In this document: positions 1 through 36,453 of the stretch, piece by piece
How positions within the stretch are numbered: the stretch's first letter is position 1
How the letters are laid out: each line of letters opens with the position of its first letter
Origin: a virus
Strand: one strand, 5' to 3'
DNA length: 36,453 nt
IMG/VR virus record: IMGVR_UViG_3300004457_000340
Coordinates: 1-36,453 of that record
Program-made: the position numbers and the translations under genes
The notes under the pieces: model-generated
Databases searched by the model: none
What the model was told of the DNA's origin: nothing
What the model saw: the letters and a program-made list of their open reading frames with translations, nothing else

Positions 1-410
1 AGCCAACAACTCCAACAGAGCCTACAGACCCAACGTTACCAATCGTTCCAATCGTTGTTCCAGATACTAAAGTACCCACTCCACCAACATTGCACGGTAA
101 TTATCATATGGGACCTACTCCATACATAAGACCACCGTCAGGATTGAATCCAGGATGGATTACTAATGTACCAACACATTACAACACAACCAATCCAGCA
201 CAAGCACAATATTATTGGGGCGGTCATCCTTATCAACCAGGAACAACTTTTGATCCTAACTTGTATAATCAAATACCAAATGCGCCAACTCAGCCATTCG
301 GTTCAACATATGCACAAACAAGTGCAACACCTGCTCAAATATTAGCAGCTATGCAGGGTCGTTATCCTTTATTGAATACGACTTCAGTTAACGGTCCTGT
401 AGCACCGTAA
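1..410 (+). CDS. 3' end of large internal virion protein (continues from 33804 across the contig ends)
   Basis: The frame is open from base 3 to a TAA at 408-410 with no convincing start of its own; the only early start codons are a TTG at 90 and an ATG at 108, both without a ribosome binding site. The first ~30 codons are a Pro/Thr/Val-rich linker (PTTPTEPTDP and similar) that continues the linker at the right end of the window in the same frame. The remaining ~100 residues are rich in Tyr, Asn and Pro and contain GLNPGW, which recurs as GLNPGF in the protein at 7647-8075. I read it as the C-terminal tail of the ejection-type protein starting at 33804. If the ends are joined, the whole protein is 1015 or 1019 residues, depending on whether the 12-base overlap is counted once or twice. 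Confidence 0.72.
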   Translation, partial: PTTPTEPTDPTLPIVPIVVPDTKVPTPPTLHGNYHMGPTPYIRPPSGLNPGWITNVPTHYNTTNPAQAQYYWGGHPYQPGTTFDPNLYNQIPNAPTQPFGSTYAQTSATPAQILAAMQGRYPLLNTTSVNGPVAP

Positions 411-419
411 TTAAAAACA

Positions 420-425
420 TAAATA
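420..425 (+). promoter_or_regulatory. TAAATA late-promoter-like box before 445 gene
   Basis: ATAAATA lies in the 34-base gap between the gene ending at 410 and the next ATG at 445. A start site about 11 bases after its first T (near 431) would give a short leader that still contains the AAAGGA ribosome binding site at 432-437. It is one of a genome-wide set of such boxes. Confidence 0.4.
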
Positions 426-444
426 TAACATAAAGGACATTACT

Positions 445-1155
445 ATGAACTTCGGCGGCGGAACATCAACAACAACCCCACAATTATCTCAAGAGCAATT
501 GAATGACATTGCTGCAACAACTGGCTTTAAGACAGATGTACTTTTCCCCGCATATAAAGGTGCGATTGAAGGTACAATCGGTCAATATAATGCAGATGCC
601 GGCGGCGTACAAAACGCTGCTCAAAACTTAGCAAGCGTAGGTAGTCAAGCTCAACAGACATTGGGTTCAACTGGTGAATCTGCATTACGTCAAGGTGTTA
701 CTGGTATGGAAAGTCTTTTCAGCCCAGACTATGAAGCAAATCAAATTGCAGCAGCACTTCAACCTGCTCAATCACAGTATATGCAAAACGTTGCTAATCA
801 AAATGCACAGTTTGGTGGCACAGGTAATTTAGGATCTGCTCGTGAAGCATTAGCAGGTAGACAACTTGCTGGATCTACAATGGCTACTCAAGCTGCTACT
901 GCTGCTCAAGTACAAAAAGACATTGCTGCTCAACGTGCTGCAACTGGTATGAACTTAGCACAATTAGGATCACAAAACGTTACCGGAGCTGTCACAGCAG
1001 CAGGTGTACCGTTGTCAGCAGCGCAAGTTGGTATGGATTATCGCAACAAGATTCTTGCAGGCTTGTATGGTACACCTACAGCTACAACTACTCCTAACTT
1101 TACTGGATCGCAAGGTAGCACAACGAGTGGTAATCAATTTGGCTTCAAGATTTAA
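445..1155 (+). CDS. internal virion / DNA-ejection-type protein
   Basis: This 236-residue protein is almost entirely Ala/Gln/Gly/Ser/Thr and predicted helical, with long runs of small residues and very few aromatics. That composition is typical of podoviral ejection proteins, which leave the capsid with the DNA. Residues ~95-170 read as amphipathic helix rich in Gln and Ala (QNVANQNAQFGG, AREALAGRQLAG). The start is set by AAAGGA eight bases upstream of the ATG. It is followed after nine bases by the 716-residue protein, and the block 33804-3962 appears to be one co-transcribed set of four such proteins. I infer the role from composition and position; no catalytic motif is visible. A head-completion or minor structural role is the main alternative. 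Confidence 0.55.
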   Translation: MNFGGGTSTTTPQLSQEQLNDIAATTGFKTDVLFPAYKGAIEGTIGQYNADAGGVQNAAQNLASVGSQAQQTLGSTGESALRQGVTGMESLFSPDYEANQIAAALQPAQSQYMQNVANQNAQFGGTGNLGSAREALAGRQLAGSTMATQAATAAQVQKDIAAQRAATGMNLAQLGSQNVTGAVTAAGVPLSAAQVGMDYRNKILAGLYGTPTATTTPNFTGSQGSTTSGNQFGFKI

Positions 1156-1164
1156 GGTAACATA

Positions 1165-3315
1165 ATGCAATACTATCAAACAAATTATCTTCCAAACATG
1201 CCTACAATGCCAGGAGGTACTGACAATGCTGACCAATCACAAAAGGATGACGAAGAACGCAGAAAGAAATTAGCTGCGATAGCTGGTATGATTACTGGCT
1301 TGCCGTTAGAAAGCATCACCGGAGCTGCTGACTATAGTATGTCAGGTCAACAAGCCCCAGTAGTAGATAGTCAACCTCCTGTACAAGTCGCTCAACAGCA
1401 GGGACCTGTAATGCCTGAACAAGTTCAACAAGAGCGTCAAGCAATGCTACCTGCAGGGCAGACAATGCAAGCACAAGCACAACCCGCAGCTCCAGTAAAT
1501 CCTTATGAACCAACTAGTGTTCAATTAACTCCAGAAGCTACACAAGATTTAGCAAGTAAAGCAGGTATTACAAGTAGTGTTAATCCCGCAGACTTACAGT
1601 TACCTCAACCAGGTCCTGCGGTACAAGTAGCTGGCACACAACCCTCTGCTGGCGTAAGCGAAGCAGCAAACGCAACTGTGCCAGGTACAGGATTGAAGCC
1701 ACCAAGTCAATATCAACCATACATTGACCAGTTTAAGAGTGGCGACTTGTATTCACTAGCTAATCCAAAAGCTGAAGCCCCGCAGTTTATTAAGACTGCT
1801 GCACAAGAACAATTGTTTAGTGACTTCCAAGAAAAGAAGGCTCAAACTTCAGCACAACAAAAAGTTGATAACGCTATTGCTCAAGCAGCAAGTGATCCTG
1901 CTAAGATGATGAAAGTATTTGATGACTTTAAACGTGGTAAAACAGAAGAATCATCATGGGCAAGCATTTACTTGTTAAAGAAGTTTGGCTTTGATGAAGC
2001 TGCCAACGAAGAATTAGCTAAGAAGGGCTATGGCGCAAGATTCGAACATACTACTTTACCTAGTGGTGAAGAAGCTATGATTAAGTACACTCCAAAAGGT
2101 GAACCACTTAGTGGTATCAGTGCTAGCGGACAAAAACTATCAGCAAGTGATTTAATTGGTGTAAGCCCAACAAGTAAGACTGCAATGTACACTGGTGGTA
2201 GCAAATTATTCACTATCCCTAAGGGTCAGGCTAACGAAGGTGAAGATTACAGTCCACGCTTTAACACACATTCTGGTAAATATGAGAACATCATTGCAAC
2301 AGGACCTAACGCAGGTAAAATTTATACAGGCACTGCTGGTTTAGAAAAGCGTGTTGGTACTGCCGAAGCTATTACAGCTAATAAGCAAGAAGCAAGTAAA
2401 GGTCTAATCGATTATCGTTTAGCACAGAACTTGAAGTATGCAGGCCCTATGGCTTACACAAAAGCAGGTGCTGCATTTGCTGGTAAATATAATACTGAAA
2501 ATGACACAAATATCGGATACAATCGTCAAGGTGTTTTAGTTGACCATTTTGATAATAACAAACCTATTGTACCGAACAAAGATGGCACTATCAATGCTAC
2601 TCAACGTGTTGAAGGTAAGCCAGCAGCAGCATCAGCAACACAGGCTCCTACAGCACCAACACAAGGTACTACACCAGGACAAGTTGCAAGTCAAGATTTG
2701 AGCAAGCCTCCTGCATATGATAATGCATTAAGCCCATTAGCTAACAAAGAACTACAAAAGAACTGGGCAGCTAACCGTAAGAAGATTACAACTGATTTTA
2801 TCACTGGTAAGCAAGGTCAAACTGTACAAAGTTTGAACGTAGCTGTTGACCACTTGGACACATTAGCTGATGCTGCTAAAGCATTGAATAACGGTGACGT
2901 TAAATTATTTAACCAAGTAGCAAATGCTTATAGCAAGAATACAGGTGAGCCAGCAGTAACTGACTTCAACGCATTGAAAACAATCGTTGGTAGTGAAGTT
3001 GCTAAAGCTGTTGCCGGTGGTGCTACTGCATTGGGTGATAGAGAAGAAATTCGTGCTGAAATCAATGCTGCTTCAAGTGAGAAGCAATTGTTAAGCGCAA
3101 TCAACAAATATCAACGACTAATGGCAGGACAAGTTAACGGTCTACGCCAAACATATGTAAGTAGTGGTTTACCTGCAGAAGACTTTGATAACAAATTGCT
3201 ACCAAGAACAAAGAAAGTTTTAGGTGAAGCAGGTGGTGGTACAGAAGCTGTTCCAACAACACCAGCAGAAAGAGCCAAAGCTGAACTTGAGCGCCGTAAG
3301 AAGGGACAACCATAA
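1165..3315 (+). CDS. large internal virion protein
   Basis: This is a 716-residue protein with an AAGG ribosome binding site eight bases before the ATG. The N-terminal third (to ~190) is a disordered Gln/Pro/Ala linker region after a short charged helix (KDDEERRKKLAAIAG). Residues ~190-480 are mixed, and the C-terminal ~190 residues form a charged helical domain (SLNVAVDHLDTLADAAKAL, then a basic tail AERAKAELERRKK). This helical C-terminal type is common in large internal or ejection proteins of environmental podoviruses. No lysozyme or transglycosylase catalytic motif is visible, although such domains are frequent in ejection proteins. Its TAA overlaps the next ATG as TAATG, so the two are probably translationally coupled. 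Confidence 0.55.
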   Translation: MQYYQTNYLPNMPTMPGGTDNADQSQKDDEERRKKLAAIAGMITGLPLESITGAADYSMSGQQAPVVDSQPPVQVAQQQGPVMPEQVQQERQAMLPAGQTMQAQAQPAAPVNPYEPTSVQLTPEATQDLASKAGITSSVNPADLQLPQPGPAVQVAGTQPSAGVSEAANATVPGTGLKPPSQYQPYIDQFKSGDLYSLANPKAEAPQFIKTAAQEQLFSDFQEKKAQTSAQQKVDNAIAQAASDPAKMMKVFDDFKRGKTEESSWASIYLLKKFGFDEAANEELAKKGYGARFEHTTLPSGEEAMIKYTPKGEPLSGISASGQKLSASDLIGVSPTSKTAMYTGGSKLFTIPKGQANEGEDYSPRFNTHSGKYENIIATGPNAGKIYTGTAGLEKRVGTAEAITANKQEASKGLIDYRLAQNLKYAGPMAYTKAGAAFAGKYNTENDTNIGYNRQGVLVDHFDNNKPIVPNKDGTINATQRVEGKPAAASATQAPTAPTQGTTPGQVASQDLSKPPAYDNALSPLANKELQKNWAANRKKITTDFITGKQGQTVQSLNVAVDHLDTLADAAKALNNGDVKLFNQVANAYSKNTGEPAVTDFNALKTIVGSEVAKAVAGGATALGDREEIRAEINAASSEKQLLSAINKYQRLMAGQVNGLRQTYVSSGLPAEDFDNKLLPRTKKVLGEAGGGTEAVPTTPAERAKAELERRKKGQP

Positions 3316-3962
3316 TGGCATTAGACTATTCAACATTATCAGATGCAGAATTAGAAGCAATTGCAAATAATGATTATTCAAAATTATCGGAACAAACATT
3401 AAACGCAATTGCTAGTGAAAACGAACCCAGAGAGAAATCAATGGGTGAGAAAGCTGCGAATGCTGTAGGTGGAGTTGCTGGTATGGCAGTAGACGCTGCA
3501 CAAGCAGGTTATAATGCAGTTCCATACAAAGAACTTGTTATGCCATACGCTGGATACAAAGCTATCCCTCATCTTGTTGAAGGTGCAAAGGCAGGCGCAC
3601 GTGCAATTAATACATTAACAAGCCCATCAGCTCCGGTAGCTCCAGGACCCAACCCAGCGATGAGTCCTAGTTATACAGCTCCTGCACAAACACCAAAAGC
3701 TCCTAGTATGATTGAACGTGGTAGTCAGTATGCTAGACAAATGCAACAAATTGCTGCTGAAAAAGTTATGCAAGGTGCAAGAGCAGCAGCTCCATATGTA
3801 GCACCAGTAGCTAGAGCAGGCGGCGCAGCGGCTGCTGCATTGATGCCAAGTAATGTTGGTCAGAACTATTCTGTACCACAGTCAGGACCAATGCGTGGTA
3901 TGGAAATTAATCCTAATACAGGACGTCCATGGACACGTGAAGAATTAGCAATGATGAGATAA
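3315..3962 (+). CDS. small internal virion protein, Ala/Pro-rich
   Basis: This 215-residue protein starts with a Leu-rich pair of similar helices (LSDAELEAIANNDYSKL and LSEQTLNAIAS) that read as a tandem ~14-residue repeat. A Gly/Ala-rich segment near residues 45-60 (VGGVAGMAVDAAQAGY) could insert into or lie on a membrane. A Pro/Ala-rich middle and a second Ala-rich segment (~160-178) follow. The C-terminus has NPNTGRPWTREELAMM. It is coupled to the upstream gene by TAATG and lies one base before the Dps-like gene. Role as a minor virion or ejection component is inferred from neighbours and composition only. Confidence 0.45.
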   Translation: MALDYSTLSDAELEAIANNDYSKLSEQTLNAIASENEPREKSMGEKAANAVGGVAGMAVDAAQAGYNAVPYKELVMPYAGYKAIPHLVEGAKAGARAINTLTSPSAPVAPGPNPAMSPSYTAPAQTPKAPSMIERGSQYARQMQQIAAEKVMQGARAAAPYVAPVARAGGAAAAALMPSNVGQNYSVPQSGPMRGMEINPNTGRPWTREELAMMR

Positions 3963-3963
3963 T

Positions 3964-4398
3964 ATGAATACAGTAGAACAATTAACCGAAACATTCTGTG
4001 ACAATTTCGTTAACAGTTACAGAGCACACAGTTGCCATTTCAACATTAAGGGTGAAAACTTTTATGGATGGCACAAACTATTGCAAAAGATTTATGAAGA
4101 TTCAGAAGCAATCCAAGATGACTTGGGTGAATTGATTCGTGCATTAGATAGTCTTGCTCCAGAAACAATTACAGACATTTTAAGTATGGCTGATATGCCA
4201 GACACAACTGCATTTGGTACTGAAGCATATGATTTGTTGCGTCTTGTACTTGATGGACAAGAGCATATGGTTGATAGTTATGGTAAATTAATAAGTATTG
4301 CGACTGAAGAAGGTCATGATGATGTTGCGAATTTCGCACAAGACCGTATTCGTCAACATAAGAAGTTTGCCTGGATGTTGAAAGCTAGTTTAGAGTAA
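3964..4398 (+). CDS. Dps-like ferritin-family protein
   Basis: A 144-residue, wholly helical protein. The first helices carry HFNIKGENFYGWH, the Dps signature in which a helix bearing one ferroxidase histidine leads to the second. The ligand spacing matches the classic Dps ferroxidase site: His25, then His37 (12 later), Asp52 (15 later) and Glu56 (4 later). Dps proteins oxidise and store iron, and many coat DNA against peroxide. There is no obvious basic N-terminal tail, so DNA binding is doubtful. The length is slightly shorter than typical bacterial Dps (~150-170). It sits directly after the ejection-protein cluster and overlaps the convergent acetyltransferase gene by nine bases. Whether it is a virion component, a host-protection factor or a scavenger of host iron is unknown. 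Confidence 0.75.
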   Translation: MNTVEQLTETFCDNFVNSYRAHSCHFNIKGENFYGWHKLLQKIYEDSEAIQDDLGELIRALDSLAPETITDILSMADMPDTTAFGTEAYDLLRLVLDGQEHMVDSYGKLISIATEEGHDDVANFAQDRIRQHKKFAWMLKASLE

Positions 4399-4878
4399 CT
4401 TTTTGTATGCGAAGCTACCGCGAACAAGATAACCATTCTTTTCGTGTAGTTTCAAAAATGCATCTTGTTCTTTACGCATACTGTTTGAAACAATAACACT
4501 TGCGTTTGTTAACTTAGCGAAGATATCCCAGATACTTAGCATATCATTGACGAGTTTGTATCTCATTCGTGCAGATAAGTTTTTGTCAACGTGTGCTATT
4601 TTAATAGTTACAAGTTTTTCAGTAGACCATAAACAGTTTTCTGAGGTTGTAGCCATAGTGTAAGCAATGATGTTATTATTTTCATCTATTGCAACACTGA
4701 AAAGTTCGGATAAAGGAGAATAGTACTGATTAACGACTGATAATGTAATATTATGTTTACTTACACGAGGGTCAACCTCAAAAACATCATCAACTTCGTC
4801 AAGTAGTTGAGTGTATGCTAAGTTAAATATTGTATCTACGTCTTTGCCCTCAGCTGGGCGCCAGTTGTATGTTGTCAT
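4390..4878 (-). CDS. GNAT-family N-acetyltransferase-like protein
   Basis: This 162-residue protein is on the minus strand. The N-terminus (WRPAEGKDVDTIFNLAY) is the usual beta1-alpha1 opening of GNAT enzymes. A central strand (LFSVAIDENNNIIAYTMA) matches GNAT beta2-beta4, and the C-terminus (KLHEKNGYLVRGSFAYKKL) has the family's late helix and 'G-Y/F' strand. The acetyl-CoA binding motif (R/Q-x-x-G-x-G/A) is not clearly preserved, so activity is uncertain. GNATs of this kind are common single genes in podovirus structural regions. It has an AAGG ribosome binding site ~10 bases before the ATG and probably reads from the divergent TAAATATTTA palindrome at 4903-4912. Its 3' end overlaps the Dps-like gene with no terminator between them. 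Confidence 0.6.
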   Translation of the reverse strand: MTTYNWRPAEGKDVDTIFNLAYTQLLDEVDDVFEVDPRVSKHNITLSVVNQYYSPLSELFSVAIDENNNIIAYTMATTSENCLWSTEKLVTIKIAHVDKNLSARMRYKLVNDMLSIWDIFAKLTNASVIVSNSMRKEQDAFLKLHEKNGYLVRGSFAYKKLL

Positions 4879-4902
4879 TGCTTTGCCTTACTTAATTAAG
4901 AA

Positions 4903-4912
4903 TAAATATTTA
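4903..4912. promoter_or_regulatory. bidirectional TAAATA palindrome
   Basis: TAAATATTTA is a perfect 10-base palindrome in the 35-base gap between divergent genes. It presents TAAATA on both strands. On the plus strand the first T is exactly 11 bases before the ATG at 4914, with no Shine-Dalgarno. On the minus strand the predicted start lies near 4901, giving the acetyltransferase a ~23-base leader with an AAGG site. Confidence 0.5.
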
Positions 4913-4913
4913 T

Positions 4914-5279
4914 ATGGATCAGAAAAGCGTAAAATTGAATAAGAAAACAGGACAGCCTTTAAAACCTAAAGGTGGTGCCCGTAAGGGTGCGGGTAGACCA
5001 AAGGGTTCTACTGAACAAGTTACAATCGGGGGCTTACTAGCTGCGTTACAAGAACAAAGCAATGGTAAGAACTATGAGGATATTTTAGTTGAGGACTTCC
5101 TAAAAGCAAGAACTGCAGGAGATACTCAATTGACTGTTAAGTATCATAACTTGATACTAAACAAAGTTATGAATAGCTTGGCAAAAATTGAAGTTACTGA
5201 GCCTCAGGACGCAATTGAAGCTAAACAGTTGGCATTTGCGGAAGCATTAGCTAAACTGACCGGAATTAAGAAAGACTAA
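4914..5279 (+). CDS. AT-hook DNA-binding protein, possible terminase small subunit
   Basis: A 121-residue protein with a basic N-terminus containing GGARKGAGRPKGS (residues ~20-32), whose GRPKG core is an AT-hook. This opening is frequent in phage small-terminase-like proteins. The rest is helical (LLAALQEQSNGKNYEDIL, then LAFAEALAKLTG), compatible with an oligomerisation region. The large terminase is 4.2 kb downstream, so linkage is loose, and the proteins at 8137 and 8943 next to it are alternative small-subunit candidates. There is no Shine-Dalgarno; the ATG is five bases after a TAAATA box, suggesting a leaderless mRNA. Confidence 0.45.
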   Translation: MDQKSVKLNKKTGQPLKPKGGARKGAGRPKGSTEQVTIGGLLAALQEQSNGKNYEDILVEDFLKARTAGDTQLTVKYHNLILNKVMNSLAKIEVTEPQDAIEAKQLAFAEALAKLTGIKKD

Positions 5280-5282
5280 ATA
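5274..5282 (+). promoter_or_regulatory. GACTAAATA box before 5288 gene
   Basis: GACTAAATA overlaps the stop codon (TAA 5277-5279) of the preceding gene. TAAATA is followed by five bases and the ATG at 5288. No Shine-Dalgarno is present. The same nine bases occur at 11440, 16601 and 31019. Confidence 0.45.
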
Positions 5283-5287
5283 ACATT

Positions 5288-5440
5288 ATGCCGTTAAAAA
5301 AATCAACTTCGCCAAAAGCATTCAAAGAGAATGTAAAGAAGGAAATAGCTGCTGGTAAACCGACCAAGCAAGCTGTAGCAATCGCTTATGCAACTAAGAG
5401 AGCGGCAGCTAAAAAATCAACTAAAGGGAAATCCAAATGA
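5288..5440 (+). CDS. small basic phage protein, DUF6496-like
   Basis: A 50-residue, strongly basic protein (MPLKKSTSPKAFKENVKKEI, then AGKPTKQAVAIAYATKRAA) ending in a Lys/Ser-rich tail. The pattern 'K-x-x-x-x-N-[VI]-K-x-E-[IV]-x-A-G-K-P-x-K-Q-A-V-A-I-A' matches the short DUF6496-type proteins common in phage structural regions; function unknown. Its ATGA overlaps the start of the next gene at 5437, so they are probably coupled. It lacks a ribosome binding site and is one of the four predicted leaderless genes. Confidence 0.7.
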   Translation: MPLKKSTSPKAFKENVKKEIAAGKPTKQAVAIAYATKRAAAKKSTKGKSK

Positions 5441-5721
5441 AAAATTCAACAGGTGGTTTAGCATTTAACGGTCAAGGTGGGGCTGGTTACAGTCGCATGA
5501 AGTCTGGTGAATGTGTTAACCAATATACAGGTAAAGCAAACGAAGGTGCACTTATCAATAAAGGCCGTGGCCCTACAGGTGGCGGCACAAAAGTTCCAGC
5601 AGACAAAGACATGATTCGCGGTGCTGCACAATACCGTGGCGTTGGTGGTACAACTATCAAGAAGCCAGGTGCAGACGCTAAAATCGACATGAAGCGTGGT
5701 CCAACGAAAGGTAACGAATAA
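5437..5721 (+). CDS. small Gly-rich basic protein with RGPT motifs
   Basis: A 94-residue protein, Gly/Lys/Thr-rich and probably disordered (GGLAFNGQGGAGYSRM at the N-terminus). It contains RGPTGGGTKVP mid-protein and ends KRGPTKGNE. The latter motif recurs as KRGPTTGNSG near the start of the 7366 protein, so the two are probably related. It overlaps the previous gene by ATGA and the next by TAATG. I do not recognise a family; virion association is inferred from flanking beta-rich structural genes. Confidence 0.6.
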   Translation: MKNSTGGLAFNGQGGAGYSRMKSGECVNQYTGKANEGALINKGRGPTGGGTKVPADKDMIRGAAQYRGVGGTTIKKPGADAKIDMKRGPTKGNE

Positions 5722-6743
5722 TGGCAACAACTATTACAGCAAGCGTAGTAACCGCATTTAACGTTGACGGTCAAAATTTCTATGATATTACATATCCAGG
5801 ACCTGACCTATATCAAAACCATATTGCTAGTATCAGTAAAGCTGACCCAGCAGTTGTTACAACATCAAGTCCTATCACTGTAAGTACGACTGGTACTGTA
5901 GGTACAATCGCAGGTTCAGGCCCATACACAGCTATCATTACTGGTATGAGTTCTACTGTTGGATTGCAAGAGGGTTCAATCATTACTGCTACTGCAGGTA
6001 CTGGTAACTTGGGCGTTGGTACAACTCATGTAACATCAGTTCTTGGTAACAAATCAGTTGCTATTTCAAGTTCAGCAACACAAAACGCTGGTACAATCAC
6101 AAACGTTACTATTGCAGCTCCGATAACTATTCCTGCAGGCTTTGCAGATGGCGATGCAATTTTAATTACCGGTGTAGAAGGTATGACTCAATTAGCAACA
6201 GCTGGTCATGACGGTACTAACCAATTCTATGCTAACGTCTTAACAGACACTACATTTGCATTGTACACTGATTCTAGCTTGTCAACAACTGTTGATAGCT
6301 CTGGTTTCACAACAGCTACAGCTAATACAGGTTCATATCAAACATTTACTGGTTTCACATATGAAAGCCAAGGTGCAAGAGTACCAATGGTGTTCCCAAC
6401 AATTGAAACAAACGTTGGTACAGATATTTCTATCGATGCTGAAACAGGTGAAATCACTTTAGCTGCTGACATCACATATCAAATTAACGTAAGCTGCCAA
6501 CCATTAACAAACCCAGCTAGTTTTGGTGGACATTTCGAATTATGGGATGAGGGCTCAAATGCTCAAGTTGGTCAATCAATTCCAATTAATGGTACTACAT
6601 TAGTAGCTACTGTCACTCCTTCAGTAGAAACAGTTTATCAAGTGTTCGCTGTTGCTCCAGAAGGTCAACCTTGGGCACCCCCTGCAGGTATTCAATTTGC
6701 AGCAATTTCAATTGTTGCAGTATCAGGCTACGAAGTAGCATAA
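5721..6743 (+). CDS. beta-rich virion protein with C-terminal jelly-roll-like domain
   Basis: A 340-residue Thr/Ser/Gly-rich protein. After a short N-terminal strand region, residues ~50-130 form a beta domain of Thr-rich alternating strands. Residues ~133-195 (GDAILITGVEGMTQL, then TFALYTDSSL) match the small beta module seen in many phage tail proteins, resembling the FCCH fold of E1 enzymes. The C-terminal ~100 residues (GEITLAADITYQINVSC and GHFELWDEGSNAQVGQSI) resemble a C1q/TNF-like jelly roll, often used as a trimeric tip or decoration. It is probably a surface-exposed head decoration or tail accessory. It is coupled by TAATG to the upstream gene. Confidence 0.55.
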   Translation: MATTITASVVTAFNVDGQNFYDITYPGPDLYQNHIASISKADPAVVTTSSPITVSTTGTVGTIAGSGPYTAIITGMSSTVGLQEGSIITATAGTGNLGVGTTHVTSVLGNKSVAISSSATQNAGTITNVTIAAPITIPAGFADGDAILITGVEGMTQLATAGHDGTNQFYANVLTDTTFALYTDSSLSTTVDSSGFTTATANTGSYQTFTGFTYESQGARVPMVFPTIETNVGTDISIDAETGEITLAADITYQINVSCQPLTNPASFGGHFELWDEGSNAQVGQSIPINGTTLVATVTPSVETVYQVFAVAPEGQPWAPPAGIQFAAISIVAVSGYEVA

Positions 6744-6753
6744 GGAAAAAGAC

Positions 6754-7353
6754 ATGACAGTTTATAATATTTCAGGTGCAACACTAACATTGACTGGCAA
6801 TGGTTCAGTCAATGGTGGTAACATTGCATTAGCAAACACAATCAATCCAGTAACCGGTGGTGCTGGCATCGATACAGTTCGTATAGTTAACACAAGCGCA
6901 GGTAACATTGCGGTAATGACTTACACACCTAGCGATACAACTTACACTTTCACTGGTGTTACTGGTACTGCAAGTGGCGCTGGCGCAAATGCTTCATTTA
7001 ACGTTACTGTTGCTAATACAACAGGTTATACTGTAGCAATTAATAACGCTGGTGCAGGTTATGCTAACGCAGAAACCATTACTATCTTAGGTACTAGCTT
7101 AGGTGGTGGTACAACAACAAACGACTTGACATTAACATTGACAGTTGGTACTGTTGCTAACGTATCAGGTGTTATTACATCTGTAGCAGCAGCAGGTACT
7201 CGTCTATGGCCTCAGTCAGCAACAGGTACAATCAGTATCTTGCCAAGAGGTGAAGAGTTCATTCAAGTAACAGCTAACTCAGGTATTGGTTGCTATTTCT
7301 CAGCAAACATCACTGACGGTAATTTACTAGTTACTCCAGTAACAGTACTATAA
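6754..7353 (+). CDS. beta-rich virion protein, putative decoration
   Basis: This 199-residue protein is nearly all beta strand by composition (Thr, Val, Gly, Asn, Ala). The N-terminus (NISGATLTLTGNGSV) and C-terminus (GTISILPRGEEFIQVTANSG) look like paired strands of a capping domain. The central part (NNAGAGYANAETITILGTSL) matches a module common in phage structural proteins ('G-x-G-Y-x-x-x-x-x-I-T-I-x-G'). It follows the previous gene after ten bases containing AAGGAAAAA as ribosome binding site. It has no cysteine-rich or enzymatic motif. Head decoration or minor tail component are both possible. Confidence 0.5.
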   Translation: MTVYNISGATLTLTGNGSVNGGNIALANTINPVTGGAGIDTVRIVNTSAGNIAVMTYTPSDTTYTFTGVTGTASGAGANASFNVTVANTTGYTVAINNAGAGYANAETITILGTSLGGGTTTNDLTLTLTVGTVANVSGVITSVAAAGTRLWPQSATGTISILPRGEEFIQVTANSGIGCYFSANITDGNLLVTPVTVL

Positions 7354-7365
7354 TAAGGAAACAAA

Positions 7366-7644
7366 ATGAGTAATCCACAATCAAAACCAATCAACCAAAA
7401 ACGTGGTCCTACTACTGGTAACAGTGGTACACCAAGTAAGCGTAAAGAATTCATGGCTGAGAAATCAACTACTGGTTCAGAACGTGCAACTATTGCTAAC
7501 ATGATTACAGGCGCATTAGAAATGCGTGGTCGTGGTCAAGCTGGTAAAACTAATCCTGCTTACGAAGGTTTACATAGCAATACAGGTCCTACAAAGAACC
7601 CTACAGCTAACGGTAGTAAACTACCAAGCAAATATAAGAAGTAA
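7366..7644 (+). CDS. small basic hypothetical protein with RGPT motif
   Basis: A 92-residue Lys/Thr/Gly/Asn-rich protein. It opens with a basic segment holding KRGPTTGNSG, has one predictable helix (ERATIANMITGALEMRG) and ends in a basic tail (LPSKYKK). The RGPT-x-GN motif is shared with the protein at 5437-5721, suggesting a paralogous or shuffled element. The ribosome binding site is AAGGAAAC. No family recognised. Confidence 0.55.
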   Translation: MSNPQSKPINQKRGPTTGNSGTPSKRKEFMAEKSTTGSERATIANMITGALEMRGRGQAGKTNPAYEGLHSNTGPTKNPTANGSKLPSKYKK

Positions 7645-7646
7645 TC

Positions 7647-8075
7647 ATGTTTGGTATCTTTGGTGGCGGCATTCCTAGTGCTCAATCATTATTGAGCCCT
7701 GTTAATTTTGTAAACAATTTGTATAAACAACCTGTAACTGCTCCGGTAGTTCCAGTAAACTATACAAATTTGCCACCGGATACCACTCACTATACAGATT
7801 ATCGAAATTTTAATTTTGGTAATCCTGCAGCAAAATTAAACACAACACAGCTTGGATTAAATCCTGGATTTGTCACTACACCTAAAGCACCGGTACCATA
7901 TAATCCGGTACAAACTATGTCACAAGCTGATGTTTTTAAATTGATTAATAGTGTCAATCAAAATCCATATCAATATATGGCACCTAAAATTGCAACACCG
8001 CCTGTAGCAAACCAATATAATTGGGCTACACCTGCAGCAAAGGTATTAGGTCCTATAGCACCAACAAAGAAGTAG
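7647..8075 (+). CDS. Pro/Asn/Tyr-rich virion protein related to tail of 33804 protein
   Basis: A 142-residue protein rich in Pro, Asn, Tyr and Thr with little regular secondary structure. A short Gly-rich N-terminus (FGIFGGGIPS) is followed by extended sequence and one helix (SQADVFKLINSVNQ). Residues ~70-85 (LGLNPGFVTTPKAPVPYN) resemble SGLNPGWITNVPTHYN in the C-terminal tail ending at 410. The two may bind the same partner. Role unknown; a minor virion protein is likely. Confidence 0.5.
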   Translation: MFGIFGGGIPSAQSLLSPVNFVNNLYKQPVTAPVVPVNYTNLPPDTTHYTDYRNFNFGNPAAKLNTTQLGLNPGFVTTPKAPVPYNPVQTMSQADVFKLINSVNQNPYQYMAPKIATPPVANQYNWATPAAKVLGPIAPTKK

Positions 8076-8076
8076 A

Positions 8077-8082
8077 TAAATA
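8077..8082 (+). promoter_or_regulatory. GATAAATA box in gap before 8137 gene
   Basis: GATAAATAA begins within the stop region of the gene ending at 8075. The 61-base gap then holds a leader of ~49 bases and a strong AAAAGGAAAT ribosome binding site. This is the likely promoter for the packaging block. Confidence 0.4.
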
Positions 8083-8136
8083 AGTAAGCAGTAGGACATG
8101 GGGTTCTTCTAGCTATAGTTTAGAAAAGGAAATGAA

Positions 8137-8943
8137 ATGAGTAAAAAACCAACAACACCAACAGACGACATTTGGGACACAACCCAAGATGTTAAAGAAG
8201 CCGTTAAAAAAGAAGTGAAATCTGAGAAGGCTCCTGAAGTCGCAATCAAAAAGCCAACAGCACCAAAAGCAATTTCAAACGCAATGTTTGACTTAGAAGG
8301 TCTAATGACAGACTTTCCAACAGCTAAAGAACTAGAACGATTTGTCTATGATGAAACAGGCGTAGTTCTTAACTTAAAAGGTCGTGCTAACAAATTAAAG
8401 TATCAAGTAGCAATGGATGTTCTCAACGGAGAAGAAGTTGATCCTGTATTCTTGGGTCAAGATAATCCATACATTGATAAAGCAGAACTAATCCCAACAG
8501 ACCCAATCAAAGAAGTACCTGAGCGTGACCCATCATTGCCTGCACGTAATCAACAACAAAACGCTTTCTATTCACCTTTGATTCCTCATCCAGATGCAGA
8601 ACAACGAGCACAGGATAAGAAAGTTTCAATGATTTTCCGTAAGTATAACAATGGCATGATTTCATATGAGATTCTAGGTCCATTAGAACAAAAGCCATTC
8701 GGTGAAAAGATTGACAAGTTCGGTCGTACTCGTCCAGAAGTTATCAAATGGATCGATCCACGTACTGGTGAACAAACTATCATGCGTGAAGATGGTACAT
8801 TGACACCGCAAGGCAAGCGTCTACGTGCAATGATGCAAACAATGAAAGTCAACAAATCAAATCAATGGGACGTATGGATTGACCGTGAGTTCATCTCATT
8901 GAATGATTCAGTTGCACACAACCCATGGGACTTAGATAAGTAA
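8137..8943 (+). CDS. conserved-type phage protein upstream of terminase
   Basis: A 268-residue soluble protein. The N-terminal ~50 residues are Lys/Glu/Pro-rich and probably disordered. Residues ~60-110 (FPTAKELERFVYDETGVVLNL and KLKYQVAMDVLNG) are helical. The C-terminal half is mixed and charged (MIFRKYNNGMISYEI, WIDPRTGEQTIM). Position immediately before the large terminase suggests a packaging role, and a small-terminase function cannot be excluded. No Walker or HTH motif is clear. The ATG has an AAAGGA site; the stop overlaps the next start as TAATG. Confidence 0.5.
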   Translation: MSKKPTTPTDDIWDTTQDVKEAVKKEVKSEKAPEVAIKKPTAPKAISNAMFDLEGLMTDFPTAKELERFVYDETGVVLNLKGRANKLKYQVAMDVLNGEEVDPVFLGQDNPYIDKAELIPTDPIKEVPERDPSLPARNQQQNAFYSPLIPHPDAEQRAQDKKVSMIFRKYNNGMISYEILGPLEQKPFGEKIDKFGRTRPEVIKWIDPRTGEQTIMREDGTLTPQGKRLRAMMQTMKVNKSNQWDVWIDREFISLNDSVAHNPWDLDK

Positions 8944-9290
8944 TGGCTATCTTAGATAAAAACGGAAATGAACGTAAAATCATTCGTGTCGCTAAGGACG
9001 AAGTTGCTGATGCGATTAAAAAGAAAGAAGATATCATGGTACAAGAGACCAAGATTCTTCAAAAAGTCAACAAAGTTCACCGTGAAGCGTTTAAAGAACG
9101 TTTTCCAGGTCAACTAGAACATTGCATGAGATTAACTGCTGAACGTTTGCAAGCTATCTTAACAAAGAAGCCAGCAGACTTAGCAGACCCTGAAACATGG
9201 GACTGCACAGCAAGTGAAATTCATGACCTAGCTCATGGTTTATATTACTTGAGTATTATGAACCAACATTATCCAGTGGAGACAGAATGA
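8943..9290 (+). CDS. small helical protein upstream of terminase
   Basis: A 115-residue charged helical protein. A Lys-rich N-terminal half (VADAIKKKEDIMVQETKIL) could form a coiled coil. The C-terminal half (WDCTASEIHDLAHGLYYLS) is another helical segment. It is coupled by TAATG to the upstream gene and by ATGA to the next. It is an alternative candidate for a terminase small subunit on position and size, but no DNA-binding motif is recognisable. Confidence 0.45.
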   Translation: MAILDKNGNERKIIRVAKDEVADAIKKKEDIMVQETKILQKVNKVHREAFKERFPGQLEHCMRLTAERLQAILTKKPADLADPETWDCTASEIHDLAHGLYYLSIMNQHYPVETE

Positions 9291-9469
9291 ACATTGCATG
9301 TAATGAAGATAGTGGGTTCGACTTAACTGGTACTGTATTAAATGACGACCAGATTCATGTCAATTTTCGTTTCAACAAAGACGATACTGAGGATGTCAAC
9401 ATCAGTTACATTTTCACTAAAGAAGAAGTTGAAACATTGCGTGATGCATTCACTGACTTATTAGGTTAA
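9287..9469 (+). CDS. small acidic hypothetical protein
   Basis: A 60-residue acidic protein predicted to form several strands (DDQIHVNFRFNKDD, VNISYIF) and a C-terminal helix (KEEVETLRDAFTDLLG). Its ATGA overlaps the preceding stop and it ends two bases before the terminase start, so it is probably coupled in the packaging operon. No family recognised. Confidence 0.55.
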   Translation: MNIACNEDSGFDLTGTVLNDDQIHVNFRFNKDDTEDVNISYIFTKEEVETLRDAFTDLLG

Positions 9470-9471
9470 TA

Positions 9472-11079
9472 ATGATAGGTACAGAGACTTTAATGGCTCG
9501 TGCTTTAAGATGGGCGGTAGACAAAAACAGTTTAACAATTGAAAGTCTACCGACATTACCTGGCCCTCTACGAAATCAATTACAAGATTTGTCTATTGAA
9601 ATCTGTGAGGACATGCGCTATAACCAATTGAAGTATTTTAGACCATTTGAACATCAACTAAAATTCTTTAAAACAGGTAATAGTGAAAGACGCGGGATAT
9701 TGGCAGCTAACCGAATTGGTAAAACAGTTAGTACCTGTTTTGAAACGGCATGTCACCTTACTGGTTTATATCCTGAATGGTGGGAAGGTTATCGTTTTGA
9801 TAAACCTATCACTTGTATGGTCGCAGGTGAGGGTTGGTCACAGGTTGCTTTAGTACTTCAAAATGAACTACTTGGTACACAAGACATTAAGATTAAAGAT
9901 AACATAGGCACCGGTGCGATTCCTCGACATTGTATTATTACTGACACTATGCGCTCTGACGGAGCAAACTGTATCGGTGTGGAAATCAAACACGTGTCAG
10001 GAGCAAAGAGCTATCTATTGTTCGCAAACTACACCCAAGAAGTTCGTCAGTTACAGGGTTTTAAATTAAACTTAGCTGTATTTGACGAACAACCACCAGA
10101 CGACTTCTTTTCAGAAATCGTTACTCGTACAGCTACAACACAAGGTAAAGTACTATGTTCGTTCACGCCCTTAAAAGGCTTAAACGGATTAGTTAGTAAG
10201 TTTTGGAATCACGAAGAAGGATATGAATTCATTCGTGTATCATGGGACGATGTACCTGAGTACGATCCCTGGGGTCAAGCATTCTTGCTAAATAGTACAC
10301 GTAGACAATTAGAGAAGGATTATCTCCCACATGAACGTGAAGCTCGTATTGCTGGCAAACCTGTCATGGGTAAAGGCGCTGTCTTTCAGCTTAACTCTTG
10401 GCCAACTTATAAGACCGGAGAAGTTGATTTTACTCGCATGCCTAATATTCATCGTATCATTAGTTTGGACTTGGGACTAGTTAATGATAAAACTGTTATC
10501 AGTTTAATGTATTGGGAACCAAATGAAAAGACTGCATACTTGCATAGACAAATCGTTGTTCAGGGTATTGAAGAAGCTGTGCCAACACAGTACATCAATC
10601 ATTTACTCAGACCAGAAGTCTTTGGAACCCCAATTGTACTTCCAGCAGATGCTAGTACGTCTGGACGATATACAATGTCGTCAAACTCAATTAGAGAGTT
10701 GTTTGAAAGCTATGAACTTAATGTTTACGAGAAAGCGATAATGAACCCACCTGATAGTCAGGGACGTGTAACTAATCACAAAGCATATGGTATCAACCAA
10801 ATGCGTCAGATGTTAGAAGTTGGTTCATTAATGATTAACGAGAACTGCACTCAGTTTTTGAGTGAAGCACAGAATTACTTTGTTGACGAAAAAGGTCGTT
10901 TCAGTGACCCTGATGACTGTATTGACTCAGCAAGATATGGATTGCTAGGTATATTGAATGGAATAGCTGAACCTTGGGATAACAGAACCCCTGCTCAACG
11001 AATGCTTGCTCAACGAGACAGATATGTTCAAAGAGATGATTCAAATAAACCTGCATGGAAGAAAGCATACTCAGCATGA
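9472..11079 (+). CDS. terL: terminase large subunit (packaging ATPase/nuclease)
   Basis: A 535-residue protein with the standard large-terminase layout. The Walker A is LAANRIGKT (residues ~77-85), a variant P-loop of the terminase type. The Walker B is LAVFDE (D205/E206) and the coupling motif is CSFTPLKG (~229-236). The nuclease half begins with IISLDLG (D333) and continues with LPADAS (D393) and DDCIDSARYG (D481-D485), which supply the acidic metal-binding residues. It drives DNA into the prohead and cuts the concatemer; a circularly permuted genome implies headful cutting. The ribosome binding site is weak (AGG), and an internal ATG at 9493 is an alternative start. It overlaps the next gene by ATGA. 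Confidence 0.95.
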   Translation: MIGTETLMARALRWAVDKNSLTIESLPTLPGPLRNQLQDLSIEICEDMRYNQLKYFRPFEHQLKFFKTGNSERRGILAANRIGKTVSTCFETACHLTGLYPEWWEGYRFDKPITCMVAGEGWSQVALVLQNELLGTQDIKIKDNIGTGAIPRHCIITDTMRSDGANCIGVEIKHVSGAKSYLLFANYTQEVRQLQGFKLNLAVFDEQPPDDFFSEIVTRTATTQGKVLCSFTPLKGLNGLVSKFWNHEEGYEFIRVSWDDVPEYDPWGQAFLLNSTRRQLEKDYLPHEREARIAGKPVMGKGAVFQLNSWPTYKTGEVDFTRMPNIHRIISLDLGLVNDKTVISLMYWEPNEKTAYLHRQIVVQGIEEAVPTQYINHLLRPEVFGTPIVLPADASTSGRYTMSSNSIRELFESYELNVYEKAIMNPPDSQGRVTNHKAYGINQMRQMLEVGSLMINENCTQFLSEAQNYFVDEKGRFSDPDDCIDSARYGLLGILNGIAEPWDNRTPAQRMLAQRDRYVQRDDSNKPAWKKAYSA

Positions 11080-11297
11080 AGTCAAAATATCTAGTAATGG
11101 CGGGAGAAGTCCCAACAGTCATGTGCGAAGAACACGCCAAAATGTTCGAACAAATGATGCTAGCGGGCGACTTGCCCCATACTATCATTGAGATGGAAGA
11201 CGATGAAGCAATCAATGCTGTTTGCCAAGTCTGTGAATTGAAAGAAACAAAGGATGAGTTAAGTCGTCCTAAAATTATATTACCGGGAGAGTTTTAA
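11076..11297 (+). CDS. small zinc-binding-type protein
   Basis: A 73-residue protein starting at the ATG that overlaps the terminase stop (ATGA), preferred over an upstream in-frame ATG at 11055 that lies inside the terminase gene. Cys17-x2-His20 and Cys50-x2-Cys53 form a plausible single zinc site. The intervening segment is helical and acidic. It ends by overlapping the following ATG (TAATG). A role in packaging or connector assembly is possible but unsupported. Confidence 0.6.
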   Translation: MKSKYLVMAGEVPTVMCEEHAKMFEQMMLAGDLPHTIIEMEDDEAINAVCQVCELKETKDELSRPKIILPGEF

Positions 11298-11449
11298 TGG
11301 GTAAAGGAAGTAACCGTAGAGTAGAAGATGTTGTTAAGATTAGAGACAACTGGGACCTTATTTGGGGTAAGAAAGATAACAAAGAAGAAAAGTCCGAAGA
11401 AAAAGTAGAAACACCCGCTGAAGAAGACGGTTCTACAAAGACTAAATAA
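11297..11449 (+). CDS. small charged hypothetical protein
   Basis: A 50-residue protein (MGKGSNRRVEDVVKIRDNWD start, IWGKK in the middle) with a Lys/Glu-rich, probably disordered C-terminus ending STKTK. The start overlaps the previous stop as TAATG, which supports it as a translated gene. Its last codons also contain the GACTAAATA box. No family recognised. Confidence 0.55.
   Translation: MGKGSNRRVEDVVKIRDNWDLIWGKKDNKEEKSEEKVETPAEEDGSTKTK
11440..11448 (+). promoter_or_regulatory. GACTAAATA box before portal gene
   Basis: GACTAAATA overlaps the stop of the preceding small gene. A start ~11 bases after the first T of TAAATA (near 11454) gives the portal mRNA a 20-base leader that contains the AAAGGA site. 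Confidence 0.4.
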
Positions 11450-11473
11450 TAGATTACAAAGGACTTATTCCCC

Positions 11474-13753
11474 ATGCTGGATATTAAGAATATACCCGTC
11501 GACGACATTAATAAAAACAAAAAGATTAATGATAGATTCGTCACAATGAAAAATCAAATGGATGTGAAGATGGCTTCATATCTACGTTACCTAGGAACTA
11601 AAAATGCTGTTAACCGCGCAAGTGATTATCATTATCTTTGCCTTGCTGTTACTGATAGTACTGCTCCAGTTAACGGCATCGACTATATCCACCCTTCTGT
11701 AAAACCAGTAGTTGATTATGCGACTGCTGTTATTGCTAAAGGCTTAATGCCAAATGGTGAGATTAACTTTGAATTTGTAGCTGACAATGAAGATGATGAA
11801 GTAGCAGCAAGACAAGCTACTAACATGGTTCACAAGATTGTCAATCAAATGAATGACCCACACTTTATCTTAGAGCGCTGGATCATGGACGCAAACATGC
11901 ACAAAAACGGCATGATGATGATTAAACCTATTCGTGAGAAGATTGACCGTTATGTTGAAACTCAGGGTACATTAGAACAATTAAAAGCATTTGAAGCACA
12001 AGCAGCAGAAGCTGGTATGACTGCATTACGCCAAAGTCGTAGACGTATTAACGTTGATTTAGAAAAAGTAATGCAAGAGTCTCAGCAATTGCTTCAAAAA
12101 TATAAAATGTTCTCTGCCGAACATATGGTTGAACAGTTCATTGGAAATATCAAAGACAATGAAGACGATATTGCTGACCAAATGGCAAGTGTGGCCAGTG
12201 AGCATACTGCATCTATGGCCGATGATGAGAGAGAAATATTGAACATGTCAATTTCTCGCAATACAATTTATTCAGCAAAGTATAAATTGACAGGTTATAG
12301 CATCAATATTCAGTTTCACCCTATCGCTCAACACTATTGGATTTGTGATCCTACAGTACCAGAAATGAAGAATCAACCTTTCTGCGGTTACTATGATCCA
12401 ATGACAATTCAAGAAGCAACTGAGTTATACCCAGGTATCAACTTAGAAGAATTTGAAAAGTACGCAGAGTATAACATGAACGGTGCTTATCAAGCAGGTT
12501 CAGTATTAAACAACTTAGCTATTCATGCACGTGACTCAGTTCCAGTCATGGGTATCCCTGTAAGTTCAGCAAGTAGTGCTGACCCAGATAGTAGAATTGT
12601 GTCAATCGTAACAGTATGGAACAAATATGATATCGATGGCGATGGCGAAATGGAATTGATTGAGTTAATCTATTCTGGTTCGTATATCATTTCAGCAAAG
12701 GAAGTTGAATTTATTCCTGTTGCTAACATGTGTCCAAAGCCACTACCAGGTAACTTCTATGGTATGAGTATCGCAGAATCTGTTATCCCGATGCAGGAAT
12801 ACAACACTTCAGCAGCACGTGCTGAAATTCAATTAGGTCTATTAACAGCTACACCGAGATTGGGTGTTAAACCCGACAGACTAGACTTTGAAATGTTACA
12901 AGATGGCGAAGCAGCTATCTTTATCTTGGACAGCAAGTTTGACCCAGCTAAAGACGTATATCAAGTTCCACCTCCAAGTGGTAACTTACAGTTCTTAGAA
13001 GTAGCTATGAATCGTATCCAACAAGATACAATGGCTATGGTTGGTATGACTACTCCTAGCGATGTATTCAACCCAGAAGTAATGGCTCCAGGCAACAGTG
13101 GTGTAAAACTACAACTTGCTTTGACTCCTAACCAAATCATTCAAGACAATACAGTTCGTAATGCTGCTGAAGGATTGAAGGAAGCGTTATGGTTAGTATG
13201 GCGTACATTGATTCAGTATGGTGATGACTATGGTGTTAAGAAGTTAGCATCTCAATTCAGTCCAGACAAGAAGCCTGTATTCCTAGACTATCAATCATGG
13301 GACGACATGAACTTCTGCGATAGAAAACAATTACACTTAGAACTAAGTATTGGTATGATGAGTGAAGAAAACGCATTAGGTCGTTTACAAATCATTCAAA
13401 AGTGTCAAACTGAATTGTATGCTACAACTCAAGGTATGGTTCAATCAGGTACATTGACTCCTGAAATCTACAAGAAAGTTAAAAAGCCTTTCGCTGATAC
13501 ATTGTATGTTCTTGGCGTTAAAGACTGTGATAGCTATTTACCAAGCGATGAAGAAGTCATGCAAATGATTAAGCAAGGTCAAGAAGCTATGAAAGCTAAA
13601 GAACCAACTCCAGCAGAGAAGAAAGATTTGTCAGCAGCAATGTTGAATCAAGTTAAAGCTAATCAAATTGAACAAGAGCTAGCAGGAACAGATGCAGAAA
13701 CTCAGCTTGACTACATGGCTGTGGCTGCAGGTGATCCGAAAGTTTATAGCTAA
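11474..13753 (+). CDS. portal protein
   Basis: A 759-residue protein placed between terminase and scaffold, the expected portal position. The N-terminal half has the P22-like podovirus portal features: RASDYHYLCLAV, VKPVVDYATAVIAKGLMPNG and HKNGMMMIKPI. A long charged coiled-coil-like insertion spans ~165-255. The wing or clip region HYWICDPTVPEM is followed by a stem-type segment LPGNFYGMSIAESVIPMQEY, a hallmark of these portals. The Gln/Ala-rich C-terminus (ANQIEQELAG) would form the barrel. Twelve copies form the DNA channel at one vertex. The length is close to P22-type portals (~725). Confidence 0.85.
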   Translation: MLDIKNIPVDDINKNKKINDRFVTMKNQMDVKMASYLRYLGTKNAVNRASDYHYLCLAVTDSTAPVNGIDYIHPSVKPVVDYATAVIAKGLMPNGEINFEFVADNEDDEVAARQATNMVHKIVNQMNDPHFILERWIMDANMHKNGMMMIKPIREKIDRYVETQGTLEQLKAFEAQAAEAGMTALRQSRRRINVDLEKVMQESQQLLQKYKMFSAEHMVEQFIGNIKDNEDDIADQMASVASEHTASMADDEREILNMSISRNTIYSAKYKLTGYSINIQFHPIAQHYWICDPTVPEMKNQPFCGYYDPMTIQEATELYPGINLEEFEKYAEYNMNGAYQAGSVLNNLAIHARDSVPVMGIPVSSASSADPDSRIVSIVTVWNKYDIDGDGEMELIELIYSGSYIISAKEVEFIPVANMCPKPLPGNFYGMSIAESVIPMQEYNTSAARAEIQLGLLTATPRLGVKPDRLDFEMLQDGEAAIFILDSKFDPAKDVYQVPPPSGNLQFLEVAMNRIQQDTMAMVGMTTPSDVFNPEVMAPGNSGVKLQLALTPNQIIQDNTVRNAAEGLKEALWLVWRTLIQYGDDYGVKKLASQFSPDKKPVFLDYQSWDDMNFCDRKQLHLELSIGMMSEENALGRLQIIQKCQTELYATTQGMVQSGTLTPEIYKKVKKPFADTLYVLGVKDCDSYLPSDEEVMQMIKQGQEAMKAKEPTPAEKKDLSAAMLNQVKANQIEQELAGTDAETQLDYMAVAAGDPKVYS

Positions 13754-13761
13754 TCAATTTG

Positions 13762-13769
13762 TATAAATA
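13762..13769 (+). promoter_or_regulatory. exact TATAAATA late-promoter-like octamer
   Basis: TATAAATA, the T4 late consensus octamer, lies in the 37-base gap after the portal gene. It is followed by a leader with AAGGAAAT and the ATG at 13791. It is the best match of the set. Confidence 0.5.
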
Positions 13770-13790
13770 GATTATAGACAAGGAAATGAA

Positions 13791-14129
13791 ATGATACAAG
13801 AAAGCTCTACAGAGTTTTACAACACTAGATTGACAGTTGACTACAGTAACATTACTAAATTAACTCCTTCACAAAAGGATAGAATTAGAAGTTACGGTAG
13901 TCAAGCTGAACAACTACTAAAGAATAAAGATTTGGCGATGTTTATACATCACCATAAGTTTGAGTTAGCAGATACCCTTGCTAGTATTAGAGGGTTTACA
14001 GTTGATGATAACTCTCAGCGTGTAGCGTTAGCGCATGAACTCGCTGGGATTGACAGTTTCGTGAACAGCTTAAAAAGAGCTGTTTATTTGAAAAATAAAC
14101 TTGGTAACGATAATACCGCCCAAGTATAA
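13791..14129 (+). CDS. small helical protein between portal and scaffold
   Basis: A 112-residue helical protein (LTPSQKDRIRSYGSQAEQLL, HHHKFELADTLASI, DSFVNSLKRAVYL). It contains three consecutive His at ~52-54. Small proteins at this position in podovirus head modules are common and mostly uncharacterised. The start is fixed by AAGGAAAT. A scaffold or connector assembly role is a positional guess. Confidence 0.5.
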   Translation: MIQESSTEFYNTRLTVDYSNITKLTPSQKDRIRSYGSQAEQLLKNKDLAMFIHHHKFELADTLASIRGFTVDDNSQRVALAHELAGIDSFVNSLKRAVYLKNKLGNDNTAQV

Positions 14130-14149
14130 TACTACGAAAGAAAATTGAA

Positions 14150-15316
14150 ATGACAGACAATATCAGCCCTAATGCAAATAGCACGGCCACTGAAACAAAT
14201 GCAGTCCCTAGTTTAGACTCAATAGCAGCTAAAATGACCGCGATGCGAAATGAAACATTGCGTAATCAAATTGGTGCTACTAATCAGACTGAGACAGGTC
14301 AAGAAGAATCGGCAGAAACTTCGAGCCCTGTGGCACCAGAAGACGGAAACGTTGAGCCAGAAGTTGGTGATACCGACGATTACAGTATAGACGAAAGCAA
14401 TCAAGAAGCAGAGAGCCCTGAAGAGGTAACTCCTGATAGTAATGATAATTCTACATCAGATGAGCTAATCGACTTTATCGAATTCGCAGAAACTAATCCG
14501 AACGCTAAGTTCAAGTTTATGAAGAATGGTAAAGAAGTAGTTATTGATGCTAAGAAAGCAGCCGCTATTCTAGGTCAAGGATCAGCAATACACGAAGAAG
14601 CACGCCAATTGAAGGTTGACAAGGCTGAATTTGATGAATATCTCAAAGACACCCGAAGCCGTCAAGAGGGTTTGACTTTAGCAATGGAATTTACAGTTCA
14701 ACCTCAGTTGAAAAGTGCGTATGATGAAATCATCAAAACGCAAGGCTATCAGTCTACTTTTCAACAGCAATTGCAACAAACAAATGATCCTGCGGTAATC
14801 GCACGTATTCAAGCGTCTATGCAACAGAATGAACAGTACATTCGTAGCCAACAACAAGTTATCGGTCAATTGAAACCTGCGGTAGATGAGTTTAGACAAA
14901 TTCGCCAGCAGCAAGTAACTGAACGATTAGATTATCATCGCAAGAATTTTCAAGATAAAGAATTGAAAAATGAATATGTCTTTAATGAAATTCGCGGTAA
15001 ACTTGAAAAGTTGTGGCCACAAGCTAAAGAGGAAGTAATTCCTGGAGTAAAGAATCTAGACTTAATTACAAGCGATGAAAAGTTGCTTAGTTTACTACGT
15101 GATGGATTGCGTTACAGAGACAAACCAACAACAAAGTCTGCTGGAGGCAGTATGGCAGCGTTGACTCAAAGACGAGCAAGTACAACTCAAAGAGGATCGG
15201 GCGGGGATGATATCTCTAAACTTCGTGAACAAGCCAAGGCCGGTGATAAGAAAGCCGGAGACAACTTACTAGTAGCACAATTGCAACGCATCCGTGCTGG
15301 TAGAGGTAGTCGCTGA
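14150..15316 (+). CDS. scaffolding protein
   Basis: A 388-residue protein immediately before the capsid gene. The first ~105 residues are acidic and disordered (Glu/Asp/Ser/Thr-rich). FMKNGKEVVIDAKKAAAIL leads into a long Gln-rich coiled coil (~170-260; QQLQQTNDPAVIARIQAS). The C-terminus is strongly basic (RRASTTQRGSGG, IRAGRGSR), the usual capsid-binding tail of scaffolds. An acidic N-terminus, coiled coil and basic tail next to the major capsid gene is the classic pattern. It should be present in proheads and lost or cleaved on maturation. Confidence 0.8.
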   Translation: MTDNISPNANSTATETNAVPSLDSIAAKMTAMRNETLRNQIGATNQTETGQEESAETSSPVAPEDGNVEPEVGDTDDYSIDESNQEAESPEEVTPDSNDNSTSDELIDFIEFAETNPNAKFKFMKNGKEVVIDAKKAAAILGQGSAIHEEARQLKVDKAEFDEYLKDTRSRQEGLTLAMEFTVQPQLKSAYDEIIKTQGYQSTFQQQLQQTNDPAVIARIQASMQQNEQYIRSQQQVIGQLKPAVDEFRQIRQQQVTERLDYHRKNFQDKELKNEYVFNEIRGKLEKLWPQAKEEVIPGVKNLDLITSDEKLLSLLRDGLRYRDKPTTKSAGGSMAALTQRRASTTQRGSGGDDISKLREQAKAGDKKAGDNLLVAQLQRIRAGRGSR

Positions 15317-15318
15317 GA

Positions 15319-15357
15319 TAAATAAAAATAGCCTAACATAACATTCATTTAAGGAGA
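15319..15357 (+). promoter_or_regulatory. GATAAATA box and strong ribosome binding site of capsid gene
   Basis: TAAATA at 15319-15324 lies just after the scaffold stop. The gap ends with TTTAAGGAGAATAAA before the ATG at 15363, the strongest Shine-Dalgarno (AAGGAG) in the genome, consistent with the highest protein output. Confidence 0.5.
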
Positions 15358-15362
15358 ATAAA

Positions 15363-16538
15363 ATGGCAGAAATCACAACATCCCAGATTGGTAATGGTAC
15401 AACCGCTTATGGTTCAGATATCGTTGTCAAAGACTTAGACCTAGACGTTTCAAACCGCGTTAAGGACGATACCCCTGTTTTAAACATGGCAATGTCTAAA
15501 AAGCGTAAAGTTAACTCAACTTTACCATTATGGTCTGACGACATTTATCGTCTACCAGCTGTTCAAGCTCAAGTTGAAGGTGCAACTGTTGCTACTTCAC
15601 AAGCTGAATCTAACAGCCGTTACAACTTGGGTAACTACACTCAAATCTTCTCTACAGTTATCGCATCAAGCGGTACAGCACGTGCAGTAATGCAAGCTGG
15701 TGGAGATCCTCAAGCATATCAAGAAGTCAAGCAATTGATTGAATTGATGTTTGACGTAGAACAACAATTAGTTCGTGCTGACCAAATCGGTACAAAGTAT
15801 GCAGGTCAATCTGGTTCTGCTTCTGGTCTACCAAGTGGTCAAACTGGTCGTCGTATGGGTTCTCTATCAGCTTTCGCAGGTACACAATCTTTCAACACAA
15901 CTGGTCAAACTGCTGGTACAATGTCTACATGGACAAACAACGAATCTACTGACAGTGCTTCAGAAGCAAGTGGCGCATTCAACATCGCTGCTAACGGTTC
16001 ACAGTTCTACACTGGTACATTCACAAACCAATACTTCAGCCCAGCTTTGTACAAGCAATTGGTAACTGTTGCTGAACAACGTTACAACGCTAAGATCCGT
16101 ACTATTGTTGCTCCAACTTCATTACGTACAAGCATCTCTGATAACATCACTCAATCACGTGGCATTAACCGTGTGAATTCTGAGCGTGGTGATACAGTTG
16201 CAACATACGAAGGCGACTTTAACTACACATACGAAATCTATGATTCATGGATCATGGACCAGTCTGGTGTTTCTAACTCAATCTACTTCTTGAACGAAGA
16301 TGTCGTTCAGTGGGGTTCATTGCGTGATTTGGGACCAAACAACGAAGTATTCAGTAACGCTGACGCTTCATTGGATCAGTTCATCATGGAAGGTACATTG
16401 ATTGTACGTAACCCAGCTGGCGTAGGTGTTCTAAACAACATCACTGCTGGTACAACTGCTCAATCTAGCTTGCCAGGCGCACGTCCTGCAGTATTGGTAC
16501 AACGTACTAACACTGGTGCTGGTGACGTTACACCTTAA
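15363..16538 (+). CDS. major capsid protein, SU10-type HK97 fold
   Basis: A 391-residue protein. The N-terminus (DVSNRVKDDTPVLNMAMSKK) and mid-region (NLGNYTQIFSTVIASSGTAR, then VKQLIELMFDVEQQLVRADQ) match the SU10/DUF5309 major capsid family: an N-arm, a long spine helix and a P-domain. The variable Ser/Thr-rich insertion (~150-215) would be the surface E-loop or insertion domain, followed by the A-domain strands (FSPALYKQLVTVAEQRYNAK, IYDSWIMDQS). Arginine is encoded almost only by CGT/CGC, unlike the early genes, suggesting optimisation for high expression. It is followed by a strong terminator. Confidence 0.9.
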   Translation: MAEITTSQIGNGTTAYGSDIVVKDLDLDVSNRVKDDTPVLNMAMSKKRKVNSTLPLWSDDIYRLPAVQAQVEGATVATSQAESNSRYNLGNYTQIFSTVIASSGTARAVMQAGGDPQAYQEVKQLIELMFDVEQQLVRADQIGTKYAGQSGSASGLPSGQTGRRMGSLSAFAGTQSFNTTGQTAGTMSTWTNNESTDSASEASGAFNIAANGSQFYTGTFTNQYFSPALYKQLVTVAEQRYNAKIRTIVAPTSLRTSISDNITQSRGINRVNSERGDTVATYEGDFNYTYEIYDSWIMDQSGVSNSIYFLNEDVVQWGSLRDLGPNNEVFSNADASLDQFIMEGTLIVRNPAGVGVLNNITAGTTAQSSLPGARPAVLVQRTNTGAGDVTP

Positions 16539-16570
16539 TTGGTGACGAGTGTAAAGAAACTCGAAACAGT

Positions 16571-16596
16571 AAAAAAGGCTCTTCGGAGCCTTTTTT
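16571..16596 (+). terminator. rho-independent terminator with UUCG loop after capsid gene
   Basis: AAAAAAGGCTC, a TTCG tetraloop, then GAGCCTTTTTT form an 11-bp perfect hairpin with a T-run. It is symmetrical enough to work on both strands. It is the only classical terminator I see in the window. Confidence 0.93.
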
Positions 16597-16598
16597 CG

Positions 16599-16609
16599 TT
16601 GACTAAATA
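16599..16609 (+). promoter_or_regulatory. TTGACTAAATA box, leaderless start
   Basis: TTGACTAAATA begins just after the terminator and is identical in eleven bases to 31017-31027. TAAATA is followed by exactly five bases and the ATG at 16615, with no Shine-Dalgarno. It would restart transcription for the neck and tail genes. Confidence 0.55.
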
Positions 16610-16614
16610 CATAT

Positions 16615-17175
16615 ATGAGTGATATTAACAACCCCGACTACTTAGACGACCAAGATCCAGAAAAGAACTATAATTTTTATAGACAGGATCACGGTGGAAT
16701 GGTCACGAATGATAATGGTATTGCTGACCGACTATTGAAAAACAATGATTTGTACAATAGTATGAAAGGCGATTGGAAACGAACTGCAATGAACAAAGGT
16801 AACAACATTAAGGTTACCACAGGACGTCAAGACGGTAAGTTTTACATTACACGTGAACAAACAAACACAGAAGCTATTAAGCAACATGTGAAAGAATATA
16901 GAGCATTTGCTGAAGCAGGATTACCCGATCCTCTAGCACCGTTAATGCCCGATGGTAAATTAGGATACAAATGGATGGAACTTCCAACAGTTATCTCAAT
17001 TCGTATTTCGGATCAATATTTCGGTGGCATGCCTTGGAATGCTATAAAAACAGATAGAACATTAAAAGCCCAGTTCTATCGTGTGGTACAACAAGAGTAC
17101 CCAGAATATGTCTGTTACCCAGGTGGTAAATTACCTATCCCAGTAGCAGTATCATATCCAACAAGAACAGGCTAA
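16615..17175 (+). CDS. hypothetical neck/tail-region protein
   Basis: A 186-residue protein, Asp/Asn-rich at the N-terminus (NNPDYLDDQDPEKNYNFY). The middle is basic and helical, and the C-terminal ~70 residues are compact (WMELPTVISIRISDQYFGG, then FYRVVQQEYPEYV). It lies between capsid and adaptor, where head-completion or capsid accessory genes occur. No Shine-Dalgarno. I do not recognise a family. Confidence 0.55.
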   Translation: MSDINNPDYLDDQDPEKNYNFYRQDHGGMVTNDNGIADRLLKNNDLYNSMKGDWKRTAMNKGNNIKVTTGRQDGKFYITREQTNTEAIKQHVKEYRAFAEAGLPDPLAPLMPDGKLGYKWMELPTVISIRISDQYFGGMPWNAIKTDRTLKAQFYRVVQQEYPEYVCYPGGKLPIPVAVSYPTRTG

Positions 17176-17188
17176 CAAAGGAAAACAG

Positions 17189-18358
17189 ATGTTTACAATC
17201 CCCTCAGCAGACGACCTAGTAACATTCGTCAAAGACTTCACAGGATCAACTAATGATACAGAAATTAAACAATGTATATTCATGGCTGAAATGTCTATGC
17301 GTAACATTGAGCTACCAGCCTTACGTTGTGATCCTTATGCCCCAGAGAATATCGGCGTGGCTGATAGTAATGGTCGGATTCCAATCCCTGGTGACATGAA
17401 CAAACCTATTCTGTTCTTTAAACAAGGACAGCAATATGTAACTCAAGCGACAGCAACAGGTAATAGCGGTGAAACAACTATTGAATTAACTTCGACACCA
17501 AATCAACAAATCACAGTTGGTGCATATGTCACTGGTAACAATATTGGTTTAGGTGCTACAGTTACAATTATTAACAATACCACTGTTACATTGAGCGTAG
17601 CTAATACTGGAACAGTTAACGGTACAATTCAGTTCACAACATTATCTAATCAATCAAGTCAAACAGGTCCTTGGATCGTTTATGACCGTATTGGTGATAG
17701 AGATATCATTACTCAAGGTATGATTGCTCAGTTGTATTTGCAACCAGTTAACGTACCAGCAGTTATTCGTGGTAAGTTCAGTGAAGTTGGTCAGATGTAT
17801 GAATTCTTACCATATGTTGCTGAAGGTGACTTGATTAACATGTATTACTACAAAGCATGGCCATTGTTGTTTAGTCCAGCAGACGACCAAATTGTACAAG
17901 CAAGTTCGTTAGTTACTGGGTCAGGTACAAGTGCATCATTGTCAATGACAGATTCAAGTGTTGTGGCTGTAGGTGATGTCTTAACTTGTATCCCAACAAG
18001 TGGTTCATTTGGCCCGTCAGGTTTAGTAACAGTAGCATCAATTGATGATAGCACACACATAACAGTTAGTGGTACGGGTATCACTAGTGGCGGAATTAAT
18101 GATGTTGCTATTACTAATATTACAGTTCAATCAAACGCAGTATTGTCAACATGGCCAGAAGGTTATGTTTATGCTACATTGCGTGAATATTATATCAAAC
18201 GTCACAATGACCAAGACGCATCAGTATATCAAACTAAATTTGATAGTGCTTGGAATGTCATTGAAGACCAAAACAACTTAGGTAAATGGAGCGGTGGACA
18301 CACTAGAATGAGTTCTATTTGGCAACCACGTCAATATCGTCAGTATAACATTAAGTAA
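17189..18358 (+). CDS. head-tail adaptor (SU10-adaptor-like) with two inserted beta domains
   Basis: A 389-residue protein. Residues 1-80 (SADDLVTFVKDF, IFMAEMSMRNIELPALR, RIPIPGDMNKPILFF) match podoviral gp4/SU10-type adaptors, which form the dodecameric ring under the portal. The family's second half is also present: GDLINMYYYKAWPLL and WPEGYVYATLREYYIKRHND. The adaptor is split by two Thr/Val/Gly-rich beta modules at ~87-151 and ~236-314. Typical family members are ~200-250 residues, so the insertions explain the extra length. The ribosome binding site is AAAGGAAA. The inserts probably decorate the neck. Confidence 0.72.
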   Translation: MFTIPSADDLVTFVKDFTGSTNDTEIKQCIFMAEMSMRNIELPALRCDPYAPENIGVADSNGRIPIPGDMNKPILFFKQGQQYVTQATATGNSGETTIELTSTPNQQITVGAYVTGNNIGLGATVTIINNTTVTLSVANTGTVNGTIQFTTLSNQSSQTGPWIVYDRIGDRDIITQGMIAQLYLQPVNVPAVIRGKFSEVGQMYEFLPYVAEGDLINMYYYKAWPLLFSPADDQIVQASSLVTGSGTSASLSMTDSSVVAVGDVLTCIPTSGSFGPSGLVTVASIDDSTHITVSGTGITSGGINDVAITNITVQSNAVLSTWPEGYVYATLREYYIKRHNDQDASVYQTKFDSAWNVIEDQNNLGKWSGGHTRMSSIWQPRQYRQYNIK

Positions 18359-18366
18359 GGAGTTAC

Positions 18367-20262
18367 ATGAGTAATTCAAGTTTATACGGATCAACTGGTA
18401 ATGTTACAGTATCCGCTAATAATCTAACAACATTATACAATGCTACAACAGGTAATGTTGTAACACAGAATGTGCCTGACCGTGATTTTACTACACTTTA
18501 TACAAAGCAAGCTGATATCCAACCCACACGTAGTTATGGCAATAGCAACGTAGAAGCATTCTTAAACGCCGGAACAGACGGAGGTAACACAGTCCAGAAC
18601 ATCATAATGACTGGTAACTTAACCGTCGGTGGCGTTAGTGATTTGGGCCCAATTGGTAATGTTGTTATTACTGGTGGCGATTTAAACTATATCATTAGTA
18701 CAGACGGTACTGGTAACTTACAATGGGTTCCTCAACAGGGAGCTGATGGTAACAGTACACCTTACATTCATTTTGCTGTTTCTGCAACAGCTAACAATCA
18801 ACAGTTTACTAGTGATGACTTAGAAAACTATGCAGCTAATACTGAGTTTAATTTGTTTAAAAACGGTGTTAACATTGAACCAACATATTACACTAAAACA
18901 AGTGCTAATACAGTTCAAGTTAATATCTTATTGAACACCGGTGACACAATTGATATCTTAGCTAGCGGCGGTGGCGGCGGCGGTATGGTGGGTGGTTCTA
19001 CGGGTCAAGTTCAATATAATGGTGGCAATATCTTTAGTGGTAACAGTAGTTTCACGTTTGACCAAATCAATAGCTTATTGACTGTTGGCAACATTGAAAC
19101 ATCTAGTTTAGCTGTTACTGGTGAAACTGACTTGGGTAGTGTTGCTAATGTCACAATCACTGGTGGTACAAACACATATGTATTATCTACTGATGGTGCA
19201 GGTAACTTGTCGTGGGCGGCACCTAGCGGCGGCGCAGCTACTGGGGTAAATGCAACAATCGCAAACGTACACATTACCGGTGGCTCAAATGGTCAATCTA
19301 TCATTACTGATGGAACAGGTAACCTATCATTTGCTACAGTTGTAACTAGCCCTGCAGGATCAAATACACAACTACAATATAACAATGCAGGTAGCTTTGG
19401 TGGAAGCGCAAACTTAACTTTTGACAATATATCTAATACGTTATCGGTAACAAACATCGTTGCCAACGGTAGTCAATTAACACAATTGACAGGTGCTAAC
19501 GTGACTGGTACAGTACCTCTTGCAACATTAGCAGATAGTGTGTCAAATAGTTCACAACCAAACATTACAAGTACAGGTACATTAATTGGTTTATCTAGTG
19601 GTGGCACTGTCAACTTTACGACAGCAAGCAATGTAAGTTTGGGCTCAGATTCAAATGTTCATATTACAGGTGGCACTACAGGTCAACTGTTAAGCACTGA
19701 TGGCGCAGGTAATCTAAGTTGGATTAACATTAGCGGTGGCTCTATTATTCAAAATGGAACTAGTAACGTTAGTATCCCAGTAAGCGATGGTAACATTTAC
19801 ATCAGCGTTAATGGATTGGCAAACTTAATGTCGGTAAGTAGCACAGGTGTTACTATTGCTACTACCACTACTATTCAACAAGGTATCGAAAAAGTTACCG
19901 CTAATGCAACAGGTAGTACCGGTACTGTTAACTTCGATTTGTTGACTCAAGCTATACTAAACAAAACAGCTAACTCGGCATCTAGCTTTAATATTAATGC
20001 TAGAGGTAATAGCACAACTACATTAGATACAGTAATGTCAACTAGCCAATCAATGACTATGACATATATCAACAAGAAAAATACAGGTTCTCCTGGTGTC
20101 ATGTCTTCGTTTCAAATTGACGGTACAACTCAAACAGTGTATTGGGCTAGCGGTGTTAACCCTACAACTAATAGTAGTACATACGACTTGTACACATTTA
20201 ACATTTTGAAAACAGCAGCCAATACTTATACAGTGTTTGGTAACTTTGGGAGCTATAATTAA
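18367..20262 (+). CDS. tail fibre protein with repeated beta modules
   Basis: A 631-residue Asn/Thr/Gly/Ser-rich protein with an AAGGAG site. The N-terminal ~80 residues (LYGSTGNVTVSANNLTTLYN) likely attach to the virion. There follow repeats of the type 'N-V-x-I-T-G-G-x-x-x-x-x-L-S-T-D-G-x-G-N-L-S-W', near residues 95, 260, 300 and 440, divided by Gly-rich linkers such as a six-Gly run near 201. The same repeat occurs in the 21598 protein. The C-terminal ~150 residues (from ~480) are a separate domain probably forming the receptor-facing part. No endosialidase or lyase active site is recognisable. Confidence 0.7.
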   Translation: MSNSSLYGSTGNVTVSANNLTTLYNATTGNVVTQNVPDRDFTTLYTKQADIQPTRSYGNSNVEAFLNAGTDGGNTVQNIIMTGNLTVGGVSDLGPIGNVVITGGDLNYIISTDGTGNLQWVPQQGADGNSTPYIHFAVSATANNQQFTSDDLENYAANTEFNLFKNGVNIEPTYYTKTSANTVQVNILLNTGDTIDILASGGGGGGMVGGSTGQVQYNGGNIFSGNSSFTFDQINSLLTVGNIETSSLAVTGETDLGSVANVTITGGTNTYVLSTDGAGNLSWAAPSGGAATGVNATIANVHITGGSNGQSIITDGTGNLSFATVVTSPAGSNTQLQYNNAGSFGGSANLTFDNISNTLSVTNIVANGSQLTQLTGANVTGTVPLATLADSVSNSSQPNITSTGTLIGLSSGGTVNFTTASNVSLGSDSNVHITGGTTGQLLSTDGAGNLSWINISGGSIIQNGTSNVSIPVSDGNIYISVNGLANLMSVSSTGVTIATTTTIQQGIEKVTANATGSTGTVNFDLLTQAILNKTANSASSFNINARGNSTTTLDTVMSTSQSMTMTYINKKNTGSPGVMSSFQIDGTTQTVYWASGVNPTTNSSTYDLYTFNILKTAANTYTVFGNFGSYN

Positions 20263-21596
20263 TGCCATTTATGAGTACTTTGGGTGCTTTTAATCCTATG
20301 GATAAAGGTGGTCAACAAGCAGTATTAAGTAGCAATTACGTAAGATACGTAACTACTGGATCACCACAATATTATGTCACTAACGTAGGTGGAGGATCCA
20401 GTGCATCTGCTGAAGACAAAACGGTTGATACTGATAGTGTTGGCAACATGTATGTTGTATTGACTACAACACCAGGTACTCCCTCACGAACTTTCATCAT
20501 AGAAAAGTATCTAGCTAATAGACATTTGGGTGCTTGCAAATCTATTACATTGCCTTCAGCCGGAGACATAATCCAAAGTATAAACATACTAGTAGATAAA
20601 GTTACTAATATTCCATACATAGCTATTTGTTCACTTTCTTCTGGCGTAAATGTCAGAACAACATTGATAGCACTTGACAATAACTTAAATGTTACTTGGA
20701 GTAAAACATACAGTCGTGCAAACTCCGGCGGTACTAAAGTTTATATGGCAAAAGCTGCAGGTGGGTCTTACATTTATGTAACTCAGGGTGTAGGAGCTAT
20801 TTTTATCTTTACCGATAGCGGAGTATTATTGAACACATATGATGGAGTAGATATTGAACTTCCATTGATACCATTCAGTTTAGGTACGGGTGGTGCATTT
20901 TTTGTTAGAGGTACTCTTTTGGGCAGTGGTAGAAGTTATGTTACTCTTAGTAGTGGACTAACATCTATATTGTCAGCTAAAAAAGGTACAACTGCAACAG
21001 CAAATACTATTGTTAATGCTAGTACATTCAATTCAACTGATGGATATATTTACGCAGTATATTTTAATTCAGGAACTGGTAAAAGCGGGGTTTATAAGAA
21101 CAACTTTAACAACAGCGCAACCAGTGTCTATCAATATACATTCAGCGAACCAAATCCATTACAGTTTACCGGTATCACTACTGATGGTACATATTTGTAT
21201 GTTACTGCAATTGATTATAATACTGCTGACAACAACAACTATATGTTAAAGTTTGATACAAGTATGAACTATGTTGATGGATACAAATTATCTAGTACTA
21301 CTGTAACTATTGGTGGTCCTGCGTATATCCCTACATATTATGACAATGAAACATATGCTTGTAGTGAAGGACAAATCTGGGCACTTCCTAGCGACATGAG
21401 CACGCCGGGCACAGGAACTTATGTAATTAATGGTGCTACTTGGGTTAAAAGTTCAATCACATCACCTACACGTAGTGCGGGTAGTTTGGGATTCACCCCA
21501 ACTAGCCCTGCGATAACTACTATAACACCAACATTAGTTTCACAAACACTAACATCTGTTTCAGTGACAGACAAACTTATTTTCGTAGGAATATAA
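20262..21596 (+). CDS. beta-propeller-like tail tip protein
   Basis: A 444-residue protein, coupled by TAATG to the fibre gene. After an ~35-residue N-terminus, it has repeated blade-like units: 'D-S-x-G-N-M-Y-V', 'G-G-S-Y-I-Y-V', 'D-G-Y-I-Y-A-V-Y' and 'D-G-T-Y-L-Y-V-T', spaced ~40-60 residues, the pattern of a six- or seven-bladed propeller. Such propellers in phage tails are receptor-binding or structural. The C-terminal ~60 residues are Thr/Ser-rich strands. Function inferred. Confidence 0.55.
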   Translation: MPFMSTLGAFNPMDKGGQQAVLSSNYVRYVTTGSPQYYVTNVGGGSSASAEDKTVDTDSVGNMYVVLTTTPGTPSRTFIIEKYLANRHLGACKSITLPSAGDIIQSINILVDKVTNIPYIAICSLSSGVNVRTTLIALDNNLNVTWSKTYSRANSGGTKVYMAKAAGGSYIYVTQGVGAIFIFTDSGVLLNTYDGVDIELPLIPFSLGTGGAFFVRGTLLGSGRSYVTLSSGLTSILSAKKGTTATANTIVNASTFNSTDGYIYAVYFNSGTGKSGVYKNNFNNSATSVYQYTFSEPNPLQFTGITTDGTYLYVTAIDYNTADNNNYMLKFDTSMNYVDGYKLSSTTVTIGGPAYIPTYYDNETYACSEGQIWALPSDMSTPGTGTYVINGATWVKSSITSPTRSAGSLGFTPTSPAITTITPTLVSQTLTSVSVTDKLIFVGI

Positions 21597-21597
21597 A

Positions 21598-24459
21598 ATG
21601 ACAACAAGAGGCGAAATCAACAGTAACTTTTACCAAATCGTAAACGTAGATGGTAATGGTGCTCCAACATCAGTTAAGCCTGAATACTTACCAAACGTAG
21701 GTAATGCAAACTATGCGGCTAATGCAGGACATGCTAACGTTGCTGATTCAGCAAATAGCGTAGCAGGAGCAAACGTATCCGGAGCAGTTGCATTTGCAAC
21801 TACAGCAAACAGTGTAGCGGGTGCTAACGTATCAGGTCAAGTATCGTATGCAGCAACAGCAAACTCAGTTGCTGGAGCCAATGTATCAGGACAAGTAGGG
21901 TATGCTGCTGTAGCTAACTCAGTAGCAGGTAGTAACGTATCGGGACAAGTAGGGTATGCTGCTGTAGCTAACTCAGTAGCAGTTGCCAATGTGTCAGGTA
22001 TTGGTAACATTGCAACTGTTAACTTAGATGGTTCTACTACGCACGTTCTTTATGGTAATGGCGCTTGGGCAGATGTTTCTGCCGCTAATGCCGCAAATGC
22101 CAATTACGCAAACTTTGCTGGTACTGCATATTCAGTTAGTGCAGCCAACGTTAGTGGATTAGGCAACATTGCAACTGTTAACTTAGATGGTAACGTATCA
22201 AACGTATTATCTGGTATTGGTACATGGGTATCAATGGGCACAGCAGTTAATGCAAACTATGCAAACTATGCAGGTAATGCATTTAGTGTTAGCGGTGCTA
22301 ACGTGTCAGGTACTGTTGCATTCGCAAACGTAGCTAATACTGTAAGTGATAATGCACAACCAAACATTACTAGTGTAGGTAACTTAGTAGACTTAACTGT
22401 ATCCGGCAACGTAGCAGCAGAAGAAGTATTGTTTGTTGGTGCAGGGGCTAATAGTGCTTCATTCATTAACCCAACACTTATCGCCAAGAATACAGGTGCG
22501 ACTTATATTCAAGCAGCGATTATCAACGACAGCGCAAATGGTAGTTCAGATTGGGTAGCTTATGGAGACAATAGTACAGACGTTAATGCTTGGGCAGACA
22601 TGGGTTTCACTAGTAGTAACTTCAGTGATCCATTGTATACAATTACAGGTTCTAATGATGGTTACTTCTTTGTCCAAGGTGACGGATCAAGTATTCATGG
22701 TGCTAATTTGGTTATTGCGACAGGCGCACAAGGTACTACCAAAGATATTGTCTTTGCTACAGGTGGCTTTTTAGCAAATAATGAAAAGATGCGTTTTATT
22801 AACGCAACTAATCAATTCTACATTCAACCAACAACAGCAGCTTCAAGTTCTACAACTGGCGCATTACGTGTTGAAGGTGGTGTTGGTGTTGGTGGAAACA
22901 TTTACACTGGTGGCAACTTATATGTTAATGGTGCCAGTGATTTAGGTATTGTTAGTAATGTTCATATTACTGGTGGTACAACTGGTCAATATTTAACTAC
23001 TGATGGTTCAGGTGGATTATCATGGACAACTGGTTCTAGCGGTGGTACTCCCGGTGGTTCAAACACACAAGTTCAGTTCAATGATGCAGGCTCATTTGGT
23101 GGCGTTGCAAACTTGACATTTGACAAAACCACAAACACATTAAGTGCTACAAACATCACTGGTAATGGTGCGGGCTTAACTAGCTTAACCGGAGCAAACG
23201 TTACTGGTCAAGTACCATATGCAGCAGTTGCAAATAGTGTAGCAGGTAGTAATGTCTCCGGTGCTGTTGGGTTAGCTACATATGCAACTACAGCCAATGC
23301 AGTAGCCGGAGCCAACGTAAGCGGTCAAGTATCATTCGCTGCCACAGCTAATGCAGTTGCAGTTGCAAACGTGTCTGGAATAGGCAATATTGCTACAGTT
23401 AACTTAACCGGTTCATCTAGTAACGTACTATATGGTAACGGTGTATTTGCTGCTGTAGCAAACGCAAATAGCGCAACACAAATAAATTACACCAATAGTT
23501 ATTCTGCAGGTACTTACTTTATCCCATTCGTTAGTGGTAACACTACTGGATATAAGCCAGCAGTGTTTAACCCAGCCACAGGTGCTGGTTTAGGCTTAAA
23601 CTATGTTTCAGCAAACGGAACAGTAAAAGCTACAGAATTTAATGGTGATTTAGTTTTTAGTTCTGGATCTACTACTAAAGTTACTTTTAATGGTTCAAGT
23701 GAAATTGATATTGATATTAGTGGTACAACTAGATTGGCGGCTACCAACTCAGGTATTGATGTTACCGGTCAATCTACAGCTAGTACTTCAATGACTGCAC
23801 CACGCTTTATTAGTAACGTAGCGACAGGTACTGCACCATTCACAGTTACTTCAACTACACAAGTTGCCAACTTAAACGTTGCTACGGCAGGTACTGCAGG
23901 ATCAGCAACAACTGCAGGTACAGTTACAACTAATGCACAACCAAACATTACAAGTGTAGGTACTCTTTCTGGGTTATCAGTTACAGCTACTATTACCGGC
24001 AACATTAGTGGCTCTGCTGGTTCTGCTAACAGCGTAGCAGGTGCTAACGTAAGTGGACAAGTTGGTTTCGCAGCAGTTGCTAACTCAGTTGCAGTAGCTA
24101 ACGTTGCAGGTATCGGTAACATTGCTACTATTAACTTAACAGGTAGTTCAAGTAATGTATTATACGGTAATGGTGTATTTGCGGGTGTAACTGCAACTAG
24201 TGCTAACTATGCAAACTTTGCAGGTGACGTAGTAAATGCAAGCCAAGCTAACATCACTAGCTTAGGTACATTGACAGGATTAACTGTTTCAGGCGTTACA
24301 AACTTAGGTTCTGTAGCTAACATAAATATTAGTGGCGGTAGTGCTAACTATGTTCTTCAGACAAACGGTTCTGGAAACTTGAGTTGGGTCGCTCAAACAG
24401 GTGGAGGTGGTAGTACAACTACTGACTTTACACCATCATTCTTATTAGGCGGTATGTAA
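21598..24459 (+). CDS. long repetitive tail fibre protein
   Basis: A 953-residue protein made largely of an 18-residue repeat with consensus near ANSVAGANVSGQVGYAAV, in groups roughly at residues 50-130, 530-610 and 780-850, and variants such as IGNIATVNLDGS. It also carries the ITGGTTGQYLTTDGSGGLSW-type module shared with the 18367 protein. Between repeats are a globular segment (~290-430) and one near 690-800. It ends in a Gly-rich linker plus FTPSFLLGGM. The repeat probably forms a slender trimeric beta shaft. Two adjacent repeat units share 40 identical bases (see 21889). A short gene follows at once. Confidence 0.7.
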   Translation: MTTRGEINSNFYQIVNVDGNGAPTSVKPEYLPNVGNANYAANAGHANVADSANSVAGANVSGAVAFATTANSVAGANVSGQVSYAATANSVAGANVSGQVGYAAVANSVAGSNVSGQVGYAAVANSVAVANVSGIGNIATVNLDGSTTHVLYGNGAWADVSAANAANANYANFAGTAYSVSAANVSGLGNIATVNLDGNVSNVLSGIGTWVSMGTAVNANYANYAGNAFSVSGANVSGTVAFANVANTVSDNAQPNITSVGNLVDLTVSGNVAAEEVLFVGAGANSASFINPTLIAKNTGATYIQAAIINDSANGSSDWVAYGDNSTDVNAWADMGFTSSNFSDPLYTITGSNDGYFFVQGDGSSIHGANLVIATGAQGTTKDIVFATGGFLANNEKMRFINATNQFYIQPTTAASSSTTGALRVEGGVGVGGNIYTGGNLYVNGASDLGIVSNVHITGGTTGQYLTTDGSGGLSWTTGSSGGTPGGSNTQVQFNDAGSFGGVANLTFDKTTNTLSATNITGNGAGLTSLTGANVTGQVPYAAVANSVAGSNVSGAVGLATYATTANAVAGANVSGQVSFAATANAVAVANVSGIGNIATVNLTGSSSNVLYGNGVFAAVANANSATQINYTNSYSAGTYFIPFVSGNTTGYKPAVFNPATGAGLGLNYVSANGTVKATEFNGDLVFSSGSTTKVTFNGSSEIDIDISGTTRLAATNSGIDVTGQSTASTSMTAPRFISNVATGTAPFTVTSTTQVANLNVATAGTAGSATTAGTVTTNAQPNITSVGTLSGLSVTATITGNISGSAGSANSVAGANVSGQVGFAAVANSVAVANVAGIGNIATINLTGSSSNVLYGNGVFAGVTATSANYANFAGDVVNASQANITSLGTLTGLTVSGVTNLGSVANINISGGSANYVLQTNGSGNLSWVAQTGGGGSTTTDFTPSFLLGGM
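21889..21982 (+). repeat. tandem 54-base repeat in fibre gene (40 bases identical)
   Basis: Bases 21889-21928 and 21943-21982 are identical over 40 bases, with a period of 54 bases (18 codons). Other copies of the protein repeat differ at synonymous sites, so this pair looks recently duplicated or converted. Confidence 0.9.
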
Positions 24460-24460
24460 A

Positions 24461-24787
24461 ATGGCAACAAGCTATAAAGTATTAGGACAAGTAATTCCTT
24501 CAGCTACAACAAACACAACGTTGTATACTTGCGGAACTGCAAACGGAGCAGTGGGTAGTACACTTGCTATCTGTAATCAAGGTGTAAGCACATTAGTTCG
24601 TGTAGCAGTTAGACCTGCAGGTGCATCATTAACAGGTAGTCAATATATTCTATATGATGTACCAACAAGTGCAAACGACAGTTTATTCTTGACTATTGGT
24701 GTAGCATTAGCAAACACTGACGTTGTAACTGTATATTCAGGTACAGCAAACGTTTCATTTAGTTTGTTTGGTTCGGAGATGTCATAA
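24461..24787 (+). CDS. small beta-rich fibre-associated protein
   Basis: A 108-residue all-beta protein (YKVLGQVIPSATTNTTLYTC, LAICNQGVSTLVRVAVRP, VVTVYSGTANVSFSLFGSEM). This type, with an N-terminal 'Y-K-V-L-G-Q' and a 'T-x-L-Y' strand, is common beside tail fibre genes in marine and freshwater phages and may be a fibre-tip cap or connector. It starts one base after the fibre stop and overlaps the next gene as TAATG. Confidence 0.6.
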   Translation: MATSYKVLGQVIPSATTNTTLYTCGTANGAVGSTLAICNQGVSTLVRVAVRPAGASLTGSQYILYDVPTSANDSLFLTIGVALANTDVVTVYSGTANVSFSLFGSEMS

Positions 24788-27114
24788 TGACTGTTCAGTA
24801 CGCAAGTGCTAGAAATATCACTAGCAAGAGTGTTCCTAATCCACCAGTTCCAGTACCGCATTATACTGCATATGCTAGACCAAGTGATTGGGCTGCATTA
24901 CCTTCAATCAGTCCAACAGACCAAAAGTTTACTGGTCTATATGCTGTTTATGATACTAATAGTAATTTTGTTGCAGTAAGAGCAACTGTAGTTACCGGTG
25001 GTTCAACATATTCAGTTGATTGGGGTGACGGTACGACTACTACCGGTGTTGCTAGTAATACTACTGCACAAAAGAACTTGAGTTATGCTGGCATTTCAAG
25101 TTCAGTAACAACTCGTGGATATAAAACTGCGGTTATTACTATTACTCCTGATTCTGGAAACTTATCAGTTGTTAACTTACAACAATTGTATACTAACACA
25201 CCAGTATTAACAAAATACAATGCTCGTTGGTTGGATATCAAATGCGGTAGTCCTAACTTAACTAACTGGACTATTGGTCAAAACGGCGGCCCAGTGTTTA
25301 TGAACATGTTAGAACAAGTTGAACTTGTTTCTAAAGCAACAGGTTACACTGGTTTTGGTGACTGGTTATACCAATGTTTTGCGTTACAAAACGTAATCAT
25401 CGGTGCGAACATGAGCAACGTAATTAGTACAACTGCTATGTTTTATAACTGTATTAGTTTACAGACCACACCATACTTTGATACTTCTTCGGTAACTGAT
25501 ATAAGTTACATGTTTGGTCTTTGCACCAATTTGAGATTTATTCCTCAATACAATTTTGTCAACGTAACTACTGCACAATTTACTTTTACAAACTGTACTA
25601 ACTTAGTAGAACTTCCACCGTTGAATATAGGTAACTGTACTAACACAAACAACATGTTTGCTCTTTGCGAAAAGTTAACTTATATACCATATATTAACAC
25701 GGCTAAGTTATCTAACTCTCAAGCAATGTTTACATCGTGCGTATCATTGGAACAAATTCCTGTAATGAATTTGGCAAACTTAACCGTTAGTCCTACGATG
25801 TTTAGCGGATGTGTTTCATTGAATTCAGTACCTCCATTAAATTTAGGAAACACAACTACAACTTTGCAGATGTTTCTTAACTGTTCTAGTTTGAGCGAAG
25901 TCAATGATATAGTAATGCCATTGAATACTACTACAGCTCAAATGTTTAGTGGTTGCAGTTCATTAACTACAGTTCCAGCATTTAATATGGCAAACGTATC
26001 AAATGCTGTTCAAATGTTTAACGCTTGCAGGTCGTTAGAATCTACACCGGCGTTTAATACTCCAAACTTGACAACTACAAGTAGTATGTTTGCAGGTTGC
26101 AACAGTTTGAGTTCTATAGCAACATTTGACACAAGTAAAGTATCTAACACAGTTAGTATGTTTAGCGCATGTTTTAATTTGGAAGATCCTCCCACATTAA
26201 ACACTAGTAACGTAGTTACTGCAACAAGTATGTTTACTAGTTGCATTGCATTAAAAGGCGATAACATGCCAACATATGATTTTGGTAACGTTACTGGTGC
26301 TAGTGGTATGTTTAACACTTGTACAGATTTAGTAAGTGTTCCAACATTCAACTTGAGCAAAGCAACTACTGTAGGTAGTATGTTTAACGCTTGTACTAGC
26401 TTAGTATCCATCCCAGCATTTAACTTGAGCAACGTTTCTTCTGCTAGTACTGGTTTTGCTACTGGAGCAAACAGTCAAATGAGTTGTAATATCACTGGTT
26501 TAAAGACATCAGTTGACTTTACAAACAACCAAATGAGTCAAACAGCATTAGAAACATTGTTTACGAACTTGGGTAGCCCTGCAACTGCACAAACACTAAC
26601 TATTACAGGTAACTATGGTGCTGATACTGCTGTTGCTAAAACAGGAACATGGAACACAGTCGCTAAAACTGTTACAATTACCGCATCAGGTTCAGTTAAC
26701 ATTGGTCAATATATGTATAGCTCAACTGCTATTCAAGCTATTGCTTGTTCATTCACTGACGTAACTGATTTAGTAACTGTTACTGCTGCTCCGGGCGTTG
26801 CCCCAATTGCAGGTACATTGTTACAATTCTCAAGTATTGTCTCAACAACAGGTATCACAGTTAGTACATTATATTACTGTATCAACCCAGTTGGGGCAAC
26901 ATTCCAAGTTGCATTGACTCCGGGTGGTTCAGCAGTACCATTAACTACAAACGGTACAGGTACATTAAAATGGGCATTAAAAGTAACAAACGTTGTAGGT
27001 ACAACTATTACATTGGATAACTATGCTATGGTTGCAGGTACAAGTTTAGCAATCACATTTAGAACATTGAACACTAACTTGGCTAGTTTCAAGAACTGGA
27101 ACGTTACAGGATAA
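24787..27114 (+). CDS. receptor-binding-type protein with BspA-like (DUF285) leucine-rich repeats
   Basis: A 775-residue protein. The N-terminus shares a tail-attachment-like region (YARPSDWAALPSI), followed by a PKD-like VDWGDGTTTTG near residue ~80. Residues ~195-560 hold about 14 repeats of 'M-F-x-x-C-x-x-L-x-x-x-P-x-x-[ND]-x-x-x-[VL]', period ~23, the BspA/DUF285 leucine-rich family found in bacterial surface proteins and some phages. The C-terminal ~130 residues are another beta module. Regular Cys in each repeat form a ladder. I infer receptor binding. It could have been acquired from a bacterial adhesin. Confidence 0.72.
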   Translation: MTVQYASARNITSKSVPNPPVPVPHYTAYARPSDWAALPSISPTDQKFTGLYAVYDTNSNFVAVRATVVTGGSTYSVDWGDGTTTTGVASNTTAQKNLSYAGISSSVTTRGYKTAVITITPDSGNLSVVNLQQLYTNTPVLTKYNARWLDIKCGSPNLTNWTIGQNGGPVFMNMLEQVELVSKATGYTGFGDWLYQCFALQNVIIGANMSNVISTTAMFYNCISLQTTPYFDTSSVTDISYMFGLCTNLRFIPQYNFVNVTTAQFTFTNCTNLVELPPLNIGNCTNTNNMFALCEKLTYIPYINTAKLSNSQAMFTSCVSLEQIPVMNLANLTVSPTMFSGCVSLNSVPPLNLGNTTTTLQMFLNCSSLSEVNDIVMPLNTTTAQMFSGCSSLTTVPAFNMANVSNAVQMFNACRSLESTPAFNTPNLTTTSSMFAGCNSLSSIATFDTSKVSNTVSMFSACFNLEDPPTLNTSNVVTATSMFTSCIALKGDNMPTYDFGNVTGASGMFNTCTDLVSVPTFNLSKATTVGSMFNACTSLVSIPAFNLSNVSSASTGFATGANSQMSCNITGLKTSVDFTNNQMSQTALETLFTNLGSPATAQTLTITGNYGADTAVAKTGTWNTVAKTVTITASGSVNIGQYMYSSTAIQAIACSFTDVTDLVTVTAAPGVAPIAGTLLQFSSIVSTTGITVSTLYYCINPVGATFQVALTPGGSAVPLTTNGTGTLKWALKVTNVVGTTITLDNYAMVAGTSLAITFRTLNTNLASFKNWNVTG

Positions 27115-27117
27115 ACT

Positions 27118-27288
27118 ATGTTTTACAAATACGAAGACGAACATCTATGGAGTGGCCCTTATGTACAATTTGCGTCGGGCGACTTTCTACACCAAGACTT
27201 ATTGGATACATATACCTTTCCAATCGAGGGCTGGTATTACTTTGCGACTGAGGAAGAAGCTAAAAGTTTCTTTGGGATAAATGATTGA
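27118..27288 (+). CDS. small hypothetical protein after receptor-binding gene
   Basis: A 56-residue protein rich in Tyr, Phe, Trp and acidic residues (MFYKYEDEHLWSGPYVQF start, then IEGWYYFATEEEAKSFFG). It begins three bases after the preceding stop and overlaps the next start at 27281. Short proteins of this style ('D-G-W-Y-x-F-x-x-x-E-E-A') often follow tail fibre genes. No function known. Confidence 0.6.
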   Translation: MFYKYEDEHLWSGPYVQFASGDFLHQDLLDTYTFPIEGWYYFATEEEAKSFFGIND

Positions 27289-27496
27289 TTTTACAGCTAA
27301 ACAACTAAGTTGGATAGTAATCACTGCTACTGGAATAGGTGGCGGTGGTTATATGACATTGGATCAAAAAGTCGGAGAGATTGACAAGAAAGTTGCTGTT
27401 GTAAATAAGCAACTAGAAGAATCCGAAAAGCAAATGAGCCGTATTGAAAACGCAGTACTAAGAATTGAAGAACGCGCCTATAACAGGAATAAATAA
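27281..27496 (+). CDS. membrane-anchored coiled-coil protein, possible spanin/holin-type lysis factor
   Basis: A 71-residue protein. One membrane segment (WIVITATGIGGGGYMTL, residues ~11-27) is followed by a charged coiled coil (KKVAVVNKQLEESEKQMSRI). An N-terminal anchor with a coiled coil in the periplasm is the layout of an inner-membrane spanin; it is shorter than most. Because no endolysin is recognisable, it and the minus-strand peptide at 27650 are the only lysis candidates. It overlaps the previous gene by eight bases and lies at the end of the tail operon. Confidence 0.55.
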   Translation: MIDFTAKQLSWIVITATGIGGGGYMTLDQKVGEIDKKVAVVNKQLEESEKQMSRIENAVLRIEERAYNRNK

Positions 27497-27649
27497 TTAT
27501 GTAAGTTTACGCTCAGGTGTTACGCAATATTATCTTTATTATCGTGTATATGCCATACCCGTGTAACATCTGGGCACCCTTTTAAGCTAGGCTGGGATCG
27601 ATTTTGTTTTGTTCGTTAATTCCTAATGTGCCCAGTCTAGCTTAATTCA
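27497..27649. other. non-coding region with competing inverted repeats
   Basis: No gene seen. CTGGGCAC (27570-27577) pairs with GTGCCCAG (27628-27635) over 8 bp. TAAGCTAGGCTGGG (27583-27596) pairs with CCCAGTCTAGCTTA (27631-27644) over 14 bp with one G-T. The two helices share 27631-27635 and so are mutually exclusive. A smaller pair TGTTAC (27518)/GTAACA (27563) lies upstream. There is no T-run, so a simple terminator is unlikely. It lies downstream of genes on both strands. Confidence 0.55.
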
Positions 27650-27760
27650 TTAAGAAAAAATCTTGTCAAGTGCATTAAAGCACAGTTTGTAGAAACCAAT
27701 GAACATTGACGCCACAAACAGAATGGTAAACAGTGAAAACAAGATTTTAAGCGTAATCAT
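27650..27760 (-). CDS. 36-residue single-pass membrane peptide
   Basis: The peptide MITLKILFSLFTILFVASMF continues to a Lys/Asp-containing C-terminus (LDKIFS). The first ~23 residues are a clear membrane helix with one Lys at position 5. It has AAAGGA seven bases before the ATG and its own sigma70-like promoter (27791-27819). That combination makes a real small gene likely. It could be a holin, a membrane-targeting toxin or an inhibitor of host processes. Confidence 0.6.
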   Translation of the reverse strand: MITLKILFSLFTILFVASMFIGFYKLCFNALDKIFS

Positions 27761-27790
27761 TATAAAGTCCTTTAGTTAAACTATGAACAT

Positions 27791-27819
27791 AGTATACTAC
27801 ACAACGGATTTACTGTAAA
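27791..27819 (-). promoter_or_regulatory. sigma70-type promoter for the 36-residue peptide
   Basis: On the minus strand TTTACA (27819-27814), a 17-base spacer and TATACT (27796-27791) are near the sigma70 consensus. Just upstream lies a GTTGTA-TTAT-TACAAC inverted repeat (27827-27842), a possible operator. The ATG is 31 bases after the -10 box. Confidence 0.7.
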
Positions 27820-27843
27820 CCTAGCTGTTGTATTATTACAACA

Positions 27844-28284
27844 TCAATTGTAATAACCCTTGCTCAATCTGTATAGTAAAGTAGTACGTTTTAAGTTTAA
27901 ATCGTCGGCAGCACTTTGCAAGGATCTGTAAGTTTTCCCATTAATCACAGTAACTTTACCCGTATCAACTGGTCTACCTCTGCCCTCTTTCACTCGTACA
28001 TATTCTTTGTACTCATGGTTTTTAAACTGAATCTCAGCAGCTTCACGTGCATTGTTAGCAACTGTGTCAATTCTAGTGTTGTAAAAGCTATAAGCTCCCT
28101 CATCATTGTAACGACACATAACATATTGATGTTTCAATCTGCCACGTTGTTCCCACTTGCCAGAGCTTTCCCACATGTAACGCCATTCTTCAAAGTTGAA
28201 TAGCCATTTGATTTTACGTTGTTTAGCATTAGACATTTGGCGACTATATGCTTTCTTCATTTGTTTAAGTTTTAATTTGTCCAT
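27844..28284 (-). CDS. homing-endonuclease-like DNA-binding protein (HNH/NUMOD-associated family)
   Basis: A 146-residue protein counting from the ATG at 28284 (a TTG at 28299 is possible; neither has a clear ribosome binding site). The first ~55 residues are basic and helical and end in FNFEEWRYMWESSGKW. The middle resembles the 'Y-V-M-x-R-x-x-D-x-G-x-Y-S-x-x-N-x-R-I-D' region common in phage-encoded HNH-like proteins. The C-terminal ~40 residues (INGKTYRSLQSAADDLNL, LLYRLSKGY) are a NUMOD/IENR1-type helix-turn-helix. No complete HNH triad is visible. A TAAATA box lies four bases upstream of the ATG on the minus strand. Likely a mobile or regulatory DNA-binding protein. Confidence 0.55.
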   Translation of the reverse strand: MDKLKLKQMKKAYSRQMSNAKQRKIKWLFNFEEWRYMWESSGKWEQRGRLKHQYVMCRYNDEGAYSFYNTRIDTVANNAREAAEIQFKNHEYKEYVRVKEGRGRPVDTGKVTVINGKTYRSLQSAADDLNLKRTTLLYRLSKGYYN

Positions 28285-28288
28285 ATTG

Positions 28289-28294
28289 TATTTA
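28289..28294 (-). promoter_or_regulatory. TAAATA box before minus-strand gene
   Basis: Read on the minus strand, GAGTAAATACAATATG places the box four bases before the ATG, one base shorter than the five-base spacing seen elsewhere. No Shine-Dalgarno is evident. Confidence 0.3.
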
Positions 28295-28299
28295 CTCAA

Positions 28300-28533
28300 T
28301 GTATCATATTTTTTGTCAATAAGGGTACTTTTTTAGCCAAAAACCATAGCTTAAAAGTATATCTGGCGTTACAATAGCTAAATAAACATGTAGATGATGC
28401 GTTCGTGACATTTCACATTGTTTATACATTCCTAAAATTTGTCAATAGAAGCTCCCCTGATTGAACCCAGGGGACTTCACTCAAGGTTCAAGTGAGATGA
28501 CAAATTCTTAGAAACAAATTTTAAGGAACATTT
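28300..28533. promoter_or_regulatory. intergenic control region of early operon
   Basis: This 234-base gap separates divergent genes and has no ORF. TTTGTCAATA occurs twice (28312-28321, 28438-28447). A CTAAATA box is at 28378-28384, and TATACA (28423-28428) is a weak -10 candidate without a good -35. The 3' part (28431-28528) holds the structured leader described separately. AAGGAA (28523-28528) is the ribosome binding site of the gene at 28534. Confidence 0.5.
28436..28506 (+). promoter_or_regulatory. riboswitch-like three-way junction with kissing loops
   Basis: Outer stem P1 pairs AATTTGTCA (28436-28444) with TGACAAATT (28498-28506), 9 bp. Inside, P2 pairs TCCCCTG (28453-28459) with CAGGGGA (28468-28474), loop ATTGAACC. 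P3 pairs TCACT (28477-28481) with AGTGA (28491-28495), loop CAAGGTTCA. The loops are complementary over six bases (TGAACC with GGTTCA). An alternative helix of ~12 bp pairs 28431-28442 with 28514-28526, which includes the ribosome binding site and excludes P1. This is the architecture of a translational switch. Not a sequence match to any riboswitch I know. Confidence 0.5.
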
Positions 28534-28833
28534 ATGCATTCAATAGAAGAATTTACAGCACTGTCCATTGCCGTTGAAAAGGAAGAATTCGGACCAGACT
28601 TCTGGTATGTAGTTAACAGATTACCCAATGAACATTTGATTCTATGGGCAGAACGACTAAGCAAAACAAAATATCTATCAAACAAGAACCCAGAGTACTG
28701 GCTTGACTTACTTGACTTGATTCGTATCGCAAAAGACCCAATGAATCAGATACTAACTAGTAAACAAAAGAGATATCTAGCTATGTTAATATTGGAATGC
28801 TGGAATGAATTAGAGTGTGATTATGTCTTATAA
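28534..28833 (+). CDS. small hypothetical early protein
   Basis: A 99-residue helical, Trp/Leu-rich protein (FWYVVNRLPNEHLILWAERL, YWLDLLDLIRIAKD). The start is set by AAGGAA six bases upstream. Its stop lies inside the start region of the candidate polymerase at 28823, an 11-base overlap, so the two are likely translated together and may form a complex. No family recognised. Confidence 0.6.
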   Translation: MHSIEEFTALSIAVEKEEFGPDFWYVVNRLPNEHLILWAERLSKTKYLSNKNPEYWLDLLDLIRIAKDPMNQILTSKQKRYLAMLILECWNELECDYVL

Positions 28834-29920
28834 GCCCAACTTTAATGATCCGCGTGTAATCAAGAAAATCAAAAGAGCCCTTGGATTCGTCGGCGCTTGT
28901 CTTAGTGATACTAAATCACATCCATGGAGTACTAGATATATGGATAAGTTCTTTGGACAACAGCAACATGACTTATCTAAGTGGTTAAGGAATCAGTTAG
29001 TTATATGTACTAATGAAAGATACTCAAAAGACACAGGTATATGTAAGGAATACGTTAAAAATTCAACGGGTTATAATAATCTCATGGGTTTGATAAAACC
29101 ATCTACTTCATACCCTAGTGTATCACAAGTCGGAAATATAGTCAGTGATTGGGTAAAAGACGAGTACAAAGAAGAACTAACCACTAAGAACTTCACCTAC
29201 GAAGACAAATCTAGTAGATTATGGCATCCACTACAACGTGTACGTAAAGAGCACAAAATCAAAGTATTCAGTGAAAGTGGCTTAAAGTTTCAATATGACA
29301 TAGAATGTTGTGCTCCTACACTGATATATCAATACAGTCAGCAACTAGATGCGCCCATGGACGAATACTTATTCACCCTAGCAAGTTACATCAAAGACCG
29401 CAAATCAGTTAGACAGCAGCTAGCCAAAGATGCAGATATCCCGGAAGAAGTAGCAAAAGAACTAATCAGTGCATTAATCAACGGAGCACAGCTAGGAATG
29501 AATGACACCTCAAGTATCTATAAATTACTCAATGGAGATAAAGCCCGTATTGAATATCTCAAACAACACACATACATCAAAGAACTAAGATCCGACGTAA
29601 AAGTTTGCTGGAGTTACATCAAACAGACCTTACCCATCACTACAATAATAGATAAGAACGGCAAAACTAGAACTAGACCTATCTCTTGTAAACAAAAAGC
29701 CGGAGTATACTTTGACTTAGAACGACTTGTGCTTAATTCAGTTAGGAACTACCTAGATAGTACAAATAACAAATATTTCTTGGAACATGATGGCTGGGTG
29801 TGTACTAATGAAATTGACACAAATGAGTTACTCAAATGGGTTAAGGTTCAAACGGGTTATGATATTAACTTAGATAAGCAGGTTTTGATAAGTCCATCTA
29901 CTTCATACCCTAGTGTATAA
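28823..29920 (+). CDS. candidate palm-type polymerase / replication protein
   Basis: A 365-residue protein starting at ATG 28823; an upstream GTG at 28817 would add two residues. Three motifs appear in polymerase order: YDIECCAPTLI (D159, motif A-like), AKELISALINGAQLG (K212 to G225, motif B-like helix) and EHDGWV (H322, D323, motif C-like, as in family A 'HD[EG]'). An upstream WHPLQRVRKE may contact template or nucleotides. No exonuclease, primase or helicase motif is visible, and the size is well below standard DNA polymerases. As the only replication candidate in the genome it may initiate replication. Residues 90-100 and 355-365 repeat as STSYPSV, encoded by a 48-base direct repeat. Alternatives are a Rep-type initiator or unrelated protein. 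Confidence 0.4.
   Translation: MSYKPNFNDPRVIKKIKRALGFVGACLSDTKSHPWSTRYMDKFFGQQQHDLSKWLRNQLVICTNERYSKDTGICKEYVKNSTGYNNLMGLIKPSTSYPSVSQVGNIVSDWVKDEYKEELTTKNFTYEDKSSRLWHPLQRVRKEHKIKVFSESGLKFQYDIECCAPTLIYQYSQQLDAPMDEYLFTLASYIKDRKSVRQQLAKDADIPEEVAKELISALINGAQLGMNDTSSIYKLLNGDKARIEYLKQHTYIKELRSDVKVCWSYIKQTLPITTIIDKNGKTRTRPISCKQKAGVYFDLERLVLNSVRNYLDSTNNKYFLEHDGWVCTNEIDTNELLKWVKVQTGYDINLDKQVLISPSTSYPSV
29089..29136 (+). repeat. 48-base direct repeat, copy 1
   Basis: This matches 29884-29931 at 45 of 48 positions, with a 25-base uninterrupted core starting at 29099. It encodes residues ~90-104 of the candidate polymerase in the same frame as copy 2. Confidence 0.95.
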
Positions 29921-29931
29921 CAAGTCGGAAA
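29884..29931 (+). repeat. 48-base direct repeat, copy 2
   Basis: This lies 795 bases (265 codons) after copy 1. One of the three differences (C to A) creates the TAA stop of the candidate polymerase at 29918-29920. The 3' end of the copy supplies the GGA ribosome binding site of the next gene at 29935. Confidence 0.95.
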
Positions 29932-29934
29932 ATT

Positions 29935-30123
29935 ATGAACAAGTACTCAGACTTCAAAGACACAAAAATGCCCTTCGGTAAGTACAAAGGACAAAGTTTA
30001 AAAAGCCTACCCCTAAACTACTTAGAATGGTGTATATTAAACATACAAGACCAGGGTCTATGTATCATGTTCAGTATAGAACTACAAAGACGAAAGCCCA
30101 ACTGGCGCAAAAGCTCTCACTAA
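29935..30123 (+). CDS. DUF3820-like small protein
   Basis: A 62-residue protein. KMPFGKYKGQSLKSLPLNYL (residues ~11-30) followed by EWCI is the signature of the DUF3820 family, short proteins common in phages and often linked to nucleic-acid enzymes. Function is unproven. The ribosome binding site (GGA) lies in the second copy of the 48-base repeat. It belongs to the early operon. Confidence 0.7.
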   Translation: MNKYSDFKDTKMPFGKYKGQSLKSLPLNYLEWCILNIQDQGLCIMFSIELQRRKPNWRKSSH

Positions 30124-30126
30124 ATA
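30121..30126 (+). promoter_or_regulatory. TAAATA box before 30143 gene
   Basis: CTAAATATAAC overlaps the stop of the preceding gene. A start near 30132 would leave a leader of ~11 bases with an AAAGGG site. Confidence 0.35.
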
Positions 30127-30142
30127 TAACAAAGGGTACGTT

Positions 30143-30544
30143 ATGACCAAAGAATATCATGTGTTCACTAACATAGACGAACATCACGAACAAGCGTTTG
30201 TATTTCAAATTGAACGAGAAAATGGCTCTATAGAACTTAAAGAACTATGGACTATTACCAGTCAAAAGAACGGGGAAGTTAAAAGTAGATTACACTTAGA
30301 AAGTATGATGAGTAACATTATACAAAACGAAGGTGGAAACATAGAAGACAAGAACGTTGGTACAATACTTGATATGTTCAAAGACATTATACCCAAGACT
30401 AAAGTACAAGAACTTGAACAAGATTTACTAGAAAAAACACAGAATAGCGCAGAATCATTGATACTAGCTAGTGAAATCATTGCAGGGTTAAGTAACGACT
30501 CAATAGACTTACTGGTCAAACAATTGTTAAAGGCTAAACAATAA
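30143..30544 (+). CDS. hypothetical early protein, acidic and helical
   Basis: A 133-residue protein. The N-terminal ~45 residues are strands (EYHVFTNIDEHHEQAFVFQI, ELKELWTITSQ), and the rest is charged helix, possibly coiled coil (VQELEQDLLEKTQ), ending in a Leu/Lys-rich helix (IDLLVKQLLKAKQ). No motif recognised. It sits in the early operon between the DUF3820-like and zinc-finger genes. Confidence 0.55.
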   Translation: MTKEYHVFTNIDEHHEQAFVFQIERENGSIELKELWTITSQKNGEVKSRLHLESMMSNIIQNEGGNIEDKNVGTILDMFKDIIPKTKVQELEQDLLEKTQNSAESLILASEIIAGLSNDSIDLLVKQLLKAKQ

Positions 30545-30548
30545 TCTA

Positions 30549-30554
30549 TAAATT
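30549..30554 (+). promoter_or_regulatory. TATAAATT box, leaderless start
   Basis: TATAAATT places TAAATT exactly 11 bases (five-base spacer) before the ATG at 30560, as at 4903, 5277 and 16604. No Shine-Dalgarno is present. Confidence 0.4.
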
Positions 30555-30559
30555 ATTGT

Positions 30560-30868
30560 ATGCCCAGAATCTTTGCAACATTAGACAAAAACTTTACAGG
30601 AAACAGTGACTTTTATCTTTCATACACATACGATAGACAAAAGAAAGTGTGGACGTTTGACGGCTATAGATGTTTAAAGTGCGGTAGAGTATTAAAACAT
30701 GTTAATACTACAAACAAGCATTTAGACAGTTGTAAAGCAGTAAGCAGACGTACCAAGTACAAGGATCCTGATATCATTGAGGGTATCGTTATTGACGTTA
30801 ATGGCAATGAATGGCAGCCCATCAGTGTCAATGTACACGAAACTACAAAACATAGCCTAAAAGAATGA
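30560..30868 (+). CDS. zinc-finger protein (C2HC)
   Basis: A 102-residue protein with Cys38-x2-Cys41, then His54-x3-Cys58, a C2HC zinc finger in a basic context (CLKCGRVLKHV, then KHLDSC). The N-terminal part is strand-rich (FYLSYTYDRQKKVWTF). It could bind DNA or RNA and is a candidate regulator. It is the last early gene and is followed by a 180-base non-coding region. One of the four predicted leaderless genes. Confidence 0.6.
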   Translation: MPRIFATLDKNFTGNSDFYLSYTYDRQKKVWTFDGYRCLKCGRVLKHVNTTNKHLDSCKAVSRRTKYKDPDIIEGIVIDVNGNEWQPISVNVHETTKHSLKE

Positions 30869-31050
30869 TTTAAAAATAGGCGCTTGTAAGTTGTTGATTT
30901 ATATAGGGAAAAAGGCGCCGTTTTTACTGTTTTTAAGATTTAGTATAAAGGTACCTTTGTTATTACATACCTATAGAATTTAATCAAAAATTTTCAGTAA
31001 AAGGCTACGTTTTTGATTGACTAAATATATAATAACTATTGGAAACCTTA
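30869..31050. promoter_or_regulatory. intergenic control region before nozzle gene
   Basis: No gene seen. AAAAGGC-NN-CGTTTTT occurs twice (30910-30925 and 30999-31014; 14/16 identical, 89 bases apart). AAAGGTACCTTT (30947-30958) is a perfect 12-base palindrome. TTTTACTG (30922-30929) pairs with CAGTAAAA (30995-31002), and GGCGC (30879-30883) with GCGCC (30915-30919). TTGACTAAATA (31017-31027) matches 16599-16609, and GGAA before the ATG is the ribosome binding site. It looks like an operator or origin region rather than a terminator. Confidence 0.5.
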
Positions 31051-32940
31051 ATGGCTCAACTAAAATCTCAGTACGATGAAGTTCGTATACCTTTAACTAA
31101 AATGTCTTTTACCCCAGATGTTCCTTCAACGGCATTGGGTCCTAACGAATATAACAGTGGCTTAAACGTTGAAACAGACGTTAGGGGTGTTCGTAGTGTT
31201 GCTGGTGACGAAGAAATACTAACAAGTGTTCCTGGAACCCCCACATTCATATCAGGTGGCTTTAGACAAAGTGGCCAATTCTGGTTCATTGTAGCTACTA
31301 CAGAGGGTAAATGGTGGGCCAACAATGGTATCACTGATTGGTATGATATTACCCCAGGTGGCACAACGTTCAGTGGATATAATCAAGCAACTAACATTAC
31401 TGACAGTTGGAACGGTACTGTACCATTCTTTAATGATACATTAAATCCTCCAATGTTCTTACCAGACGAGCCAGGTGCTGTGCTCGTAGCATATAAAAAC
31501 ACATTGCCCGTAGATATTGATGATATTGCATATCAAAGCGCAACTGAACAACGTGTAACATTTGCAACAGCGTATGCAGTTACACCTTATGTTACAGGGG
31601 ATAAAGTTATTATCAGTGGCGTAGACAACTTCTACAATGGTACGTTTACCGTAACAAATGCAACTACAACATACGTAGACATCTTACTAGTGCCAGGTGG
31701 CGCATATCCAGGTGGAGGCTCAGTCAGTCCATTGTATACATGGAACTATAATCCTAACTGGGAATCGTATTATGCATATTTCATGCGTTTGTACAGTACT
31801 CCTAACGTTGGATCCATCTTGGTTGCAGGTAACCTAACAGCTACAACAATTACAAACACAACTGAAATATACCCTGTAACAATACAGTGGAGTCAAGCGT
31901 TTGGATTGAATCAGGCACCGACAACATGGACACCTACAATCACCAACGTAGCTAACCAACTTGAAGTTCCTTTACGTGGTCAAGCACTTGATGCTTTTCC
32001 TTGTAACGGTCAATTCTTCTTGTGCTCGTATTGGGATACTGTTGTGTTCAGCCCATTGAACTATAGTACTACAAGTGCTCCAATCTTAGGTGTACGTTTG
32101 TACAACCAAGGTCGTGGATTATTGAGTGCTAACTGCTGGGCAAACACTGACCAAAACGTTTATGGCATTGATGCACGTGACGTATGGGTATTTGATGGAA
32201 CTAACTTCCAGGGCTTAGGTAACCAACGTGTTAAGAATTGGTTCTTTGACCAAGTATCACCTGCTTACTTTGATAGAGTGTTTATGGAATGTAACACCCA
32301 AAAGAATCAGATTGAGATTTATTATCCTGACAGTGATGCAGTTAACGGTGTGCCTAACAAAATGCTTGCATATCGTTATGACATCGATGTTTGGAATCCG
32401 CCCCGTGATGTTTCAAACGCTACAATGGCATGCGAGAGTCCTATCTATACAGGCACTCAACCTAACTATGGTTCACGTACTTTAGTCTATGCTCAAGGTG
32501 TAACTAATAGTAAAATTGTACAGAAAGATATAGGTTACACATTTAGTGATGGTTCAGCAATTAGTTCAAATTTCCGTAGAGATAACATTAAGTTACTGAA
32601 AGACTATAGTGGTAAACTAATGGTACATCGTATCTTACCTGAAGTAAACAACTTGGGTGCGACACCATTCACCGGTGACTATAACACAACAGTTAATCCA
32701 GCAACAAGTACACATAAGGGTAACGTAACTGTTACGATTGAGGGTGCAACAAGCGTAGGTAGTAGCCCAACAGTTAAGTCTCCGGTAACAATGGCTATTG
32801 ATACTGAAAGTCCATGGTGTCAGATTGACCAGAATAGTTTTAGAGTAAACAACATTGAAATCTCTAACACTAGCAATAACAGTGTTTGGATGTGTTCAGC
32901 TACAACATGGCAAGTAACACAAACAGAGGACGATAGATAA
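31051..32940 (+). CDS. tail nozzle / tail tubular protein B-like
   Basis: A 629-residue protein from ATG 31051 with GGAA upstream (an earlier TTG at 31039 is less likely). A short N-terminal segment has IPLTKMSFTPDVPSTALG. Residues ~95-230 include a beta module (KVIISGVDNFYNGTFTV) that resembles the one in the 5721 protein. The remainder is propeller-like (AFGLNQAPTTWTP, RGLLSANCWANTDQNVYG, GIDARDVWVFDGTNFQGLG) with the family C-terminal domain. This is the T7 gp12/P22 gp10-type nozzle pattern. The stop overlaps the next start as TAATG. It is placed apart from the adaptor because the fibre and early blocks intervene. Confidence 0.75.
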   Translation: MAQLKSQYDEVRIPLTKMSFTPDVPSTALGPNEYNSGLNVETDVRGVRSVAGDEEILTSVPGTPTFISGGFRQSGQFWFIVATTEGKWWANNGITDWYDITPGGTTFSGYNQATNITDSWNGTVPFFNDTLNPPMFLPDEPGAVLVAYKNTLPVDIDDIAYQSATEQRVTFATAYAVTPYVTGDKVIISGVDNFYNGTFTVTNATTTYVDILLVPGGAYPGGGSVSPLYTWNYNPNWESYYAYFMRLYSTPNVGSILVAGNLTATTITNTTEIYPVTIQWSQAFGLNQAPTTWTPTITNVANQLEVPLRGQALDAFPCNGQFFLCSYWDTVVFSPLNYSTTSAPILGVRLYNQGRGLLSANCWANTDQNVYGIDARDVWVFDGTNFQGLGNQRVKNWFFDQVSPAYFDRVFMECNTQKNQIEIYYPDSDAVNGVPNKMLAYRYDIDVWNPPRDVSNATMACESPIYTGTQPNYGSRTLVYAQGVTNSKIVQKDIGYTFSDGSAISSNFRRDNIKLLKDYSGKLMVHRILPEVNNLGATPFTGDYNTTVNPATSTHKGNVTVTIEGATSVGSSPTVKSPVTMAIDTESPWCQIDQNSFRVNNIEISNTSNNSVWMCSATTWQVTQTEDDR

Positions 32941-33785
32941 TGAGTCAATTTCCAATCAGTGATGACAATAGTTTACAAGATGCTGTCAACTATTTGTTAT
33001 CGGGTCCTTCAGGCTTAGGACAATACTTCGCAGGTTTCTCAAGTTATCAGCCAGCATACTTGACCGGTAACTATCGTATTCCATTTAGTCAAGCATTGTC
33101 TACGTTATTGTATGTTGCACCCATTGCGTGTAGTTCGGCTGTACAAATAGACGATAGAACGTTTCAGTATAATTTTAGTTCACCTCAAGCAACTCCACCA
33201 TTTAGTAATGGTAACAACATAAGTGGATCCGGATGGGCTAATGATTTCTACAATGGTAACCAGGGCGTTATCGGTGTTGTCAAATGTACAACAACCTATG
33301 TAATCTTTAGAACAAATGGTTATTATCCTGGTATCGGTGATGATACAGGAGGCGGCGATGTTTACTTGAGCAACGTTGACGTATTAACTTCTACTGATTG
33401 TAATGCACGTGTAGTTGTTACTGGCGGCACAGATAGAGTATTCATCAGTGGTCAATTGGATCAACTGTTGAGTTATACTGGATCAGGTGACTTAACAGCC
33501 ACAGTTCAGATTAATAGATACATAGGTCAATTAAACACTGACCCAATAAACCCTGATTACTTCTTTAACTTTGATGCAACTGTTGCTGAAAAGGTTTACA
33601 CATATACTGGCTTGAGTACAGGGACTAAACTTATTGAAACGGTGTTTAGTACATTAATTGACCAACCAAAGCCTAACTATTATTGGTACATCTTAGAAGT
33701 TACGTTCGCTCCCACAGGCTCACTAATAATTGAAACAGATGAACTTAAACTTAGAAGCCTATCTGCTCAGGTTGTAAAACAATAA
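32940..33785 (+). CDS. tail-associated structural protein
   Basis: A 281-residue beta-rich protein with an N-terminal helix (DDNSLQDAVNYLLSGPSGLG) and PAYLTGNYRIPFSQ. It is rich in Tyr, Phe, Asp and Thr (TDPINPDYFFNFDATV, PNYYWYILEVTFAPTG). It is coupled by TAATG to the nozzle gene, so probably a nozzle partner or tail plug. I do not recognise a named family. Confidence 0.55.
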   Translation: MSQFPISDDNSLQDAVNYLLSGPSGLGQYFAGFSSYQPAYLTGNYRIPFSQALSTLLYVAPIACSSAVQIDDRTFQYNFSSPQATPPFSNGNNISGSGWANDFYNGNQGVIGVVKCTTTYVIFRTNGYYPGIGDDTGGGDVYLSNVDVLTSTDCNARVVVTGGTDRVFISGQLDQLLSYTGSGDLTATVQINRYIGQLNTDPINPDYFFNFDATVAEKVYTYTGLSTGTKLIETVFSTLIDQPKPNYYWYILEVTFAPTGSLIIETDELKLRSLSAQVVKQ

Positions 33786-33788
33786 ATA
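33783..33788 (+). promoter_or_regulatory. AATAAATA box before ejection-protein block
   Basis: AATAAATA overlaps the stop of the preceding gene. A start near 33794 gives a 10-base leader with AAAAGGAT. It would drive the ejection-protein block that wraps across the contig ends. Confidence 0.4.
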
Positions 33789-33803
33789 CAAAAAGGATTA
33801 ATT

Positions 33804-36453
33804 ATGAGTTTATGGAACGATTTCTGGGATGGTGTCGGTGACATCGTTGATGATGTAGGTGATACCTTACAAGATACATGGGATGCAATTAAAGCAAACC
33901 CTATCGGCGCAATCACAAGTGCTGTAGCCATGGCTTATGGTATTCCACCAGCGTGGGCAGGAGCGTTAGGGGGAGGTGTCGGCGCAGCCGCTACCGGAGG
34001 AAACGTTATTAAAGGTGCATTGACTGGGGGTGCCATGGGTTACATGGGCGCTCAAGCAGGCGCAGCTACAGGTTCATTAGGTCCTATTGCTCAAGCTGCT
34101 GCTATGGGTGCAACATCAGCCGCAACAGGCGCTGTGTTAACTGGTCAAGACGTTATGACTGCTGTTAAGTCAGGATTGATTCTAGGTACAGTTTCAGGTG
34201 GTGTTGCACATTTGATGACACCCGCAGAAGCAATCGCAGCAGTTCCCAAAGAAACATTAACAGATATCTATAGTAAAGGTCAAGACCCATTAGGTGACTT
34301 GATTAAACAACAAGGCTGGACAGACAGTGATTCAGCACGTGCAGCAGCAAGTCAGGCATTCAGCAAAAACGCTGCAACTACAATCGCTCAACTACAAGCA
34401 AGTGTCCCAGACTATGTTTTAAAAGAAGCTCAAAACATTGCTAAGACTGGTAACCCACAAGCATACATCAATGAACAAATGGGCTGGGCTGACAATGGCG
34501 TAACTAACAGCGCAGCTACAAAGGCTTTAGACACATATACAGCAGCTAACAAAACTGTTAACAGATTCGGTCCTAAAGACCAAGCTCCAGTAAGTGATGC
34601 AGTATCTAAAACACCATTAGAGATTAAAACAAACGCAATCACTGACACAGGCTTAGTTAACGCAACTGATGCTCAAGTGTTAGCTAACGGTGGTTACACT
34701 GCAACTGATGTACAGAATTTAGTTAAAGCTGGTTACAATCCCGCAGACTTAGCTGATATGGCTGCAACGGGCGTACCTGCTTCTACTCTAACCGCATTGT
34801 CAAACACACAGTTTACCGAAGCTCAAATCAACAACTTGCTAACAGGACATGTTTCGGCTAACAACATTGCTGATGCAAGTAACTATGTTAACGCAGGCAA
34901 ATTAACAACATCAACTGCTGACAGTTTATTGAAAGCTGGTGTCAACACAATGGACATGAAGTCTATTGTTAGTAGTGGTAAAGCAGATAGTTTTGCTAAG
35001 TTAATTGACAGTGGTGTATCCAGAAGTAATGCTCAGTATATGCTTGACAAAGGTGTTGACCTAAACAAAGCAGCAGCCGCAATTGATAGCGGTAAACTTA
35101 CTGGTGCACAACTTGATGCAGGTGTTAACAACAACACATACAACAGATTAATTGATTCTGCTGCAACAGCTACACCAGTAAAACCTGATACTTCGTCAGG
35201 CACAACAGTTGCAGGTCCAGTAACACCATCAGGCTTAGACAACTATATTGAACAGTCTGGCTTTGATCCTGCTACGGGTGATATCACAAAGACTGCTGAT
35301 AGTTATGGTACACAATATGAACAAGAATTGGCAGCACAACGCCAAGCTAACATGTCTGCAAGTCAACGTGCTACAATGGAAGCTAGATTAAATAGTCTAG
35401 GTGGCAATGTACAACAGTGGGAAACAGCCGCTGCTGGTAATGACTATAATACATTCTTAAAGAAGATGGGCTATAGTGCAGACAACGCATACACACGTGA
35501 AGCATATCAACGTGGCTTAGATAGCTATACTGGTCAACAACAAGCTACAACAACATTACAGCAACAACATGATGCATATGTTACTGCACAAAATCAACCA
35601 ACAGTTCCTGCTGTACCAGAAGCACCATTAGCTCCTCCTGGCACTATCGATGTAGGCGGCGGCAACTTTATGGACATGCAAGGTAACATTGTAGATAGTA
35701 ATGGAAATATTACCCAAGCTGCTGTAACACCTTCAGCTCCTATCAATCAAACTGCAACAGGTTACACTCCACAACAAGAAGCACAATACAATGAATTGAT
35801 TCGTCAGGGTATGAGTCCTGCTGATGCTGTTCGTCAATTAGAAACTGGCAGTGGCGCAGCTCAGATTGATGTAGGTGGTAGTGCAGGCTTTGCTGGTAAC
35901 CCAGATAAAGTTGTACAAGAATATCGTACACCTAATACAGACTTAGCTACGCAAGCTCAGATTGATAACAAAACAGCAACATACAATGCTGGTGCAAATG
36001 CTTGGGAAGTTCCTTCAGTTCCTGAAGTAGTAGTTACTGCTCCGAAACCAGAAGTAACTCCTGCTCAACCAGTTGTTCCAGTAATCGTTCCACCAACAAC
36101 ACCGGCACCTACGACACCCGTAGTTCAACCACCAGCTAGTGTTGCCCCAACTACACCCGTACCACCTAAGACTGTGGTATCAAGTACAACTAGAACTGAT
36201 ATCGATGGTTCAGTTATTCGTGATGACAAGATGAGTGATGGCACTGTAACATCAGTATTAGTTTCGGGTCCAACAACTACTGGCGGCGGAACTACTACAG
36301 GTCCTGTAACTCCTACAACAGAGATTCCAGAGATAACAGTAACAGCTCCTAAAGAGCCACCGTTAACTCCACCTACAACTGTTGTGATTCCACCAGGATC
36401 AAGCACTGTAACTCCTGTAGAGGTTACTCCAACTCCAACAGAGCCAACAACTC
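33804..36453 (+). CDS. large internal virion / ejection protein (runs off right end)
   Basis: At least 883 residues, with no stop before the end. Residues ~54-95 are a Gly-zipper segment (GALGGGVGAAATGG, GGAMGYMGAQAGAATG) able to insert into membrane. Residues ~140-460 are helical repeats (TDVQNLVKAGYNPADLADMA, then ADSLLKAGVNTMDMKSIVSS and similar). A Gln/Ala coiled coil (~510-590) follows. The last ~150 residues are a Pro/Thr/Val linker (PTTPAPTTPV, PTPTEPTT). The ribosome binding site is AAAAGGAT. This composition and position fit the largest DNA-ejection protein, with the Gly-zipper crossing the host inner membrane. The frame continues at base 1 to 410. Confidence 0.72.
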   Translation, partial: MSLWNDFWDGVGDIVDDVGDTLQDTWDAIKANPIGAITSAVAMAYGIPPAWAGALGGGVGAAATGGNVIKGALTGGAMGYMGAQAGAATGSLGPIAQAAAMGATSAATGAVLTGQDVMTAVKSGLILGTVSGGVAHLMTPAEAIAAVPKETLTDIYSKGQDPLGDLIKQQGWTDSDSARAAASQAFSKNAATTIAQLQASVPDYVLKEAQNIAKTGNPQAYINEQMGWADNGVTNSAATKALDTYTAANKTVNRFGPKDQAPVSDAVSKTPLEIKTNAITDTGLVNATDAQVLANGGYTATDVQNLVKAGYNPADLADMAATGVPASTLTALSNTQFTEAQINNLLTGHVSANNIADASNYVNAGKLTTSTADSLLKAGVNTMDMKSIVSSGKADSFAKLIDSGVSRSNAQYMLDKGVDLNKAAAAIDSGKLTGAQLDAGVNNNTYNRLIDSAATATPVKPDTSSGTTVAGPVTPSGLDNYIEQSGFDPATGDITKTADSYGTQYEQELAAQRQANMSASQRATMEARLNSLGGNVQQWETAAAGNDYNTFLKKMGYSADNAYTREAYQRGLDSYTGQQQATTTLQQQHDAYVTAQNQPTVPAVPEAPLAPPGTIDVGGGNFMDMQGNIVDSNGNITQAAVTPSAPINQTATGYTPQQEAQYNELIRQGMSPADAVRQLETGSGAAQIDVGGSAGFAGNPDKVVQEYRTPNTDLATQAQIDNKTATYNAGANAWEVPSVPEVVVTAPKPEVTPAQPVVPVIVPPTTPAPTTPVVQPPASVAPTTPVPPKTVVSSTTRTDIDGSVIRDDKMSDGTVTSVLVSGPTTTGGGTTTGPVTPTTEIPEITVTAPKEPPLTPPTTVVIPPGSSTVTPVEVTPTPTEPTT

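Follow-up and report, generated by a model that had tools for sequence, protein, structure and literature searches.

The stretch of DNA analysed here, all 36,453 bases of a virus record, is referred to as the window; it carries genes for a phage terminase, portal and major head protein. Within it, a 234-base gap separates a minus-strand gene (27844-28299) from a plus-strand operon that starts at 28534, and a structured leader lies in this gap. The positions of the leader elements and of the two genes that matter here are given in Table 1. Gene A gave no match in PHROGs or Pfam and could be placed in no known family. The start of gene B overlaps the end of gene A. A search of annotated phages, both at the DNA level and with tblastn, returned no similarity. 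Relatives of the gene A and gene B proteins were found on about fifty contigs in scans of viral contigs, and single contigs are named below (L002, L003 and so on) only where they differ.

Gene B is not covered by PHROGs or Pfam either, and a sequence search against solved structures gave chance-level matches only, which left fold comparison as the one informative approach. The AlphaFold2 model of the protein (pLDDT 91.7) was matched to family A DNA polymerases by both Foldseek and VIA-align 2, and the best comparison with T7 DNA polymerase gave a Z of 13.0 and an rmsd of 3.8 with 226 residues aligned. Asp161 and His324-Asp325 are near-invariant among 33-35 gene B homologues. We take D161 and H324-D325 to be the acidic residues of motif A and motif C of family A polymerases. 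The model therefore combines a family A polymerase-domain fold with conserved acidic residues, and gene B is predicted to encode a compact family A DNA-polymerase-like protein. It is called polymerase-like only, because residues 115-359 account for most of the fold match, and TM-scores were modest. The presence of such a gene in the same operon supports the preliminary description of this DNA, a note made from the letters alone, in its claim that the leader heads a replication-type operon. The structural neighbours of gene B also include virophage replication proteins. In L036 (372-1541), the reading frame of gene B ends after 229 aa and the similarity continues beyond that point.

A 51-nt direct repeat lies in gene B of the window (29086-29136 and 29881-29931, 92% identical). 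Its core, TACCCTAGTGTATYACAAGTC, is conserved as DNA in related phages (L003, L005, L007, L008, L012 and L037), usually with two copies per locus, one inside gene B and one at its 3' end; L037 has a single copy upstream of the leader. Since the repeat encodes low-confidence parts of the gene B model, its appearance is that of an element acting at the DNA level, for example a site of binding or recombination.

Table 1. Positions of the leader elements, promoter-like motifs and genes in the window, with the evidence for each.
Feature	Position	Strand	Evidence or remark
Promoter-like TACAAT (28370-28375) and TAAATA (28379-28384)	28370..28384	+	Upstream of the leader
Anti-Shine-Dalgarno arm TTCCTAAAATTTGT, common to P1 and the alternative helix	28429..28442	+	Duplex with the Shine-Dalgarno region
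P1, 5' strand	28432..28444	+	Fold with the ribosome site held open; P1 pairs 50/50 in eight leaders
P2, 5' strand, 11 bp with C28452 bulged	28448..28459	+	Free and constrained folds; P2 pairs 84/86
L2 kissing sequence TTGAACC	28461..28467	+	Exact complement of 28485-28491; loop pairing 52/52
P2, 3' strand	28468..28478	+	Folds; pair counts in eight leaders
P3, 5' strand CTCA	28480..28483	+	Constrained fold; P3 pairs 32/32; comes after a single A
L3 kissing sequence GGTTCAA	28485..28491	+	Loop complementarity and pair counts in eight leaders
P3, 3' strand TGAG	28493..28496	+	Constrained fold
P1, 3' strand (C28507 bulged)	28498..28511	+	Resembles the Shine-Dalgarno-side strand; read as anti-anti-Shine-Dalgarno; ACAAATT repeat
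Shine-Dalgarno-side strand of the alternative helix, includes AAGGA (28523-28527)	28514..28528	+	Folds; duplex energies
Gene A, first gene of the operon, 99 aa	28534..28833	+	N-terminus conserved in L002 and L009
Gene B, compact family A DNA-polymerase-like protein (predicted), 367 aa	28817..29920	+	Common to all eight leader loci; pLDDT 91.7; T7 DNA polymerase fold match

The leader of the window and its transcript

Each element named in the preliminary description was found in the window where it had been placed. The 9-bp closing stem P1 (AATTTGTCA at 28436-28444 with TGACAAATT at 28498-28506) is present and can be extended to 13 bp with one bulge (28432-28444 with 28498-28511), and the heptamer ACAAATT does occur twice, at 28500-28506 and 28514-28520. 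Three elements were redrawn. The 7-bp P2 (TCCCCTG with CAGGGGA) is present, with 11 bp as the better reading, and the six-base complementarity of the two loops (TGAACC at 28462-28467 with GGTTCA at 28485-28490) is likewise present and better taken as a kissing helix of 7 bp. For P3, the pairing of CTCA with TGAG was preferred in the constrained fold, and the 5-bp register first proposed (28477-28481 with 28491-28495) is kept as an alternative. RNAfold gave -30.4 kcal/mol for 28425-28545 (z -3.6), with 1 of 200 shuffled sequences equally low. When the two hairpins and their kissing contact were scored together, none of 1000 dinucleotide-shuffled versions of the leader scored as high as the window. 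ARAGORN found no tRNA-like element.

The TAAATA motif upstream of the leader lies 50 nt upstream of the anti-Shine-Dalgarno arm in the window, and it is found 32-50 nt upstream of the arm in 8/8 of the leaders compared below. It also occurs 11-60 nt upstream of several other gene starts in the window, against 155 nt at the gene that follows the leader; sites in the window include 420, 4903, 8077, 11443, 13764, 15319, 16604, 28379, 30121 and 31022. This placement suggests that TAAATA is a phage-specific or T4-late-like promoter element. Taking it as part of a promoter, the leader would be unusually long for this genome. Because a promoter-type motif lies upstream of the arm, the transcript probably includes the whole leader element.

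Upstream of gene B in L002, L007, L012, L015, L018 and L025, there are stretches of about 100-250 nt with no obvious gene that, read by eye, run from a TAAATA-like motif to a strong terminator-like hairpin. Each is possibly a small RNA gene. This stretch is present in several relatives that do not have the kissing leader and also in L002. In L036, a second, divergent leader was seen on the minus strand at about 1-90; it combines a TATAAATA motif and a GTAGCAACGCTGCTAC hairpin, and its ATG is preceded by AGGAG.

The minus strand bears on one possible explanation of the leader, namely that it is an antisense-controlled replicon leader as in the IncI-complex plasmids, where loop pairing is needed for translation and an antisense RNA blocks it. 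The idea is the same, as loop pairing controls a replication gene in those plasmids (PMC10286972). However, a consensus scan of the minus strand found no promoter-like site facing the hairpins. The nearby promoter-like TTGACA-17-AACAAT (28445-28417), which overlaps the 5' strand of P1, reads away from them and would read towards the gene at 27844-28299. No leader peptide was seen either, and we consider antisense control of this kind highly improbable.

Conserved pairing and geometry in eight leaders

Seven other phage contigs that carry the same gene (44-61% protein identity) have the same architecture in the same place. The eight leaders compared are those of the window, L002, L003, L005, L006, L009, L036 and L037; L004 is a copy of L003 and L010 a copy of L009, and neither was counted separately. 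The gene directly after the leader is gene A in 5/8 and gene B in L003, L036 and L037. Since gene A is absent after the leader in those three, gene B is the shared target. Most gene B relatives are found without this leader, and the leader-bearing rows require three state changes on the gene B tree; therefore, the leader has been lost, gained or exchanged more than once. Further scans of viral contigs gave no additional leaders, and no gene B was confirmed in prokaryote genome contigs.

Covariation among homologous leaders had been set beforehand as the test on which the preliminary description would stand or fall, and compensatory changes were found across the eight leaders. The P1-P2-P3 junction with an L2-L3 contact that it had claimed is conserved and covarying. 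Stem and loop sequences differ nearly everywhere among the leaders while the pairing is retained: standard pairs were counted at 50/50 in P1, 84/86 in P2, 32/32 in P3 and 52/52 in the kissing loops, and double changes at 27/29 positions (7/7 in P1, 10/11 in P2, 4/4 in P3 and 6/7 in the kissing helix). Because the register is lost in a MAFFT alignment, columns were assigned manually in Python with the pairs known beforehand; a repeat of the counts used the refined P3 of the window. After reassignment of the 3' strands among leaders, standard pairs made up a mean of 50-66%, in permutations that ignore relatedness. The observed pairing was reached only by the true assignment for P1 and P2, and by 4 (P3) and 6 (kissing loops) assignments in all.

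The L2 loops read TTGAACC, TTGGTAG, ATGATAG, TTGTAG, TTAGCG (in three leaders) and ATGGTAG, and in every case the partner loop contains the exact complement. This complementarity of 6-7 nt, present in all eight leaders, was equalled by 6 of the 40,320 possible reassignments of L3 to L2, which is the number of ways of swapping the three identical TTAGCG loops. In the test of the hairpin-hairpin-kissing score, with 1000 shuffles for each leader, the observed score was reached by 0/1000 in 7/8 leaders and by 2/1000 in L009. With double changes at almost every position and these shuffle tests, chance is a poor explanation of the pairing in the leaders.

A strict pattern of the motif was run on both strands of 1.04 Mb of related loci. 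It matched 7/8 leaders, three unrelated places and one opposite-strand artefact inside a leader, and L009 was not matched because of its bulge. The same pattern had 0 matches in 245 kb of shuffled sequence. A loose version was discarded since it was common in shuffled sequence, and no other convincing copy of the motif turned up, either in the window or among related loci. The whole analysis is computational and draws on eight leader sequences.

The lengths of the helices follow a rule. P2 has 10-11 pairs in 8/8 leaders (two T-T mismatches in L006 included), and P3 (4-5 bp) together with the kissing helix (6-7 bp) adds up to the same 10-11. Both linkers, P2-P3 (often an A) and P3-P1, measure 0-1 nt; across the eight leaders, the junctions are 0-4 nt and variable, with L036 less certain in both respects. 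The equal lengths of P2 and of P3 plus the kissing helix suggest two helices lying side by side, with P3 stacked on P1, in a closed unit of approximately one helical turn. A definite three-dimensional fold follows as a prediction from this rule (P2 = P3 + kissing helix = about one turn).

The unpaired positions speak to the riboswitch reading of the preliminary description, which allowed for a ligand. In a true riboswitch, a metabolite or ion would stabilise the kissing junction and turn translation on. Both the architecture and this ON logic are like those of translational purine-type riboswitches, with the 5' strand of P1 as the anti-Shine-Dalgarno, and there are two near-isoenergetic folds. 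However, the leader has no match in Rfam, its junctions are short and variable, and the frequent A in the P2-P3 linker is the only unpaired position conserved among the eight leaders. No conserved unpaired pocket was seen, which makes a small-molecule ligand less likely; the ligand reading found no support, and we judge a true riboswitch to be improbable.

A competing helix over the ribosome binding site

The preliminary description also drew an alternative helix that shares the 5' strand of P1 and covers the AAGG(A) before gene A. This helix was confirmed, with a span of 28429-28442 and 28514-28528. In the window, the duplex of the arm with the Shine-Dalgarno region has an energy of -12.3 kcal/mol (p 0.006 compared to shuffled arms). 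In 8/8 leaders, the 5' arm is able to pair with either the 3' strand of P1 or the Shine-Dalgarno region, weakly so in L036 and L009. Against shuffled arms, p for the pairing with the Shine-Dalgarno region was 0.002-0.010 in five leaders, 0.046 in L006, 0.088 in L009 and 0.515 in L036, and p for the pairing with P1 was 0.002-0.056 in 6/8, this pairing being weak in L009 and L036. One strand can form two mutually exclusive helices, and one of them covers the Shine-Dalgarno, which is the arrangement of an anti-Shine-Dalgarno/anti-anti-Shine-Dalgarno switch.

When the ribosome site was held open, RNAfold returned P1-P2-P3 in 8/8 leaders. These folds were 1.3-5.7 kcal/mol above the free minimum, with no kissing term credited. 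For a chain ending just after P1, the probability of P1 was 0.54-1.00 and P1 was dominant in 8/8. For the full chain, pairing of the arm with the Shine-Dalgarno region exceeded P1 in 7/8; the exception is L002, in which the predicted equilibrium favours the open state. Truncated and full chains were compared by equilibrium folding, and the kissing energies are a crude estimate. Temperature, which had been suggested earlier as a trigger, fared poorly in these calculations: from 5 to 45 C, the predicted gain in accessibility of the Shine-Dalgarno was at most about 0.15 in any leader. An RNA thermometer found no support in the secondary-structure model of the eight leaders.

With the arm shuffled, the Shine-Dalgarno region of the window, L002, L005, L006 and L036 was still predicted to be paired about equally or more through other contacts. 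For this reason, L003, L009 and L037 are the only leaders in which occlusion is clearly due mainly to the arm. That the Shine-Dalgarno pairing is not uniquely through the arm in five leaders would fit an element that acts mainly as an mRNA stability or DNA-level signal, with the overlap of the ribosome site being secondary, and a structured 5' leader can protect an mRNA. Such a signal is quite improbable in our view, as the complementarity of arm and Shine-Dalgarno is retained with changed sequence in most leaders and every leader directly precedes the start codon of the operon's first gene.

A possible translational switch and its known relatives

It is fairly probable that the leader is a bistable cis-acting RNA translational switch of the phage replication operon, in which the junction is the early, open state and the helix of arm and Shine-Dalgarno the later, closed state. 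In the open state, with P1, P2 and P3 formed and L2 kissing L3, the arm would be held in P1 and the downstream Shine-Dalgarno could be open. In the closed state, the same arm would pair with the Shine-Dalgarno region and initiation would be blocked. The 3' strand of P1, which mimics the sequence around the ribosome site, would be the anti-anti-Shine-Dalgarno. The order of synthesis and the fold calculations both point to the junction as the first fold; P2, the P3 hairpin with its kissing contact, and P1 would form while the RNA is still being made, ahead of transcription of the ribosome site. New transcripts would be translated, and then the arm would shift to the Shine-Dalgarno region and turn translation off. 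We infer that the kissing contact forms, that the two states control translation and that the switch runs in this direction.

Timing, rather than a ligand or a protein, may be the trigger of this switch, a proposal that we make only tentatively. The leader could then be a ligand-free translational timer, in which the junction keeps the site of the polymerase operon open on new transcripts for a limited time until strand exchange closes it. Its junction would be built on two equal-length parallel helices, and it would be a new class of phage mRNA leader. We see this as a possibility, less than an expectation.

The main rival is autogenous control, in which the product of gene B (or gene A) would bind the folded leader, favour one fold, and so repress or permit its own translation. 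All eight loci share gene B, with its DNA polymerase fold, as the target, and gp43 and gp32 of T4 repress their own translation through leader structures (PMC3014915). Nevertheless, nearly every paired position of the leader varies freely, the few near-constant pairs being at the apex of P2, so that a protein would find little fixed sequence to recognise, and the two exclusive folds are explained less directly by a bound product. Autogenous control seems somewhat unlikely.

At the gathering threshold, Rfam placed no family in the window or in the seven related loci. At E up to 5, a search of 28380-28560 gave sub-threshold matches only and no purine riboswitch, which agrees with an earlier remark that the junction is not a purine aptamer. 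Purine riboswitches (adenine, guanine and 2'-dG) consist of P1, P2 and P3 with an L2-L3 contact, their P1 competes with an expression-platform helix, and translational ON control is possible. The phage leader has in common with them the three-way junction, the L2-L3 contact and a P1 that competes with another helix, which is a shared architecture and not membership. It differs from them in lacking an Rfam match, in its short, variable junctions with no conserved pocket, in its contiguous and freely varying Watson-Crick kissing helix of 6-7 bp, and in a P2 of about 11 bp with a P3 of 4-5 bp. In the guanidine-II riboswitch, two adjacent hairpins of a leader kiss in dependence on guanidinium (PMC7544219). 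The phage leader also has two neighbouring hairpins that are predicted to kiss; unlike those of guanidine-II, its loops are complementary over 6-7 nt and variable in sequence, and its hairpins are enclosed by P1.

The order of events proposed for the switch has a counterpart in the leader of the levivirus (MS2) maturation gene, where a transient nascent fold is translatable and a stable fold then sequesters the Shine-Dalgarno (PMC6071253). The phage leader would likewise be open early and closed late, an order that fits the equilibrium folds of truncated and full-length chains in 7/8. The levivirus leader, by contrast, belongs to an RNA phage genome, and no kissing three-way junction is described there (PMC6071253). 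AapA-type toxin mRNAs work the opposite way, as successive co-transcriptional metastable hairpins compete for the Shine-Dalgarno and block early translation (PMC6733600), whereas the early fold of the phage leader is predicted to leave the ribosome site open.

Other replication genes are also preceded by structured leaders. In T4, the gene 43 operator is a small hairpin and the gene 32 operator a pseudoknot with an A+U tract, and both are bound by the gene's product (PMC3014915). As in those operators, a phage replication gene here has leader RNA structure near its ribosome site, but the RNA form is different, and it is for the T4 operators that binding by the gene product is known. In I-complex plasmids, the replication protein is translated under the control of its leader RNA, a system that requires a leader peptide and an antisense RNA (PMC10286972), and for ColIb-P9, according to a title cited in that paper, loop pairing in a pseudoknot acts as the switch. 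Unlike that leader, the phage leader showed neither a leader peptide nor an antisense promoter-like site facing its hairpins.

No description of such a leader was found in the open-access literature. The leader adds a phage RNA fold that Rfam lacks; covariation defines it almost entirely, and it is present on the replication polymerase operon in diverged phages. It also offers a testable case of phages using RNA shape, and not conserved sequence or a known ligand, to limit or time the translation of replication genes. Compared to the systems above, both the RNA family and the geometry of its kissing contact seem to be new, whereas the principle of anti-Shine-Dalgarno switching is already known.
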